Assembly: GCF_019931275.1 (NCBI RefSeq)
Contig: NZ_JAIOTY010000001.1
Location: 1,054,001-1,118,000 of the forward strand
Direction: 5' to 3'
Source: Nitratidesulfovibrio sp. SRB-5
GTDB lineage: Bacteria > Desulfobacterota > Desulfovibrionia > Desulfovibrionales > Desulfovibrionaceae
Length of the DNA stretch: 64,000 nucleotides
Shown: positions 1-64,000 of the stretch, in pieces
How positions within the stretch are numbered: position 1 is the stretch's first letter
How the letters are laid out: the number at the start of each line of letters is the position of its first letter
Notes under the pieces: generated by a model
Database searches by the model: none
Seen by the model: the letters and a program-made list of their open reading frames with translations, nothing else
What the model was told of the DNA's origin: nothing
Program-made: the position numbers and the translations under genes

Positions 1-196
1 CCGCCAGTGAGGGCAGATCGGCAAACGGCAGAGCGGGCATTCCCCGTAGCACCCGGTCTGGTGAAGGGGGCGAAAAGGGCGGCAACGTGCGGAAGGGCAC
101 GGACGGCAAGGGGGCCGGTGGGGGCGCGCCGGGCGTGCAACCCGCTGAATTTGCATGGCGCGTGAAGAAAATGCAAAAAAATGCACACGCCCCCCC

Positions 197-224
197 TTTT
201 CAACCCGCAAACCTGCCTTATTAT
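197..224 (+). promoter_or_regulatory. possible weak sigma-70-type promoter
   Basis: TTTTCA at 197-202 and TATTAT at 219-224 are separated by 16 bases, in the only A/T-rich patch ahead of groES. It lies more than 200 bases upstream of CIRCE, so it may not be the main groESL start. No sigma-32-type promoter could be placed with confidence. Confidence 0.25.
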
Positions 225-391
225 CCAACGCGGTTGCCATGCACCGCCACCGCGTCAGCGAGCGCGGGCGCGCAACCGCATCCGGCAGACGGACCCGATG
301 ACCAGCAGGTTCTTGCGGGTCCAGCCCCTGCCGAAAAGCCACGATACATCGGGCGAGACGAATTTCGCCCCCCGCCATGCGGCGGGAGGGC

Positions 392-417
392 GCGCGCATG
401 ACACCGTCATGACGCGC
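392..417. promoter_or_regulatory. inverted repeat ATGAC-N3-GTCAT upstream of CIRCE
   Basis: CATGAC (397-402) and GTCATG (406-411) form a perfect palindrome around a 3-base spacer, and GC-rich flanks extend it with one bulge. A palindrome with the same ATGAC-N3-GTCAT core lies between acpP and fabF (44182-44208). It may be an operator for a second regulator of groESL or a hairpin in the leader. The sequence alone does not decide. Confidence 0.4.
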
Positions 418-439
418 GGCGAGATGACCGCCCTTGCCT

Positions 440-466
440 TTGGCACTCGCACCCCGCGAGTGCCAA
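440..466. promoter_or_regulatory. CIRCE operator (HrcA binding site)
   Basis: TTGGCACTC (440-448), nine bases, then GAGTGCCAA (458-466). This matches the CIRCE layout TTAGCACTC-N9-GAGTGCTAA, with only the third base of each arm changed and the symmetry kept. CIRCE is the target of the heat-shock repressor HrcA, which GroEL helps to keep active. The element ends 45 bases before the groES start, as expected in a groESL leader. hrcA is not in this window. Confidence 0.92.
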
Positions 467-511
467 AGACGGGACAAACAGCGATCACCTAAAGTTGGAG
501 GACTAGTTGTC

Positions 512-799
512 ATGAATCTGAAGCCTTTGAATGACCGCGTTCTGGTGAAGCGCCTCGAATCCGAAGAAAAGACCGCCGGCGGCCTCTTCATCCCCGACAC
601 CGCCAAGGAAAAGCCCTCGCGCGGCGAAGTCGTCGCCGCCGGTCCCGGCAAGGTCGCGGAAGACGGCAAGCTCATCGCCATGACCGTCAAGAAGGGCGAC
701 ATGGTGCTCTTCAGCAAGTACGCCGGCACCGAGATCAAGCTTGACGGCGTCGAGCACCTCGTCATGCGCGAAGACGACATTCTCGCCATCATCGAATAA
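512..799 (+). CDS. groES: co-chaperonin GroES
   Basis: GroES forms the seven-membered lid that closes the GroEL folding chamber. The product has 95 residues, the normal size. It begins [14 protein letters not shown] and contains the mobile-loop segment [12 protein letters not shown] that contacts GroEL. The start at 512 was chosen over an upstream in-frame ATG at 434 because TTGGAGGA lies just before 512, because the protein then has family length, and because 434 would begin inside the CIRCE region. groEL follows 43 bases downstream, so the two form one operon, probably repressed by HrcA through the CIRCE element upstream. Confidence 0.98.
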
Positions 800-842
800 C
801 GCCCCGCGAACTCAGCACTTACTCCCGAGGAGGATGAATACA

Positions 843-2489
<1,647 letters not shown>

Positions 2490-2532
2490 GCCGAAAGGCT
2501 GGTACGCCCCGCGCATCATCGCACGTGACTGT

Positions 2533-2562
2533 GGGCCGGAACCTTCGGGTTCCGGCCCTTTT
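2533..2562 (+). terminator. intrinsic terminator of groESL
   Basis: An 11-bp perfect stem (GGGCCGGAACC / GGTTCCGGCCC) closes a TTCG tetraloop and is followed by TTTT. It begins 43 bases after the groEL stop codon. Confidence 0.93.
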
Positions 2563-2652
2563 CGTTTGCGCGAAAGGGGAGCAGCACGGATGCGGGCCAT
2601 TCCGACTTGACGCGGGCCCGACGCACGGGCACCACGGGGCAGGAGAGGAACC

Positions 2653-3246
2653 ATGGCGAAAGCGAAACACACGGACGCAGGCACCGTGCCGGATGACATG
2701 CACCCCGCGAACGTGCCCGACAGGGCTCTGCTGCCCGACAAGGCGTTGCTGCTGGACTGGGGCGGCACGCTGATGCGCGTCATGCCCCGCTGGATGGGGC
2801 CGCAACACGGCTGGACCGACGAGGAACCCATGCCCCACGCGGGCGAGGTGCTGTGTTCGCTGGCCGCTGGCTGGCGGCTGGCGCTGGCGTCCAACGCCTC
2901 GGAGTCGGACGAAGGCCCCATCCGCGCGGCCCTTGCCCCCATGGGCGTGGGGCCGTTGCTGGCCGGGGTGTACACGTGGCGTTCGGCGGGGTCGCCCAAG
3001 CCCTGGCCGCCGTTCTGGTCGTATGCGCTGCGCGACCTGGGGCTGCCCGCCAGCAGGGTGGTGATGATCGGCGACGACTGGACCGGCGACGTGTGGGGCG
3101 CCACGCAGGCGGGGATGCATGGCATCTGGTTCGATCCGCCGCGCAACGGAACGGTGCGCGAGGCGCGCACCGCGCCCCGCGTGCGCACCATGCGCGATTT
3201 CCGCGAACTGCCCGGCCTGCTGGCAGAACTGGGGTTCGAGGGCTGA
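2653..3246 (+). CDS. HAD-superfamily hydrolase-like protein
   Basis: The product has 197 residues with the four HAD motifs in order. Motif I is LLLDWGGTL, motif II the serine in ASNAS, motif III the lysine in GSPKPW, and motif IV the MIGDDWTGD acidic pair. The nucleophile Asp is present, but the second Asp of the usual DxD is a glycine (DWGGT), as in phosphonatase-like and some other HAD branches. Ordinary phosphatase chemistry is therefore not assured. The cap region is short, as in C0-type enzymes. The start follows GGAGAGGAACC. It sits after the groEL terminator and is probably transcribed on its own. Substrate unknown. Confidence 0.75.
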   Translation: MAKAKHTDAGTVPDDMHPANVPDRALLPDKALLLDWGGTLMRVMPRWMGPQHGWTDEEPMPHAGEVLCSLAAGWRLALASNASESDEGPIRAALAPMGVGPLLAGVYTWRSAGSPKPWPPFWSYALRDLGLPASRVVMIGDDWTGDVWGATQAGMHGIWFDPPRNGTVREARTAPRVRTMRDFRELPGLLAELGFEG

Positions 3247-3322
3247 CGGGGCGGGTTGTCCATCGCGCCGTGAAAATCCGGCCTTGCCATCGGGCCATGC
3301 CCCGTGCCTGCCGATCAACAGA

Positions 3323-3360
3323 AACGCCCCCGCCGGTTTCCCGACGGGGGCGTTGTGTTC
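3323..3360 (+). terminator. probable terminator after the HAD gene
   Basis: AACGCCCCCG-C-CGG, a TTTC loop, then CCG-A-CGGGGGCGTT form a 13-bp stem with one mismatch, followed by a T/G-rich tail (GTGTTC). The uridine tract is poor, so the call is moderate. Confidence 0.6.
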
Positions 3361-3446
3361 TGCGTGTGTGTTCCGGGCCGTGCGGTCCGCCGTGCGCGCG
3401 GGCACGCGGGGCGGGGAAATGGCCGGAGGGGCGATGGATCGAAGGC

Positions 3447-3472
3447 CGGGTCAGGTACCGGGTCAGGTACAG
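3447..3472. repeat. 12-bp direct repeat, two copies
   Basis: GGGTCAGGTACC is followed immediately by GGGTCAGGTACA. This is a minor tandem duplication in non-coding DNA, of the same general kind as the larger arrays elsewhere in the window. Confidence 0.6.
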
Positions 3473-3531
3473 GAACAGGCAACTGCTTCGTGCAGGGCGC
3501 GCTGCCGGACGCGCCCGCCGAAGGTGCCCGG

Positions 3532-3798
3532 CTACACTAGGTAGCCGCAGGAATGGATGATGTTCTTGCGCAGGGTGCGCCCCTTCCAGACCGCCTCGGG
3601 GCCTTCGCTGCGGATTTCCTCGCTCACGATGTCGCGCAGTTCGCGCATCTGTGCGTCGGTGAGTTGCAGGCGAGTCATGTCACCCATGAGTTCCAGCGGG
3701 TCAGACCAGCAGGTGGGCATGGGTTCGTCCTCGTTGTGGTAGAGGTAGTAGATCACACACTCGCCAACGGGCTGCAACTTCTCCAGAAAATCCTTCAT
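3532..3798 (-). CDS. unrecognised 88-residue protein behind a SAM riboswitch
   Basis: I do not recognise this family. The start at 3798 (MKDFLEKLQ) was preferred over an upstream in-frame ATG at 3873 because AAAAAAGGGAGACACG, a good ribosome binding site, precedes it. The product is acidic and probably soluble, with no signal peptide or membrane segment. It holds three cysteines (GECVIYY, PTCWSDP, HSCGYLV) and a predicted helical middle (LTDAQMRELRDIVSEEI). It is the only gene downstream of the SAM riboswitch at 4085-4206, so it should be made when S-adenosylmethionine is low, if the riboswitch works as in its relatives. A role in methionine or SAM metabolism is inference from that context only. 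Confidence 0.75.
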   Translation of the reverse strand: MKDFLEKLQPVGECVIYYLYHNEDEPMPTCWSDPLELMGDMTRLQLTDAQMRELRDIVSEEIRSEGPEAVWKGRTLRKNIIHSCGYLV

Positions 3799-4046
3799 CG
3801 TGTCTCCCTTTTTTCCGCGAAGCCGTCCGGGCTTCGCGTGGTCAATCCGCCGGGGGCTGGTCCGGCGGACCACCGTGCGCCCTTGGGCTGTCCGCCGTCC
3901 CGCCGGATGTTCCGGCTGGGTGTGTGGCGGCCCCCGTGGCGCAACGGCCTGTTAGCTGCATTTTTTTTCTGTGGGTGCGCAATTGGCCTGAAATCCACCC
4001 ACATGCACCGTGCGGCTCCAGCGTCCGGACGATGCCCCCAAAACAG
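3799..4046 (-). other. structured leader between SAM-riboswitch terminator and the 88-residue gene
   Basis: About 250 bases of untranslated RNA on the minus strand with no open frame of note. Three inverted repeats are visible: TGTGGGTG/CACCCACA (3970-3977 with 3996-4003), TCCGCCGG/CCGGCGGA (3846-3853 with 3862-3869), and a 9-bp CGCGAAGCC/GGCTTCGCG hairpin just upstream of the ribosome binding site. An A8 run (T8 on the plus strand, 3961-3968) also stands out in this GC-rich genome. Confidence 0.55.
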
Positions 4047-4070
4047 AAAAAGCCCCTCGCAAGGAGAGGC
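4047..4070 (-). terminator. riboswitch expression-platform terminator
   Basis: Read on the minus strand, GCCTCTC, a short CTTGC loop and GAGGGGC form a 7-bp stem (one G-T pair) followed by TTTTTCTGTTTT. It lies just past the SAM aptamer. Its 5' arm is also complementary over 7 bases to GAGAGGC at the 5' edge of the aptamer (4197-4191), which could give the competing antiterminator. Confidence 0.85.
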
Positions 4071-4084
4071 CGACGCCGCAAGCC

Positions 4085-4206
4085 CGCGATCATGATCCCG
4101 TGCGCTACACGGTCGGTATTGGCACCTTGTCCCGACCGACGGCGTCACGTCAGGGCAGGTTGCCGGGCGGTCACAGGGCCGTACCCTCGCGCCTCTCTCC
4201 ATGAAT
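4085..4206 (-). promoter_or_regulatory. SAM-I (S-box) riboswitch aptamer
   Basis: On the minus strand the conserved SAM-I blocks appear in order: AGAGAGGCGCGAGGG, then GGCCC..TGA, then CCCGGCAACC, then AAGGTGCCAATACC. Next come a P4-like hairpin (CCGTG/CACGG) and a short P1 (TCATG/CATGA). These are the kink-turn, pseudoknot and ligand-binding segments of the S-box family. Known relatives bind S-adenosylmethionine and turn off methionine and SAM genes by terminating transcription, and the terminator at 4047-4070 fits that. Here the downstream gene is not a known methionine gene. Confidence 0.92.
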
Positions 4207-4212
4207 GGGGCA

Positions 4213-4241
4213 TATCTAGCGGTTGAGTGCACAGTTGTCAA
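4213..4241 (-). promoter_or_regulatory. sigma-70 promoter of the SAM riboswitch transcript
   Basis: A perfect -35 box TTGACA (4241-4236), a 17-base spacer and a -10 TAGATA (4218-4213) place the transcript start near 4206, at the 5' edge of the aptamer. Confidence 0.75.
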
Positions 4242-4670
4242 TGGTTAAGCAGGAAATCAGGAAATACTTGTATAGTAGCTTTTTTGGGATGATAGCGCGC
4301 ATAAAAAGTGGTCTCGTATAGTACCACTGCTGAAAAAATGTGACCGCGCGACCGGAAACCCGAAAAGGGGGGGGACGCGAAGCGTGAGTCCGGGCGACCG
4401 ATGGGCCGGGTGGGACCATGCGGTGGACTGGAAGGGTGCCGAACATACATGACAGGCCGGACGCATCGGACAGACAGGACAGGCCGGGTGCGCCGGGCGC
4501 ATCGGACAGACAGGACAGGCCGGGTGCGCCGGGCGGCCAGGGGGGCGGACCGCGTTGGATGCAGCCCCCGCCCGCCCCATCGTATGGTCAAGCGGGGCGG
4601 TATGGGGTAGTGGTTCCTGCGTACCGCACGTCCATCACGTCTTGCCCGCCACAGGAGAGCCCGCCGTCGC
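4242..4670. other. intergenic region upstream of murJ
   Basis: No gene is seen. The left part (4242-4340) is unusually A/T-rich, with two GTATAGTA-like segments and a small hairpin AGTGGT/ACCACT (4307-4328). A promoter reading towards murJ is plausible there, but no -35 box could be fixed. The right part is GC-rich and holds the 36-bp tandem repeat at 4463-4534. Confidence 0.5.
4463..4534. repeat. 36-bp tandem repeat, two identical copies
   Basis: Two perfect head-to-tail copies of a 36-bp unit beginning GCATCGGACAGACAGGACAG. The unit itself divides into four 9-base phrases (for example GGACAGACA, GGACAGGCC). It lies in the murJ leader. A 36-bp array with the same CAGACAGG word occurs beyond the other side of murJ at 6848-6919. 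Confidence 0.92.
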
Positions 4671-6287
4671 ATGAAGCTGTTCACCCGCACCCACCAGATG
4701 GGCGCCGCCGCCCTGATCATGGCGGCCAGCGTCTTTGCGTCGCGGTTCATGGGCCTCTTGCGCGACAAGGTCATCTCCTACCTGTTCGGGGCCACGGCAG
4801 AGGCGGACATCTACTTCGCCGCCTTCGTGGTGCCCGACTTCATCAACTATCTGCTGGCGGGCGGCTACTTCTCCATCACCCTCATTCCCCTGCTGTCGGA
4901 ACGCTTCGAGCGCGATCCGGAAGATGGCTGGCGCTTCTTTGCCGCCGCCTTCTGGTGGATCACCATCGTCATCTGCCTGATGACCGGCGTGGCCTGGTGG
5001 TACGCGCCGGAACTGGCCCGTGTGGCCGCGCCGGGCTTCGACGCACCGTCCACGGCCCGGCTGGTGCGCTTCCTGCGCATCATCCTGCCCGCGCAGGCGT
5101 TCTTTCTGCCGGGGGCGTGCGTCACCGCGCTGCTGTACATGCGCCGCCAGTTCGCGGTGCCCGCCATGGGGCCGCTGGTGTACAACGGCTGCATCATCGG
5201 CGGCGGCGTGCTGTCGTGGGCGCTGGCCCCGGCGCGCGGCATGGAGGGGTTTTGCTGGGGCGTGCTGGCGGGCGCGGCGCTGGGCAGCCTTGCCTTGCCC
5301 GTGCTGGCCGCCGCGCGCGGCGGCGGGGTGCGGCTGCGTCCGGTGCTGCGCCACCCCGGCGTGCGCCGTTTCGCCCTGCTGGCCCTGCCCCTGATGATCG
5401 GTCAGTCGGTGGTGGTGCTGGACGAGCAGTTCGTGCGCATCTTCGGTTCCATGACCGGCGAAGGGGCGGTGAGCCTGCTCAACTATGCCCGGCGCATCAT
5501 GCTGGTGCCGGTGGGCGTGGTGGCCCAGGCCGCCGGGGTGGCCTCGTACCCGTTTCTGGCGGCGCTGGCCGCCAAAGGGGAGTCCGACGCCTTCGACGCC
5601 ACCCTGTCCACGGCCCTGCGCAACGCCCTGGCGGTGATCATCCCCCTGTCCGTGTGGATGCTGCTGGCGGCGGAGCCCACCATGCGCCTGATCTTTCAGG
5701 GCGGCGGGTTCGCCGCCGCCGAGACGCTGGCCTCCGCGCCCCTGTTGCGGGTGATGCTGTGCGGCGTGGCCTTCTGGGCCGTGCAGCAGGTGGTGGGCCG
5801 GGCCTTCTACGCCCATCAGGACACGGTGACCCCGGCGGTGGTGGGCACCCTGGCCACCCTGGCCGCGCTGCCGCTGTACGTGCTGGCGGGCCACGCGGGC
5901 ACGCGCGGCACGTTGGGCGTGGCCGTGGCGGGCACGGTGGCCGTGGCCGTGTATACCGTGGCCCTGGCCCTTGTGTGGCGCAGGCGCCATGGGGGGGGCG
6001 GACTTTCCGGCATTATCGGGTGCGGCGCGAAATCTGTGGCTCTGTGCGCCGCCGCCGCGCTGCCCGCCTGGCCCGCGCTGGCGTATGCGCCGCTGCTGGC
6101 CCCGGCCAGCCCGGCAGGCCAGTTGTGGGGGGCATTCCTGGCGCTGGCCGCCAGCGGACCGGTGTTCGCCGGGGCATATCTGCTGCTGGCCCGCCGCTTC
6201 GCCCCGGAACTGGCGGAACCGGTACTGTCGCGGGTGCGCCCGCTGCTGGCGCGCCTGCGGGGTGGGCGGCAGGGGGAAGACCTGTAG
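4671..6287 (+). CDS. murJ: lipid II flippase MurJ (MviN)
   Basis: MurJ flips lipid II across the inner membrane for peptidoglycan synthesis. The 538-residue product matches family length and is hydrophobic throughout, consistent with about 14 membrane helices. The N-terminal signature is clear: MAASVFASRFMGLLRDKVIS followed by YLFGATAEADIYFAAFVVPD. A conserved cytoplasmic segment EGAVSLLNYARRIMLVPVGV lies near residue 265. The start at 4671 follows CAGGAGAGCC with somewhat long spacing. It stands alone on the plus strand; the next genes are convergent, separated by a two-way terminator. Confidence 0.95.
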   Translation: MKLFTRTHQMGAAALIMAASVFASRFMGLLRDKVISYLFGATAEADIYFAAFVVPDFINYLLAGGYFSITLIPLLSERFERDPEDGWRFFAAAFWWITIVICLMTGVAWWYAPELARVAAPGFDAPSTARLVRFLRIILPAQAFFLPGACVTALLYMRRQFAVPAMGPLVYNGCIIGGGVLSWALAPARGMEGFCWGVLAGAALGSLALPVLAAARGGGVRLRPVLRHPGVRRFALLALPLMIGQSVVVLDEQFVRIFGSMTGEGAVSLLNYARRIMLVPVGVVAQAAGVASYPFLAALAAKGESDAFDATLSTALRNALAVIIPLSVWMLLAAEPTMRLIFQGGGFAAAETLASAPLLRVMLCGVAFWAVQQVVGRAFYAHQDTVTPAVVGTLATLAALPLYVLAGHAGTRGTLGVAVAGTVAVAVYTVALALVWRRRHGGGGLSGIIGCGAKSVALCAAAALPAWPALAYAPLLAPASPAGQLWGAFLALAASGPVFAGAYLLLARRFAPELAEPVLSRVRPLLARLRGGRQGEDL

Positions 6288-6380
6288 GCGGGCGGCTGAC
6301 GGGCGACCAACGGACGGCTGACGGGCCCCGGCGGTATCGAATTCCGCCCGGCTTCCGTGCGACAGCCGGATCACATGAGA

Positions 6381-6412
6381 AAGCCTCCGCTGCGTCACCG
6401 CAACGGAGGCTT
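6381..6412. terminator. bidirectional terminator between murJ and the next gene
   Basis: AAGCCTCCG and CGGAGGCTT pair over 9 bp around an inner GCG/CGC hairpin. With flanking A and T residues it could end both murJ (plus) and the minus-strand gene finishing at 6443. Confidence 0.75.
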
Positions 6413-6442
6413 CAGTGCATGAAAGGACCGGCAGACGGCCTG

Positions 6443-6820
6443 TTACTGTTCGAGGCCGCCTTCGCCTTCGTACATCATGCCGCCTTCCTCTTCCATCTCC
6501 AGGGTTTCCACCTTTTCCTCCAGCCATTCCAGAACGGCACGGGCGGTGTGGTAGTTCAGCACCACCTTGGAGCGGATGTGGCGGGTGATCACCTTCAGGT
6601 TTTCGTCGTAGGGGGCCACCTCGTGGCCGAAGCTGCCGTCGGGCGCCACCAGGCGCTCGGAAAACGGCGGCATCTTGTCGGTTTCTATGTAGAAGCTCAT
6701 TTCGATCTCGCCCTGCGGGTTGATGCCGCCCCACACGCCGTGGGCGTATTCCAGGCGCACGCCGGGATCGTGCTCGTATTCGTAGCGGATGCGGGTCGGG
6801 TATTTCGGGTCCTGACTCAT
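6443..6820 (-). CDS. conserved-looking protein of unknown function (125 residues)
   Basis: Unrecognised. The start at 6820 (MSQDPKYPTRIRYEYEHDPG) follows AAGGAGCGTCC and is preferred over the longer frame to 6952, whose extra N-terminus is simply the translated 36-bp repeat. The protein is acidic and soluble, with strand-like segments (GEIEMSFYIETDKMPPFSER) and an acidic, Met/Gly-rich tail (EEEGGMMYEGEGG). A tidy ribosome binding site and terminator support it as a real gene. Two more small genes of unknown function follow upstream on the same strand. Confidence 0.75.
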   Translation of the reverse strand: MSQDPKYPTRIRYEYEHDPGVRLEYAHGVWGGINPQGEIEMSFYIETDKMPPFSERLVAPDGSFGHEVAPYDENLKVITRHIRSKVVLNYHTARAVLEWLEEKVETLEMEEEGGMMYEGEGGLEQ

Positions 6821-6847
6821 GGACGCTCCTTGGGAAAGTATGGGACC

Positions 6848-6919
6848 GGCCAGACAGGCCATATCCGCCAGACAGACCGGATTCGCCAGGCAGGCTATAT
6901 CCGCCAGACAGGCCGGATT
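6848..6919. repeat. 36-bp tandem repeat, two near-identical copies
   Basis: Two copies (6848-6883 and 6884-6919) of a 36-bp unit differ at only a few bases. Each is built of 9-base phrases (CAGACAGGC, CATATCCGC, CAGACAGAC, CGGATTCGC). It lies immediately upstream of the ribosome binding site of the gene at 6443-6820. Confidence 0.9.
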
Positions 6920-6966
6920 CGCCGGAACTGGCAGACGCGCCGGAATCGGCAAGGCCGGTTGCCGCG

Positions 6967-7263
6967 TCAGCCGATCAGCGAGACCAGCGTGCCCGCGATG
7001 CGTTCAGGCACCACCAGCGGGCTCTGGTGGCGGGTGTCGCCCCTGGGCGGGCTGTAGCCCGCGCGTTGCAGGCGCTGGCGTTCAGCCGCCGCATCGGCTT
7101 CCATGTCATCGACGACGATCTGGGTCTTGTCCAGCAGGGTGGGGGACGGCGGCGTCAGGTAGGGCGGGTCGTGCCACGGGTCGAGCGGAGCGGACATGGC
7201 CCGCAGCAGCCCTGGGCTCATGCGGCGCAGTCCTGGAAGCTGCATGGCGAAATCCGTGGACAT
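6967..7263 (-). CDS. small protein of unknown function (98 residues)
   Basis: Unrecognised. It starts MSTDFAMQLPGLRR after CGGAGGCGGAC, a good ribosome binding site. It is proline-rich (DPPYLTPPSPTLL), then has a charged helix (DDMEADAAAERQRLQRAG), and ends with a hydrophobic strand (ERIAGTLVSLIG). No signal peptide or membrane helix. It lies between two other minus-strand genes of unknown function, and the gaps of about 150 bases on each side make a single operon possible but not certain. Confidence 0.65.
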   Translation of the reverse strand: MSTDFAMQLPGLRRMSPGLLRAMSAPLDPWHDPPYLTPPSPTLLDKTQIVVDDMEADAAAERQRLQRAGYSPPRGDTRHQSPLVVPERIAGTLVSLIG

Positions 7264-7431
7264 GTCCGCCTCCGGGCCGTTCCTCCTGTCCGGTTCCTTG
7301 GGCGCGCATTCTAGGGCAGTCGCCGGGTGAAGTAAAGGCGCGCACCGCGCAACGGAAAGGCCATGGCGTGCTGGTGCGCGCCATGGCCCGGGTGATTCGG
7401 CTGTGTCCCGTGGACCCGCCGGAGGCAGGCG

Positions 7432-7995
7432 CTATTCCGTGCCCGGTTCGTACCCCGGCAGCACGATGGACGAGGGGGCGCCCGCCGCGCCGGAACCCTT
7501 GGGACAGTCCTTGAGCAGGGTGCAGATTTCGCAGCCGCCCTTGAAGGGGTAATGGGTGACCACGGCGTAACGGCGCGACAGGGTGGGACCGTCGCCGTTG
7601 TAGGGCAGGCCTTCTGCCTCCAGTGCGGCGCGCAGCTTGTCGGTGGGCTTGGGGGCCGGGGCGCAGCCCACGTCCTCCACTTCGGGCAGCAGCATGTGGA
7701 CCGCGCTCATGACCATGGTCTGGGCCAGGGAATTGACGATGAACGCGTCGGAGGGAGAGGATTCCCATGCGGCGTCCACGTCTTCTTCCACGTCGCTGTC
7801 CAGCCACACCACAAGGTACTGGATCTTTCCGGTGCTGATGTGCAGGGCGTGCAGCTTGTCCATCCAGGCTTCCCAGCGCTGCATCAGGCGGTTCATCACT
7901 TCGCCGCCGATGCGCGTTTCCTGGCTGGTGTTCATCAGCAGTTCCACGTCGAAGTAAGGCTGCACGTCAAGTTTTTCCGCAGTATGTTCCGCCAT
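7432..7995 (-). CDS. protein of unknown function with a C-terminal cysteine cluster
   Basis: Unrecognised, 187 residues. The start at 7995 (MAEHTAEKLDVQPYFD) follows CCAGGAGACAGGG. The N-terminal two-thirds look alpha/beta and acidic (VVWLDSDVEEDVDAAWES). The C-terminal third holds GCEICTLLKDCPKG, a CxxC-x5-C cluster that could bind a metal, together with one more cysteine upstream. No signal peptide or membrane helix. It heads the group of three minus-strand unknown genes between murJ and the PilZ gene. Confidence 0.75.
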   Translation of the reverse strand: MAEHTAEKLDVQPYFDVELLMNTSQETRIGGEVMNRLMQRWEAWMDKLHALHISTGKIQYLVVWLDSDVEEDVDAAWESSPSDAFIVNSLAQTMVMSAVHMLLPEVEDVGCAPAPKPTDKLRAALEAEGLPYNGDGPTLSRRYAVVTHYPFKGGCEICTLLKDCPKGSGAAGAPSSIVLPGYEPGTE

Positions 7996-8482
7996 GTCCC
8001 TGTCTCCTGGGGGTTATGCTCGTGTGGGGGCGGCGCGCGCCGGGGCGCTGCCGTGCTCGCGGGGGGGGGCGTTGCCCGCACCTGCATGGCGGGTGGTTCG
8101 GCGTGCCGGGGGTGCCCGGCGCTGTCCGTGTTGTTCCCGCGTTGTCTCCGCGCTGTTGTGGACGAGACTTTGCTCGAAAGGCGCGGGGCGCGTCAAGGGA
8201 CAAGGGATAGACGATAGGGGCGGGGACAGGGCAGGGGGGCAGGGGACAGGAAGGCGGCAGCGGGTGGGCAGGTGCTGGGCGCGCACGAACTGATGGCCGT
8301 ACGCATGGGCCCGGCCTGTCTTGTCAGAACGGGCAAGGGCGGGCAGGGGCGGGACGGGACGGGAAAGATGGAGGCACCGGGAGTGGCGTGCCGCCCGGAC
8401 GCCGGGCAAAAGCATGTCGCCCGTTTGGCCCGTGCGCCCCGGGTTGCCAGCGGGGCTGCGCGACGGGCACGTCGGCCGGGGG
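7996..8482. other. intergenic region, nothing recognised
   Basis: About 490 GC-rich bases with low-complexity runs of G, A and C (for example at 8215-8260 and 8330-8370). No gene, terminator or promoter could be supported. Confidence 0.6.
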
Positions 8483-8974
8483 TTACTGGACGAAGTAGCG
8501 TTCCATGAGGGCATGGCTGGCGGCATCGCCGCCGATGAACGACGCGCCTACCCGCGTGGCGCCCTTGCCGCGCTCGTTGCGGGTGCTGCGGCAGCGCATG
8601 CGCACTGGCGGGTTGTTGTCGTCCAGGCGAAAGATCACCTCGAACTCGGCGTCGGCCAGGCGCATGTCCAATTCGGCATTGGGGGGCATTCGAAAGCCCA
8701 CGCCATTCAGCGAGATGTCGTGCAGTTCCACGGGCTGGTAGCGTCCGTAATGGCCGTCCGGCTCGGTGACGTACACCACGCCGGGCAGCCGGATGGGATG
8801 GCGTTCGAAGGAGCGCCGGTCCGCGTCGTCCCGCGATTTGGCATCGCGCCGCAACAGGTAGCGTTCCAGCAGTCCCTCCACGAGGGCCGTCGTGGTGATG
8901 CCCATTTCTTCCGCGGCGGAGTCGATGCGCTTCAGCAGGTCGGGGTGAACACGAAGTTCGCGGAATCTTCTCAT
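8483..8974 (-). CDS. PilZ-domain protein (c-di-GMP receptor)
   Basis: The product has 163 residues. Residues 1-50 look like a ribbon-helix-helix or short helical module (RVHPDLLKRIDSAAEEMGIT). A PilZ domain follows, with the RxxxR motif in RRSFERHPIRLPG and the D/NxSxxG motif in HDISLNGVGF. These residues bind cyclic-di-GMP in known PilZ proteins. The start at 8974 (MRRFREL) was chosen over 9010 because ACTGGAGAGCC precedes it. It is transcribed away from the sigma-54 regulator and belongs to the signalling block up to 17517. The RHH-like start suggests possible DNA binding, but that is inference. Confidence 0.88.
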   Translation of the reverse strand: MRRFRELRVHPDLLKRIDSAAEEMGITTTALVEGLLERYLLRRDAKSRDDADRRSFERHPIRLPGVVYVTEPDGHYGRYQPVELHDISLNGVGFRMPPNAELDMRLADAEFEVIFRLDDNNPPVRMRCRSTRNERGKGATRVGASFIGGDAASHALMERYFVQ

Positions 8975-9524
8975 GGCGGCTCTCCAGTGTTGTCCACAAA
9001 AGGCAGACAATGACGCTTGACGCCAAGATATGAAAAGTCCGTGCCATCCGTACGGGAATTCATGCTGCTCTTGAGAGATATTCTTTTATTATAGGGTGTT
9101 GATAACGTTTTTATTGTCCTGCTCCGGTCGGGGCAGACTCGCAAGGTGTCCGGGAGGACCGGTCCGCGTCCGGAGAAGGCGGACAGCAGCCCCGTGCGAG
9201 AGGCAAAACGCGATAAAAGTAATTGCGTGATGCAGCCCCGTATAAATCTAGACCCCTTTCCGAAAATATAATGCTGTGGCATAAGATACGGACAGGCGCG
9301 CGCCGTATGGTTTGTGCTGCTCGACAGCGGCAAGCCAAGGGGGGATCCGGTGGACTGCCGCATCACCGCAGGGGGGTGCGTTCATTCAGGGTGTTGCGGG
9401 ATTCGGAGAAGCACGTCAGGCTGCGCAAGAGCGCGTCCTGGGGTGTCGTGAAATGCGTACACACGGCAGACGGCGCAGCTGCGCACGAGCGGGGGGCCGG
9501 CGGATACGACCGGTGAAAGTGACC
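8975..9524. other. divergent intergenic region, A/T-rich
   Basis: About 550 bases between the PilZ gene (minus) and the response regulator (plus). Two A/T-rich patches stand out (9075-9120 and 9205-9295). The first carries a minus-strand TATAAT. The second carries a plus-strand TATAAT at 9267-9272 without a good -35 box. No gene is seen. Confidence 0.55.
9088..9093 (-). promoter_or_regulatory. candidate -10 box for the PilZ gene
   Basis: A perfect TATAAT on the minus strand, 114 bases upstream of the PilZ start, in an A/T-rich stretch. No convincing -35 hexamer was found at 16-18 bases, so an activator may be needed or the box may be chance. Confidence 0.35.
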
Positions 9525-11354
9525 ATGGCAGACGTTCTGCTGATTGATCCCACCCGGCGGTACAGGGAATACCTTGTGCCCGCCATTACCGCCGCAGGGC
9601 ATGCGTGCCGAGTGGTTTCCACCTGCGAAGAGGCCGTGGCCAGCGGGCGCCGCCGCGCGTGCGACGTGGTGCTGCTGGACGTGGACATGCCCGGCCCGGA
9701 AGGCGTGGCCTGCCTGCCGGAACTGTCCGCCATGCGCGGCCAGCCCGAAGTGCTGGCCCTTACGGCCCAGCGCACGGGCAACAGGGCAGAGGACGCCATC
9801 CGCGCCGGGGCCTGGGACGTGTTGCTGCACCCCATCCCCGAACCCTCCGTGCGCCAGGTGCTGGAGCGCTGCCTGTACCATCACGCCGCCAAGGTGGCCC
9901 TGATCGGTCAGGCCAACATCAAGCGCGGCGACATCATCGGCACCAGCCTGCCGCTGGAGCGCTGCCTGCACTCGCTGGGCGTGGCCGCCCGCACCGACAC
10001 CAACGTGCTGATCCTGGGCGAAACGGGCACCGGCAAGGAACTGTTCGCGCGGGCCGTGCATGAAAACAGCGAGCGCGCCGGGCGCGGTTTCATCGTGGTG
10101 GACTGCACCAACCTGCCGAGCACCCTGGCCGAAAGCATCCTGTTCGGGCACGAACGCGGGTCGTTCACCGGGGCCGACGCCGCGCGCGACGGCCTGTTCA
10201 AGCAGGCCGACGGCGGCACCATATTCCTGGACGAAATAGGCGACCTGGACCTTTCGGTGCAGAAGTCGCTGTTGCGGGTGTTGCAGGAACGCACCTTTCG
10301 GCCCATCAGCGCCCGCAACGAGGTGCGCAGCGACTTCCGCCTGGTGGCCGCCACCAATTGCGACATCGAGGACATGGTGCGGCGCGGGGCCTTCCGCAAG
10401 GATCTGTACCACCGCCTGAAGACCCGCATCATCCAGTTGCCCCCCCTGCGCGAGCGGCGCGACGACATAGAGCCCCTGGCCCGGCACTACGTGGACCGCA
10501 TCTGCCGCCAGCACCGGCTGGCCGCCAAGCAGATGTCGCCCGATTTCGTGGAAGCGGTGCAACTCTATCATTGGCCGGGCAACGTGCGCGACCTGATCAA
10601 CGCCCTGCACTTTGCGGTGCAGGCGGCCTTTGCCGAACAGCGGCTGTACCCCCAGCATCTGCCGGTGGAGATTCGCGGCCACGTCATGCGCGCCCGGCGC
10701 GACCAGGCGCCCGCGCGCGAGCATGAGGAAGAGGTGCACCCTCCCAGACACGCTCCGGGAACAATGGGCTCGGCGGATACGGGAACCGGGGCCGGGGACA
10801 ACGGGCGTGGGTACGGGACTGAACTCGGCCAGTCCGGCCCGCACGGACAACCCGGATTGTCCGGGTATTCTGCGTCTCCCAGGCTTTCCGGCTCGTCCGT
10901 CGCATACGGTCTGCCGGACGGGGAGGGTCTGCCGTACGGGACGGGTCTGCCGGACGGGATGGGCCTGTCTGACGGGGCAGGGCTGCCGGACGGCGTCGCC
11001 CGTCTGGGGGGCGCAGTGATGCAGGGGGCGGCAGTTCATGCGGGTACGGGCGTGGCATTCGCCAGGTCCGCCGTAGACTTGCACGACGGAGCCCGTGCCA
11101 TGCACGCTCCTTCGCCGGACACCTGCCCGCCGCCCGTGGAACGGGAACGTTTCGGCTTTGCCAACGAGGTGTTTCCCTCGTTTCGCTCCGCGCGTGAAGT
11201 GACCATGGACCGCATGGAGTCCGCCTACCTCATGGAACTCATCCGGCGCAGCCGGGGCGAGATAGCCTCTGCCATTGCGCTTTCCGGCCTTTCCCGCGCC
11301 CGGCTGTACGAGTTGCTGCAGAAGCATTCCATTTCGCTGCGCACCGGAAACTGA
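9525..11354 (+). CDS. sigma-54-dependent response regulator (REC-AAA+-Fis HTH)
   Basis: The product has 609 residues. An N-terminal receiver domain (1-125) has the phospho-acceptor Asp52 in VVLLDVDMPG. The sigma-54 AAA+ domain follows, with Walker A GETGTGKE near 165 and the sigma-54 contact loop GSFTGA near 212 (the usual GAFTGA with Ser). Walker B is IFLDEIGDLD. A Fis-type helix-turn-helix ends the protein (ASAIALSGLSRARLYELLQK). Unusually, about 190 low-complexity residues separate AAA+ from HTH, including five 18-bp repeat units (10911-11000). The start at 9525 (MADVLL) matches the receiver start; an upstream frame to 9312 is GC-rich noise. A GTG at 9513 is an alternative. No partner kinase is adjacent. 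Confidence 0.92.
   Translation: MADVLLIDPTRRYREYLVPAITAAGHACRVVSTCEEAVASGRRRACDVVLLDVDMPGPEGVACLPELSAMRGQPEVLALTAQRTGNRAEDAIRAGAWDVLLHPIPEPSVRQVLERCLYHHAAKVALIGQANIKRGDIIGTSLPLERCLHSLGVAARTDTNVLILGETGTGKELFARAVHENSERAGRGFIVVDCTNLPSTLAESILFGHERGSFTGADAARDGLFKQADGGTIFLDEIGDLDLSVQKSLLRVLQERTFRPISARNEVRSDFRLVAATNCDIEDMVRRGAFRKDLYHRLKTRIIQLPPLRERRDDIEPLARHYVDRICRQHRLAAKQMSPDFVEAVQLYHWPGNVRDLINALHFAVQAAFAEQRLYPQHLPVEIRGHVMRARRDQAPAREHEEEVHPPRHAPGTMGSADTGTGAGDNGRGYGTELGQSGPHGQPGLSGYSASPRLSGSSVAYGLPDGEGLPYGTGLPDGMGLSDGAGLPDGVARLGGAVMQGAAVHAGTGVAFARSAVDLHDGARAMHAPSPDTCPPPVERERFGFANEVFPSFRSAREVTMDRMESAYLMELIRRSRGEIASAIALSGLSRARLYELLQKHSISLRTGN
10911..11000 (+). repeat. 18-bp in-frame tandem repeat, five units
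   Basis: Five imperfect 18-base units, each beginning CTGCCGGACGGG or similar, encode a hexapeptide of the form LPDGxG. They lie in the long linker between the AAA+ domain and the helix-turn-helix of the sigma-54 regulator. Confidence 0.88.
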
Positions 11355-11669
11355 CCGGGCCCCCTCCTTCCCCTTCTCTTCCTTACCGTTTCGCGCGCAC
11401 GGGAGCATTCTCCTTCGCGTTGCCCGAGCATGCGGCCTTTCCGCGCAGGGGCCCCTCTTCGTGCGCGCGCCAGCCCGCGCCGCGCACGCCTTGTGGTTGC
11501 CGAAACGAGACAACAGTCCGTCATGTCTGTTACGTGAAATGAAAGGCAGGCCGCCGGGCAGGCGCGTGCCGCATGAAAGTGCATTGGGTAATCACGTGTT
11601 CCCTAATGTTCGTGAGTGGTTGTCCGATATGTGAAGTACACACTCATCATGTTACCGTGCGAGGCGTGC
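11355..11669. other. intergenic region upstream of the chemoreceptor gene
   Basis: About 315 bases. The left part is pyrimidine-rich without a clear terminator hairpin. The right end carries the FliA-type promoter at 11604-11630. No gene is seen. Confidence 0.6.
11604..11630 (+). promoter_or_regulatory. sigma-28 (FliA) type promoter
   Basis: TAATGTTC (11604-11611), an 11-base spacer, then TCCGATAT (11623-11630). This compares with the enterobacterial FliA consensus TAAAGTTT-N11-GCCGATAA, with 6 of 8 matches in each box and exact spacing. It lies 39 bases upstream of the chemoreceptor start, which fits motility-coupled expression. Confidence 0.72.
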
Positions 11670-13703
11670 ATGAAGCTGACGATTCTTCGCAAACTGCTCA
11701 TCATGGTCATCTGTATCGTGCTGCTTACGGCGGCGGCCATTTTCGGCACGGCCCACCACTTCATGAAACGCGGATTTGCCGACGAATCTGCCGAGGCGGT
11801 AACCCGGTTGCGCGATGTGGTGGTGCGCAACATCGGCGACCGTTCCGCGAAATTTCTGGAGGAAGCGGCGCTGGTGGCGCAGCATACGGATTTCGTGGCC
11901 GCCGTGGCCGCGGGCGACGGAGCACGCGCGACCGAACTGGCCAAACGGCTGATGCGTGACGTGGGATCCGACTTCATGACCGTCACCGACGACAAGGGCA
12001 ACGTGCTGGCACGCGGCCATTCGGACAAGACGGGCGACTCGGTGCTGGACCAGGACACCGTGCGCCGTGCCCTGCGCGGCGAAGCGTCCGTGGGTGTCAT
12101 TTCCGGCACGGTGGTGCCGTTCACCCTGCGCGCGGGCGCGCCCATCCGCCGCGACGGCAAGGTGGTGGGCACGGTGGCCATCGGCACCTCGCTGGTGCGC
12201 GAGGGCTTCGTGGACGACATCAAGTCGTTCACCGGGCTTGAGGTTACCGTGTTCAAGGGCGACACGCGCGTCATGACCACCATCGTGCGCGACGGCAAGC
12301 GGGCCATCGGCACGCGCATGGACAACCCCAAGGTGCTGGAGACGGTGTTCAGCGCGGGCAAGACCTTTCTGGCGCGCAACCAGATTCTGGGCAGCGAATA
12401 CGAGACCGCCTACTGGCCCATCCGGGACATGGAAGGCAAGACCATCGGCATGTGGTTCATCGGCATGCCGGTGGCAAGCATCATCGACGCCCAGGACCGG
12501 GTGACCGATTCGTCGCTGGCGGTCATGGCGGGCGTGCTGCCGGTGATGATAGGGGTGGCCTGGCTGCTGGCGCGCGCCCTGTCGCGGCCCATAGCGCGCA
12601 CCACCGCCTTTGCCACGTCCGTGGCCGGGGGCGACCTGGATTCCGAACTTGCCGTGCGCACGGGCGACGAGGTGGGCCAACTGGCAGACGCCTTGCGATC
12701 CATGGTGGGCACGCTCAAGGACAAGATCGGCGAGTCGCAGGAGCAGACCCGCCTTGCGGCGGAAGAGACCAGAAAGTCCCAGCAGGCCATGGCGGAGGCC
12801 GAAGAGGCCCGCGCACGCGGCGAGCAGGCCCGGCGCGAGGGCATGCTGCACGCCGCGCGCGAGTTGGAAGGCATCGTGGACATCGTCTCCGCCGCGTCGG
12901 AAGAGCTTTCGGCGCAGATCGAACAGTCCTCTCGCGGGGCGGAACTGCAAAGCCGCCGCACCGGCGAGACCGCCGTGGCCATGGAAGAGATGAACGCCAC
13001 CGTGCTCGAGGTGGCCCGCAGCGCGGGCCTTGCGGCGGACACGGCGGGCGACGCCAAGGCCAAGGCCACGGCCGGGTCGGGCATCGTGGAGGCCATGATC
13101 GACGGCATCGGCGTCGTGCAGCGACATTCCGAAACCCTGAACCGCGACATGGACGCCCTGGGCAAGAGCACCGAACGCATCGGGGCCATTCTGGGCGTGA
13201 TTTCCGACATCGCCGACCAGACCAACCTGCTGGCGCTGAATGCCGCCATCGAAGCCGCGCGCGCGGGGGATGCCGGGCGCGGCTTTGCCGTGGTGGCCGA
13301 CGAGGTGCGCAAGCTGGCGGAAAAGACCATGACCGCCACCAGGGAAGTGGGCGAGGCCATCGGCGGCATCCAGCAGGGGGCCAAGGTGAGCATCGCCCAG
13401 GTGGGCGAGACGGTGCGCGAGGTGGAAAGCGTCACGGGCAGGGCGCGAGAGGCGGGGCAGTCGCTGGGGGCCATCGTGGCCCTGGCCGATTCCGTGTCCG
13501 ATCAGGTGCGCTCCATCGCCACCGCCAGCGAAGAGCAGTCCGCCGCGTCCGAAGAGATCAACCGGGCGGTGGAGGAGGTGAACCGCATCTCCACCGAGAC
13601 CAGCGACGCCATGCGCCAGTCGGCCCTGGCCGTGAGCGAACTTGCGGCGCAGGCCCAGAGGCTGAAGGCCATCATCGAGCAGATGCAGCGCGACAACGCC
13701 TGA
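11670..13703 (+). CDS. methyl-accepting chemotaxis protein with periplasmic Cache-type sensor
   Basis: The product has 677 residues. A transmembrane helix at about 8-28 is followed by a periplasmic sensor (about 30-280) resembling single-Cache domains ([40 protein letters not shown]). A second helix lies near 287-307, then HAMP (about 305-357) and a long signalling coiled coil. The tip holds the conserved [20 protein letters not shown] and [18 protein letters not shown]. It lacks a CheR-binding pentapeptide at the C-terminus. The start at 11670 ([10 protein letters not shown]) has GAGG five bases upstream; 11616 and 11649 are longer options. The FliA-type promoter upstream ties it to the flagellar regulon. 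Confidence 0.95.
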
Positions 13704-13752
13704 GCTCGCATAAAGCGGCAGGCCGCCACTGCGGCGTCAGGCCGGACATGAT

Positions 13753-13792
13753 GATCGGGACCGTCCCTGCGGGGGCGGTCCCGATCTTGCGT
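13753..13792 (+). terminator. intrinsic terminator after the chemoreceptor gene
   Basis: GATCGGGACCG (13753-13763) pairs with CGGTCCCGATC (13776-13786) over 11 bp, with possible extra CCC/GGG pairing in the loop. It is followed by TTGCGTTT. Confidence 0.85.
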
Positions 13793-13994
13793 TTACCATG
13801 CGGGACGGGATGACGGGGGCAGCGCGGCTGCGGTGCGGGCCGTATGGCCCGATGCGCTCGTGACGCGCCATGGGGCGGGACTGGCCGTGGCGTGACGAGG
13901 GTGACGAGAGGGAAGGGTGGACGGGGGGGGACGCAGGCAGGCAACCGGAAGGCGGTGCGGGCGGACGCGGGCCGGGCAGCGCGCGGCTGTCCGC

Positions 13995-15086
13995 TTACGA
14001 ACACACGGCGTCGCCGTTGCGCAACTGGCGCAGCACTTCGGCCACATCCGGCATGTCGGTGTGGTTGCCGCGCAAAAGGTCCAGGCAGGCGTCCACCACG
14101 TCGGCGGCGTACAGGGTGCCCCTGCCCGCCGAAAGTTCGTCCATGGCCTCTTCCAGGCAGTGGGCGGGGCGGTAGGGACGGTGCGAGCACATGGCCTCGG
14201 CCACGTCGGCCACGCCCAGAATGCGCGCCCCCTGCAACAGGGCATCACCCGCCACGCCGTGCGGGTATCCGGAGCCGTCCAGCCGTTCGTGGTGCTGCAA
14301 CACCATGCGCGCCACGGGGTGGGGGAAGGGAATGGTTTCCAGGATGTCGTGCCCGAACTGGGGGTGCTGCCGCATGAAGGCCATTTCGTGGGTATCGAGC
14401 ACGGTGGGTTTCAGCAGGTACTGAGCGGGGATGCACAGCTTGCCGATGTCGTGCAGCATGCCCGCCACGCGCACTGCCTCCACCTCGTCGGGGGGCATGC
14501 CCAGCCTGCGGGCCATGGCGGTGGCCAGCACGGTGACGCGGGCCTGGTGGGTGCCGGTATAGGCGTCTTTCAGGTTGGTGACCCGCGACAGCGAATCCAC
14601 CGTGGCTTCCATCATGCCGCTGAGCTGGTCGCAGGCGGTGCGCAGTTCGCGGGTGCGCTCGGCGATGCGCGCTTCCAGCCCGGCCCGATAGGCCTCGTTT
14701 TCCGCCAGCAGGCGCGCCCGTTCCAGGCAGCGCTCCACGGTGTGTTCCAGGGCGCCCATGTCTTCCAGGGGCTTGGTCAGGTAGTCCCAGGCGCCTTCGC
14801 GCAGGGCGGCCACGGCATCGCGCAGCACTCCGGTGCCGGAAACCACTACCACCGGCGTACCCATGCCAGAGGCGGTGATGGCCCGGATTACCGAAAGCCC
14901 GTCCAGCACCGGCATGCGCAGGTCCACCAGCACAAGGTCCGGCTGGTGCGCCTGCCAGGCATCCAGACCGGCGAGGCCATCTTCGGCCTGCAAGACCCCG
15001 TAGCCGCTGTCCGACAGAAAGTCGGCCAACGAGCCGCGAACCTGCGGGTCGTCGTCGATGACCAGAATGGTGGGCGCAGTGGGCAT
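13995..15086 (-). CDS. HD-GYP response regulator (c-di-GMP phosphodiesterase)
   Basis: The product has 363 residues. The receiver domain has phospho-acceptor Asp55 (LVLVDLRMPVLDG) preceded by the IDDD acidic pocket. A short coiled linker leads to an HD-GYP domain (about 180-363) with the HD metal ligands in GMLHDIGKL and the diagnostic HHERLDGSGYP. HD-GYP enzymes hydrolyse cyclic-di-GMP. The start at 15086 (MPTAPTILVI) places the receiver at the N-terminus as usual; the frame to 15263 has no ribosome binding site. The gene follows the HDOD/GAF pair in the same direction after a gap of 300 bases. The cognate kinase is not in the window. Confidence 0.94.
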   Translation of the reverse strand: MPTAPTILVIDDDPQVRGSLADFLSDSGYGVLQAEDGLAGLDAWQAHQPDLVLVDLRMPVLDGLSVIRAITASGMGTPVVVVSGTGVLRDAVAALREGAWDYLTKPLEDMGALEHTVERCLERARLLAENEAYRAGLEARIAERTRELRTACDQLSGMMEATVDSLSRVTNLKDAYTGTHQARVTVLATAMARRLGMPPDEVEAVRVAGMLHDIGKLCIPAQYLLKPTVLDTHEMAFMRQHPQFGHDILETIPFPHPVARMVLQHHERLDGSGYPHGVAGDALLQGARILGVADVAEAMCSHRPYRPAHCLEEAMDELSAGRGTLYAADVVDACLDLLRGNHTDMPDVAEVLRQLRNGDAVCS

Positions 15087-15386
15087 GGCGTGTTCCGAAA
15101 GAACGGCGTGGACGCGGGCAGGGCCGGGTTTGGCTGCGTGGCGGGCCAGGTGGGCCGGATACGAATGGCCGGTGTGGACGGGTGTAACCAGCCATCCGGG
15201 GCGGCACGGCAACTCGCCACGGCGGTCAGGCCATGGCAGAGCGCGTATCGAGTAAGCGAACACTAGCAGGCGGCGGTAACCACTGCAAGGGGGAAGGGCT
15301 CTGTCCGGCGCCAGCGCAGGCCCGTCATGGTCTGCCGCGCGTTGCCTCCAATGGCCGGAGCGGGATGTCCGCCCCGGCGCGAAAGG
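15087..15386. other. intergenic region between GAF/PAS sensor and HD-GYP genes
   Basis: About 300 bases upstream of the HD-GYP gene. No hairpin with a T-tract and no clear promoter boxes were found; nothing else is recognised. Confidence 0.55.
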
Positions 15387-16298
15387 TCATTCCGTCGGGT
15401 GGCGGCCCACCACGCCCCGCAGCCCGGTGCACAGCCCTTCGTGCATGCAGGGGGCAAGGTGCAGCACGGCGGGGAAGGTTGCGCCCGATGCGTGCATGGC
15501 CGTGCAGGCCAGCGAGGTGGGGTGCCCGTCGCGCAATGCAGCGGCGATGGCGGCGGCCATGCGGGGGCGCTCGTCCGGTGCCAGCAGGTCCAGCAGGCCC
15601 GCCGCCGGGGGCAGGGCAGCCGGGTCGATGCCGAACTGGGCGGCGGCGGCGCGGTTCAGCGAGCGCAGCACGCCCGCCGGATCGGTTTCGAACACCGTGA
15701 CGGACAGGGTGTCGATGAATTCGCGCTGACGGCGTTCGTGCTCGCGCAGCAGGCGGTACAGCTCGAAGCTCTCGATGGCGTTGGCGCAGTGCTTGAGGAT
15801 GAGCGAGAGCAGCGAAAGCAGGATGCCCGAGAGATTCTTTTCGGTGCGCGGCATGGCCCCGACGAACATCCCCCGCACGCGCGAGGTGGTGGCCAGCACG
15901 CTGAGCACCAGGCGGTGGCTGTTGTCCGAGGAATACACGGTGATGGGCCGGTTTTCACGCACGGCCAGGGCGAACACCCCGGTCTCGATGAGCCGTTCCA
16001 CCTCGCGTTCGATGGCCGGTCCTTCCTCGCTGGGGCGGCACAGGCCAAGCATGAAGTCAGAGGTCTGTTCGTCCACCAGGTAGAATGCCGTCACCGAAAA
16101 CTGCACCAGCTCGCCGATGCGCGCCACGGCCTCGTCCAGCAGGGCGGATGGTTCTTCCAGCCGGTTGATGCAGGTCTGGAAGTCGCCGAGGTTGAAGGCC
16201 ATGTCCAGCACGTCGAGCGTGAACCGGGCCTGGTCTTCAAGGTGGCGCAGCCGGGCGTGCAGGCCCGCGCTGCCGAAGGTGGGGTCGTTGCTAGTCAT
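15387..16298 (-). CDS. GAF/PAS-like sensor protein without an output domain
   Basis: The product has 303 residues. The middle (about 45-190) looks like a GAF domain (ALLDEAVARIGELVQFSVTA, then DNSHRLVLSVLATTSRVRGM). A charged helix (LYRLLREHERRQREFIDTLS) joins it to a PAS-like C-terminal part (SVTVFETDPAGVLRSLNRAA). No kinase, GGDEF or other output domain follows; the stop is in good context. It overlaps the end of the HDOD gene by 8 bases, so the two are translationally coupled and probably act together, for instance with the GAF protein controlling the HDOD partner. Domain calls are by pattern only. Confidence 0.75.
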   Translation of the reverse strand: MTSNDPTFGSAGLHARLRHLEDQARFTLDVLDMAFNLGDFQTCINRLEEPSALLDEAVARIGELVQFSVTAFYLVDEQTSDFMLGLCRPSEEGPAIEREVERLIETGVFALAVRENRPITVYSSDNSHRLVLSVLATTSRVRGMFVGAMPRTEKNLSGILLSLLSLILKHCANAIESFELYRLLREHERRQREFIDTLSVTVFETDPAGVLRSLNRAAAAQFGIDPAALPPAAGLLDLLAPDERPRMAAAIAAALRDGHPTSLACTAMHASGATFPAVLHLAPCMHEGLCTGLRGVVGRHPTE

Positions 16299-17517
16299 GC
16301 GTTTCCAGGAATCTGATGATTTCCAGCACCTGATATTCCATCTGGTTGGCTGTCTGCACCACCGCGCCGGGAGGCAGGGCCAGGGCGGCCCAGCCTTCGT
16401 CGCTCAGGGGCGGTACCAGCACCTCGCCGCTGGTGCCGTAGCCCAGGGCGTTGGCCAGCAGGTCCGCCACGGCCATGATGGCCGGTTCGCAGCTGCCGCT
16501 GGAGCTTTCGGGCGTGTGGTGCCGCTGGACGTTGCGTTCCAGCGATACCGGGCATTTCCATTGCCGCAGGATGGCCCCGCCCATTGCGTCATGGGTGAAG
16601 CCGACGATGTCGCGTTCCAGCGAGCGCACCGTGGTGCCGCGCGTGCGGGCCTCTGCCAGCAGCAGCCGCCCGTGGTCGGGCAGTTGGCCGTAGATGGCCA
16701 GCCGCCCCATGTCGTGCAGCAGCCCGGCCACGAAGAACCGTTCGCTGTTACTCATGCGGTGCAGCCCGGCCAGGATGCGCGCGGCCACGCCGCAGGCGAT
16801 GGAGTGCGTCCAGAAGGCGCGCATGTCCACGAGATCCTGCGGCACCCCGCGGAAGGCCGTCACCACGCTGACCCCCATGGCCAGCGATACCAGCTGGTTG
16901 GTGCCGATGATGGACACGGCGCGAGTGATGGTTTCTATGCGCGCGCGCAGCCCGTAGTAGGCGCTGTTGGCGATGCGCAGCAGCCGCGCGGAAAGGTCGG
17001 TGTCCTTGGAAATGATTTCTGCCGCGTCGGCGGCGGAACTGCGCGGGTCGTTGACCACCTCCACCAGGCGGTGGAACACGCTGGGCAGGGTGCCGAAGCG
17101 CATGTCTTCTCGCAGGACAGATTCCAGCGTTACCGGGCGGGGGGCCGGGTCTGGCCGCACCGGGCTCGGGGCCTCGCCTGGGGTGGCGGGCCATGGCGGG
17201 GGAGAGGCGGCAAGGCGCAAGGCGCAGTGGCGCATCAGCGCGGCCACGTGCGGGTTGGCCGGGTCGTGCAGGGCGAAGTGGGCGCGGGTGCGTTCCATGG
17301 CCTCGTCGAAGCGGGCTGCCACCGTGGGGGGCATGTCACCCTCGCCGTCCTCTTCGCCGATGACGGCGGCCTCGGTGACGCCCCAGATCTTGAGAATGCG
17401 CAAGCCCGCGGGCGAAAGCACGTCGCCGCACTTGAACAGCAGGCGCCCGTTGCCGTCGCGGATGTCGTCGGCCACGCGCATGCCTGGCTTCAGGTCTGTG
17501 ATGCTGATGCGTGTCAT
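16291..17517 (-). CDS. HDOD-domain signalling protein
   Basis: The product has 408 residues. Residues 1-60 form a small module (MTRISITDLKPGMRVADDIR) of the kind found ahead of HD-type signalling domains. An HDOD domain covers about 150-380: LPSVFHRLVEVVNDPRSS, DTDLSARLLRIANSAYYGL and AVSIIGTNQLVSLAM match the family pattern. An HD-like pair follows in AGLLHDMGRLAIYGQ. HDOD proteins act in signal transduction, often without catalytic activity. The start at 17517 follows CACGGAGCCTC and is preferred over 17958. It is the first gene of a coupled pair with the GAF/PAS-like protein. Confidence 0.88.
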   Translation of the reverse strand: MTRISITDLKPGMRVADDIRDGNGRLLFKCGDVLSPAGLRILKIWGVTEAAVIGEEDGEGDMPPTVAARFDEAMERTRAHFALHDPANPHVAALMRHCALRLAASPPPWPATPGEAPSPVRPDPAPRPVTLESVLREDMRFGTLPSVFHRLVEVVNDPRSSAADAAEIISKDTDLSARLLRIANSAYYGLRARIETITRAVSIIGTNQLVSLAMGVSVVTAFRGVPQDLVDMRAFWTHSIACGVAARILAGLHRMSNSERFFVAGLLHDMGRLAIYGQLPDHGRLLLAEARTRGTTVRSLERDIVGFTHDAMGGAILRQWKCPVSLERNVQRHHTPESSSGSCEPAIMAVADLLANALGYGTSGEVLVPPLSDEGWAALALPPGAVVQTANQMEYQVLEIIRFLETHD

Positions 17518-17760
17518 GAGGCTCCGTGCAGGGCTTCGGACAGATGCCCGAAACGGCCCGCGGCCTGGTGTCGGGCTGCTGCGGCCCGGCGTGGTCCGGT
17601 ATGATCCGGCATGTCTCGCGAATCGGGCATGTCCGGCTATCCGGCGTGTCCCGGCTGGATGACCGGCTGGGTGCCCGGCCCGGCGAGGGGCGTCTGGCGT
17701 GCCATGTCGTTCAGGTGCGCCAAGCGTGTCAGGCGCGTGGGGGCAATACGCACCCGAAGC

Positions 17761-17790
17761 ATAGTACAGGAAATGACCGGGCGCATGCAA
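17761..17790 (-). promoter_or_regulatory. candidate promoter for the HDOD gene pair
   Basis: TTGCAT (-35) and TACTAT (-10) on the minus strand with an 18-base spacer, about 240 bases upstream of the start codon. Both boxes are imperfect. Confidence 0.33.
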
Positions 17791-18020
17791 CAGGGTTGCC
17801 GCGCACCACCCCAAGCCGTACCGGCACGCCGCCAGGACCGGCCCCGTGCCTTGATCGCCGCGCGTTGCTTCCCCTTCGGGGCGAGTTCTGGTAGGTACGA
17901 GCCCGGACAGGGGGCTGCGGCCCGCGCCGCATGCGCGTCCCCCGAGTGTTTCGTGCACGTCCCGCGTCCGTCCGCAGGGTTCGTCACGGGGCGTTGGCGA
18001 GTTGCCCCGGGCCTGCCTGG

Positions 18021-18130
18021 CCAGATGGGACCAGATCGGGCCAGCTCAGGCCAGATCGGGCCAGTTCGGGTCAGTTTGGGCCAGTTCGGGTCAGTTTGGG
18101 CCAGTTCGGGTCAGTTTGGGCCAGTTCGGA
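18021..18130. repeat. 10-bp tandem array, eleven units
   Basis: Eleven consecutive decamers in exact register follow the pattern CCAGWTCGGG / TCAGTTTGGG. The last seven alternate almost perfectly as a 20-bp unit. The array is non-coding, on the upstream side of cvpA. The period is close to one helical turn. Confidence 0.95.
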
Positions 18131-18278
18131 AATTTCACGAAACATCCCGAAATGTCATGGCAATTCCCTTCGCTGCGCGCCCGGCCAGTGGCGGAGCGCA
18201 TCCGAAGGTTCCCGGCCCCCGGCTCTCCATTCGTCGTCGGATGCGGACGCCATTCCCCCTTCGTCCCAAGGAAACCGA

Positions 18279-18755
18279 ATGAATTTCAACATGCTGGACG
18301 CAGCCTTCCTGATCATCGTCGGGTTGTTCGTGCTGCGCGGGCTGTTTCGCGGCTTCGTGGAAGAGGTGGCGGGACTGGTGGGGGTCATCGGCGGGTTCAT
18401 CCTGGCCAACCGCCACCACGGCGATGCCGCGCCCCACGTGGCCAAGGTGGTGGGCGACCCCGGCTGGGTCAACGTCATCGCCTACGTGGGCGTGTTCCTG
18501 GGCGTGCTGCTAGTGGTGGCCATCGTGGCGCGCATCATCCGCAAGCTGCTGGTCATCACCTTTGCGGGGTGGCTGGACCACATGGCGGGCGGGGTCATGG
18601 GCGCGGCCAAGGGGCTGCTGATCTGCTCCATACTGCTGGCCGTGCTGCTGCACTTTTTGCCCGACGCCGCGTTTGTGCGCGATTCCCGCGTGATTCCGTA
18701 CCTTTCGATGATTACCGGCTACGTGAAGACGTTCTTGCCGCAGCAGTTGTTCTGA
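18279..18755 (+). CDS. cvpA: CvpA family membrane protein
   Basis: The product has 158 residues with four hydrophobic helices. The N-terminus has the family pattern (MNFNMLDAAFLIIVGLFVLR, then GFVEEVAGLVGVIGGFILAN), and a glycine-rich segment GGVMGAAKGLLICSILLAVL lies near residue 105. CvpA proteins are inner-membrane proteins linked to colicin V export and envelope homeostasis; their exact activity is not settled. The start at 18279 has AAGGAAAC upstream. mazG follows 115 bases downstream and may be cotranscribed. Confidence 0.88.
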   Translation: MNFNMLDAAFLIIVGLFVLRGLFRGFVEEVAGLVGVIGGFILANRHHGDAAPHVAKVVGDPGWVNVIAYVGVFLGVLLVVAIVARIIRKLLVITFAGWLDHMAGGVMGAAKGLLICSILLAVLLHFLPDAAFVRDSRVIPYLSMITGYVKTFLPQQLF

Positions 18756-18870
18756 CGGGCGGCGAACACTGGCCCGAATGTCGGCGGACGGCAAACGCCG
18801 CCCCGAATTCCTGCTTCCCCATCCCCACCCCCAACGCCCGGCGTGCCGGGCATCCGACGGACCGCAGACC

Positions 18871-19734
18871 ATGAGCACCGAACCCGCGTCCCCGAATTCT
18901 CCCCACGGCCTTCAGGCCATCACCGACGTCATCGACCGCCTGCTGGCCCCCGAAGGCTGCCCGTGGGATCGTGAGCAGACCCCCGAATCGCTGGCCGACT
19001 ACGTCATCGAGGAATGCTTCGAACTGGTGGAGGCCATCCGCTCGGGCAAGGTGCACGACGTGCGCGAGGAACTGGGCGACGTGATGTTTCTGCTGGCGTT
19101 CATCGGGCGCCTGTATGCCGACAAGGGGGCGTTCACCCTGGCCGATGCCGTGGAAGGCAACGCCGCCAAGATGATCCGCCGCCACCCGCACGTGTTTGCC
19201 GAGGGTGAATGCGCCAGCCGCGAGGAGCTGCTGCGCAACTGGGAACGCATCAAGCGCGAGGAAAAGGCGGCTGCCATGGCCGAGGATGCCGACGCCGAGG
19301 GCGACGCACAGGCCGCACCCGCCGAAGGCGCGCAGAAAGGCGTGTTCGACAGCCTGCCCAAGGGGCTGCCCCCGCTGGTCAAGGCGTACCGCCTGCACTC
19401 CAAGGCCGCCCGCGTGGACTTTACCTGGGAAAGCGACGAGGACGTGGAGCAGCAGGTGGAGGCCGAATGGCTGGAATGGCTGGATGCCTCGGCCAGCGGC
19501 GACAAGGAGCGCCAGGAGCAGGAACTGGGCGACTTCCTGTTCACCATCGTGGAACTTGGCCGCCGCAAGGGCATCAAGGCCAACGCCGCGCTGGACTACG
19601 CCACGCTGAAGTTCTTGCGCCGCTTCGAGGGCATGGAGGCGCTGGCGCGCGAACGCGGGCTGGACTTTCCCAACCTTCCCTTTGAAGAAAAGGACGCGCT
19701 GTGGAACGAGGTGAAGGCCGCCGAAAAGGCCTGA
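18871..19734 (+). CDS. mazG: nucleoside triphosphate pyrophosphohydrolase MazG
   Basis: MazG hydrolyses (d)NTPs to monophosphates and pyrophosphate and limits damage by aberrant nucleotides. The product has 287 residues with two MazG repeats. The first has GCPWDREQTPESLADYVIEE then EELGDVMFLLAF; the second has WESDEDVEQQVEAEWLEW then EQELGDFLFTIVELGR. The acidic ExxE/ExxD metal ligands are present. An acidic Ala-rich linker (AEDADAEGDAQAAPAEGA) separates the repeats. The start at 18871 (MSTEPASPNSPHG) is supported by family alignment, though the ribosome binding site is weak; 18778 is the alternative. Its stop overlaps the next start (TGATG). Confidence 0.93.
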   Translation: MSTEPASPNSPHGLQAITDVIDRLLAPEGCPWDREQTPESLADYVIEECFELVEAIRSGKVHDVREELGDVMFLLAFIGRLYADKGAFTLADAVEGNAAKMIRRHPHVFAEGECASREELLRNWERIKREEKAAAMAEDADAEGDAQAAPAEGAQKGVFDSLPKGLPPLVKAYRLHSKAARVDFTWESDEDVEQQVEAEWLEWLDASASGDKERQEQELGDFLFTIVELGRRKGIKANAALDYATLKFLRRFEGMEALARERGLDFPNLPFEEKDALWNEVKAAEKA

Positions 19735-21389
19735 TGCCCGACCGATTCGACCGGTCCGCCGGTGTCGCGGCCCTGCGCGGCGGGGAGCGGGGCACGCGCC
19801 TTGCCGCCTGTGCTCCCGCGTCCCTTGGTGCCCGTCCGGCCCGCGCGAATCATGCGACGCAGGCCCCCGGTTCGACAGGGGCGACCGGGCGGGATGCCGC
19901 GCCGGGGGGTGCCAGTCCGGCCACGCTGGTGGCCGCTGCCTCCGTCGTCCCCAGCGCCCCCGCCCCCGTCATCCCTGCCGTTCCTGTCGCGGACGACAGC
20001 ATGCCGGACCAGCGTGCCCGGCGCATTGCCGATGCCATCCTGCGCTGGCTGGCCAGCGGGGTGCGCCTGGATGCCCCTGCCCGCACGTTTCTGGAGGCCC
20101 AACTGGGCATGACGGGACTTGCGGGCCTGCCGACAAGGGAGGTGGCCGCACGGCTGGCCCCATTGCTGGGGGCCGAACCGCAAGGGCAGGGTGTCCCCGC
20201 CTCTCCAGATCGCCCAGATCGGTCAAATCACCCGGATCACCCGGATCACCCGGATGCTGCCGACGCCACCGACACAGCTGACACCGCCGACGCCGCCGCC
20301 GAAGGCGCGCTGGAATACCTGCTGTACCCGGATACCGCCTTGCGCCTGTCCGTGGAACAACTGCTGGCGTTACAGGCTGGCGAGGATGCGCCGGGCGCAT
20401 CCGTCCCCGGTGCGCCCTCGGTGTGCCTCGCGGACGCGGTGCTGGCCGTGTTGCCGCCGGACGCCACCGCCGTGTTGCATGTTCCGGATATCCCCGGCGG
20501 TTCCGGAAATCCGCCCGACCTGCCCGATCTGGCCGACTTGGCCGATCTGGCCTACATGCCCGATCTGGCCTACATGCCCGACCTGCCCAACCTGCCCGAC
20601 CTGCCGTACTGTGCCCATGCGCCCCACAAGCCAGCCGCGTCCGGCACGTCCGGCACGTCCGGCACGTCCGGCACGTCTGGCACGTCTGGCACCGTCAGCA
20701 TGCCCGGCCCCGGCGTGCTCGAGCGTGTCCGGCTCACCCTGCCCGTGCCCCGTTGGGCAATGACCCTGCTGGTGCGCCGACTGCGCCTGGACCGGGTGAT
20801 TCCCGCGTCCATGGCCGTTGCCGTGGCGGAACGCCTGCCGGAACAGCGGGCTCTGGCGGTGCGGCTGGCCCTGCGCGATGCCCGGTTCGACCTGGTGGAA
20901 GCCGCGCCCGCCCCGCATGCCGATTCGTCCGGCAGCGCCGCCGGGCCTGCCCGCGAAAGCCGCCCCGAACTGGTGCTGCGGTTCATCAGGCGCATGCCCC
21001 CGTCCGACCCCGGCTACATCGAGACGCTGGCCCTGTGGCTGGACCTGCTGCACGACCTGCCGCCCGACAAGAGCGCGCACGCGGCCCTTTCCGCACGGCG
21101 TGAACGGTTGTCCCGCGCCGCGCGCGAGGCGGACGAGTTCACCGAACGGCTGGGCCGCCTGAACATGGAAATCCTGATGCTGCAAGGGGTGCACGCCCCG
21201 GCCCTGGACGCCGCGGAGGCGCGCCGCAAGGTGCGCCTGATGGACCGGATGTGCCTGGCCGTGCTGGGACGTCCCGCCGCGCTGGACCCGGCGGAAGAGG
21301 GCATGACTCCCAAAACACCGGACGGGCATGATCTGGGGGCGTTCGACCCGGCCACGGGGCTTGACGACCTGATGCGCCTGCTCTCGTAA
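19734..21389 (+). CDS. large repeat-rich protein of unknown function
   Basis: Unrecognised, 551 residues. The ATG overlaps the mazG stop codon, so translation is probably coupled. Residues 1-85 are low-complexity Ala/Pro. A folded-looking piece follows (QRARRIADAILRWLASGVRL). Three arrays of 9-bp repeats then encode HPD-type, LPDLADL-type and SGT-type tripeptide runs. The C-terminal third (about 330-520) looks helical and ordered (MTLLVRRLRLDRVIPASMAV, YIETLALWLDLLHDLPPDKS), with a charged coiled stretch (RERLSRAAREADEFTERLGR). No signal peptide or membrane helix. The ordered ends with repeat-filled linkers suggest a real protein whose linkers have expanded. Confidence 0.75.
   Translation: MPDRFDRSAGVAALRGGERGTRLAACAPASLGARPARANHATQAPGSTGATGRDAAPGGASPATLVAAASVVPSAPAPVIPAVPVADDSMPDQRARRIADAILRWLASGVRLDAPARTFLEAQLGMTGLAGLPTREVAARLAPLLGAEPQGQGVPASPDRPDRSNHPDHPDHPDAADATDTADTADAAAEGALEYLLYPDTALRLSVEQLLALQAGEDAPGASVPGAPSVCLADAVLAVLPPDATAVLHVPDIPGGSGNPPDLPDLADLADLAYMPDLAYMPDLPNLPDLPYCAHAPHKPAASGTSGTSGTSGTSGTSGTVSMPGPGVLERVRLTLPVPRWAMTLLVRRLRLDRVIPASMAVAVAERLPEQRALAVRLALRDARFDLVEAAPAPHADSSGSAAGPARESRPELVLRFIRRMPPSDPGYIETLALWLDLLHDLPPDKSAHAALSARRERLSRAAREADEFTERLGRLNMEILMLQGVHAPALDAAEARRKVRLMDRMCLAVLGRPAALDPAEEGMTPKTPDGHDLGAFDPATGLDDLMRLLS
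20226..20297 (+). repeat. 9-bp in-frame tandem repeat, eight units
   Basis: Units such as GATCACCCG and GACACCGCC encode a run of Asp-x-x tripeptides. The first three are nearly identical and later ones diverge. Confidence 0.85.
20514..20603 (+). repeat. 9-bp in-frame tandem repeat, ten units
   Basis: Ten units of the form CCCGAYCTG or GCCTACATG encode Pro-Asp-Leu, Ala-Asp-Leu and Ala-Tyr-Met tripeptides. Two GCCTACATG-CCCGATCTG pairs show an 18-bp higher-order period. Confidence 0.92.
20640..20693 (+). repeat. 9-bp in-frame tandem repeat, six units
   Basis: Six nearly perfect units of TCCGGCACG (last two TCTGGCACS) encode Ser-Gly-Thr repeats. This is the third array in the same gene. Confidence 0.95.
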
Positions 21390-21456
21390 AGGTCGGGTGC
21401 GCCGCAACGGAACCGTTCCGCTACGGCGCACCCCGGTGCCCATTGGCGCCCGCGCG

Positions 21457-21663
21457 TCAGACGGTGACGTCCACGTGCTCTCCAAGGCCGCGCACGGCCA
21501 CGGGAGACTCGGTCTGCGTCTGTCCGGCGTCCCGGCGTTCCTGCCGGGGAAGGGCGTCTGCCTGAGTGGCCGCAAGCTGTTGCCCGTCCTGCTGCATCAG
21601 GCGGGTCTGCTCCAGCACGTTCAGGATCCCCTCCGCGCCACCGGTGAACTGGTCTATCCGCAT
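21457..21663 (-). CDS. small protein of unknown function (68 residues)
   Basis: Unrecognised. It is supported mainly by an excellent ribosome binding site (AAAGGAGGTGCGCC) before the ATG at 21663. The product begins MRIDQFTGGAEGILNVLEQT and is polar, Gln-rich and probably helical in the first half (LMQQDGQQLAATQADALP). No cysteines, signal or membrane helix. It is divergent from the small cysteine-rich gene at 21878 and convergent with the repeat-rich gene. Short Gln-rich helical proteins occur near motility genes in some bacteria, but nothing here ties it to that role. Confidence 0.65.
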   Translation of the reverse strand: MRIDQFTGGAEGILNVLEQTRLMQQDGQQLAATQADALPRQERRDAGQTQTESPVAVRGLGEHVDVTV

Positions 21664-21877
21664 GGCGCACCTCCTTTGCGGGGGATGAGTCGCCCCGTAT
21701 CCTTCCTATCGGCAGGTGCCCCGCTTTCCACAGGGGTACCCGTGAAAACGGATGCATTCCGCACCTGTCTTGCGTATCATCATTGCCAGCCATTGCAGCC
21801 ATGCCGCCCGTTTCGCCGTACGGGGCACGGGCAGGCAGGACAGAACGCGACGGGTCGTGCCCACAAGGGAGGCAGCC

Positions 21878-22060
21878 ATGCTCATGCCGCAGAACGAAGC
21901 CAAGTTCCGCTACTGTCCCTTTCTCAAGACCAGCGACGACAAGATGCGCTTCTGCGTCGGCGCCCAGTGCATGATGTGGCGCTACAAGCATCCCCAGCGC
22001 AACGGCGAAGGTGACGAAGGCTATTGCGGGCTGGCTGGCAAGCCCGCTGGCGCCATGTAG
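21878..22060 (+). CDS. tiny cysteine-rich protein (60 residues)
   Basis: Unrecognised family. The start at 21878 has AAGGGAGGCAGCC directly upstream, an almost ideal ribosome binding site, and is preferred over 21752. The product carries four cysteines, in FRYCPFLK, MRFCVGAQCMMWRY and GYCGLAGK, spaced like a zinc-binding or iron-sulfur mini-domain. The rest is basic and polar with no signal peptide. It stands alone: 60 bases downstream comes a 20-bp repeat array and then the AI-2E permease. A metal-binding role is inference from the cysteine pattern. Confidence 0.8.
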   Translation: MLMPQNEAKFRYCPFLKTSDDKMRFCVGAQCMMWRYKHPQRNGEGDEGYCGLAGKPAGAM

Positions 22061-22061
22061 G

Positions 22062-22120
22062 CGCCCGACTCGACCGGACCCGACCCGACTCGACCGGACC
22101 CGACCCGACTCGACCGGAGC
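22062..22120. repeat. 20-bp tandem array, three units
   Basis: Three copies of CGACCCGACTCGACCGGACC, the first lacking one base and the last with one substitution, followed by a partial decayed copy to about 22135. It is non-coding, starting one base after the stop codon of the small cysteine-rich gene. Confidence 0.93.
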
Positions 22121-22287
22121 CGACAGGACCCGACATGAACCGGGCCCAGGCGCAGGTCCGGCCCCATGCCATGTCCAACCCCGGCCAGCGACAGCGCAGG
22201 GCGGGCCGCAAGAGCGCTTCCTTTCATCGTGTCCGCTGCACGGCACCCGTGCAGCGCATGCGGCACCCCACCAACGGGCACCCATCC

Positions 22288-23481
22288 ATGAATACCATCC
22301 CGACCAAGGGAAATCGCGCCACCGCCTCGCGCAACCTGTTTTCGTACTTTCTCTTCCTGTTGCTGTTGCTGGCCTTGTGGCTGGCCTATCAACTGGTGGA
22401 ATCCTTCCTGCACACCCTCATCCTGGGGGCGGTGTTCTCCGCCATCTGCTATCCTCTGCACCTGCGCTGCAAGACGCTGGTGCGGGGCAGCTCCATTGTT
22501 TCCGCACTGCTGGTGCTGACGGGGCTGGTGGTGTGCATCGTCATTCCGTTGTGCGTGTTCGTGGCCCTGCTGATTCCCCAGGGCATGCAGACGGTGACGG
22601 CCATCAACAAGTGGCTGAGCGGCGGGGGACCGGCGGCGTTGCTGTCGGAATCGAATCTGGAGCCGTGGCTGCAATGGGTGCGGGTGAACCTGCCGTTCAT
22701 CGACCTGAGCCACATCGACTTCCAGACCAACCTGTTGCAGGTGTCCCGCACGGCAGGGCAGACGCTGATCCAGTGGGGCTCGTACGTGCTGGGGAACACC
22801 ATGCTGTTCTTCCTGCACTTCCTTCTTCTGCTGCTGGTGATGTTCTTCATGCTGAAGGACGGCAAGCGCATGGTGGAGGGGGTGAAGTACCTGTGCCCCC
22901 TGCGCGAGGAACAGGAAGACATGATCATCCAGAGCCTGCGCCGGGTGGCCCGCGCCGTGCTGGTGGGAGGGCTGCTGGTGGCCGTGGTGCAGGGGGTGCT
23001 GGGAGGGCTTGGCATGGCCATCGTGGGCATGCCCGGCCTGTTCTGGGGCACGGTGATGGGCTTTGCCTCGCTGGTGCCGGTGGTGGGCACGGGGTTGGTA
23101 TGGGGACCGGCTTCCATCTATCTGTTGCTGATGGGGCAATGGAAGGGGGCGGTGTTTCTGGTGCTGTGGTGCTCGCTGGTGGTGGCCGGGGCGGATTCCT
23201 TCCTGCGGCCCTACTTCATGCGCGGCAGTTCCGGTGCCTCGGTATTCTACATTTTCCTGTCCATCCTGGGCGGGCTGAAGACCTTCGGCATGGCGGGCAT
23301 CATCTACGGCCCGCTCATTCTCAGCTTCACCATGGTCATGCTGAACCTGTACGGCGAGGAATACCGCGACATTCTGGCCCCGCAGACGGTGAATGGGGCC
23401 AATTGCCCGGTGCCGGACAGCGGGGCGGAAGGGGGCGGAGGCGCTGCAACCGCGTCGCCGGAAGGAAAGAACGGCGGATAG
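22288..23481 (+). CDS. AI-2E family permease (PerM-like)
   Basis: The product has 397 residues with about eight hydrophobic helices in the family arrangement. There are three N-terminal helices, a soluble middle (LSESNLEPWLQWVRVNLPFI), then VMFFMLKDGKRMVEGVKYL and a C-terminal helix cluster with GLFWGTVMGFASLVPVVGTG, typical of the family. Members export small molecules; the substrate here cannot be told. The C-terminus adds a Gly/Ala-rich tail. The start at 22288 (MNTIPTKGNR) sits just before the first helix; 22135 and 22024 are in-frame alternatives that would run back through the 20-bp repeat array. No strong ribosome binding site decides. Confidence 0.88.
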   Translation: MNTIPTKGNRATASRNLFSYFLFLLLLLALWLAYQLVESFLHTLILGAVFSAICYPLHLRCKTLVRGSSIVSALLVLTGLVVCIVIPLCVFVALLIPQGMQTVTAINKWLSGGGPAALLSESNLEPWLQWVRVNLPFIDLSHIDFQTNLLQVSRTAGQTLIQWGSYVLGNTMLFFLHFLLLLLVMFFMLKDGKRMVEGVKYLCPLREEQEDMIIQSLRRVARAVLVGGLLVAVVQGVLGGLGMAIVGMPGLFWGTVMGFASLVPVVGTGLVWGPASIYLLLMGQWKGAVFLVLWCSLVVAGADSFLRPYFMRGSSGASVFYIFLSILGGLKTFGMAGIIYGPLILSFTMVMLNLYGEEYRDILAPQTVNGANCPVPDSGAEGGGGAATASPEGKNGG

Positions 23482-23783
23482 CGGCGGCTACCGGAATCCA
23501 CCGGCCCGGAAACGCATGGATTCCGTACCCTCGTGCCCTTCTTGCCATTTTTCTAGGTTACCGGTAGGCGATGGACTGGGTGGGGCGCCGACCGCCCGCG
23601 GCGAGGGGGCAGTGCCGCGAACGCACCGGTGCCCGTCACGCTGACCTGCCCGCTGTCGTTGTCCGCGCATTGATTGCCGTTGCATGGCCTGCGCCGTGCG
23701 CATTGCGGAGCGCGGCCCGCCGGTACGTCCGGCCCTGTATCGCAAACCGTCGATGAGCCGGGTTTTGGCCCGCAGGGGGAGAC
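23482..23783. other. intergenic region, nothing recognised
   Basis: About 300 GC-rich bases between the permease and GGDEF-EAL genes. No terminator hairpin or promoter could be supported. Confidence 0.55.
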
Positions 23784-26700
23784 GTGTTGCGCGAACCTTC
23801 CGGTGTACACACCATGCCCGGCACCGCCGGAGCGCACGCCGAGCCGCATGCCGATCCGGAACGCTCAGCCATGGCCGAGGCCATGGCCAGCCCGAACGCG
23901 CCCCGGCGGCCCTCGTTGTCGCCGCTGCCGCCTTCCCCCCGCGTGGCGGGCGATGGCCCCTTCGCCGGTCTGCCGGACCTGTCCGCCATGCTGGGCAAGC
24001 CCGCCCCGGACGCGTTGCAGGAAGAACCGGGCGCGCCGCCCGCGCCCGACACCTCCGGGGCGATTTCCACCACAGCCACCACCACGCAGGATTCCCCGTC
24101 CGTCGCTTCTGCATCGGACCCGCGCGGACCTGACCTGGCCTCATCCGGCAGGTTCTGGCCCCATGGAGACCTGGCCGCGCAGTTCGGCGCGGCGGGCATC
24201 GGCGTGTGCGTGTTCGACCCGGCGGGCCAGCTGCTGTACATGAACGGCCGCATGGCCGACCTGCTGGGCTGCGGCCCGGAAGGCATTCCTTCGTTGTTCT
24301 GCGCCCGTCTGGTGGGGATGGAAGGCACGGCGGACGTGCTGGCGCTGTTCCTGCGCGTGGCCTCCGGCCAGGACGAGGGCGGCAGCGTGCGCAAGCGCTT
24401 CCTGCGCGGCGATGGCGGCACCATGCTGGCCTCGGTCACCCTGTACGCGGTGCACGACGCCCTGGGCCTGCCGCTGCACGTGGTGCATCTGGTGCGCCCG
24501 CTGGAACGCCCAAATCGCACGGACCGGCCAGAAAGGGGCGGCGACCGGCCAGAGGCACTGGCCCGGCGCCGCTTCGACGACGTGCCCTTTCCCGTGGGCT
24601 GGTCCGCCACCGACGGCGCCCAGACGCCCGGCACCGCCCGGCCCGACCGCTATCGCGCCGCACTGCACCTCATCGCCCACGCCACCCTGCACGAAACCGA
24701 CCCCGACAGCCTGGGGGCGGCCTTCACGCGCATCTTCCGTTCGCTGCTGCCGGGCGAGCCGCCGGAACTGGTGGTTTATCCCGGCGACGGCAGCCGCACC
24801 GTGTATTCGTCCGCCGAGGCTGCCGGGCGCAAGGATGCCGCGCCCCCGTGCGACCTTGCGGCGCGCGTGTACCTGCGCGGCGAGACCGTGCGCGTGGACG
24901 CCGACGAACTGCGCGAACTGGTCGAGCTTGGCGAATGCCTGCTGCCCGATCCCGTGCCCGCCCATTGGCTGGGCGTGCCGCTGCGCACCCGCACCGGAGA
25001 GGTGCTGGGGGCCATGGTGTGCCAGGTGGCGGGTGGGGAAGATGCCGAGAGGGGCGGCCCCGGTACTCTGCCAGTTCTATCTGTTCAGCCCGGTCAGCCC
25101 GGTCAGCCCGATCAGGCCGATCAGCCCGATCAGGCGGAACGGGCCAAACGGGCCAAACGGGCCGAACGCACGGAGCCGGTCGGCACGCAACCCCTGCCGC
25201 GTCCCGTACCCGCGCGGGTCAGGCCGGGTTTTTCTGCGGAGGATCGCCGCCTGCTGGAACTGGTGTCCGGCCACGTGGCCGACGCCCTGGCCGCCCGGCG
25301 TGATCTGGGCCGCCGCGCCCTGGACGAGGTGCGCTACCGCGCCTCGTTCATGGACGCCGTGGCGGGCATGGCCCTGCTGGATGCCGGGGGCAGGCTGCTG
25401 GCGGTGAACCGGGCCTTCGAGGCCGCCTTCGGCTATCCCGATGGCGTGCTGGCGGGCACGGACCTGCGCGACCTGTTGCCCCCGGACGTGGCCGGGCAGG
25501 CCCTGCGCGAGTTCGGCGGGCTGTGGCTTTCCGTGTCGGCCATCCGTGCGGCGGCGGGCATGGGCGAGACCGCCGGAGGCATGGTGGAGACCTCGTGGCC
25601 GTTCCTGCGGGCCGACGGTGAAAAGCGCTGGATGCAGCAGAGCCTGCGCATCCTGCCCGGCGAGGCGGGCCACCCCCCGTGCGCCCTGTTGCAGGTCACC
25701 CCGCTGGAGGGCGGCAACGGACGCGCCGGGCGCGACCCGGCCACCCGCGACGAGGAGCGCATGACCCAGACCGCCTTCCACGACGTGCTCACCGGCCTGC
25801 CCAACCGGGTGCTGCTGCTGGACCGTGTGGAAAGCGCCCTCAAGCGGGCCCGGCGTCACGATCATTACCGCTTTGCCGTGCTGTTCCTGGACATCGACCG
25901 CTTCAAGGTGGTCAACGAAAGTCTGGGCCATCGCGCGGGCGACGAGCTGCTGCGTCTGTTTTCCGACCGGGTGCTGCCCTGCCTGCGCGAGGTGGACACC
26001 CTGGCCCGCTGCGGCGGCGACGAATTTGCCGTGCTGCTGGACGACGTGGAGGACACCGCCGAGGTGGGCACCATCGTCGAGCGCATTCAGGACGCCCTGC
26101 GCACGCCGTTTCCGGTGCGCGACACCGAGGTGTACATGGCCGCCAGCATCGGCGTGGTGGTGCGTGCCCGGCAGTACGCATCCGCAGAGGACATCCTGCG
26201 CGACGCCGACCTTGCCATGTTCCGCGCCAAGGAATCGGGCAAGGGCCGCTACGAACTGTTCGACGAGGACGTGCCCTCCGCCGTCCCGGACAAGCTGCGC
26301 CGCGAAAACGAACTGCGCCGGGCCATGGAGCGCGGCGAGATAGAACTGTACTTCCAGCCCGTGGTTTCGCTGCGCACCGCCCGCATCACCGGGCTGGAGG
26401 CGCTGGTGCGCTGGAACCACCCGGACCTCGGCCTGCTGTCGCCGTCGGAGTTCATCCCCCTGGCCGAGGAATCGGGGCTGATCTACCACCTGGACCGGCA
26501 CGTGCTGGAACTGGGCTGCGCCTCCGTGCGCGCCCTGCGCGAGCGGGCCGGGCCGGCGGCGGAATTCGCCCTGAACCTGAACATTTCCGCGCGCAGCTTC
26601 CGCCGCTGGAACATGGTGGAAAGCTATTCCGCCGTCATCCTGGAATCGGGCTGCAACCCGCTGGACGTGCGGCTGGAAATCACCGAAAGCCTGCTGCTGA

Positions 26701-27086
26701 CCGGCGTGGACGCCGTTACCGACAAGCTGTGGAAGTTCAAGGAACTGGGCGTCTCGCTGGTGCTCGACGACTTCGGCACCGGCTATTCCTCGCTGAACTA
26801 CCTGCGCCAGTTCCCCATGGACATGATCAAGATCGACAAGTCGTTCACCAGCCGCGTGCACGAGGAAAAGGCCGCCTACGGCATCGTGCAGTCCATCGTC
26901 AGCCTGGGCCGGGGCCTCGGCCTCGGCGTGGTGGCCGAAGGCATCGAACAGCCAGAACAGGCCGAGGTGCTGCTGGAACTGGGCTGCCTGTACGGGCAGG
27001 GCTTCCTGTACTCCCGCCCGCTGCCCTTCGATCGAACCGTCAAGCTGCTGGAACGCCGCTGCCCCCTGCCGCTTTCGGCGGGGTAG
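23784..27086 (+). CDS. PAS/GAF-GGDEF-EAL cyclic-di-GMP enzyme
   Basis: The product has 1100 residues. Residues 1-125 are a Pro/Ala-rich disordered region. A PAS-like domain follows (about 130-230), then a GAF-like domain (about 290-505), a second PAS-like domain (about 515-650), GGDEF (about 655-825) and EAL (about 840-1090). The GGDEF motif is intact (LARCGGDEFAVLL) with an inhibitory RxxD site five residues upstream. The EAL motif (GLEALVRWNHP) and DDFGTGYSSLNYL loop are also intact, so both synthesis and breakdown of c-di-GMP are possible. A 9-bp repeat array interrupts the GAF domain near its last helix. The start is a GTG at 23784 behind AGGGGGAGAC. No signal peptide; probably cytoplasmic. 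Confidence 0.93.
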   Translation: MLREPSGVHTMPGTAGAHAEPHADPERSAMAEAMASPNAPRRPSLSPLPPSPRVAGDGPFAGLPDLSAMLGKPAPDALQEEPGAPPAPDTSGAISTTATTTQDSPSVASASDPRGPDLASSGRFWPHGDLAAQFGAAGIGVCVFDPAGQLLYMNGRMADLLGCGPEGIPSLFCARLVGMEGTADVLALFLRVASGQDEGGSVRKRFLRGDGGTMLASVTLYAVHDALGLPLHVVHLVRPLERPNRTDRPERGGDRPEALARRRFDDVPFPVGWSATDGAQTPGTARPDRYRAALHLIAHATLHETDPDSLGAAFTRIFRSLLPGEPPELVVYPGDGSRTVYSSAEAAGRKDAAPPCDLAARVYLRGETVRVDADELRELVELGECLLPDPVPAHWLGVPLRTRTGEVLGAMVCQVAGGEDAERGGPGTLPVLSVQPGQPGQPDQADQPDQAERAKRAKRAERTEPVGTQPLPRPVPARVRPGFSAEDRRLLELVSGHVADALAARRDLGRRALDEVRYRASFMDAVAGMALLDAGGRLLAVNRAFEAAFGYPDGVLAGTDLRDLLPPDVAGQALREFGGLWLSVSAIRAAAGMGETAGGMVETSWPFLRADGEKRWMQQSLRILPGEAGHPPCALLQVTPLEGGNGRAGRDPATRDEERMTQTAFHDVLTGLPNRVLLLDRVESALKRARRHDHYRFAVLFLDIDRFKVVNESLGHRAGDELLRLFSDRVLPCLREVDTLARCGGDEFAVLLDDVEDTAEVGTIVERIQDALRTPFPVRDTEVYMAASIGVVVRARQYASAEDILRDADLAMFRAKESGKGRYELFDEDVPSAVPDKLRRENELRRAMERGEIELYFQPVVSLRTARITGLEALVRWNHPDLGLLSPSEFIPLAEESGLIYHLDRHVLELGCASVRALRERAGPAAEFALNLNISARSFRRWNMVESYSAVILESGCNPLDVRLEITESLLLTGVDAVTDKLWKFKELGVSLVLDDFGTGYSSLNYLRQFPMDMIKIDKSFTSRVHEEKAAYGIVQSIVSLGRGLGLGVVAEGIEQPEQAEVLLELGCLYGQGFLYSRPLPFDRTVKLLERRCPLPLSAG
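25083..25163 (+). repeat. 9-bp in-frame tandem repeat, nine units
   Basis: Units GGTCAGCCC, GATCAGCCC and GATCAGGCC, then AAACGGGCC, run in exact codon register and encode Gly/Asp-Gln-Pro and Lys-Arg-Ala tripeptides. The array sits inside the GAF domain of the GGDEF-EAL protein. Confidence 0.95.
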
Positions 27087-27116
27087 GGGGAAGCATCTGA
27101 TCCTGAAAAGAGAACC

Positions 27117-27207
27117 GGGGAGGGGACCCTTTGCGGCAGCCGTTAGGTGAGCACGAAGTGCGAACCTTACGGATGGCGACCGCAGAGCGAAAAGGGTCTC
27201 CCTCCCC
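27117..27207. repeat. terminator-like inverted repeat with conserved structured core (copy 1)
   Basis: Outer arms GGGGAGGGGACCCTTTGC (27117-27134) and GCG-AAAAGGGTCTCCCTCCCC (27187-27207) pair almost fully. Between them lies a core (27132-27185), with TGCGG/CCGCA and CCGTTAGGT/ACCTTACGG arms, that recurs at 42691-42739 with nearly identical sequence but different outer arms and apical loop. It separates the convergent GGDEF-EAL and lon genes and probably serves as their terminator. The conserved core is unexplained. Confidence 0.85.
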
Positions 27208-27217
27208 CGTTCGCTGT

Positions 27218-29911
<2,694 letters not shown>

Positions 29912-29930
29912 GCGGGGTGCTCCTCGCGAG

Positions 29931-30269
29931 TCAGAATCGGATATGGAAATCTTGCAGGGGGGCGTTCTGTCCGTCCCGCGTGCCGGGCGCATCGGATGGT
30001 TGTCCGTCCACGGAATGCATGTTCAGGGCGTGCTCGTTCAGGGCCTGTTCTTCCACCCCGGTGACCCTGGCGAACATGGGGCCTTTCCACAGGGCCTCGC
30101 GCAGGGCGTCCATGCGCTCGTCCGGCCCCTCGGCTTCCAGTTCCACGCTGCCGTCGGGCAGATTGCGCACCCACCCGGCAAGCCTCAGGGCGCGGGCGGT
30201 GCGCCCGGTCCACGAGCGAAACCCCACCCCCTGCACCCGGCCGGTGACCCTGAATCGGCTGCGTGGCAT
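29931..30269 (-). CDS. acyP: acylphosphatase
   Basis: Acylphosphatase hydrolyses the carboxyl-phosphate bond of acyl phosphates. The product has 112 residues. The active-site loop GRVQGVGFR, with its phosphate-binding Arg, and the catalytic Asn in [16 protein letters not shown] are both present. About 20 extra polar residues follow the normal 90-residue fold ([20 protein letters not shown]). The start at 30269 gives the standard [10 protein letters not shown] beginning. It lies 19 bases upstream of lon in the same direction, so it is probably the first gene of an acyP-lon unit. Confidence 0.93.
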
Positions 30270-30415
30270 GGGCGTGTGCTCCCGGTTTTGTCCGGCGTCG
30301 GCGTGCCGGGCGGTGTGCTGCGGGGGCGTCCTGCCTTGGAGGCGGCTGCCGCCAGTTCAGGTTTCCGCCAGATCGGGCCGTTGCCGGACGAGGTTTCTGC
30401 CGGATGGGGCTTCCG

Positions 30416-31093
30416 TCAGATAAGGCCGTCGTCCTTCAGGCTGTAGCAGGCGTCGTCGGTGACGATGACGTGATCCAGCAGGCGCATGCCGATGGCCTTG
30501 GCCGAAAGTTCCAGTTGCCGGGTGATCTCGATGTCTCCCGCCGACGGCGACGGATTGCCGCCGGGGTGGTTGTGCACCAGGATGATCGATGCCGCCTTGT
30601 GCCGCAGGGCCAGTTCCAGGATTTCGCGCGGGTACACGACCGATGCGTTCACCGTGCCGCGCGAGGCCCGTTCCCACGCCACCAGGCGGTTCTGGGTGTC
30701 CAGCAGGGCCACCCACACCTCCTCGTGGGGCGAGGCGGCCAGGCGCATGCGGGCCATTTCCGCCACCGCCTGCGGGCTGCCCAGCACCTCGCGCTCGCGG
30801 GCCGGGGTTTCCACGTAGCGGGCCATCACCTCGCGCAGCAGGGCCCAGAAATCCAGCATGGCCGGGCCGAAGCCCTTTACCCCCATCAGCTCCGAGGGGC
30901 GCGCGTCCAGCACGCCGCGCAGGCTGCCGAAGCGGGACAGCAGTTCCTTGGCCAGCGGCTTGGTATCGCGGCGCAGCAGCACGTGGCCCAGCAGCAATTC
31001 CAACACCTCGTAGTCGGGCAGGGCGGCGGGGTCGTTGCGCAGCCTGGCCCGCACCCGTTCGCGGTGCCCGTGGTAGTGGGGACCAGTGGTCAT
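30416..31093 (-). CDS. radC: RadC family JAMM-domain protein
   Basis: The product has 225 residues. An N-terminal helix-hairpin-helix-like region (RFGSLRGVLDARPSELMGVK) precedes a JAMM/MPN-type domain with the zinc-binding HxH...D set in ILVHNHPGGNPSPSAGDIEI (residues about 168-187). RadC was once linked to DNA repair; its true role is unsettled. The start at 31093 (MTTGPHYHGH) was chosen because upstream sequence is low-complexity, though the ribosome binding site is poor. It ends the long minus-strand housekeeping run. holA ends 176 bases upstream. Confidence 0.93.
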   Translation of the reverse strand: MTTGPHYHGHRERVRARLRNDPAALPDYEVLELLLGHVLLRRDTKPLAKELLSRFGSLRGVLDARPSELMGVKGFGPAMLDFWALLREVMARYVETPAREREVLGSPQAVAEMARMRLAASPHEEVWVALLDTQNRLVAWERASRGTVNASVVYPREILELALRHKAASIILVHNHPGGNPSPSAGDIEITRQLELSAKAIGMRLLDHVIVTDDACYSLKDDGLI

Positions 31094-31269
31094 AATAAGC
31101 AGTCGTGCGTGGCGTGCAAGCCCGTTGTACGGGCGCGACCCACGGTTGCGGGACGGGCATGACCGGGTGCGACATGACGGGGCGCGGCATGCCGGGCGCC
31201 GCGAGCCGGGTGGGCGCCGCAGGGCGCAACGGCAGGGTGGGCGGTTTGGGGCAAGCGGGACATCATCCG

Positions 31270-32406
31270 TCAGTTCCTGTGCCCGCCCGGCGCATACGCC
31301 GCGGGACGGGGCCTGCCGGGGTGTCCCCCGCCCGCCTGACCGGGGCTGGCCGGGCCGGTACCGGTCGCGGCGCGGCGGCTGCGGGCAAACAGGGTGAACA
31401 GCCCTGCCACCAGCATTTCCATGGCCTGCTCGGGCGAGCGTTCGCCGCTCTTGATGCCCAGTTCCGCCTCCAGCGCCAGGTCCCATATCCGGGCAAGCCC
31501 GGCATGGCCCAACTGGCGCGCCAGTTGCTGCTTGGGCGGCAGTACCGAGGGGGGCAGACGCACCGGCTCGCCCGCCAGCAACTGCCACAGGATGCGCGTT
31601 TCGCGCAGCAGCATGCCCAGAAAGGGAAACAGCATGGAGTCGCCGCCCAGTCGGTCGCGCAGCACCTGGCGCCACACGGTCATGGGGGCGTTGCCCGCTT
31701 GCAGCGCCCGCATGAAGGCAAAGATGTCGATGTCCGCCGCGTGGTCCACCAGCGCGGCCATGGCCGGGGTAACCTCTCCGTCGCCAGCGGCCAGCGAGAT
31801 TTTTTCCAGTTCGGTGGCGATGGCCGTGGCGTCAGGTGGAAGGGCGGCGCATACCGCCTCCAGCGCGCCGGGGGCAAAGCGGATGGCGCGCGAGGCGGCA
31901 TGTTGGCGCACGAAGGTGGCCACGCCGCGCTCGTCCAGGCCCGGCGAACGCCAGATCCACTTCTGCGAATCCGCGAAGTCGAGGCAGCGCAGCTTGGCGA
32001 TGTGGGCGGGCACCTTGGGCTGGCCCTTGTCGAAGGGGACCTCCAGGCACAGGAACGGCCATGCCAGCGGGTTGGGCTTGGCCAGGGCGGCGGAGATGCG
32101 CTTCCATGTTTCCGCGGGCAGGTTCTGGGCGTTGCGCACCACCAAGGCGCGCGGCGTGGCGAACAGCCCCTGGAGCGTCAGGTGTTCCCAGAAGGCGGGG
32201 GGCAGGGGCTCGTCGCCCCAGAAGGCCTGACGGTCCCAGGTCGCGGGCGCGGCCATGCCCCCAAGCGCGCCGGACATGGAAGCCGCAGCGGAATCGGCCC
32301 CCGTCGCGGGCGCTGCGGGCGGGTGCGCGGCCAGCAGCGCGTCGATGCGGTCGCGGGTCAGGCGGGCGTCGGGGCAGATGCAGATGGTGAAGCCGGGTCG
32401 GGTCAT
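31270..32406 (-). CDS. holA: DNA polymerase III subunit delta (HolA)
   Basis: HolA is the clamp-loader subunit that opens the beta sliding clamp. The product has 378 residues. Sequence similarity to the family is low but recognisable: the N-terminal Rossmann-like half contains PRALVVRNAQNLPAETW, and the conserved C-terminal helical part has ATAIATELEKISLAAGD and later ADIDIFAFMRALQAGN. An internal Ala/Met/Gly-rich stretch and a Gly/Pro-rich tail are extra. The position right after leuS-lptE is the classical holA location in many proteobacteria, which strengthens the call. Confidence 0.88.
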   Translation of the reverse strand: MTRPGFTICICPDARLTRDRIDALLAAHPPAAPATGADSAAASMSGALGGMAAPATWDRQAFWGDEPLPPAFWEHLTLQGLFATPRALVVRNAQNLPAETWKRISAALAKPNPLAWPFLCLEVPFDKGQPKVPAHIAKLRCLDFADSQKWIWRSPGLDERGVATFVRQHAASRAIRFAPGALEAVCAALPPDATAIATELEKISLAAGDGEVTPAMAALVDHAADIDIFAFMRALQAGNAPMTVWRQVLRDRLGGDSMLFPFLGMLLRETRILWQLLAGEPVRLPPSVLPPKQQLARQLGHAGLARIWDLALEAELGIKSGERSPEQAMEMLVAGLFTLFARSRRAATGTGPASPGQAGGGHPGRPRPAAYAPGGHRN

Positions 32407-32441
32407 GCAGTCACCGTGGGGTTGCGGGGCGGCAACAAGAA

Positions 32442-32470
32442 GGCCCGAAGGGAACGCCTCCCCTCGGGCC
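32442..32470 (-). terminator. possible attenuating hairpin between lptE and holA
   Basis: GGCCCGAGGGG and CCCTTCGGGCC pair over 11 bases with one mismatch, followed on the minus strand by TTCTTGTT. The U tract is weak, so it may reduce rather than stop transcription into holA. Confidence 0.5.
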
Positions 32471-32497
32471 GTTTATATCCGGGCCTTGGCCTGCGGT

Positions 32498-33028
32498 CTA
32501 GAAGCGCTGGCGCATCCTGTCCACCAGCCGTCGCACCAGTTCGACGCCCACCTTTTCGGCGGCATCGCGCTCGTTGTAGGTGTCGTACGAGTCGGAGTAG
32601 CTGACAAGCCCCGACTCCCAGACCACGGCGTTGGTGGCGCCGTCGTACACCGTGGCCTCTGCGCCCATGGAGGCGGTGTACAGCTGCGTCCTGTCGTCGG
32701 AGTCGCGCACGTCGCCGCGCAGGCGGAAGTAATGCACCCGCAGCTTGATCTCGTAGTCCGCGCGGCCCTCGTCCTTCCATACCGCCAGACTGCGCGCGCC
32801 TACTTCGTCGCGCAGGGAGGAACGCAGGATGTACGGCAGCCACGAGTACATGGTGGGGTTGTCCACGTTCTTGACCTTGAGGGTCTTGCCGCCGTCGCCG
32901 AAGATGCCGGTTTCCTCGCTGGTCAGGTGGTACCCCGCGCAGCCGGTCAGCGCGCTCAGCGCGGACAGGGCGGCCAGGGTGGCCAGCAGGGCCACGACCG
33001 GGAAAATGCGCGGCATGTGCCGCGTCAT
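32498..33028 (-). CDS. lptE: LPS-assembly lipoprotein LptE
   Basis: LptE is the outer-membrane lipoprotein that plugs and matures the LptD translocon for lipopolysaccharide. From 33028 the product has 176 residues with a clean lipoprotein signal: MTRHMPRIFPVVALLATLAA, then the lipobox LTGC-AGYHL. The mature part has the family pattern (NPTMYSWLPYILRSSLRDEV and an antiparallel beta region ending DRMRQRF). A start at 33094, three bases after the leuS stop, is an alternative; it would give an unusually long 52-residue pre-sequence. The leuS-lptE-holA order is common and supports the assignment. Confidence 0.9.
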   Translation of the reverse strand: MTRHMPRIFPVVALLATLAALSALSALTGCAGYHLTSEETGIFGDGGKTLKVKNVDNPTMYSWLPYILRSSLRDEVGARSLAVWKDEGRADYEIKLRVHYFRLRGDVRDSDDRTQLYTASMGAEATVYDGATNAVVWESGLVSYSDSYDTYNERDAAEKVGVELVRRLVDRMRQRF

Positions 33029-33096
33029 GCGGGACAGGAATCCGCCGTTGCGGCCCGCGCTGGGGCCAGGGCTCCTGAAGGACGCGGCGGCCATGG

Positions 33097-35619
<2,523 letters not shown>

Positions 35620-35626
35620 GCCGCGA

Positions 35627-35682
35627 TGGTCCTTGTAGGCTGGTCCGTATGGATTGGTCCTTGTGGACTGGTCCGTGTGGGC
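35627..35682. repeat. 14-bp tandem repeat, four units
   Basis: Four units of the form TGGTCCKTRTGGAY lie end to end just upstream of leuS. On the coding (minus) strand some units read ..AAGGACCA.., so a Shine-Dalgarno-like AAGGA is repeated, and the last copy is the candidate ribosome binding site of leuS. Confidence 0.85.
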
Positions 35683-35802
35683 TGGGCTGGGCCGGGTCCG
35701 CCTGCCGTGCCGCTGGTGGCCGGTGTCTGTTCCGGCCGCCGATGGGGCGGATGTCGGCGGTATCTGGTCCGGTATATGACCCGGCATCCGCTCCATTCTC
35801 TG

Positions 35803-35854
35803 GTCTGGCGGGCTCGCGCCCGCCGGGAAGACCGAGGGCGCGAGCCCGTCAGAC
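35803..35854. promoter_or_regulatory. long perfect hairpin between nusB and leuS
   Basis: GTCTG-G-CGGGCTCGCGCCC (35803-35821) pairs with GGGCGCGAGCCCG-T-CAGAC (35836-35854): 19 pairs with one G-T, and a 14-base loop. There is no T-tract on either side, so it is not a standard terminator. It may mark RNA processing or partial termination within the operon. Confidence 0.6.
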
Positions 35855-35953
35855 CGTAGCCTTTCGGACGCGCGCCTTCAAGTGCCAATTGCGCATTCGC
35901 GGGGTGATTCCGGGCGGTTAAGCGCCGCAGAACTCCCCCGCCAGCACCGGGGC

Positions 35954-36451
35954 CTACTGCCCCTTGGGGGTTAGTCGGCCCGACTCCACGGCGCGGGCCA
36001 CCGCGTCGAGAATGCCGTTGATGAAACCGCGCGAGTTGTCGTCGCCGAACTGCTTGGAAAGCTCGATGGCCTCGTTCATGGCCACCTTGGCGGGCACGTC
36101 GTCGCGGAACAGCATTTCGTACACGGCGATGCGCAGCAGCGTCAGTTCCACGCGGCCCATGCGCTCCACGCGCCAGTTCTGCGAAAAGCCGGACACCGCC
36201 TCGTCCAGTTCGCCCTGGGTCTTCCACACGCCGTGGATGACTTCCCACGCGTAGCCCTGCGGGGCGGTGGCGGGGGCTTGGCGGTCGGCCTTTTCATCCT
36301 CGGCGTTGCGGTCGGCCACATCGGGCGAGGCGGCATACGCCGCGCGCAACGCGCCTTCGCTGGTGGCCGGGGTAAAGCTGAGCCCGTACAACACCTGGAA
36401 GGCCAGCGCGCGCTCGCTGCGCCGGGTGGGTTTTTTGCCCTGGTTGGCCAT
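35954..36451 (-). CDS. nusB: transcription antitermination protein NusB
   Basis: NusB, with NusE (S10), binds boxA RNA in antitermination of rRNA operons. The product has 165 residues, slightly longer than usual because of an acidic insertion (ASPDVADRNAEDEKADRQAP). Conserved parts are RRSERALAFQVLYGLSF at the start and ELTLLRIAVYEMLFRDDVPA plus NEAIELSKQFGDDNSRGFIN in the second half. It starts 5 bases after the ribH stop codon, so it is tightly coupled to the riboflavin genes, a common arrangement. Confidence 0.95.
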   Translation of the reverse strand: MANQGKKPTRRSERALAFQVLYGLSFTPATSEGALRAAYAASPDVADRNAEDEKADRQAPATAPQGYAWEVIHGVWKTQGELDEAVSGFSQNWRVERMGRVELTLLRIAVYEMLFRDDVPAKVAMNEAIELSKQFGDDNSRGFINGILDAVARAVESGRLTPKGQ

Positions 36452-36455
36452 GGGG

Positions 36456-36926
36456 TTACAGCTGCTCCATCACGCGCACGGTTTCCAGCACGGCGGCGGC
36501 GGCTTCCACGCCCTTGTTGCCAGCCTTGGTGCCCGCGCGTTCGATGGCCTGCTCGATGGAGTCGGTGGTCAAAAGGCCGAAGCCCACGGGCACGCCGGAA
36601 TCGAGCGAAATGTGGGCCAGGCCCTTGGTGGCTTCACCGGCCACGAAGTCGAAATGGGGGGTGGCCCCGCGAATGACGGCGCCCAGGGCGATGATGCCAT
36701 GGTAGCGGCCGCTCTTGGCCAGCTTCTGGGCCACGATGGGCATTTCGAACGCACCGGGAATGCGGACGATGGTCATGTCCTCGCGCTCGCAGCCGTGGCG
36801 GGCCAGGTAGTCCACCGCGCCGCCCACCAGGCGGTCCACGATGAAGTCGTTGAAGCGGGTGGCGATGATGGCGAACTTCAGGCCCTTGGCGTCGAACTGG
36901 CCCTCGATGGTCTTGACGTGCAGCAT
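36456..36926 (-). CDS. ribH: 6,7-dimethyl-8-ribityllumazine synthase
   Basis: RibH condenses 5-amino-6-ribitylaminouracil with dihydroxybutanone phosphate, the penultimate step to riboflavin, usually in an icosahedral shell. The product has 156 residues. Family motifs are clear: [40 protein letters not shown] and [20 protein letters not shown], and a C-terminal [18 protein letters not shown]. The start follows AAAAGGAGACCCCCA. ribBA lies 100 bases upstream and nusB follows immediately. Confidence 0.97.
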
Positions 36927-36977
36927 TGGGGGTCTCCTTTTCCGGCGGCGCGCCGGGGCGTGATATGGGGCCGTCCT

Positions 36978-37010
36978 CCGCCCGCGCCGGGCGTTGCCGG
37001 GCGCGGGCGG
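36978..37010. promoter_or_regulatory. GC-rich hairpin between ribBA and ribH
   Basis: CCGCCCGCGCC and GGCGCGGGCGG pair over 11 bp with an 11-base loop, between the ribBA stop and the ribH ribosome binding site. There is no T-tract. It does not match the FMN riboswitch. Confidence 0.5.
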
Positions 37011-37026
37011 GGCGGTTGCGTGTCGG

Positions 37027-38256
<1,230 letters not shown>

Positions 38257-38345
38257 GGCTACCTCTGGATATGCGGCGCCGCCCCGTGCGGGCGCGGCGT
38301 TCTGGACATGGGTGAAGACCCGGCCCCGGCGTTCTGCGAAAACGC

Positions 38346-39038
38346 CTAGAAACCGTGTTCCTTCAGGAATTCCACGGTCAGCGCTCCACCCCCGCCGGAG
38401 CCGGAGGCAGCATGGCCCGTGGCGGATGCGCCGCCCTGCCATGCCGAAAGCATGCGCTGCACGTACTTGCCGATGAGGTCCGTCTCCATGTTCACGCGGA
38501 CTCCGGGCTTCCACCCTGCGATGGTGGTGACCCGCTGCGTTTCGGGGATGACGTTGACCTCCAGAAAATCCGGGCCGCAATGATTAACCGTCAGGCTCAC
38601 CCCGTCAAGAGCCACGGAGCCCTTGGGGATGACCTGGGGGCCGAATTCCTGCGGAAACTTCAGCCGGTAGCGGCGCGATTCGCCTTCTTCGCGCACCTCG
38701 GCCACGGTGGCCACGCAGTCCACGTGCCCCGCCACCATGTGGCCGCCCAGCCGGTCGCCCATGGCCAGCGCGCGTTCCAGGTTCACCCTGTCACCGGTCT
38801 TGAGGTCGGTCAGGGTGGTCAGGCGCATGGTTTCCGCAGAGGCGTAGCAGGTGTACCAGGCCGCGTCGCGGCTGCCGCCGTGGGTTTCCACGGTCAGGCA
38901 CACGCCGTTGGCCGCGATGGATTCGCCCACCACGATGTCGGACAGCATGAACAAGGGCCGGATGCGCAGGCGGGTTTCCTTGCCCGCGCCCTCCACGGCC
39001 ACGATGCCGCCCTGTCCCTGAATGATGCCGGTGAACAT
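38346..39038 (-). CDS. ribE: riboflavin synthase (alpha chain)
   Basis: RibE dismutates two lumazines into riboflavin. The product has 230 residues with two lumazine-binding barrels. The first begins [15 protein letters not shown] and contains [15 protein letters not shown]; the second has [20 protein letters not shown] and [19 protein letters not shown]. The start at 39038 has GGAGA seven bases upstream; a GTG at 39044 would be too close to it. The C-terminal tail is Gly/Ser-rich. It follows ribD by 42 bases. Confidence 0.96.
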
Positions 39039-39080
39039 GAACACTCTCCGAGGCGGCGTGCCGCCGTTGTCTGAACGTGC

Positions 39081-40349
39081 CTACACCTTCTGGCGCAAGG
39101 TCACGATGATGTCATCCCCGCTGGGTGCGGTGTCGGCAACGCGCAGGCCCAGCGCATCGTCCATGCGCAGGGGCGCGCGACCATCGAACAGGGGCCGCGC
39201 CACGTTGTCGCCCAGCACCTTGGGGGCCAGGTGCAGTTCGAATTCGTGCACCAGTCCGGCTTCCAGCAGGGCCAGGCCCAACTGCCCGCCACCCTCGCAC
39301 AGCACGTACAGGCAACCGGCCTCGGCACGCAACCGGGCCAGGCCCGCGCGCAGGTCCAACCCCGTGCCGCCGGAGCAGGTGGTGCCGTCCGTCCCGCTCT
39401 GCCCGTTCTGTCCGTCCTGCCCGTTCTGGGCGTCCAGGCCCGGCAGGCCCCACACCCGCGCGCCCACGGCGCGCACCGTGTCGGCTGCCGGGGATGCCGC
39501 CGCCGTCTCCGTGGTCCAGAAAAAGGTGTCCGCCGCCCGCTGTTGCAGCAGCGCAAGGTCGCCAGCCCGCGCGGCAACCTCGTCCATGCGCGAGGTGACG
39601 GCTACGGCCAGCGGCTGGCGGCACGGGGCGTCTGCTTCGTCAATACCGGCGCAGCCCCCTTGAGGGGCGGAGGGAAAGGCATCGGAAAAATCACCGCAGC
39701 GGGCGGTCAGCAGCGGGTTGTCGGCGAACAGGGTTCCGCCGCCCACCAGCACCGCGCCCCCGGCATGGCCCGCGCCCGCGCGGATGGCGTGCACCCGGCG
39801 GCGCGAGGCCGCGCAGCTTATCCACTGTGAATGGCCCGCGCGGGTGGCGATGCGCCCGTCCAGCGTGCTGGCCAGCTTCAGGATGACGTAGGGCAGGTCG
39901 GTCTTTTTCCAGGTGACGAAGTCGGCCACCAGATCGCGGCAGTCCTGCTCGCATACGCCCATATCCACCCGCACGCCGTGCTGGCGCAAAAATTCCGCGC
40001 CGCCCCTGGCCACCGGGTTGGGGTCGGCCATGCCCACCACCACGTGGCGGATGCCCGCCGCCAGCACCGCCTGCGAGCAGGGGGGGGTCTTGCCGTGGTG
40101 GTTGCATGGTTCCAGCGTGACCACCAGGGTGCAGGCTGCCGGGTCCACGCCATTGGCCGCCGCGTCACGCAGGCATTCCACCTCGGCATGGGGCATGCCG
40201 CAGGCCGTGTGGTAACCGCGCGCCACCACCTGGCCGTCGCGCACCAGTACCGCGCCCACAGTGGGGTTGGGCGCTGCGCGCCAGCGGCCCCGCCGGGCAA
40301 GGGCGATGGCCTCGCGCATGAAAATTTCAAACGGATGCGGCGCGGTCAT
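39081..40349 (-). CDS. ribD: bifunctional deaminase/reductase RibD
   Basis: RibD deaminates and then reduces the pyrimidine intermediate in riboflavin synthesis. The product has 422 residues. The deaminase half has the zinc site HAE in GMPHAEVECL and PCxxxxxxxxC in LEPCNHHGKTPPCSQ. The reductase half starts near 150 (PYVILKLASTLDGRIATRAG). The protein is longer than the usual 360-380 because of two insertions in the reductase half: a Cys/Asp-rich loop, and the translated 9-bp repeat AQNGQDGQNGQSGTDG. The start at 40349 is four bases after the dCMP deaminase stop, with AGGTAGCGCC upstream. Confidence 0.95.
   Translation of the reverse strand: MTAPHPFEIFMREAIALARRGRWRAAPNPTVGAVLVRDGQVVARGYHTACGMPHAEVECLRDAAANGVDPAACTLVVTLEPCNHHGKTPPCSQAVLAAGIRHVVVGMADPNPVARGGAEFLRQHGVRVDMGVCEQDCRDLVADFVTWKKTDLPYVILKLASTLDGRIATRAGHSQWISCAASRRRVHAIRAGAGHAGGAVLVGGGTLFADNPLLTARCGDFSDAFPSAPQGGCAGIDEADAPCRQPLAVAVTSRMDEVAARAGDLALLQQRAADTFFWTTETAAASPAADTVRAVGARVWGLPGLDAQNGQDGQNGQSGTDGTTCSGGTGLDLRAGLARLRAEAGCLYVLCEGGGQLGLALLEAGLVHEFELHLAPKVLGDNVARPLFDGRAPLRMDDALGLRVADTAPSGDDIIVTLRQKV
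39387..39431 (-). repeat. 9-bp in-frame tandem repeat in ribD, five units
   Basis: Read on the coding strand, units GCCCAGAAC, GGGCAGGAC, GGACAGAAC, GGGCAGAGC and GGGACGGAC encode Gly-Gln-Asn/Asp tripeptides in the reductase domain of RibD. Confidence 0.9.
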
Positions 40350-40353
40350 GGCG

Positions 40354-40902
40354 CTACCTGCCCCCGCAGGCGCAGCCGCCGCCACAGCCCCCACCCTGAT
40401 CGGGAGCCGGGGCATCCGGCGGCAGGCACGGGCCGCCCGTGCGCGGGGTGAAGGGCAGCACCTCGTAGTGCACGCCCGATTCGCGCAGCATGTCCTCGGC
40501 CAGTTGGTCGGGGTACGATTCCGCGTAGCGGATGGCCGTGACGCCGCAGTTGATGAGCATCTTGGTGCAGATCAGGCAGGGCTGGGTGGTGCAGTAGATT
40601 TCCGAACCGGCCAGCGAAATGCCATGGATGGCGGCCTGCACGATGACGTTCTGTTCCGCGTGCAGCCCCCGGCAGATTTCGTGGCGCTGGCCCGAGGGCA
40701 CGCCAAGCTGGGTGCGCAGGCAGCCCACGTCCAGGCAATGTGCCACGCCCGAGGGCGCGCCGTTGTAGCCCGTGGCCAGGATGCGCTTGTCCTTCACCGC
40801 GATGGCGCCCACCTTGCGCCGGGTGCAGGTGGAGCGCTCGGCCACGAGGTAGGTGATCTCCATGAAGTACTGGGGCCAAGGCAGGCGGGACAGCGCGGAC
40901 AT
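40354..40902 (-). CDS. dCMP deaminase (ComEB family)
   Basis: The enzyme deaminates dCMP to dUMP for thymidylate synthesis. The product has 182 residues. Zinc ligands are in [16 protein letters not shown] (HAE) and [15 protein letters not shown] (PCxxC), and the N-terminus has the family [20 protein letters not shown] with [10 protein letters not shown]. The C-terminus adds a Gly/Cys-rich tail ([15 protein letters not shown]) not needed for the fold. The start at 40902 follows GCAGAGGTACCC; 41001 is a weaker alternative. It immediately precedes ribD. Confidence 0.93.
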
Positions 40903-41118
40903 GGGTACCTCTGCGGCTGGGGTATGCACGGTGACGCCACAAGGTGCCTTTTGGCCCGTGCCTGCGTCAGGCAGCCTTTTCCATGCCGTCGCGTACGGCA
41001 AGCGTACGTTCCGTCATGCAAAGGCGTCCTTCCTCGGCAGGGTCCAAGAATCCTTCTTGTGCCGACACCTCGCCCGGCAGCCCCACCGCGTGGAAGAATG
41101 GTGGAAGTGCCGTGCTCG

Positions 41119-41147
41119 GGTAAAAAACGGGAAGTGAGCCGTGTCAA
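41119..41147 (-). promoter_or_regulatory. candidate promoter for the dCMP deaminase-rib genes
   Basis: A perfect TTGACA (41147-41142) on the minus strand overlaps the tail of the glyA terminator. The best -10 at 17 bases is only TTTACC, in a run of T. Confidence 0.3.
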
Positions 41148-41175
41148 ACACCGGGGCGGTTGTCCGCCCCGGTGT
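41148..41175 (-). terminator. intrinsic terminator of glyA
   Basis: A 12-bp perfect stem (ACACCGGGGCGG / CCGCCCCGGTGT) closes a 4-base loop, 31 bases after the glyA stop, followed on the minus strand by TTTGAC. The stem is excellent but the U-tract is short. Confidence 0.78.
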
Positions 41176-41206
41176 CGTCAGATCGTCGATGGCGCTGTCG
41201 CGGGGC

Positions 41207-42445
<1,239 letters not shown>

Positions 42446-42560
42446 GGTTCGCCTCCGTGAATGGTTGTGGTCGCGCGGCGTCGGTATGCCGCGCGACCTC
42501 TGGAAATATCGTTCTCCCGTGTCCGGTTGGGGCGGGAGATGTTCTGCAAGCCTCCGGCGG

Positions 42561-42581
42561 GCAGGGGGCCAAGCCCCCTGC
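42561..42581. repeat. short perfect GC hairpin
   Basis: GCAGGGGGC, a CAA loop, then GCCCCCTGC. It sits in a GGCGGGCAGGGGGCC...CCCCTGCACCCCC context of a type I recall as a common dispersed intergenic element in bacteria of this group; that recollection is not checked. Confidence 0.55.
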
Positions 42582-42664
42582 ACCCCCGTTCAGGCAAGCG
42601 GGTTCGGACAGTGTCCGATGTCAGGCAGGACTGCAAACGTGCGGAGCGCGAGGCGGGGACGAGG

Positions 42665-42778
42665 AAAAAAGCCTTTTTGCGGAAGAAGTGTGCGGCAGCC
42701 GTTAGGTGAGTCTTCGAACCTTACGGATGGCGACCGCAGCGCGCTCTTCGGTATTCGACTGGAGCAAAAAGGCTTTTT
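42665..42778. repeat. terminator-like inverted repeat with conserved structured core (copy 2)
   Basis: Outer arms AAAAAGCCTTTTTGC (42666-42680) and GCAAAAAGGCTTTTT (42764-42778) are a perfect 15-bp inverted repeat. On the minus strand the hairpin ends in TTTTTTCC, so it can end the fabF transcript. The core (42691-42739) matches copy 1 at 27132-27185 except for its apical loop. The outer arms of the two copies are unrelated in sequence. Confidence 0.88.
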
Positions 42779-42815
42779 GACGACGTAACCGACCGCGATA
42801 CGTGCGTTTGCGCGG

Positions 42816-44063
42816 TTACCCCTTCCAGCGCTTGTACAGCATGCAGCAGTTCGTCCCGCCGAAGCCGAACGAATTGCACAGCACGTATTCGGGCTGGTAG
42901 TTTTCCGAGCCGTCCGCCATGTAGTTCAGGTCGCATTCCGGGTCGGGCGTTTCGCGGTTGATGGTGCCGGGGATGATGCCGGCGTGCAGCGCCATGACGC
43001 TGAACACGCCTTCCATCCCGCCCGCGGCGCCCAGCAGGTGCCCGGTCATGGACTTGTTGGCCGTGATGCGGATGTTCTTGGCATGGTCGCCGAACACCTT
43101 CTTGATGGCCTTGGTTTCGCACAGGTCGTTGAGGTGCGTCGAGGTGGCGTGGGCGTTGATGTGGTCCACGTCCTCGGGGCGGATGCCCGCCTCGTCGATG
43201 GCGGCGCGCATGGCCTGCGCCATGCCCAGGCCGTCCTCGTGCGGGGCGGTCATGTGATAGGCGTCGCCGGAGGCGCCGTAGCCCACCACTTCGGCGTAGA
43301 TGGTCGCGCCGCGCGCCTGCGCCGATTCCAACGATTCCAGCATCAGGAAGCCGGAGCCTTCACCGATGACGAAGCCGTCGCGGTCCTTGTCGAACGGGCG
43401 CGACGCCTTGGCCGGGTTGTCGTTGCTGGCGGTGGACAGCGCCTTCAGCGCGGTGAAGCCGGAAACGCCCATGGGCGTGATGGTGGCTTCCACGCCGCCG
43501 GTGATGACCGCGTCGCAGCGGCCCATGACGATGTCGGTGTAGGCGTAGCCGATGGCATGCTGGCCCGACGCGCAGGCGCTGGTGGTGACCAGGTTGGGCC
43601 CCTTGGCCCCGGTGAAGATGGAGACCTGGCCCGGCGCCATGTTGGAGATCAGCATGGGGATCATGAACGGCGAGACGCGGTTGGGCCCGGATTCGACGAG
43701 CTTGGAATGGAAGACCTCGATGGTTTGCAGCCCGCCAAGGCCCACGCCCAGCAGCACGCCCACGCGGTGGGCGTTGGAATCGTCGATGACGAGGCCGGAA
43801 TGCTCGACGAGCATCTTGCCGGTGGCCACCGCGAACTGGACGAAGCGGTCCATGCGCTTGGCCTGCTTGGCCGGGATGTACTTCTCTGGGTCGAAGCCCT
43901 TGACCTCGCCGGCGATGCGCGAGGTGTACTCCGAAGCGTCGAAGTGGGTGATGGGCCCGATGCCGGACTTTCCGGCCACCAGATTCTCCCAGCTTGTCGC
44001 AAGGTCGTTACCAAGGGGGGTGATGGCCGCAAGGCCGGTCACGACGACACGCTTTCCGGTCAT
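42816..44063 (-). CDS. fabF: 3-oxoacyl-ACP synthase II (FabF)
   Basis: FabF elongates acyl chains by condensing acyl-ACP with malonyl-ACP. The product has 415 residues, the usual size. The nucleophile is Cys164 in TTSACASGQH; the catalytic His pair lies in INAHATSTHLNDLCE and NKSMTGHLLGAAGG. It starts MTGKRVVVTGLAAITPLGND with a ribosome binding site AGAGGTACACTTA. It follows acpP by 180 bases that contain a striking palindrome (44182-44208) and is the last fab gene of the cluster. Confidence 0.97.
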   Translation of the reverse strand: MTGKRVVVTGLAAITPLGNDLATSWENLVAGKSGIGPITHFDASEYTSRIAGEVKGFDPEKYIPAKQAKRMDRFVQFAVATGKMLVEHSGLVIDDSNAHRVGVLLGVGLGGLQTIEVFHSKLVESGPNRVSPFMIPMLISNMAPGQVSIFTGAKGPNLVTTSACASGQHAIGYAYTDIVMGRCDAVITGGVEATITPMGVSGFTALKALSTASNDNPAKASRPFDKDRDGFVIGEGSGFLMLESLESAQARGATIYAEVVGYGASGDAYHMTAPHEDGLGMAQAMRAAIDEAGIRPEDVDHINAHATSTHLNDLCETKAIKKVFGDHAKNIRITANKSMTGHLLGAAGGMEGVFSVMALHAGIIPGTINRETPDPECDLNYMADGSENYQPEYVLCNSFGFGGTNCCMLYKRWKG

Positions 44064-44181
44064 TAAGTGTACCTCTTGGCGGTAGTGGGCCGAACCCGCG
44101 CAAACGGGATGGATGTGGAACGATGGCGAGCGGTTGCGCGCCGTCGGCGTGGTTCCGGCCGTGCGGAGGAAAAGCGCGAGA

Positions 44182-44208
44182 GCGTCTTATGACCTCGTCA
44201 TAAGACGC
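44182..44208. promoter_or_regulatory. 12-bp palindrome between acpP and fabF
   Basis: GCGTCTTATGAC, CTC, then GTCATAAGACGC: a perfect inverted repeat with a 3-base centre. There is no T-tract after it, so a terminator is unlikely. It may be an operator or an mRNA hairpin at the acpP 3' end. The central ATGAC-N3-GTCAT also occurs upstream of groES (397-411). Confidence 0.65.
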
Positions 44209-44242
44209 CCGCATGCGATCTTCGTTGCGTGAAGAACAGGCC

Positions 44243-44473
44243 CTACTGCTTGTTCTTGATGTAGGCGATGGCGTCCTGGACCTTGAGGATCTTCTGGGCA
44301 TCATCGTCGTCGATTTCGATGCCGAATTCCTCTTCCATGGCCATTATCAGTTCGGTCAGGTCGAGCGAGTCGGCGCCAAGGTCTTCCACGAAGGAGGCTT
44401 CGGGCTTCACTTCCTCGGCGGACACGCCAAGCTGATCCATGATGATCTTGCTGATCTTTTCTTCAACGGACAT
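44243..44473 (-). CDS. acpP: acyl carrier protein
   Basis: ACP carries growing acyl chains on a phosphopantetheine arm. The product has 76 residues, highly acidic, with the attachment site Ser36 in [13 protein letters not shown]. It starts [17 protein letters not shown] after ATTGGAGGGACC. The longer frame to 44656 extends through the hairpin upstream and was rejected. It is flanked by perfect hairpins on both sides (44182-44208 and 44602-44627), which may shape the segmental stability of a highly expressed mRNA. Confidence 0.98.
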
Positions 44474-44601
44474 GGTCCCTCCAATGCTGTTTTTCTCGTT
44501 TCGGTGCCGGTCGGTGCTGCGTACGCGGCGTTCTGCACAAGCCGTTTCATCCGGGATGCCTGTTGTACGGCTGGCAACGCCTGCCTGCAAGCATTCCGTG
44601 G

Positions 44602-44627
44602 CGGGGATTTGCTGGCAAATCCCCGCG
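44602..44627. promoter_or_regulatory. 12-bp perfect hairpin between fabG and acpP
   Basis: GCGGGGATTTGC, two bases, GCAAATCCCCGC. No T-tract follows on either strand. It may be a stabilising 5' hairpin for acpP mRNA, a processing site or an operator. Confidence 0.6.
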
Positions 44628-44658
44628 AGCTGTCCCTTCATTCCTATGGCGGGCAATC

Positions 44659-45402
44659 CTAGCAGTACATGCCGCCGTTGACGGCAATGACCTGCCCGGT
44701 GATGTAGCCCGCCTTATCGGAAGCCAGAAAGGCCACGGCATCGGCGATGTCCTGGGGCTGGCCCAGGCGCCGGAGCGGGATGGCTTCGATATATGCCGCG
44801 CGAACCTCGTCGGTGAGCTTCGCGGTCATGTCCGTTTCGATGAAACCGGGTGCCACGGCGTTGACCGTGACGTTGCGTCCGGCAAGTTCCTTGGCGGCAG
44901 ACTTGGTCATGCCGATCAGGCCCGCCTTGGCGGCGGAATAGTTGACCTGCCCGGCATTGCCCATCTGCCCCACCACCGAGGTGATGTTGACGATGCGGCC
45001 CTTGCGCTGCCTGGTCATCAGCTTGGCGGCCTCGCGCAGGCAGGTGAACGCGCCGGAAAGGTTGACGTCCAGCACGCGGTCGAAGTCGTCGTCCTTCATG
45101 CGCAGGATAAGCCCGTCCTTGGTGATGCCCGCGTTGTTCACGAGCACGTCCAGGGTGACCTTTTCCCGGATTTCTTCCTGAAAGAACGCGGCCACGGCGG
45201 CGGCGTCGGAAACGTCCAGCCGGAAGGCCCGCGCCGAACCGCCCGCGGCGTTGATGCCCGCGGCCACGGCTTCGGCTTCCTCGGGCTTGCTCACGTAGGT
45301 AAGGTAGACCTGAAAGCCCTCGCGGGCCAGGGTTTCCGCCACGGCCTTGCCGATGCCCCGGGAGCCCCCGGTGACCAGCGCGGTGGAAGTGAGTTCGCTC
45401 AT
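44659..45402 (-). CDS. fabG: 3-oxoacyl-ACP reductase (FabG)
   Basis: FabG reduces the 3-oxoacyl-ACP formed in each cycle with NADPH. The product has 247 residues, the standard short-chain dehydrogenase size. It has the cofactor motif [10 protein letters not shown], the NNAG motif in [14 protein letters not shown], the catalytic Ser in [10 protein letters not shown] and the YxxxK pair in [16 protein letters not shown]. fabH lies 134 bases upstream. In many bacteria fabD sits between fabH and fabG; it is absent here. Confidence 0.97.
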
Positions 45403-45536
45403 TCGGCCTTTCTCATGTTGCGGGTTGCAAAGGGCACCGCCTTATACCGCAAAGACAGTGCGACTTCAATTGGCCCGTTTCGGGGTGCCCTGAGGGGCGG
45501 TTCTGACTCTCTTCAGGAGTCCCACAGTCCTTGCGC

Positions 45537-46529
<993 letters not shown>

Positions 46530-46632
46530 GTGGCTGATTCCGGTCGGCGCGCGGGGCGCCGCAGGTGCAGGGTGGGGGGTGCCAAGGCCTTTCATGGTCA
46601 GGAACGCCTGCGGAAAACGTTCCTGCGGTGGG

Positions 46633-46651
46633 GGCGAAACCGTGTTTCGCC
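46633..46651. promoter_or_regulatory. small hairpin between plsX and fabH
   Basis: GGCGAAAC, CGT, GTTTCGCC: a perfect 8-bp inverted repeat. A second one, AGGAACG/CGTTCCT, lies just downstream on the minus strand (about 46600-46623). Neither has a T-tract. Confidence 0.45.
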
Positions 46652-46683
46652 GCCCGGCACCGGGGAACGTTTCTGGAGGCGCC

Positions 46684-47724
46684 CTATTTGATGGCCTTGC
46701 CGTAGCGGGTGAGCTCCTCGTTGGCGCTGATGGCCTTGACGAGGCGTTCGTTGGTCTTCTTTTCCACGAAGGTGGCGGCCAGCTTCACGGCGTTGCATAC
46801 GGCCTTGGAGTTGGACTTGCCGTGACAGACGAAGGCGATGCCCTGCAAGCCGAGCAGGGGGGCGCCGCCGTATTCGGCATAGTCCACGAACTGGGCAAAG
46901 CGGCGGAAGGCGGATTTGGCGAGCAGGGTGCCGATCTTGGGCAACAGGCCGGAGAGCAGTTCGCGCTTCAGCACGCGACCCAGCGAAGTGCTGAGCCCTT
47001 CGCTCAACTTCAGCGCCACGTTGCCCACAAAGCCGTCGCAGACCACCACGTCCACGTCGCCGCTGAAAATGTCGCGGCCTTCCACGTTGCCCACGAAGTT
47101 GATGCCGTTATGAGCCAGCTTGAACAGTTCGTAGGCTTCCTTGACCTGGGTGTTGCCCTTGCCTTCTTCTTCGCCGATGCTCAGAAGGCCGATGCGCGGC
47201 GACTCGCACGACAAGAGGTCGCGCGCGAAGGCGTCGGCCATGAGGCCGAACTGGAACAGGTGGTGCGGCTTGCAGTCCACGTTGGCCCCCACGTCCAGCA
47301 GGACGATGGGGTTCTTTTCCGTGGGCATGATGGTGGCAAGCGCGGGCCGGTCCACGCCGGGAATGCGGCCCATGATGAACATGCCGCAGGCCACGGTGGC
47401 GCCGGAATGCCCGGCGCTGACGATGCCGTGGGCCTGGCCGTCTCGCACCAGGCGGCAGGCCACCTGGATGGAGGCATCCTTGCGGCGGCGCAGGATGTCC
47501 GAAGGCTTTTCGTCCATGCCCGCGACTTCGCTGGCGTGGACAACGTCATAGGCGACGCCGTCAAGGGGAATCCTGGCCAGTTCGGCCTGCACCTTCGCCT
47601 GGTCGCCGACCAGCAGAAGGGCGATTCCCTTGTCGCGCGCCGCCTCGATCGCGCCGGGGACCACCACGGAGGGGCCGAAATCCCCCCCCATGGCATCCAC
47701 GGCGATGATGGTCGCGTTATTCAT
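46684..47724 (-). CDS. plsX: phosphate acyltransferase PlsX
   Basis: PlsX makes acyl-phosphate from acyl-ACP for phospholipid synthesis. The product has 346 residues. The start [20 protein letters not shown] carries the family DAMGGD motif. Other conserved parts are GIVSAGHSGATVACGMFIMG and VVCDGFVGNVALKLSEGLST. Its ATG lies inside the last codons of rpmF (8-base overlap), so the two are coupled, as in many bacteria. Confidence 0.97.
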   Translation of the reverse strand: MNNATIIAVDAMGGDFGPSVVVPGAIEAARDKGIALLLVGDQAKVQAELARIPLDGVAYDVVHASEVAGMDEKPSDILRRRKDASIQVACRLVRDGQAHGIVSAGHSGATVACGMFIMGRIPGVDRPALATIMPTEKNPIVLLDVGANVDCKPHHLFQFGLMADAFARDLLSCESPRIGLLSIGEEEGKGNTQVKEAYELFKLAHNGINFVGNVEGRDIFSGDVDVVVCDGFVGNVALKLSEGLSTSLGRVLKRELLSGLLPKIGTLLAKSAFRRFAQFVDYAEYGGAPLLGLQGIAFVCHGKSNSKAVCNAVKLAATFVEKKTNERLVKAISANEELTRYGKAIK

Positions 47725-47896
47725 TAGGCTGAGCGACCACCTGACGGCCCTTGTAGGTGCCGCAGCTCGGGCAGGCGCGATGCGGAACGGTGGGCTCGCC
47801 GCAGGCGCAGTACACGATGGTGGGGACGGCCACGCGATCGTGCGAACGGCGCATACCCTTCTTGGACTTGGACTTCTTGTTCTGCTGAACGGCCAT
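47717..47896 (-). CDS. rpmF: 50S ribosomal protein L32
   Basis: L32 is a small zinc-ribbon protein of the large ribosomal subunit. The product has 59 residues. It starts [20 protein letters not shown] and has the CxC...CxxC zinc site in [20 protein letters not shown]. The ATG follows CAGGAGAGGAACGCC. Its last codons overlap the plsX start by 8 bases, a common coupling of ribosome and lipid synthesis. yceD precedes it by 45 bases. Confidence 0.97.
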
Positions 47897-47941
47897 GGCG
47901 TTCCTCTCCTGGATGTCCCGCCGAGGGCGGCGGGGGTTGTG

Positions 47942-48553
47942 CTACTTCTTTTCTATGGTAAGGCCGCGCAGGGCGGCAAGCCTGGGGTCGCCATCTTCGC
48001 TCTTGCAGGAGCAGGCGGCAACATTCAGGTTGCTTCCGCACGACGGGCACAGGCCCTTGCAGCCGGTGGAGCACAGCGGCTTCGTCGGCAGGGCCAGCAG
48101 AAATTCTTCCCACAGCAGGCCGGACAGGCTTATTTCAACGCCCTGCCCGGAAGGGGATAGGCGGATGACGGCAGCGTCCACATCCTCGAAATCGTCGTCC
48201 GTTTCAGGCTCTGCCGGGGCCGCCTTGCCGTGCTTGCGCTGGTCGTCCTGCGCATGGGGCTGGGCGGACTGCTGGGCCGGAAACGGCTCGAAGCTGTCGA
48301 AGGACTGGTCGATGGCCATCTCCGCCGGTTCCGCGCAGCGGTCGCACGGCGCGCTGATGCGCCCCGTGAGCCTGCCGCGCACAAGGCAGCCGTCGTCCTG
48401 CGGCAGCAGGAATACCGAGCCGCGCAGCGGTTCGATGATGGTGAACGGCAGTGAAAACTCGGCGATGGGACCCTGCCAGACAGACTGGTCGTCAACCTCG
48501 TACTCGCCGCCGCCCGCCGGAATGTCCTTGAGCGGAATCCAAATCTGGTGCAT
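47942..48553 (-). CDS. yceD: YceD family (DUF177) protein
   Basis: DUF177 proteins precede rpmF in most bacteria and have been linked to 23S rRNA maturation. The product has 203 residues. The family cysteine pair is in [12 protein letters not shown], and a C-terminal cluster [17 protein letters not shown] is typical. A linker of about 45 polar residues ([20 protein letters not shown]) lies between. The start at 48553 ([10 protein letters not shown]) follows CGCGAGGTAGCC. It is the first gene of the long minus-strand run, behind the promoter at 48574-48603. Confidence 0.93.
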
Positions 48554-48573
48554 GGCTACCTCGCGAGCAGCGA

Positions 48574-48603
48574 TTACTACATGCGAACCCTTCGGGCTGT
48601 CAA
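48574..48603 (-). promoter_or_regulatory. promoter of the yceD-rpmF-plsX-fab operon
   Basis: A perfect TTGACA (48603-48598), an 18-base spacer and TAGTAA (48579-48574) on the minus strand place a start about 15 bases upstream of the yceD ATG. This leaves a very short leader. Confidence 0.55.
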
Positions 48604-48611
48604 GAAAGGGG

Positions 48612-48638
48612 TTGCGTTTTTCAGGGCGGCGGTATAAG
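48612..48638 (+). promoter_or_regulatory. candidate promoter of rpmB
   Basis: TTGCGT (48612-48617) and TATAAG (48633-48638) on the plus strand with a 15-base spacer (or TAAGAC at 17). It is back-to-back with the yceD promoter and about 155 bases upstream of rpmB. Confidence 0.38.
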
Positions 48639-48794
48639 ACTCCCATCTCTCGCGGCGGCAAACATCCAGAATGCGTCCGGAACGTGCCCGGCACATCGGT
48701 CGACGCCCGCCCCGCGCGGCGCCCCGGCGGCAGAACGCCACCGGCGGCACACCAGAACGACCACGCGAACTTTGCACATATACGGAGGAAAGTC

Positions 48795-49004
48795 ATGTCC
48801 AAGCAGTGCGATGTGTGCGGCAAGAAGGCCCAGGTCGGCCACCATGTGAGCCACTCGAACATCAAGACCAAGCGTCGGTTCGAGCCGAACCTGCAGAGCG
48901 TCCGCCACCAGTACCCCAACGGCGAAGTGAAGACCCTCAGCGTCTGCACCCGTTGCCTGCGCTCCGGCGCTGTGGTGAAGCCCGCCGTCCGCAAGGTCGC
49001 CTAA
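48795..49004 (+). CDS. rpmB: 50S ribosomal protein L28
   Basis: L28 is a large-subunit ribosomal protein. The product has 69 residues, starting [20 protein letters not shown] and containing the family [15 protein letters not shown]. Two CxxC pairs (CDVCGKK and CTRCLRSG) mark the zinc-binding form. ACGGAGGAAAGTC precedes the ATG at 48795. It is divergent from yceD and ends with a strong terminator. Confidence 0.97.
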
Positions 49005-49025
49005 GGCTTTCCGATCCGAGCGTTC

Positions 49026-49057
49026 AAAAGCCCCGGTGGTTTCCGCCGGGGCTTTTT
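49026..49057 (+). terminator. intrinsic terminator of rpmB
   Basis: AAAAGCCCCGG-TGG, a TTT loop and CCG-CCGGGGCTTTTT form a long stem with a T-tract and symmetric A-tract. Confidence 0.95.
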
Positions 49058-49151
49058 GGCGTTGTTGTTCCGGGCGCGGCGTCACGCAAATGTCGCCGCC
49101 CATCCTGCGCGGGGTGCTTTCCGCCGGTGGCGGTGCGGGGTAGGGTAGGCC

Positions 49152-50210
49152 ATGTCCTGGACGCTTCCCGCCCTGCTGGCGGCCGTGCTGGCCGCGCTGG
49201 ACGCCACCCTGCTGCGCCGCCTTGCCGGTGACCTGCCCCCGGCCCGCATGGTGGCCTATCCGGTATTCTGGAGCCTGCCGCCGTTTCTGGCGCTGCTGGC
49301 CGCGCGCGGCGTGCCCGACCTGCCCGCGCCGTTCTGGCTGGCCACCCTTGCCGCCGTGCCGGTGAACATGGCCGGGCACCTGCTCACGGCGTGGGCGGTG
49401 CGCCTGGCGCCCGTGTCGCGCACGGTGCCCTACCTGTGCTTTTCGCCTGTTTTCGTGGTGGCGCACGAATACCTGCTGCTGGGGGTTGCCCCGCGCCCGG
49501 CGGGCCTGGCCGGGGTGCTGCTGGTGGTGGCGGGCAGCTGGGTGCTGAACGCGGGCGGGGCGGAAACCCATGATCCGGGGCATGACGAAGATGGCGACAG
49601 CGGCGTCATGACCCGGCTGCTGCGCCCCTTCCGTACCCTGATGGCAGAGCCCGGCGCGCGGATCATGCTGGGGGTGGCCCTGCTGTGGGGGCTGGGCAGC
49701 GTGCTGAACCGCCAGATGGTGTTGTACGCCACGCCTGCCGTGGCGGGCGGGGTGTTCTTCGCCATCTACGGCCCGGCCATGCTGGCGGCGCTGATGGTGT
49801 TCGGCGGGGTGCGCCCGCGCATGCTCGTGGACAGGCCGTTGCGGGGCGCGGCCATGGGCGCGGTGCTGTTTCTGGCCGCGTACGCGCACTTTACGGCCAT
49901 GAGCCTGACCACGGCCGCCAACATGATCGCGGTGAAGCGGCTGGACGGGGTGTTTGCCGTGCTCTTCGACCGGCTGTCCGAAAGATGGAGCAGCGCCCGC
50001 CGGGGACGTACGACTGGTTCGGCTGGACTGCCCGGTCCTGTTGGTGCGGCCAGTTCTCCCGGTTCCCCTAGTTTACGCAGTTCGCCCAATTCGTCCAGTT
50101 CGCTCTGTCGGGCTGATTCGGGCACTGGGGGGCGCCCCTCCCGCGACGGCAGATTGCCCGGTGCGGCGCTGATGGCCGCCGGAGCCGCCCTTGTGGTGCT
50201 GGCGGCCTGA
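49152..50210 (+). CDS. EamA/DMT-type membrane transporter with a repeat insertion
   Basis: The product has 352 residues and about ten hydrophobic helices, like EamA drug/metabolite transporters. The two homologous halves begin MSWTLPALLAAVLAALDATL and LMAEPGARIMLGVALLWGLG. The last helix (PGAALMAAGAALVVLAA) is separated from the preceding helix by about 50 Ser/Pro/Gly-rich residues (after FAVLFDRLSERW), where normal members have a short loop. That segment is a translated 9-bp array (50052-50123). The insertion may impair packing of the final helix, or be tolerated as a cytoplasmic loop. The start at 49152 has a modest ribosome binding site. Confidence 0.8.
   Translation: MSWTLPALLAAVLAALDATLLRRLAGDLPPARMVAYPVFWSLPPFLALLAARGVPDLPAPFWLATLAAVPVNMAGHLLTAWAVRLAPVSRTVPYLCFSPVFVVAHEYLLLGVAPRPAGLAGVLLVVAGSWVLNAGGAETHDPGHDEDGDSGVMTRLLRPFRTLMAEPGARIMLGVALLWGLGSVLNRQMVLYATPAVAGGVFFAIYGPAMLAALMVFGGVRPRMLVDRPLRGAAMGAVLFLAAYAHFTAMSLTTAANMIAVKRLDGVFAVLFDRLSERWSSARRGRTTGSAGLPGPVGAASSPGSPSLRSSPNSSSSLCRADSGTGGRPSRDGRLPGAALMAAGAALVVLAA
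50052..50123 (+). repeat. 9-bp in-frame tandem repeat, eight degenerate units
   Basis: Units such as AGTTCTCCC, AGTTCGCCC, AATTCGTCC and GATTCGGGC run in codon register, splitting the last two helices of the EamA-type transporter. Confidence 0.82.
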
Positions 50211-50541
50211 CGGCGACACCTTCCGGTGCCGCAAGCCCCTGCGGCAGGGGCCACACGGCACAGATGCAATGCCTCCCTGACGCGGCGTCCCCATTCCCCG
50301 CATTTTTCCGGCGGGATACGTCTTGCCGCCCGGCCCTTCCGTGACTATCTTCACAGAATAGGCATACGCGGCATGCGCGGCCACGGGCAATCGGGCCGCA
50401 GTGGCCGCAACGTCGCGGCCATGCCGTTGCGCGCCGCCTCTTCGTCCCCGTTTCCCGCGCCTTCCATGCCCGGTGGCGACACCACGGGCATCCCCCGCGT
50501 ACCCGGCGCACCGTTCCCACCGCAACCATCCCGGAGCCCCC
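50211..50541. other. intergenic region upstream of fxsA
   Basis: About 330 bases. A small hairpin GCCCCTG/CAGGGGC (50235-50251) follows the transporter gene without a T-tract, and a candidate promoter lies at 50323-50351. No gene is seen. Confidence 0.5.
50323..50351 (+). promoter_or_regulatory. candidate promoter for fxsA-rhomboid
   Basis: TTGCCG and TATCTT with a 17-base spacer, four of six matches each, about 185 bases upstream of fxsA. Confidence 0.35.
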
Positions 50542-51363
50542 ATGCCCCGTCTTGGTCTTGTCCTTTTGCTGGTTCCCTTTCTGGAGTTCTACGTGCTGGT
50601 GGAGGTGGGCGCGCGCATCGGGGCGTTCAACGCCGTGTTGCTGGTCATCCTGTTCGCCATGGTCGGGGTGTGGCTGGCCCGTACCCAGGGCATGGGCACG
50701 CTGGCGCGCATCCAGCAAAACCTGGCCCAGGGCGTGCTGCCCGCCGACGAGATGCTGGACGGGCTGTTCCTGCTGCTGGCTGGCCTGCTGATGGTCTTTC
50801 CCGGCTTCGTGTCCGACGTGTTCGGGATTCTCCTGCTGCTGCCCCCGGTACGCAGGCTGGCCGCGCATCTGCTGCGGCGGCACATGAACGCCACCATTCA
50901 GGCGGAAGGCCGCGCGGGCGGGTCGTCGGTGCACGTGCGCACCTGGTATTTCGGCCCCGGCGGGGCGCGGCACACAGAAACCTTCGGTGGCGGCGGGCCC
51001 ATGTTCGGCCCTAATGCAGATGGCCCAAATGGCCCAAATGGCCCAAATGGCCCGGATGTGCTGGACGGGCTTGCTGGCCCCGATGGGTCCGGCGGCAGCG
51101 GCCCCCACCCCTATGGCCCGGACCATGGGGGGGGCGCGGGCAGCGGCCATAACGCGCGGCAGGAGCCCCGCCGCACCGTGGTCATCGACTGCGAACCGGT
51201 GGAGCCTTCCGGTCCGGCGGAGCCCTCCGGTCCGGTGGGGCCCTCCGGTCCGGCCAATGGCCTCGGCAAGCCGGGCAAGGCTGGCGGCCCGTCCGGTGAT
51301 ATTTCGGATGGGGCATCCGGTGATTTTTCGGATGGAGCATCCGGCGGTTCGGGCGCGCGCTAG
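50542..51363 (+). CDS. fxsA: FxsA family membrane protein with a long repeat tail
   Basis: FxsA is an inner-membrane protein first known for relieving phage exclusion by F plasmids. Residues 1-130 form the family core: MPRLGLVLLLVPFLEFYVLV, then EVGARIGAFNAVLLVILFAM, ADEMLDGLFLLLAGLLMVFP and GFVSDVFGILLLLPPVRRLA. The remaining 140 residues are a Gly/Pro/Ser tail made largely of 9-, 18- and 24-bp DNA repeats (from 51019). The total of 273 residues is about double the core. The start follows CCCGGAGCCCCC. A rhomboid protease gene follows after 45 bases. Confidence 0.88.
   Translation: MPRLGLVLLLVPFLEFYVLVEVGARIGAFNAVLLVILFAMVGVWLARTQGMGTLARIQQNLAQGVLPADEMLDGLFLLLAGLLMVFPGFVSDVFGILLLLPPVRRLAAHLLRRHMNATIQAEGRAGGSSVHVRTWYFGPGGARHTETFGGGGPMFGPNADGPNGPNGPNGPDVLDGLAGPDGSGGSGPHPYGPDHGGGAGSGHNARQEPRRTVVIDCEPVEPSGPAEPSGPVGPSGPANGLGKPGKAGGPSGDISDGASGDFSDGASGGSGAR
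51019..51054 (+). repeat. 9-bp in-frame tandem repeat, four units
   Basis: GATGGCCCA then three AATGGCCCR units encode Asn-Gly-Pro repeats in the FxsA tail. Confidence 0.93.
51202..51255 (+). repeat. 18-bp in-frame tandem repeat, three units
   Basis: Three units of GAGCCCTCCGGTCCGGYG-type sequence encode the hexapeptide EPSGPx. A further 24-bp duplication (TCCGGTGATATTTCGGATGG-type) follows at about 51292-51339. Confidence 0.92.
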
Positions 51364-51408
51364 CGCATCCGGCTCCGGTCCCTCCCATTCACGGTTGCCG
51401 CATCGTCC

Positions 51409-52527
51409 ATGGCACCCCCCAACGGATCAGACCGCTTCCGCCGCCCCCGGCAGGTGCGCTCCGGCGGCGCTTCGGCCCTGGCCGGGCGTTCCGCCATGGC
51501 CTCCGGGCTGGGCGCGCGGCCTGAACACGTGGCGGCGGCCCTGCGCCGCAGGCCCGTGCTGCCCCCGGGCTGGCGCGACCTGACCGTACCCGTTCCCCCG
51601 GCACAAAACGCGGCGCTGCCCGCGCCGTTGCCGCAGCTGCCCTCGTGTACCGCGCAGTGCCTGCCGCGCTGGCGACTGGTGCTCGAGGCGCGCAACATTC
51701 CGTTCATGGCCGTGCGACGGGGCGAGCGCCAGCACTTCTTCGTGCCCGCGCTGTACGAGCGGCTGGCCCGGCAGGAATTGCTGGCTGCCGAGGGCGAGGA
51801 CGCCGCCGCCCGTGCCCGCCCGCCCGCTCCGCCCCCCGCCCCACTGCGCGCCAACGTGCACCTGACCCTGCTGGGCCTGCTGCTGCTGGCCCTGTGGCAC
51901 GGGGTGCGCATGGGCTGGTGGTGGGACATGCATCTGCCCCTGCCCGACCTGGACCCCGACGTATGGCGCGATGCCGGGGCCATGGACGTCTATTACACCG
52001 TGGCGCGCGGGCAGTGGTACCGGGTGGTCACGGCGCTGACCCTGCACGCCGACAGCCCGCACCTGTTCGGCAACATCCTGTTCGGCAGTTTTTTTCTGAT
52101 TCCCCTGTGCCGCCGCGTGGGCAGCGGCCCCGGATGGCTGCTGACCATTCTGGCGGGCGCTGGCGGCAACGTGCTGAACGCGCTGGCGCGCCCGGCCTCG
52201 CACGTCAGCCTGGGCTTTTCCACGGCGCTGTTCGGCGCGGTGGGCGTGCTGTCCGGGCTGCTGGCGGTGGAGGGCGGCTGGAGCGGCTGGCGGCGCATGG
52301 TGGTGCCGCTGGCCGCGGGGCTGGCCATTCTGGGCATGCTGGGCAGCGAGGGGGAACGCACCGACCTTGGCGCGCACCTGTTCGGCCTGGTGGCGGGTGT
52401 GGCGGTGGGCATGGCGGCGCAGGGGCTGCGTGAATGGCTCGGTCCGCCGCCCCGCTGGCTGGAATGGCTGGCGGGCACTGCCTGCGCTGCGTTGCTGGCC
52501 GGATGCTGGATGCTGGCGCTGCGGTAA
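51409..52527 (+). CDS. rhomboid family intramembrane serine protease
   Basis: The product has 372 residues. The first 145 are a cytoplasmic region with no clear domain beyond a small alpha/beta piece (WRLVLEARNIPFMAVRRGER). The rhomboid core follows with six helices. The oxyanion-region HLFGN is in ADSPHLFGNILFGSF, the catalytic Ser is in LGFSTALFGAVG (GxS) and the catalytic His is in DLGAHLFGLVAGVAVG. The family cleaves membrane proteins within the bilayer; the substrate is unknown. It follows fxsA by 45 bases, so the two are probably cotranscribed. Confidence 0.93.
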   Translation: MAPPNGSDRFRRPRQVRSGGASALAGRSAMASGLGARPEHVAAALRRRPVLPPGWRDLTVPVPPAQNAALPAPLPQLPSCTAQCLPRWRLVLEARNIPFMAVRRGERQHFFVPALYERLARQELLAAEGEDAAARARPPAPPPAPLRANVHLTLLGLLLLALWHGVRMGWWWDMHLPLPDLDPDVWRDAGAMDVYYTVARGQWYRVVTALTLHADSPHLFGNILFGSFFLIPLCRRVGSGPGWLLTILAGAGGNVLNALARPASHVSLGFSTALFGAVGVLSGLLAVEGGWSGWRRMVVPLAAGLAILGMLGSEGERTDLGAHLFGLVAGVAVGMAAQGLREWLGPPPRWLEWLAGTACAALLAGCWMLALR

Positions 52528-52595
52528 CCTGTCCGCCTGACGGGGCAGGATGGGGGGTGGCGGTGCGCCTTGCCACCAGAACAGGACATTCCCGC

Positions 52596-52644
52596 AACGC
52601 AAGACTGCCGTGGAGTCGCCTCCACGGCAGTCTTGCGTTGTTCT
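52596..52644. terminator. bidirectional terminator between rhomboid and GT39 genes
   Basis: A 19-bp perfect stem (52596-52614 with 52621-52639) closes a 6-base loop, flanked by GTTCTCTTG. It separates two convergent genes and can act both ways. Confidence 0.92.
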
Positions 52645-52669
52645 CTTGTCGGCGTTCGGCGTGTTCCGG

Positions 52670-54892
52670 CTATTGGGCCTGCGCCGTGGACGGGGCGGTC
52701 GGGGTGTCCGTGGCGCCCACGCCGGGCGGCGGCGGGGGCGGGGTGGGCACCGGCACGGGCTGGGGCGTTGCCGGGGCGTTGTCCTGCGGCTGCGGGCCGG
52801 GCAGGGGCACCGCGGGGGCCTCCGGCGTTGCGGGATGCTGACCCGGCTGCACGGGTTGGGCCGGCTGGGCAGGCTGAGCAGGTAGCGCGGGTTGGTGCGC
52901 GGCGGGGGCGGTACCGTTGCCCTCGGCGGGCGCGGGCTGCGGCAGGGCCGGTGCATCGGGGGCCGGGGCCTGATCGCCGGTAACGGCGGGGGCGGACCCG
53001 TCGCCGCCGGGGGCGGGCGTCGTCGTGCCGTCAGATTGGGCGGGCTGCGCGGGCTGCATGGGGCCGGAACGTTCCGCCAGCACGTACTCGCGGTCCACGA
53101 TCCACTGGCGGTGCACCTCGCGCAGGTCGGCGGGCTTGTCGGCCCATTCGGCGAAGCGGTCGGCGCGCATGGCCACCACCACCTGCGGGAACACCGCCAT
53201 GGCGGCGCGCAGCGAGTCCTCGTCGGAAAGTTCCTCGATGTTGGCCCCCGCGTAATAGGTGTAGGTGCCGGAGTACACCTTGTAACTCACCGGGTGGTAC
53301 CCCTTGCGGATGTACTCGCCCATCAGCTCGGCCTGGGCGCGCGGGCTCATGACCGGGTCCAGCGAGGGCGCGGTGAACAGGGCGGCGGGCACGACGAGCG
53401 CGGTGACGAAGGCGGCAAGGGTCAGCAGGCCGCCTTCGGGACGGCTGCGGTCCACGGCCTTCCACAGCAGCACGGCAAACACCAGAGTGATGCCCGCCAA
53501 GATGGGCGCGCCGCGCGCGATGTCGAGCAGGGCCAGTACCTGCGGCTGGAAGCGCACGCGGACCATGTCCGGCGCCCACTGCCACAGCGATGCGGCCCCC
53601 AGGCCCAGCGCCAGCACGAACAGCACCAGGGCCGTCAGGCCGAAGTACATGCGGCTGCCGAACCCGTTCAGCCGCAGCAGGGCGCGGGCGGTGACCACGG
53701 CCAGCAGCGGGAACAGCGGCAGCAGGTAGATGACGATCTTGATGCTGACGGCGGTCAGCAGGGCGAACGAGGTGACCAGCGCCAGCCAGATGTAGGCCAT
53801 GCCGTCGCCCTGGCCCTTGCGGGTGGCCAGCACGGTGCGCATGGACGCGGGGGAGAAGGCCCGGCCCCACGGCAGGAACGGCAGCACCAGGGTAAACGGC
53901 AGCCACGCGACGGGCAGGGTGGCCAGGTAGTGCCACCACGGCTGTTCGTGGTGCCAGGCGGCGGTGGCGCGGTCCACGATCTGGTGGCGCATGATGTTGC
54001 GGATGAGGTCGGCGTAGCCTTCGAACCACACCGCGCCCACCCAGGCCAGCAGGGTGGCCAGCATGATGCCGCCGCCGATGGCCACGTCCATGCGGTTCAG
54101 GCGGCGGGGCATGCCGCGCCACAGCCCGTAGGCCAGACCGGCCAGCAGCGGAAAGGCCAGGCCGAACGGCCCCTTGATCAGGGTGGCCACGGCGGCCAGG
54201 GCAAAGGCCGGGATTACCCAGCGGAAGGCCAGCGGCAGGCGCAGGCCCCGGTACATGCAGATGTGGGCCAGGGTGATGACCGCAGCGAACAGCAGGTCCA
54301 TGCGGGCGTAGTGGGTCACGCCCATGAAGTACATGCCGCACAGCAGCACCAGCCCCGCCGCGAACGATTCGCGCTTGTCGCACCCGGCCACCAGGCGGGC
54401 CAGGGCATAGGTGGCCCACAGCACCAGCAGGCCGGATACGGCGGCCCCCAACTGGAAGACCATGGGCCCGTCCACGCCGGGGATGGCGTCCAGCAGGCCG
54501 AGGAACCAGAAATATACGGGCGGCTTGTCGGGGTAGGGGATGCCGTTCAGGTGCGGCACCAGCCACTGGCCGGTGGCCAGCATGGTTTCATAGACGTTGC
54601 CGTGGCGGATTTCGTCCGAAAACCACAGGGATCGCGCATCCAGGGTGAAGGCCGTCTGCGCCGCGTAGATGAGGGTGAGCGGCAACAGCGGGAACAGGGC
54701 CAGCAGGTCGTACAGGCGGGCCAGGATCCCCCTGGGCCGCGCCCCGGCCTGCGGGGGCGGACAGGAACCGGCAGGTTTGCCGTCCCCGGAACCCGTGCCG
54801 CTGGCGGCGGCGCCGGGCGGGGTCTGCGGCGTTTCCGGAGAAGCGGCGGCCTTGGATTGGGAGGCGGCGGTTTCGGTCTTCGGATCGGTCAT
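52670..54892 (-). CDS. GT39-family (ArnT/PMT-like) membrane glycosyltransferase
   Basis: The product has 740 residues. After 55 low-complexity residues it has about 12 membrane helices. The first periplasmic loop holds SLWFSDEIRHGNVYETMLAT, the acidic motif of lipid-linked glycosyltransferases (GT-C fold), then PHLNGIPYPDKPPVYFWFLG, very typical of ArnT-like enzymes. A soluble C-terminal domain follows, then about 120 Pro/Gln/Ala-rich residues that include a 9-bp repeat (52835-52879). Such enzymes add sugars to lipid A or proteins. It overlaps the upstream PAP2 gene by 4 bases (ATGA), so the pair may act together on lipid-linked sugars. Confidence 0.88.
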   Translation of the reverse strand: MTDPKTETAASQSKAAASPETPQTPPGAAASGTGSGDGKPAGSCPPPQAGARPRGILARLYDLLALFPLLPLTLIYAAQTAFTLDARSLWFSDEIRHGNVYETMLATGQWLVPHLNGIPYPDKPPVYFWFLGLLDAIPGVDGPMVFQLGAAVSGLLVLWATYALARLVAGCDKRESFAAGLVLLCGMYFMGVTHYARMDLLFAAVITLAHICMYRGLRLPLAFRWVIPAFALAAVATLIKGPFGLAFPLLAGLAYGLWRGMPRRLNRMDVAIGGGIMLATLLAWVGAVWFEGYADLIRNIMRHQIVDRATAAWHHEQPWWHYLATLPVAWLPFTLVLPFLPWGRAFSPASMRTVLATRKGQGDGMAYIWLALVTSFALLTAVSIKIVIYLLPLFPLLAVVTARALLRLNGFGSRMYFGLTALVLFVLALGLGAASLWQWAPDMVRVRFQPQVLALLDIARGAPILAGITLVFAVLLWKAVDRSRPEGGLLTLAAFVTALVVPAALFTAPSLDPVMSPRAQAELMGEYIRKGYHPVSYKVYSGTYTYYAGANIEELSDEDSLRAAMAVFPQVVVAMRADRFAEWADKPADLREVHRQWIVDREYVLAERSGPMQPAQPAQSDGTTTPAPGGDGSAPAVTGDQAPAPDAPALPQPAPAEGNGTAPAAHQPALPAQPAQPAQPVQPGQHPATPEAPAVPLPGPQPQDNAPATPQPVPVPTPPPPPPGVGATDTPTAPSTAQAQ
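52835..52879 (-). repeat. 9-bp in-frame tandem repeat, five units
   Basis: On the coding strand GCTCAGCCT, GCCCAGCCG, GCCCAACCC, GTGCAGCCG and GGTCAGCAT encode Ala-Gln-Pro repeats in the C-terminal tail of the glycosyltransferase. Confidence 0.9.
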
Positions 54893-55506
54893 AGGGGGGC
54901 GGTCCTGTTGGTGATGCGGTGTATGACGAAGGCGGCAAGGCTGCCCAGCAGAAGCCCCGCCAATATGTCGCTGACGTGGTGCTGCCCCAGCAGCACCCGC
55001 GAATAGCCCACGGCGGCCACATACCCGCCAAGGGCCAGAGAGAGGGCCGTGCGCTTCCAGCGCATGGCCAGCGGCGGGCAGGCCCCGGCGATTTCCGCCG
55101 TGTGGCCCGAGGGCATCGAATTATGCGGCCCGTCGAAAGAAAACGGCACCCACGGCCCCGCCACGCCGGGCCGGGTGCGCCCGACGGTGATCTTGATCAC
55201 CCGCACGAGCAGGAATGAAATCAGCAGTTGCACGACCACGTAGGTCAGGACGAAGCGCACGGTGCGCGGGTCGTGGCGGCGGCGGGCCCGCCAGAACAAC
55301 GCTCCGTAGACCGCGTACAGGGCCGGGTTGCCCCAGTCGGTCAGCACCTGCACGATGTTGGCCGTATCGGGGTTGGCCTGTCGCCACGCCCGCCAGTAGG
55401 CGGTCACCTCGTCCCCGGTGCCGAGGCACACGGTGGATATCGCAAGCAGCGCCAGCAGCGGCAGTGTGCACAGCAAATGGTGCGCGAGGGGGTATGGCTG
55501 ACGCAT
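54889..55506 (-). CDS. PAP2-family membrane phosphatase
   Basis: The product has 205 residues with six hydrophobic helices. The three acid-phosphatase motifs are present: KITVGRTRP (KxxxxxxRP), SMPSGHTAE (PSGH) and GYSRVLLGQHHVSDILAG (SRxxxxxHxxxD). Such enzymes dephosphorylate undecaprenyl pyrophosphate, phosphatidyl or lipid A substrates at the periplasmic face. The start at 55506 (MRQPYPLAHH) precedes the first helix; longer frames to 55881 run through hairpin-rich leader DNA. It overlaps the glycosyltransferase start by ATGA. Confidence 0.92.
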   Translation of the reverse strand: MRQPYPLAHHLLCTLPLLALLAISTVCLGTGDEVTAYWRAWRQANPDTANIVQVLTDWGNPALYAVYGALFWRARRRHDPRTVRFVLTYVVVQLLISFLLVRVIKITVGRTRPGVAGPWVPFSFDGPHNSMPSGHTAEIAGACPPLAMRWKRTALSLALGGYVAAVGYSRVLLGQHHVSDILAGLLLGSLAAFVIHRITNRTAPL

Positions 55507-55547
55507 CAGCGCCTTATAGGGCGAATCCGCAGTGAAGGGAAGGGTGC

Positions 55548-55588
55548 GGGCGTGCCACGCCGCGCGCCGACGCCGGGGTGGCACGCCC
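55548..55588. promoter_or_regulatory. inverted repeat in the PAP2/MATE divergent region
   Basis: GGGCGTGCCAC (55548-55558) pairs with GTGGCACGCCC (55578-55588) over 11 bp. Two smaller hairpins follow (CGAGGAA/TTCCTCG near 55620-55640; CGCGAC/GTCGCG near 55650-55670). None carries a T-tract. They may be leader structures of either divergent gene. Confidence 0.45.
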
Positions 55589-55756
55589 GGGCAGGCATGG
55601 CTCCGAACCGTGCGGCATGCCGAGGAAACGCACTTCCTCGCCCTGCCGGGGCGCGACGTACCGTGTCGCGTGGCCGGGGTGCCTTGACGCCACTGTTCCC
55701 CTGGGGTACTTGGTACAGCTTTTCCGCAATGCGGACCGTACGTCATGGAGGATGGG

Positions 55757-57244
55757 ATGTTGTCGAAAATGAAGACTGCCGTAGCCGGACGCTGGAGCGC
55801 GCCGGGCGGGTACCGCGAGGTGCTCGGCGTCAGTCTGCCGCTGGTGGCGGGCATGGCCTCCACCACGGTCATGGAGTTCACCGACCGGCTGTTCCTGAGC
55901 CACTATTCGGTGGAGGCCATCGCGGCGGCCACGCCGGCTGCGGTGGTGCATCTGCTGTTTCTGCTCACCTGCATGGGCATTACGGGCTATGCCGGGGTGT
56001 TCATCGCCCAGTACATCGGTTCCGGCGCGCCGCACCGGGTGGGGGTGGCGCTGTGGCAGGGGCTGCTGATGGCCTTCTTCTTCGGTGGGTGTCTTGCCCT
56101 GCTGTGGTTCGCGGCGCCCGCCATCTTCGCCTTTGCCGGGCATCTGCCCGCCGTGCAGGCGGGAGAGGTGGCCTACTTCCGCATGCTGGCTCTGGGGTCG
56201 GTGCTGGCCCTGGGCAACAGCTGCCTTGGCGGCTTCTTTTCCGGGCAGGGGCGCACCCGGCCCGTGATGCTGGCCAACTTCGCGGCCATGGCCGTGCACA
56301 TTCCGCTGGACTACGCGCTGATTTACGGTGCGTGGGGGCTGCCCGAAATGGGCATAGCAGGTGCGGGGCTGTCCATGATCCTCAGTTGGGCCGTCACTTC
56401 GCTGCTGTTGGGGGGCATGGTGTTCACCCGGCGCAACGAGCGGTGCTTCCGGGTCTGGAGCGGACGCGGCTTCGAGCGGGAGCTGTTCCTGCGCATGGCC
56501 CGCTACGGCCTGCCCAGCGGCATCAACGGCTTTGCCGAACTGTTTTCGGTGACGTGGTTCGTGTTCCTGGTGGGCGAACTGGGCGAAACGGCCCTGGCCG
56601 CCACCAACATCACCTTTTCCATCAACATGGTGGCCTTTCTGCCCATGATGGGCATGAACATCGCCGTGGGCAGCATGGTGGGGCAGGCCATGGGCAAGGG
56701 CAACCCCGCCGCCGCCGAACGGGTGACGTCCAGTACCCTGCACGTGGCCATGGCCTGGATGCTGCTGCTTTCGCTGTTCTTCTTCTGCACGCCGGGGCCG
56801 CTGTACGACCTGTTCCTGAGCGGCGGCGCGCAGGATCCCGCCGTGCTGGCCCAGAAGGCGGAAATCCGCGCCATGGGCGTGGTGCTGCTGCGCTTCGTGG
56901 CGGTGTACTGCCTGCTGGACGCAGTGACCATCGTGTACACCGGCGCGCTGAAGGGCGCGGGCGACACCTGGTTCGTCATGTGGAACGTGCTGCTGGGCTG
57001 CGTGGTCTGGCTGGTGCTGCCCACGCTGGCCCTGCGCGCCTCGGGCCTGATGACCCTGAACACGCTGTGGGTGGCCTTCACCGCGTTCATCATGCTGCTG
57101 GCCGTGGTGTCGTGGCTGCGCTTTCGGCGCGGTGCGTGGAAGCGGCTGCGGCTGGTGGAGACGGCGCACCCACTGCCCGATGGGACCGATGGGCCCGATG
57201 GGCCCGATGGGTCTGTCGGCCCCGAAGACGGCGGAAAGGCCTGA
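55757..57244 (+). CDS. MATE family efflux transporter
   Basis: MATE transporters export drugs and metabolites using Na+ or H+ gradients. The product has 495 residues with 12 helices in two bundles. The N-terminal signature includes SLPLVAGMASTTVMEFTDRL and the C-terminal half SVTWFVFLVGELGETALAAT and GMNIAVGSMVGQAMGKGNPA. The start at 55757 follows GGAGGATGGG; an ATG at 55745 in the same frame overlaps that site. The tail ends in a 9-bp repeat (Asp-Gly-Pro) directly before the stop. The gene is convergent with the next. Confidence 0.93.
   Translation: MLSKMKTAVAGRWSAPGGYREVLGVSLPLVAGMASTTVMEFTDRLFLSHYSVEAIAAATPAAVVHLLFLLTCMGITGYAGVFIAQYIGSGAPHRVGVALWQGLLMAFFFGGCLALLWFAAPAIFAFAGHLPAVQAGEVAYFRMLALGSVLALGNSCLGGFFSGQGRTRPVMLANFAAMAVHIPLDYALIYGAWGLPEMGIAGAGLSMILSWAVTSLLLGGMVFTRRNERCFRVWSGRGFERELFLRMARYGLPSGINGFAELFSVTWFVFLVGELGETALAATNITFSINMVAFLPMMGMNIAVGSMVGQAMGKGNPAAAERVTSSTLHVAMAWMLLLSLFFFCTPGPLYDLFLSGGAQDPAVLAQKAEIRAMGVVLLRFVAVYCLLDAVTIVYTGALKGAGDTWFVMWNVLLGCVVWLVLPTLALRASGLMTLNTLWVAFTAFIMLLAVVSWLRFRRGAWKRLRLVETAHPLPDGTDGPDGPDGSVGPEDGGKA
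57179..57214 (+). repeat. 9-bp in-frame tandem repeat at the MATE C-terminus, four units
   Basis: GATGGGACC, two GATGGGCCC and GATGGGTCT encode Asp-Gly-x repeats. They end 27 bases before the stop codon, after which a 10-bp array begins. Confidence 0.93.
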
Positions 57245-57270
57245 TTCGGCCTGACTCGGCCTGACTCGGT
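57241..57270. repeat. 10-bp tandem array at and beyond the MATE stop codon, three units
   Basis: CTGATTCGGC, CTGACTCGGC and CTGACTCGGT. The first unit contains the TGA stop itself, so the period changes from 9 inside the gene to 10 at its end. Confidence 0.9.
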
Positions 57271-57371
57271 AGATAATATCTGATTCGATCCGGGGCGGCA
57301 TGGGGGGCAACAGGCCCCATACCTTTCCCCTTTTCCGGCAGGGCATGTGATGGCCGGAAGATACGAAGCAA

Positions 57372-57409
57372 AACGGCCGCGCGGCAGTCACCGCGCGGCC
57401 GTTGTCGTT
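57372..57409. terminator. bidirectional terminator after the MATE gene
   Basis: A 13-bp perfect stem (AACGGCCGCGCGG / CCGCGCGGCCGTT) closes a 6-base loop, followed by GTCGTT on the plus strand and preceded by A residues, between convergent genes. Confidence 0.82.
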
Positions 57410-57437
57410 CACTATGGCCGATTTCGTTCGTTGCCCT

Positions 57438-57740
57438 TCAGCTTTCGGACAGCCTTGCCTCCACCGAGGCCACCTTGCCCGCCATGCGGCCCACGGGGCC
57501 TTTGCGCAGGTCCACCTTCAGGGTCATGTATACCCGGTCGCAGTCCGCTTCCAGCGCGGCCAGGCACCGGTCGGCCACCTGCATGACCTCGGCCCGTCCG
57601 CCCTCGATGGTGGTGCCCATGGGACCAAGCTGGTACGGCAGGCCGCTTTCCTGGATGACCGACAGCACGCGGGCCACCCATTGGCTGACGCTGGCCCCCT
57701 TGTCCATGGGAAAGACGGCGATTTCGGCGAGAACGCTCAT
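57438..57740 (-). CDS. MTH1187/YqgV-type thiamine-binding protein
   Basis: The product has 100 residues. The family pattern is clear: MSVLAEIAVFPMDKGASVSQ, YQLGPMGTTIEGGRAEVMQV, and a C-terminal RVYMTLKVDLRKG. Members of this small ferredoxin-like-fold family (DUF77) bind thiamine or related pyrimidines. The longer-range role is unclear. It follows the DUF115 gene by 34 bases in the same direction, so they may be cotranscribed, although the two families have no known link. Confidence 0.92.
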   Translation of the reverse strand: MSVLAEIAVFPMDKGASVSQWVARVLSVIQESGLPYQLGPMGTTIEGGRAEVMQVADRCLAALEADCDRVYMTLKVDLRKGPVGRMAGKVASVEARLSES

Positions 57741-57774
57741 GATGCCTCCGTGCGGGCCATCGTTTTGCCGGGCG

Positions 57775-59544
57775 TCATGCGGCTTGTCGGCCCGCGTTGG
57801 TCATCACTTCGTCGATGCGCCGGATCTTGTCCAGCACCCGCCGGGCGATCTGCCGGAATTCCGTCATCTGCGGCAGGCCGAAACGGTCGCGCCCGTGCAC
57901 CAGCCCGGAAACGTCCATGATCTCGTTGTACAGGTACGGCGTGCAGATGGGGTCCTGCCGCAGGAAAAAGTGTACCCGGCCCAGCATTTCGACGATTTCC
58001 GCGCCGTGGCGTTCCGGCTTGCGGAACAGCGTTTCCAGCCGCTTCTGGGCATTGCGCAGCGAGGTGCGCCACTGTGGCAGGCGCGGGGCGAACAGGGGCT
58101 GCTCGCACGGGGTCATGGCCGCATCAAGGCGCTGGCGGAACCCGGCCAGAATGTCGGCGTCACCGCTCGCGTTGCCGCCATCCGCCGGGGGCGGCAATTC
58201 GCGGTCAAGGTCGTCTGGCGCGATGTCCCGCGCGCCCCGGATCAGCGCCCCGCCGCCGTACAGGTTCACCACGTCCAGTTGCAGGGTGCGGATGTCCTGT
58301 TCCATGTCGCGCAGGGCCGTGGCGTAGGGCAGGGTGGAGCGCACCGGCCCGTCGCGGCCCGGCAGGTCCAGCGTGCCCACGGTGATGGCGGCGGCATGGT
58401 GCCCGGCGGCGTGCGATGCCTCGCCCCGCCAGCCGAAGTCCTGCCCGGCCAGCACCATGCGTCCCGCGCCCATCCAGTGCAGCAGGCGCAGCAGGGCCAC
58501 GCTGACGTTGCCCGCCGCGTCCAGCACCAGGTCGTCCTTGCCCGCGATGAAGGTGGCCATGCCGCCCACGGTCCACAGCGGCAGGGTGGGGCCGGGGTAG
58601 CGGCGCACCACTTCGGGCTGGACCTTGGTGGAATAGATCAGCGGCACGTGGCGCGCCCATTCCGGGTCCAGCCGGTCGTACACGCGAGAAATGCCGTCGC
58701 TGTAGTCGATGCACAGGGCAAGGTCGGGCCGGATGCCCACGGCCTGCATGGCGGGCAAGGTTTGCAGCGCCGCCGTGACCAGCGCGCGATGGGACAGCCG
58801 GGCCACGGCGGGGGCCGATGCGGCCAGCGAAGGCCCGGCGCCCGCGACGACGGCGGGCAGGCCGTCCAGCGCGCCGCGCAGCGACTTCATGTCGCCGTCG
58901 GCAAGGGCGCGGCGGAAGTTGGAAAGCTCGTTGCCCACCATCACGTCCTGGGCGCGGCGCAGGGTGGAAAGCTCCACCGACAGGGCGTCCAGCTGCTCGC
59001 GGCAGATGCGGGTCCAGTGGGCGTAGGCGGGGCCGATCTGCTGGCTGGGCAGGTCGGCCTGCAACAGGATGCGCCCGAACAGGAACTGCTTGTCGCAGCC
59101 GCGCACGGCGGCCACCAGGGCGTCGAACTGCGGCGCCACGAAGGTCAGCCTGCCCGATTCGATGAACGGACGGTAATCCGTTAGCCCCAGGCACAGGCTG
59201 AGCATGGCCGGGTCTGGTTCCACCACCAGCAGACGGTGGCGGGGCGGCGTCTGTTCCAGCATGTGGTTGATGCCGTAGCCCAGGTTGGCGCCCACGATGA
59301 TGGTGGCCGAACGCTCCGCCTGCTCCGTGGGGGGCCATGACCTGTAGGCGAACTGGGGCGGAAAGGCGTCAAACAACCGACGACCATCCTCCAGTTCGAC
59401 GTCCAGCATGTTCCAGCGGTTCAGGCGCAGGCGGGGGGCCAGCGCCTCGGGCGCGGGAGCGTTTGCGGCCAGCCACGCGGCCACCTGGGGCTGCGCGGCG
59501 GTCAGGGCCTTGGTGTTGTCGGCGAGGAATTGGGTGTGGTTCAT
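57775..59544 (-). CDS. DUF115 (MptE-like / motility-associated Maf-type) protein
   Basis: The product has 589 residues. The central domain has the nucleotide-like motif LPAVVAGAGPSLAASAPAVA near residue 260 and VTAALQTLPAMQAVGIRPDL after it, typical of DUF115 proteins related to archaeal pterin pyrophosphokinases and to Maf-type flagellin glycosyltransferases. The N-terminal third includes ATIIVGANLGYGINHMLEQT. No signal peptide; probably cytoplasmic. A role in flagellin or surface glycosylation is possible given motility genes in the window, but no flagellin is nearby. The start at 59544 (MNHTQFLADN) is preferred; 59556 and 59613 are alternatives. Confidence 0.85.
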   Translation of the reverse strand: MNHTQFLADNTKALTAAQPQVAAWLAANAPAPEALAPRLRLNRWNMLDVELEDGRRLFDAFPPQFAYRSWPPTEQAERSATIIVGANLGYGINHMLEQTPPRHRLLVVEPDPAMLSLCLGLTDYRPFIESGRLTFVAPQFDALVAAVRGCDKQFLFGRILLQADLPSQQIGPAYAHWTRICREQLDALSVELSTLRRAQDVMVGNELSNFRRALADGDMKSLRGALDGLPAVVAGAGPSLAASAPAVARLSHRALVTAALQTLPAMQAVGIRPDLALCIDYSDGISRVYDRLDPEWARHVPLIYSTKVQPEVVRRYPGPTLPLWTVGGMATFIAGKDDLVLDAAGNVSVALLRLLHWMGAGRMVLAGQDFGWRGEASHAAGHHAAAITVGTLDLPGRDGPVRSTLPYATALRDMEQDIRTLQLDVVNLYGGGALIRGARDIAPDDLDRELPPPADGGNASGDADILAGFRQRLDAAMTPCEQPLFAPRLPQWRTSLRNAQKRLETLFRKPERHGAEIVEMLGRVHFFLRQDPICTPYLYNEIMDVSGLVHGRDRFGLPQMTEFRQIARRVLDKIRRIDEVMTNAGRQAA

Positions 59545-59705
59545 GGGCCTGCCCATGCATGATGCATGCCGCACGAATGGTCTGCGGGCGGGTGGCGGGA
59601 GTGCGGCGGGCAAGGCCGGGAAACAGGCCGCCCCCTCGGCGCGGTGCGCGAAGGGGGCGGCGGCGGGATGTAGTGGAAGGACGCGGAATGGACGGGGGGG
59701 GGCGG

Positions 59706-62700
59706 CTATGGCGCTGTGGTTCCCGGTTCCGTAGACGCCGGGTTCGGTGGTGTCACCGGATCGGCGGGCGCTGCCGGAGGCGTGGGCAGCGGCGGCACCG
59801 TGATGGGGGCGTCCAGCGTTTCCGGGGCTCTGCGCAGGGGGGCCTTGTAGGTGGTCGTGCCGTCCGCCGGGATGTCGGTCCCGCCGGGCAGGGCGGTGGA
59901 CGCCGGGGGAACGGGAACGATCGGGCCGTCCAATGTTTCCGGCGCGGTGCGCCGTACCGACTTGTACGGAACGAGGCCGCCGTCCGTGCCATCAGCGGGA
60001 GCCGTGGGCGTCAGGCGGGGTGGGGCGGTGGATTCCGTTGCCGGGGCCGTTACCTCGGGAGTCACGGGGTATGCGGGGGGTGCCACGGGTTCCGGCAGGG
60101 CCGGGATTTCCGGAGGCGTGACCGGCGCGCGCACCTCGCCGCCCGCGTCATGAGGCAAGCTGGGCGGCACGGCGGGCGGCACGGGCTGCGATTCCTGCAT
60201 CTGGGCGGGCGCGGGGGCCACCGGCACCGACGGGGCCGGTTCACCTCCAACGGGTTCAAGCCCAAGGGAGTCAATCCTGACCGGCTCGGTGGCCGGGGGC
60301 AGGGGCACCTGCTCCGTGGGGGTCGGTTCCATCGGCGGCGTGGCGGGTTGCGCTTCAGGAGCAGCGGCGGGGGCCACGGTGGGCGGCACGCCGGGCATTG
60401 CCGCCGCGTCGCCGCTGGTGGCCGGAGTTTCGGCGGGCATCCCTTCCGGGGCAGCGGGCACGGGGCTGGCTTCGGCCCCGGCGGGCGGCGCGATGCGGAT
60501 GGTCAGGTCCGGCACGGGCGCCGGAGCCGGGGGCGCCACCGCCGGTTTGGCCGGTGCGGGTGGCGCGACCACGGGCATGGGCGTGGCGTCGCGGGCGGGC
60601 ACGAACGGCCCCTTGGGCTGTTCCGCCGCCGTTGCCGCGCCGATGGACCTGGCATCGCGCCCCACAAGGATGGCGCGGGTTTCCCACGGGTTCAGATGCA
60701 GCACCATGCGGCCACCATCCAGCGGCAGCGGGGTGCCTTCCTCCAGGTCCACGGCGGGGTTGCCCGCGCCGAACAGTTCCAGAAGCTTGGGCGTGGCGGC
60801 CATGTCCAGCCGTTCGGTCACTGCCTCGCGCCCGAAGTTGGTGACCGCCACCACCACGCCGCGCCCGCCGGGCAGTTCCACGGCAAGGGCGATGCAGCCC
60901 CGTCCCTGCGTGCGCAGGCGCGCGGCCACGCGCCCGGCGGCAATGCCGGTGCGTTCGCGCATGGCGGTGATGGCGTGCACCCCGTTGAGGAACGAATGCG
61001 GGTCGTGCAGCTGCTCGTCGGGCGTGGGGTAGGCCACCGGGGCGCGGGGCATGCCCTGCTTGGTCAGCACAGTGGTGCGGGCGGTGCGGTACAGGGCGTA
61101 TGCGCCGCGCGGGGCCAGCGCCGGGTCCCAGCGGTCCTCGGAATCGGCCATGGCGTGCCAGTCCAGCGGCAGGGCGCCCGCCAGGTCCTGCCCGTGCAGC
61201 ACCAGCAGGCCCGGCTGCATGGCCTTGAAGAAGACCAGGGCCAGATGCCCCTGACGGATCGTTTCGCGCGCGTCGGCCCTGGCGGCGTCGGCATGGCTGA
61301 AGCCAGCGCCCAGCGCGGCAAGCCCCGCGCCGGTGACGGGCAGCACGTCGCCCGCCCCGCCCAGCGGCATGGTGGACGCCCACAGGGCCGCGCGCGTGCG
61401 CATGGCCGCGCGCATGTCGTCCGCCAGGGCGGCATCGCCCGCCGCCGCGCCGGGCGGCAGCATGCCGGGGGACAGTTGCGGCAGGGCGTAGTCCACGCCG
61501 TCCGGGCCGGGGGTGGCATGCACCAGGCGGCGCATGTCGATGCCAAGGCGCAGGGCGTCGTCCAGCAGGGAGCGCAGGGGGCGCGCATCGCCGGTGAGCA
61601 GGGCGTGTTCGGCGGCGGGGCTGGTGACGGTGTCTTCGGCCACGTCGGCGGATTCGTGCAGGGTGCGGGCCAGCAGCGGCAGGGGCAGCCTGTCGCGCTG
61701 CCAGGCCCAGCCGCCGTAGCGACGCGTTTCGCGGGCCAGTGACAGGGCGGCGGTGGGGGCCGGTTCCAGGGCCGGGGCATGGCCCTGGTCGCCGTAGGCG
61801 GCGCGGGGCAGCGGGTCCAGCCCGGTCAGGGGTTCCACCCGGAAGCCGGTCAGGGCCATGCCGCGCAGGCCGATCTGCTGGATGATGCTGGAAGACAGGA
61901 TGCGCCGCGCGGCGGCGGAAGGGTCGTCCCAGTGCAGCACGGGCATGTCGTAGCGCCCGGCATGGCGGTAGACCCAGCGGCGCAGGGTGCCGTCGGACCC
62001 GCGCACCTCACCGGTGACGGCCCAGCCGCCGGGCCGCGCCCACGACAGCAGGTCGCGCGAGAGGGAGGCGGGCAGCAGCCCCTTTTCCGCCAGCAGGTCA
62101 TGCTGGGCGCGAGTGAGCGGGCGGGCCTGCCATTCCGACGAACTGGCGGGCATGTAGGGCCACAGGTCGCGCGGGATTTCCACCAGGCAGTAAGCGCCGG
62201 GGTATTCGCGCACGTTGCGCGCGGCCAGAAAGAAGTCCGGTCCCATGCCGGTGGCGGCGGGGATGATGTCGGTGCCCAGCAGCATGCGGTTGCTGTCGGT
62301 CAGGCGGCGCAGACGCAGGTATTCGTCGTCCGTGCCTGCCGCCTCGGAAAAGCCGTGCTGGATGGTGTCGTCGCCGGTCAGGGTGGCGCTGCGGTCGTAG
62401 GCCCAGATGGCCCCGGCGCCGCCGGAGGGCGCGACGTACAGCCCGCGCGCTCCCGTGCGGCGCAGCAGTTCCTGCGTTCTGGGCTGGGCCAGGATGGCGA
62501 AGGCCGAAGGCGTGCCGTCGGCGATGAGCGCCATGGGGTGCACCAGCAGCCAGGTATCGGCGGCGCGCAGCAGGTTGTCCGGGTCGGGCGGCAGCGAAGG
62601 AGAGCGCCAGCCCAGCTGGCTGCCGGAGACCACGCGCGAAAGTTCCGCCCCGGCCCCCAGCAGCGACTGCTTTTCCAGCCACTGCATATAGCCGGGGTCC

Positions 62701-62954
62701 GCCCGGGTGACCGAGGGGCCTTGCGGCAACAGCAACGATTTCTGTTTGGCCTGAGGTGCCCCGCACCCTGTCAGGAGCAGGCCGAGGGCCAGACCCAGCA
62801 CCAGGTGCAGTACCATGCCCGGAACAGGGGCGGCGGGCTGCATGGCCGAACGGCTGGGCGCGGCAGCGGCGCGCGGAAGGCCGGATTGCGGAAGGATTGC
62901 GGGCAGGCTGCGGAGCATCAGGGCAATGGTGCGGAGCGCGGCGCGGTTCGGCAT
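59706..62954 (-). CDS. GH13-like (alpha-amylase related) lipoprotein with a proline-rich tail
   Basis: The product has 1082 residues. A lipoprotein signal lies at about 47-64 (MVLHLVLGLALGLLLTGC-GAP), preceded by an unusually long N-terminal region. The body (about 75-760) resembles GH13 alpha-amylase or trehalose-synthase proteins: GTDIIPAATGMGPDFFLAAR, EYPGAYCLVEIPRDLWPYMP, GHLALVFFKAMQPGLLVLHG, and a C-terminal beta domain ending in MVLHLNPWETRAILVGRD. I could not confirm the three GH13 catalytic acids. The last 300 residues are Pro/Ala-rich, with a duplicated YK-x-xxRxAPETLDxPI segment. The start at 62954 follows AAAGGAGACTTGC. It may be a surface-anchored glycan enzyme or a degenerate relative. 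Confidence 0.65.
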   Translation of the reverse strand: MPNRAALRTIALMLRSLPAILPQSGLPRAAAAPSRSAMQPAAPVPGMVLHLVLGLALGLLLTGCGAPQAKQKSLLLPQGPSVTRADPGYMQWLEKQSLLGAGAELSRVVSGSQLGWRSPSLPPDPDNLLRAADTWLLVHPMALIADGTPSAFAILAQPRTQELLRRTGARGLYVAPSGGAGAIWAYDRSATLTGDDTIQHGFSEAAGTDDEYLRLRRLTDSNRMLLGTDIIPAATGMGPDFFLAARNVREYPGAYCLVEIPRDLWPYMPASSSEWQARPLTRAQHDLLAEKGLLPASLSRDLLSWARPGGWAVTGEVRGSDGTLRRWVYRHAGRYDMPVLHWDDPSAAARRILSSSIIQQIGLRGMALTGFRVEPLTGLDPLPRAAYGDQGHAPALEPAPTAALSLARETRRYGGWAWQRDRLPLPLLARTLHESADVAEDTVTSPAAEHALLTGDARPLRSLLDDALRLGIDMRRLVHATPGPDGVDYALPQLSPGMLPPGAAAGDAALADDMRAAMRTRAALWASTMPLGGAGDVLPVTGAGLAALGAGFSHADAARADARETIRQGHLALVFFKAMQPGLLVLHGQDLAGALPLDWHAMADSEDRWDPALAPRGAYALYRTARTTVLTKQGMPRAPVAYPTPDEQLHDPHSFLNGVHAITAMRERTGIAAGRVAARLRTQGRGCIALAVELPGGRGVVVAVTNFGREAVTERLDMAATPKLLELFGAGNPAVDLEEGTPLPLDGGRMVLHLNPWETRAILVGRDARSIGAATAAEQPKGPFVPARDATPMPVVAPPAPAKPAVAPPAPAPVPDLTIRIAPPAGAEASPVPAAPEGMPAETPATSGDAAAMPGVPPTVAPAAAPEAQPATPPMEPTPTEQVPLPPATEPVRIDSLGLEPVGGEPAPSVPVAPAPAQMQESQPVPPAVPPSLPHDAGGEVRAPVTPPEIPALPEPVAPPAYPVTPEVTAPATESTAPPRLTPTAPADGTDGGLVPYKSVRRTAPETLDGPIVPVPPASTALPGGTDIPADGTTTYKAPLRRAPETLDAPITVPPLPTPPAAPADPVTPPNPASTEPGTTAP

Positions 62955-62976
62955 GCAAGTCTCCTTTATCATGCCG

Positions 62977-63005
62977 ACATTACAGGGGGGCGGGGGGGCT
63001 GTCAA
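62977..63005 (-). promoter_or_regulatory. promoter of the GH13-like lipoprotein gene
   Basis: A perfect TTGACA (63005-63000), a 17-base spacer of almost pure C on the minus strand, and TAATGT (62982-62977). The start would be near 62970, 16 bases before the ATG, leaving just enough room for the ribosome binding site. Confidence 0.5.
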
Positions 63006-63112
63006 AGGCGGTATTGCGGTCATGCCACGCCATTTTCGCTTTACACGCGGCGTGAAGCGGGGCAAACCGGCACCTGTGGCCATTCGGGCCACGGAGTACA
63101 GGGAGGATCTTC

Positions 63113-63937
63113 ATGCCGTTTTTCGAAGTGGACGCGCAGAAATGCAAGCGCGACAACATCTGTATCGACGAATGCCCCATCCGCATCCTGATCGCCGACA
63201 AGGAAACGGGCGTGGCCAAGATGCGCCAGGGCGCCGAGGATGCCTGCATCCGCTGCGGCCATTGCGTGGCCGTCTGTCCGAGCGGGGCGGTGCGCCTTGA
63301 GGGCATGCCCTTCGACGAATTCGTCCCCGTCCGCCGCGAACTGGCCATCGAGGCCGACGCGGCGGAACAGTTCCTGCGCGGGCGCCGCTCCATCCGCACG
63401 TTCAAGGAGCAGCCGGTGGAGCACGACGTGCTGGCCCGGATCATGGACACCGTGCGCTGGGCACCCACCGCCAGCCACCGCCAGCCGGTGCGCTGGGTGA
63501 TGGTGGAAGACCCCGCCCGTACCCGTGAAATCGCCAGCCTGATCATCGACTGGATGATGTACCTGCGCGAACACGACCCCGAAATCGCCAAGCGCCACAA
63601 CGTGGCCGGGCTGATCGCCGGGTCGCGCAAGGGCGTGGACCTGGTGCTGCGCGGCGCGCCGCACATCGCCGTGGCCTGCTGCGACGGCGGGGCCACCTGG
63701 CCCGCCGTGGATTCGGCCATTGCCCTCACCTATCTGGAACTGGCCGCCCATGCCCACGGCGTGGGTGCCTGCTGGGGCGGGTACTTCACCTACGCGGCCA
63801 ACGCCTATGCCCCCCTGCGCGAACTGCTGGGCCTTGGCGAGGACGAGCGGGTGCAGGGCGCGCAGATGCTGGGGTATGCGAAGTATCGGTATCGCCGGTT
63901 GCCGTGGCGGAAGCCGCTCCCCGTCACCTGGAAATAA
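63113..63937 (+). CDS. ferredoxin-nitroreductase fusion protein
   Basis: The product has 274 residues. The first 65 carry two [4Fe-4S] motifs of the ferredoxin type: CKRDNICIDECP and CIRCGHCVAVCP. The rest is a nitroreductase-like flavoprotein fold: RGRRSIRTFKEQPVEHDVLA, TVRWAPTASHRQPVRWVMVE and AHGVGACWGGYFTYAANAYA. Fusions of this kind are common in anaerobes and are thought to pass electrons from the clusters to FMN for reduction of small substrates. The start at 63113 follows AGGGAGGATCTTC. It is divergent from the GH13-like gene. Confidence 0.93.
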   Translation: MPFFEVDAQKCKRDNICIDECPIRILIADKETGVAKMRQGAEDACIRCGHCVAVCPSGAVRLEGMPFDEFVPVRRELAIEADAAEQFLRGRRSIRTFKEQPVEHDVLARIMDTVRWAPTASHRQPVRWVMVEDPARTREIASLIIDWMMYLREHDPEIAKRHNVAGLIAGSRKGVDLVLRGAPHIAVACCDGGATWPAVDSAIALTYLELAAHAHGVGACWGGYFTYAANAYAPLRELLGLGEDERVQGAQMLGYAKYRYRRLPWRKPLPVTWK

Positions 63938-64000
63938 CCCCCGCGAGAATCGCGGGCGCTGACGGCGTCAAAACCGGTTTCCGCTCGGGTCATGTACCGA
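63938..64000. other. short downstream region
   Basis: A 7-bp hairpin CCCGCGA/TCGCGGG (63940-63956) follows the nitroreductase stop but lacks a T-tract. The window ends before another gene can be judged. Confidence 0.45.

Follow-up and report, generated by a model that had tools for sequence, protein, structure and literature searches.

Why does the only SAM-I (S-box) riboswitch found in a Nitratidesulfovibrio genome guard a small protein that no database names? The question arises on the minus strand of a 64-kb stretch of DNA (the window, meaning the whole stretch that was analysed), where, reading from 4245 down to 3530, a TTGACA element is followed by a SAM-I aptamer, a terminator-like hairpin with its T tail, a leader and the gene for an 88-residue protein. 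A preliminary description of this DNA had placed a full S-box aptamer in front of an unrecognised small gene, and covariance analysis of the window (Rfam, cmscan, whole 64 kb) agrees, with a full-length RF00162 match at 4207-4087(-) whose score of 63.1 bits (E 2.6e-12) exceeds the gathering score of 44.4, upstream of a gene without known family. A search of the whole 4.12-Mb genome gave no other RF00162 match. The core strings of the aptamer (GGCAACC, AAGGUGC and GAGGG...GGCCC) are the same as those of copies upstream of metK and metX elsewhere in the family Desulfovibrionaceae. Because the same core lies upstream of panC-metK and metX in members of the family, SAM is the expected ligand, and the aptamer presumably binds it.

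A likely promoter (4213..4241, minus strand), read from the sequence, consists of TTGACA at 4241-4236, a 17-nt spacer and TAGATA at 4218-4213. The preliminary description had called this a perfect TTGACA promoter, and that hexamer holds up: it and TAGATA are identical in all eight genomes of the genus, and TTGAC is present at a similar distance in most relatives outside it. TAGATA is a poor -10 element that matches the consensus at three of six positions, and the TTGACA/TAGATA pair did not pass a generic consensus promoter scan. The intrinsic terminator that had been noted after the aptamer was recovered by a terminator scan as a predicted element at 4040..4071(-), with a terminator-like hairpin at 4071-4051 followed by the T-rich tail TTTTTCTGTTT. 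In the predicted ligand-free fold, CUCUCC in the 5′ arm of the terminator pairs with GGAGAG near the 5′-end of the aptamer, a pairing that would correspond to the usual antiterminator logic of S-box leaders. The arrangement resembles known SAM-I (RF00162) systems in aptamer sequence and structure and in a terminator with a predicted competing antiterminator; it differs from them in preceding a small gene rather than methionine or SAM genes, and in being followed by a second aptamer.

About 240 nt separate the terminator from the 88-codon gene (3532..3798, minus strand), whose Shine-Dalgarno sequence AGGGAG lies at 3809-3804. The post-terminator leader folds better than shuffled sequences (z -2.5), so that the earlier reading of a structured leader of about 250 bases stands as to structure; what it overlooked is a second, SAM-II-like aptamer within the leader. 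Between that aptamer and the gene is a long structured region (3799..3944, minus strand) that contains a hairpin at 3838-3830/3824-3816. This hairpin (window 3816-3838) is a perfect 9-bp stem followed by AAAAAAGGGAG shortly 5′ of the start codon; read on the plus strand, this interval is a T run and then the hairpin. Further upstream, at 4470-4570 of the window, two tandem copies of a GCGCCCGGCGCACCCGGCCTGTCCTGTCTGTCCGAT-like segment and a third, partial copy lie upstream of murJ.

The relationship between riboswitch and gene was followed in 247 Desulfovibrionaceae genomes, a sample of the family rather than the whole of it, by an RF00162 search together with a protein profile search built from 18 sequences. 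The 88-residue protein is encoded in 35 of these genomes, belonging to Nitratidesulfovibrio, Halodesulfovibrio and a genus designated g8, which we take to be Maridesulfovibrio-like. A SAM-I aptamer is found directly upstream on the same strand in every one of the 35, with the gene 130-330 nt downstream; no copy of the protein without a SAM-I riboswitch was found among the 247 family genomes, and no further copy turned up in a phylum-wide sample of 297 genomes. Given this linkage, and the absence of any copy without the riboswitch, the SAM-I riboswitch by all signs controls the small gene in cis. The genes murJ and a HAD phosphatase gene are neighbours in Nitratidesulfovibrio and Halodesulfovibrio, and unrelated genes take their place in g8 and in a fourth genus, g14; the different neighbours in g8 imply that the gene travels with its leader and not as part of an operon. 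The neighbours yielded no functional lead in Nitratidesulfovibrio, Halodesulfovibrio, g8 or g14. The comparison across Desulfovibrionaceae that the preliminary description had proposed places SAM-I immediately upstream wherever the gene was detected.

The protein itself is as unfamiliar as had been claimed. Members of the family are 88-90 residues long and were found by these searches only in Nitratidesulfovibrio, Halodesulfovibrio and g8; the most conserved part is a C-terminal RxxRKNxIxSxG motif, and 21 residues are invariant across genera. The AlphaFold model (pLDDT 85.6) is mostly helical. Searches of Pfam, NCBIfam and PHROGs gave no convincing match, and PDB sequences gave no match. For the model, Foldseek returned nothing below E 1, and the best VIA Z was 2.4. 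Within the genus, 11 codons vary by synonymous changes only and 5 with replacements, and on sequence evidence the gene is under purifying selection there. Three leads were set aside: a match to MethyTransf_Reg, touched by one of 18 members (E 0.016) and not repeated in the others, was not used; weak protein matches in genus g54 fall within a protein that we read as RNase R-like and were attributed to chance; and DVU1975, tried as a guess at the locus tag, was dropped because that gene of D. vulgaris Hildenborough encodes a chemoreceptor.

When the leaders were compared side by side, an extra conserved block emerged between terminator and gene. In order, it contains one strand of a G/C-rich stem, then GAUUU, a spacer of 6-8 nt and UUGC, followed by the returning strand of the stem, a run rich in A and finally GCUAA. 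In the window it occupies 3945..4005 on the minus strand, with stem P1 at 4003-3996/3977-3970, GAUUU at 3995-3991, UUGC at 3982-3979, an A-rich L3 and GCUAA at 3956-3952; a further pairing, P2b, joins 3988-3985 to 3949-3946 (GGCC/GGCC). The pattern GATTT-N-TTGC-N-GCTAA is present in 37 of 49 SAM-I leaders and occurs once elsewhere in 817 kb, both strands being counted in that length. Of the 35 leaders that precede the 88-residue gene, 34 contain it, as do all three leaders of g14, where it stands upstream of an unrelated gene; the panC-metK, metX and ADP-ribosylglycohydrolase leaders all lack it. The g14 gene encodes a protein of 145-149 residues (loci L052, L054 and L058) that is found only in that genus and has no Pfam match; the suggestion that the 149-residue protein might be a relative of the 88-residue family was rejected after a comparison that showed no relation. 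One Halodesulfovibrio genome (G028, locus L060) has the SAM-I aptamer and the small gene without the SAM-II-like element, and so offers a natural deletion.

A covariance model, R1, was built from 22 of the element sequences with no known SAM-II sequence included. Its scores, partly a product of how it was built, span 44-79 bits over all 37 elements, and the copy in the window (4005-3945) reaches 63.2 bits. Over whole family genomes, R1 matches with E < 1e-6 (R1 E-values are rough) are these 37 only, and all of them lie behind SAM-I aptamers. Weaker matches in G217, G213, G192, G108 C6, G160 and G353 were rejected, the core not being kept or the match falling in coding or tRNA-adjacent DNA.

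The resemblance to SAM-II was approached from both directions. In permissive mode, Rfam places RF00521 or RF01726 on the second element: the best copy, in G106, reaches 27.9 bits with RF00521 (E 0.0037) against a cut-off of 36, three other genomes give about 19-20 bits, and the copy in the window gives 13.6 bits with RF00521 (cut-off 36) and 15.9 bits with RF01726 (cut-off 44). No copy attains the gathering score of either family, so that by the Rfam rule the element is not a member, and standard Rfam annotation misses it because its scores lie below the cut-offs. In the reciprocal direction, R1 finds the two over-cut-off RF00521 copies of G542 (E 7e-5 and 2e-4). Those two are the only copies over the cut-off in the 297 phylum genomes, where weaker ones also occur, and none of the RF00521 matches in that sample shows the tandem arrangement. 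As a separate observation, the two over-cut-off SAM-II riboswitches of G542, a member of the Desulfobacterota, lie upstream of similar proteins of 280-310 residues (L142 and L150) to which no function was assigned.

A structural survey of SAM-II lists U10-U12, U20, U21, G22, C23 and G42-A46 as completely conserved (PMC3764141). The equivalents of all these positions are invariant in the 26 distinct sequences of the second element, and among them are U44, which contacts the adenine, and the base triples that surround the sulfonium. In P1, five pairs show changes in both partners, in an alignment that was fitted to P1 and on which this covariation leans; P2b was not used in R1. Across the whole structure, 79% of cells are paired. 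Covariation amounts to 0.197; shuffles gave 0.087, and slid controls no more than 0.10. The partners in P2b differ by clade (GGCC/GGCC in the window, and elsewhere AGC/GCU, GAC/GUC, GCG/CGC, GGC/GCC or GG/CC). Partners from one clade pair better than partners taken across clades, only 7 of 720 permutations doing as well; P2b is weak in several g8 copies. Together, P1 and P2b give the element the predicted form of an H-type pseudoknot, and from the conserved pocket and pairing we infer that it binds SAM.

One contact is an exception. In SAM-II, A47 contacts the methionine part of SAM through its amino and carboxylate groups (PMC3764141). At the equivalent position the adenine is retained in g8, in g14 and in Halodesulfovibrio copies of the long type, but Nitratidesulfovibrio has C (C3951 in the window) and the short Halodesulfovibrio copies have U or G. 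The loss of A47 in these two clades might have shifted the second aptamer to another ligand, such as decarboxylated SAM or S-adenosylhomocysteine, making the leader a two-input gate that weighs SAM against a SAM product, an idea that we regard as quite unlikely. The A47 variants are in any case natural material for testing ligand recognition.

These observations make it likely, in our judgement, that this leader works as a SAM-responsive OFF switch with two aptamers, in which termination at SAM-I and a second, SAM-II-type aptamer both lower expression of a small-protein gene that is made only at low SAM. At high SAM, the SAM-I aptamer would fold, the competing antiterminator would be lost and transcription would stop at 4071-4040. 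Transcripts that escape would carry the divergent SAM-II-type pseudoknot, which would bind SAM or a close relative and reduce expression at a post-transcriptional step, initiation of translation being the likeliest, so that the gene product would appear only when SAM is low. Judged by its control, that product would be a small helical protein that is probably an adaptor or regulator in the methionine/SAM economy. The OFF direction, and the stage of expression on which the second aptamer would act, are our inference. The distance from this aptamer to the start codon ranges from 19 to about 150 nt (19 nt from the AUG in G216, which has a shorter leader), and the terminator scan found no terminator after it in the window; from these two facts, action on translation or on the leader RNA is the most economical guess. 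For remote control of translation there is a precedent in a SAM-II riboswitch of Sinorhizobium (PMC9373788). Masking the pocket of the second aptamer in folding produced no consistent change in exposure of the Shine-Dalgarno sequence, and folding revealed no clear expression platform for the second aptamer.

A simpler account would have SAM-I alone sense SAM, with the second element a conserved structured RNA that resembles SAM-II and serves another purpose, such as mRNA stability, ribosome standby or protein binding. The sub-cut-off Rfam scores, the predicted lack of effect on the Shine-Dalgarno sequence and the survival of gene and SAM-I after loss of the element in G028 all fit such a role. 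We nevertheless consider it unlikely, since every nucleotide that forms a SAM-II base triple, like the contact U44 (positions from PMC3764141), is the same in 26 distinct sequences, the element and true SAM-II RNAs detect one another, and the element is found only behind SAM-I aptamers. Doubt could also be cast on the first aptamer, which might be a SAM-I-like variant for some other ligand, as in the spermidine class derived from SAM-I. A target gene without known SAM role is the usual hint of such a variant, and spermidine variants exist (PMC10853860); the identity of the core strings with those upstream of metK and metX, and a neighbouring SAM-II-type element that points to the same ligand, make this explanation very improbable.

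The other possibility raised in the preliminary description was that of an orphan riboswitch whose terminated transcript acts in trans as a small RNA, the downstream gene being incidental. The perfect linkage to the gene in three genera with different neighbourhoods, the adjoining second aptamer and the purifying selection on the gene all speak against it, even though termination would release an RNA of ~165 nt and the gene has no known sulfur role. Cis linkage explains the observed pattern and nothing requires action in trans, which is a most improbable reading; a small RNA may arise as a by-product of termination. The companion proposal, that the protein may belong to sulfur-methyl metabolism, is suggested by its regulation alone.

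Leaders of the kind favoured here, with two SAM-sensing aptamers on one transcript, have precedents. A 2022 survey of tandem riboswitches counted 149 pairs of SAM-II and SAM-V, seven of SAM-II followed by SAM-I/IV and two of SAM-I/IV followed by SAM-II, and such mixed-class SAM pairs were named bi-mechanism (PMC9481103). The present leader shares with them, as far as sequence features go, a single leader that combines SAM aptamers of two classes, the terminator coming first; it differs in having a canonical SAM-I in first place and a divergent SAM-II, in its distribution over four genera (37 genomes sampled) and in its small-protein targets. Compared with SAM-II proper (RF00521, SAM_alpha, and RF01726, the long-loop form), the second element has the same P1, GAUUU loop, UUGC, A-rich L3, GCUAA and P2b; it is divergent, scores below the Rfam cut-offs, has a P1 of up to 8 bp, does not keep A47 in two clades, and lies downstream of SAM-I in Desulfovibrionaceae and not in the groups named for RF00521 and RF01726. 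For the family itself, an earlier regulon study gave S-boxes for other delta-proteobacteria and not for Desulfovibrio (PMC545781). A single SAM riboswitch upstream of a hypothetical gene is described for Oleidesulfovibrio alaskensis G20 in the accessible part of PMC11124144, which resembles the present case in being one SAM-I in a Desulfovibrionaceae genome before an unrecognised gene and which, in that part, reports neither a second aptamer nor a gene family. No report of a SAM-II element in Desulfovibrionaceae was found in the literature searched. The kind of device is thus known; the combination, the divergent SAM-II variant, the conservation over four genera and the targets appear new.

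That two structurally unrelated SAM-type sensors should converge on one gene implies that its protein is costly when SAM is abundant. The two sensors and this implied cost make the small gene a good candidate for a hitherto unrecognised component of methionine/SAM control in sulfate reducers, in which an early reconstruction did not find the usual genes of methionine synthesis (PMC545781). The leaders also illustrate that divergent SAM-II aptamers hide below the Rfam cut-offs.

The 14 remaining SAM-I riboswitches among the 49 family leaders precede other genes, whose names given here are our own reading of the translations; three of them are the g14 copies before the 145-149-residue protein. 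Four Halodesulfovibrio genomes carry a second SAM-I riboswitch upstream of metX-metW-metY (L045, L048, L051 and L059); no terminator was seen by eye at the SAM-I of these leaders, which may therefore act on translation. Two near-identical SAM-I riboswitches on two contigs of G090 (L043 and L044) precede a gene that resembles those for ADP-ribosylglycohydrolase; such a target is unusual. In five Desulfovibrionaceae genomes (L042, L046, L053, L055 and L057, at about 4001-7000 of the oriented locus), SAM-I stands upstream of an operon of panC, a DUF502-like membrane protein gene and metK, an arrangement that ties pantothenate synthesis to SAM control.

Follow-up and report, generated by a model that had tools for sequence, protein, structure and literature searches.

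The two look-alike sequences in the window (the whole 64-kb stretch of Nitratidesulfovibrio sp. SRB-5 DNA analyzed here) are copies of a folded repeat of about 55 nt that is present more than 100 times per genome in these sulfate-reducing bacteria. The members of this family share one structure, are inserted precisely and preferentially in hairpins, and are sometimes nested in one another. The precise insertion seen at empty and filled sites, together with the insertion of the repeat into itself, identifies it as a non-autonomous mobile hairpin. We consider it quite probable that this element of 51 to 58 nt, found in many genera of the Desulfovibrionaceae, is inserted into pre-existing hairpins by a trans-acting enzyme.

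The core, TGCGGCAGCCGTTAGGTGAG..CGAACCTTACGGATGGCGACCGCA, can be read directly at 27132-27185 and 42691-42739. The copies differ in the apical hairpin and in the tail bases just beyond it and lie between arms of different sequence; the different arms had been observed in the earlier note. A covariance-model scan of the window found only these two strong copies, whose parts are as follows.

27117 to 27132, plus strand: left arm of the target hairpin of copy 1, GGGGAGGGGACCCTTT (from sequence and fold).
27133 to 27189, plus strand: copy 1, inserted unit GC...GCG (covariance-model match at 27131-27191, 77.3 bits, E = 5e−17; bounds from empty/filled pairs), made up of a proximal stem, the CCGT/ACGG stem with a T.T mismatch, tandem G.A, a variable apical hairpin, and the 3' tail CGCAGAGCG.
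27190 to 27207, plus strand: right arm of the target hairpin of copy 1, AAAAGGGTCTCCCTCCCC, with no T-run after it (from sequence and fold).
42671 to 42680, plus strand: outer hairpin arm at copy 2, GCCTTTTTGC (from sequence; pairs with 42764-42773 in the fold).
42682 to 42691, plus strand: left half of the target of copy 2, a small palindrome, GAAGAAGTGT (from sequence and empty allele).
42692 to 42743, plus strand: copy 2, with a short apical loop (covariance-model match at 42690-42745, 75.2 bits, E = 1.7e−16; empty allele).
42744 to 42751, plus strand: right half of that palindrome, CTCTTCGG (from sequence and empty allele, in which it reads ACTCTTCGG).
42764 to 42778, plus strand: outer hairpin arm at copy 2, GCAAAAAGGC, then TTTTT, an end that by its sequence appears intrinsic-terminator-like.

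The folds bear out the claim that a G/C-rich inverted repeat holds a foldable core of about 54 bases in its loop. The stretch from 27117 to 27210 folds at −57.6 kcal/mol, against −33.7 (standard deviation, 3.3) for 200 shuffles, none of which was as good (0/200), placing the whole hairpin of copy 1 7 standard deviations below shuffled sequences. Without arms, the core has a fold z-score of −5.1 in copy 1 and −2.4 in copy 2. The gap that holds copy 1 is indeed flanked by a convergent GGDEF-EAL gene and lon. Copy 2 lies between two minus-strand genes and hence not in a convergent gap; its neighbors are a ketoacyl-synthase (fabF-type) gene at 42816-44063 and an SHMT gene in the open reading frame (ORF) at 41207-42583. 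The copy 1 hairpin had been called terminator-like; its arms carry no T-run, and a terminator scan, which takes loops of 3 to 8 nt only, found nothing at copy 1 or copy 2.

The exact pattern GCCGTTAGGTGAG-N-CGAACCTTACGGATGGC occurs 7 times in the genome of origin, and a slightly shorter one has 13 occurrences there and between 3 and 23 in each of the eight genomes of the genus. The shorter pattern was absent from 91 other genomes of the family and order, and a control, the pattern read backwards, gave no matches. A public genome collection held the exact pattern in 68 stretches, titled Nitratidesulfovibrio or Desulfovibrio sp. with the exception of 1 Bilophila metagenome bin. Seven IMG/VR contigs (L265 to L271) also carry the pattern, and L265 has three related copies. 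A covariance model built from 30 copies (R1) gave at least 136 matches in the genome of origin and at least 121 to 149 per genome across the eight congeneric genomes, counts that are lower bounds because at most 150 candidates per genome were scored. Two syntenic 200-kb stretches carry 7 copies each, which fits about 140 copies per genome. Beyond the genus, R1 matched at least 52 of 119 genomes of the Desulfovibrionaceae, in at least 21 of 44 genera, and four genomes outside the genus had at least 123, 61, 30, and 26 matches. A second model (R2), built from 81 matches of many genera, had matches in at least 12 of 395 genomes of the phylum, all of the same family (at most 14 candidates scored per genome), and in at least 37 of 120 genomes of the order, all of family f1 (at most 47 candidates scored per genome, as in the scans of about 120 genomes generally). 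No element was seen outside the Desulfovibrionaceae among the candidates scored in these 395 and 120 genomes, an absence that is not absolute because the number of candidates per genome was limited.

Read from the foot, the folded element consists of a variable proximal stem, a G.A mismatch, CCGT/ACGG, a T.T mismatch, 3 to 4 covarying pairs, and tandem G.A, beyond which stands a free apical hairpin of 2 to at least 4 pairs with the loops CUUG, GAA, GUA, and others. The 3' side has a bulged A and one further pair and ends in the tail M-GCA-RM-G-M. This fold is real. Among 80 distinct sequences from many genera, 16 of 17 pairs show double-sided changes, and among 113 distinct genus-rich sequences 11 of 17 do, both far above the shuffled and slid controls; the covariation score of the 80 is 0.380, compared with 0.139 when shuffled and at most 0.092 when slid, measures that relatedness and model fitting inflate, as the tool warns. 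Inner-stem variants such as GGT/ACC, GGC/GCC, CAC/GTG, and TGC/GCA retain the tandem G.A. By mutual information, the pair outside the bulged A is complementary in 196 of 215 copies (G-C in 172, C-G in 11, A-T in 10, and T-A in 3), after exclusion of 5 of 220 segments in which GCA/GCG was not where expected. DNA folding parameters return the comparative structure for copy 1, and RNA parameters prefer a shifted one. One specific strand is probably the one that folds, because the modelled strand has more G.T pairs than A.C mismatches (30 versus 10 in A3 and 44 versus 7 in A5), in alignments fitted to a model that itself favors G.T over A.C.

How do we know that the element moves? On the 3' side of lon, the hairpin CCCTTTCCAAAGGG is empty in genome G006, while G003 and G007 carry the element on opposite strands; target hairpins of the copy 1 type occur element-free in relatives, e.g., G006 and G007. 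Across stretches of the eight genomes, a clean empty allele (at least 17 of 25 identical flanking bases on each side) was found for 21 of 35 copies, which we grouped into 11 distinct sites. The other 14 have diverged flanks, lie at a contig edge, or have orthologs that are all filled. The inserted unit is 51 to 58 nt long, starts with GC (or AC), and ends with GC followed by one base; at one site, for example, the filled allele reads CCTTTT-unit-TCAAAAGG and the empty one reads CCTTTTTCAAAAGG. With the insertion point marked by a caret, the empty allele of the copy 2 site in G007 is GAAGAAGTAT^ACTCTTC, and a similar one is present in G002. No target duplication of 2 nt or more was found at the 11 sites. 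At several of them the A after the insertion point reads G in the filled allele, leaving one base of the right junction ambiguous. The suspicion of the earlier note that this is a small mobile element targeting terminators is thus well supported by the 11 empty sites, the precise insertion, the preference for hairpin loops, and the use of both orientations. The element targets hairpins instead of building terminators; the latter, also suggested in that note, is unsupported because the empty alleles already have the hairpin arms. The checks proposed there (searching the genome and its relatives, looking for covariation among aligned copies, and comparing empty sites in related strains) gave the results above, and the outcome that would have spoken against the idea, just two copies with no conserved structure and none in relatives, is not what was found.

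At 5 of the 11 sites the unit sits in a terminator-like hairpin loop, and a perfect stem of 6 or more base pairs encloses the insertion point, compared with 3.1% of 77,348 intergenic positions. T^ACTCTT is common to 4 sites, mostly within the GAGTATACTC-type palindrome of another dispersed repeat, and 1 site adjoins a larger stem (ACCGA^CATGGCAGG). No hairpin is visible at the insertion point of the site GGGGGGA^TGGGGG. Hairpin targeting is therefore not the whole rule, since this last site is hairpin-free and the 4 sites share a motif and not a strong stem. The flanks of the same copy pair with a score of at least 8 in 50 of 129 distinct genus copies, versus 11.6% when arms are swapped between copies, and 8 of the 129 lie inside another copy, at CTT^ACGG or similar; these 129 are regular-expression picks from loci found by the exact pattern and the model and are consensus-leaning, with orthologs included. 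In genus g40, the hairpin that has ten copies in its loop, AGAGCAATTTC/GAAATTGCTCT, is quite unlike these, and it is element-free at L222 of another g40 genome. The targets are hairpins of several kinds (terminator-like loops, the GAGTATACTC palindrome, and the element itself) and not terminators alone.

Several side observations concern these surroundings. The g40 hairpin also forms a dispersed repeat of its own, some copies holding the element and others not (L306 to L312 and L318 to L320), and g40 elements also nest in the apical part of other elements (L222:970-1125, L322, and L325). A mosaic repeat of about 100 bp, GCCTGCCATG..GAGTATACTC..GTATTCGACCGA..CATGGCAGGC, is dispersed in the genus of the window (L014:1480-1700, L020, and L288:5160-5370) and offers two docking sites for the element, of which filled/empty combinations occur. 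In the G007 ortholog of L097:14134-14189, a long insert starting TGTAATGCCCCCC breaks up the matching terminator-like hairpin and looks like an insertion sequence, another mobile element in this type of hairpin. No clear leading- or lagging-strand bias was apparent by eye among the G007 matches listed.

By gene context, 15 of 35 copies are in convergent gaps, 15 in tandem gaps, and 1 in a divergent gap, with 4 overlapping a predicted ORF, on a background of 90 convergent, 161 tandem, and 68 divergent gaps among 319 (genes from a codon-usage caller; copies include orthologs). The 15 convergent and 15 tandem copies, placed at gene 3' ends, and the strong strand-specific covariation are what one would see if the repeat were a working RNA element of mRNA 3' ends (a terminator helper, a stability element, or a protein-binding site) selected in place. 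We think this very improbable, because site occupancy differs between close relatives, both orientations occur at one site (lon), copies accumulate nested inside each other, and 12 of the 15 tandem-gap copies, orthologs included, are antisense to the flanking genes.

Among the 129 distinct copies, subfamilies go with target classes, which is consistent, too, with local copying from one hairpin to a similar one. Ectopic gene conversion or template switching would spread the element if stalled replication or repair copied the loop content of a hairpin with similar arms and then returned; arm similarity would suffice, and no transposase would be needed. Many terminator-like arms are indeed alike (GGGGAGGG..CCCTTT), GCCTTAG units mostly follow GACCGA or GACTGA, and no candidate enzyme was found in searches for Y1 transposases and reverse transcriptases. 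We nonetheless judge this explanation improbable: identical unit ends are found between unrelated arms (CCCTTT/AAAGGG, GAGTATACTC, GCAGGGGG, and CTT^ACGG, with AGAGCAATTTC in another genus), and the arm homology is often shorter than 20 nt. Moreover, the internal G.A-rich structure and the unpaired tail are kept, so that copying alone does not explain the element. We set aside a guide-like rule, by which a tail base would match the base just ahead of the insertion point: T goes with C in 87 and A with A in 41 of 162 cases in the genus, and the rule fails in other genera, where T goes with A in 12 of 53. This association is likely a subfamily effect.

Returning to insertion by an enzyme, we infer three things: its substrate is the folded form, its target is single-stranded at the time of insertion, and it acts in trans. 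One strand of the element, which has a conserved 3' tail, would fold into a long imperfect hairpin; a putative trans-acting enzyme would recognize this folded strand and insert it, in either orientation and with no target-site duplication, into the loops or tips of existing hairpins. Its targets would be terminator-like hairpins at gene 3' ends, the GAGTATACTC hairpin repeat, and other copies of the element. The hairpin arms stay intact in such insertion, and this would account for the tolerance of the element. A bolder version, which we put forward tentatively and think unlikely, is that a structured single strand of 55 nt is spliced into the loop of another structured strand. The target might then be a DNA hairpin at the fork or an RNA hairpin later copied into DNA, and the enzyme would be neither a known Y1 transposase nor a Pfam-recognizable reverse transcriptase. 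If true, splicing into loops would represent a new mechanism of insertion, for which terminator hairpins provide the safe harbor.

Of the 8 congeneric genomes, 2 have Y1 transposases (Pfam PF01797), in fragmentary form, and in 30 other genomes of the family these genes occurred in 8 of 15 element-bearing genomes versus 6 of 15 that are element-poor or element-free. No element was near any of 12 Y1 loci within the fetched stretches. A reverse transcriptase is present in 2 of the 8 congeneric genomes. We rejected both as partners, the Y1 transposase (or REP-associated Y1 transposase, RAYT) and the reverse transcriptase, as their presence does not track the element; neither is needed in every element-bearing genome. 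In the genome of origin, what remains of a Y1 transposase gene contains a stop codon (G000:C1:239748-240005).

The closest known kind is the REP-type palindromic repeat, and we regard the element as a REP variant that forms its own new family and lands sharply in hairpins; we call it new because the GTAG/CGTC tags, the link to a RAYT, and the target duplication of MITEs were all missing. According to PMC3733652, REPs are likewise short palindromic intergenic sequences with tens to hundreds of copies, a preference for convergent and tandem gaps, and a tail at one end. The element differs in having no GTAG or CGTC tag, in being longer, with a bulged A, T.T, and tandem G.A, in its precise empty/filled pairs in terminator-like loops and its self-nesting, and in being seen only in Desulfovibrionaceae. 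Could it still be an ordinary repeat of the GTAG or CGTC superfamily moved by a RAYT? It is small and intergenic, has many copies of an imperfect palindrome with internal mismatches, and carries an unpaired tail. There is also precedent for landing in palindromes, as PMC3733652 reports three REP families inside them: the GTAG-15 dimers of A. variabilis, GTAG-23 of T. roseum, and CGTC-1 of H. neapolitanus. We give this explanation almost no weight, because the foot has no unpaired GTAG or CGTC, the tail is MGCARMGM, Y1 genes are absent or fragmentary in all 8 congeneric genomes (Pfam search), and Y1 genes show no association across genera and none near the element. Of the marks of GTAG REPs, many intergenic copies of a small palindrome are present. 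The unpaired GTAG at the hairpin foot is missing, the YAG columns before the inner stem being paired and covarying except for the last G, and no repeat-flanked Y1 gene was found in the 8 congeneric genomes, the 30 family genomes, and the 12 Y1 loci. Nor does the element have the unpaired CGTC tag, the stem of 8 to 9 bp, and the loop of 4 to 5 nt of CGTC REPs: the corresponding place on the complementary strand is mostly GGTC or TGTC, with bases partly paired, and the apical loop and stem vary freely. CGTC REPs, too, are described in PMC3733652 as having no dedicated transposase. The word Desulfovibrio is absent from the main text of that paper.

Resemblances to other systems are partial. Like REPINs and the substrates of TnpA-REP, the element is folded and non-autonomous, and unlike them it has no Y1 transposase partner that we could find; PMC8266576 describes REPINs as folded repeats that do not move autonomously and are presumed to be mobilized in trans in single-stranded form, with stem mismatches that matter for recognition. 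The element would also be like IS200/IS605 transposons (PMC6006769) if its substrate is a folded single strand, a question on which the strand polarity of the G.T pairs bears only indirectly; unlike them, it is non-coding, consists of a single hairpin where they have two ends, and is tracked by no Y1 gene. Like MITEs, the element is short, non-coding, structured, and mobile; unlike MITEs, it shows no target-site duplication at 11 sites, and its ends match over only about 2 bases (GC/GC). The IS200/IS605 family is likewise not known to duplicate its target. With the pneumococcal BOX and SPRITE repeats, compared by description and not by sequence, the element shares a modular intergenic nature, and SPRITE is, moreover, terminator-like and located at the 3' ends of genes (PMC3049150). 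The module described here, in contrast, enters a hairpin already present. The attC box of integrons is GTTRRRY, which GTTAGGY fits; we rejected this candidate because of the T.T mismatch on the partner side and because variants such as GTTATGC and GTTACAC break the box.

To our knowledge, most small bacterial repeats are known merely as repeats, their movement and landing being inferred. Here, a culturable genus offers family-wide filled and empty sites, a strongly covarying folded core, and a sharp landing habit, which makes the questions of the hairpin target and the enzyme directly testable. The element also illustrates that terminator-like loops can serve as tolerated landing places. We found no prior description of it in the literature searched, which mostly lacked subscription papers. 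No Rfam family matched the element at the gathering score in the window and 18 loci, and a low-threshold scan of copy 1 returned chance matches to miRNA and scaRNA families only. The "skipping-rope" motif, another candidate, was absent from that low-threshold scan, and none was found in the literature. Elsewhere in the window, the Rfam scan identified a SAM riboswitch (RF00162, 63.1 bits) at 4087-4207 on the minus strand.
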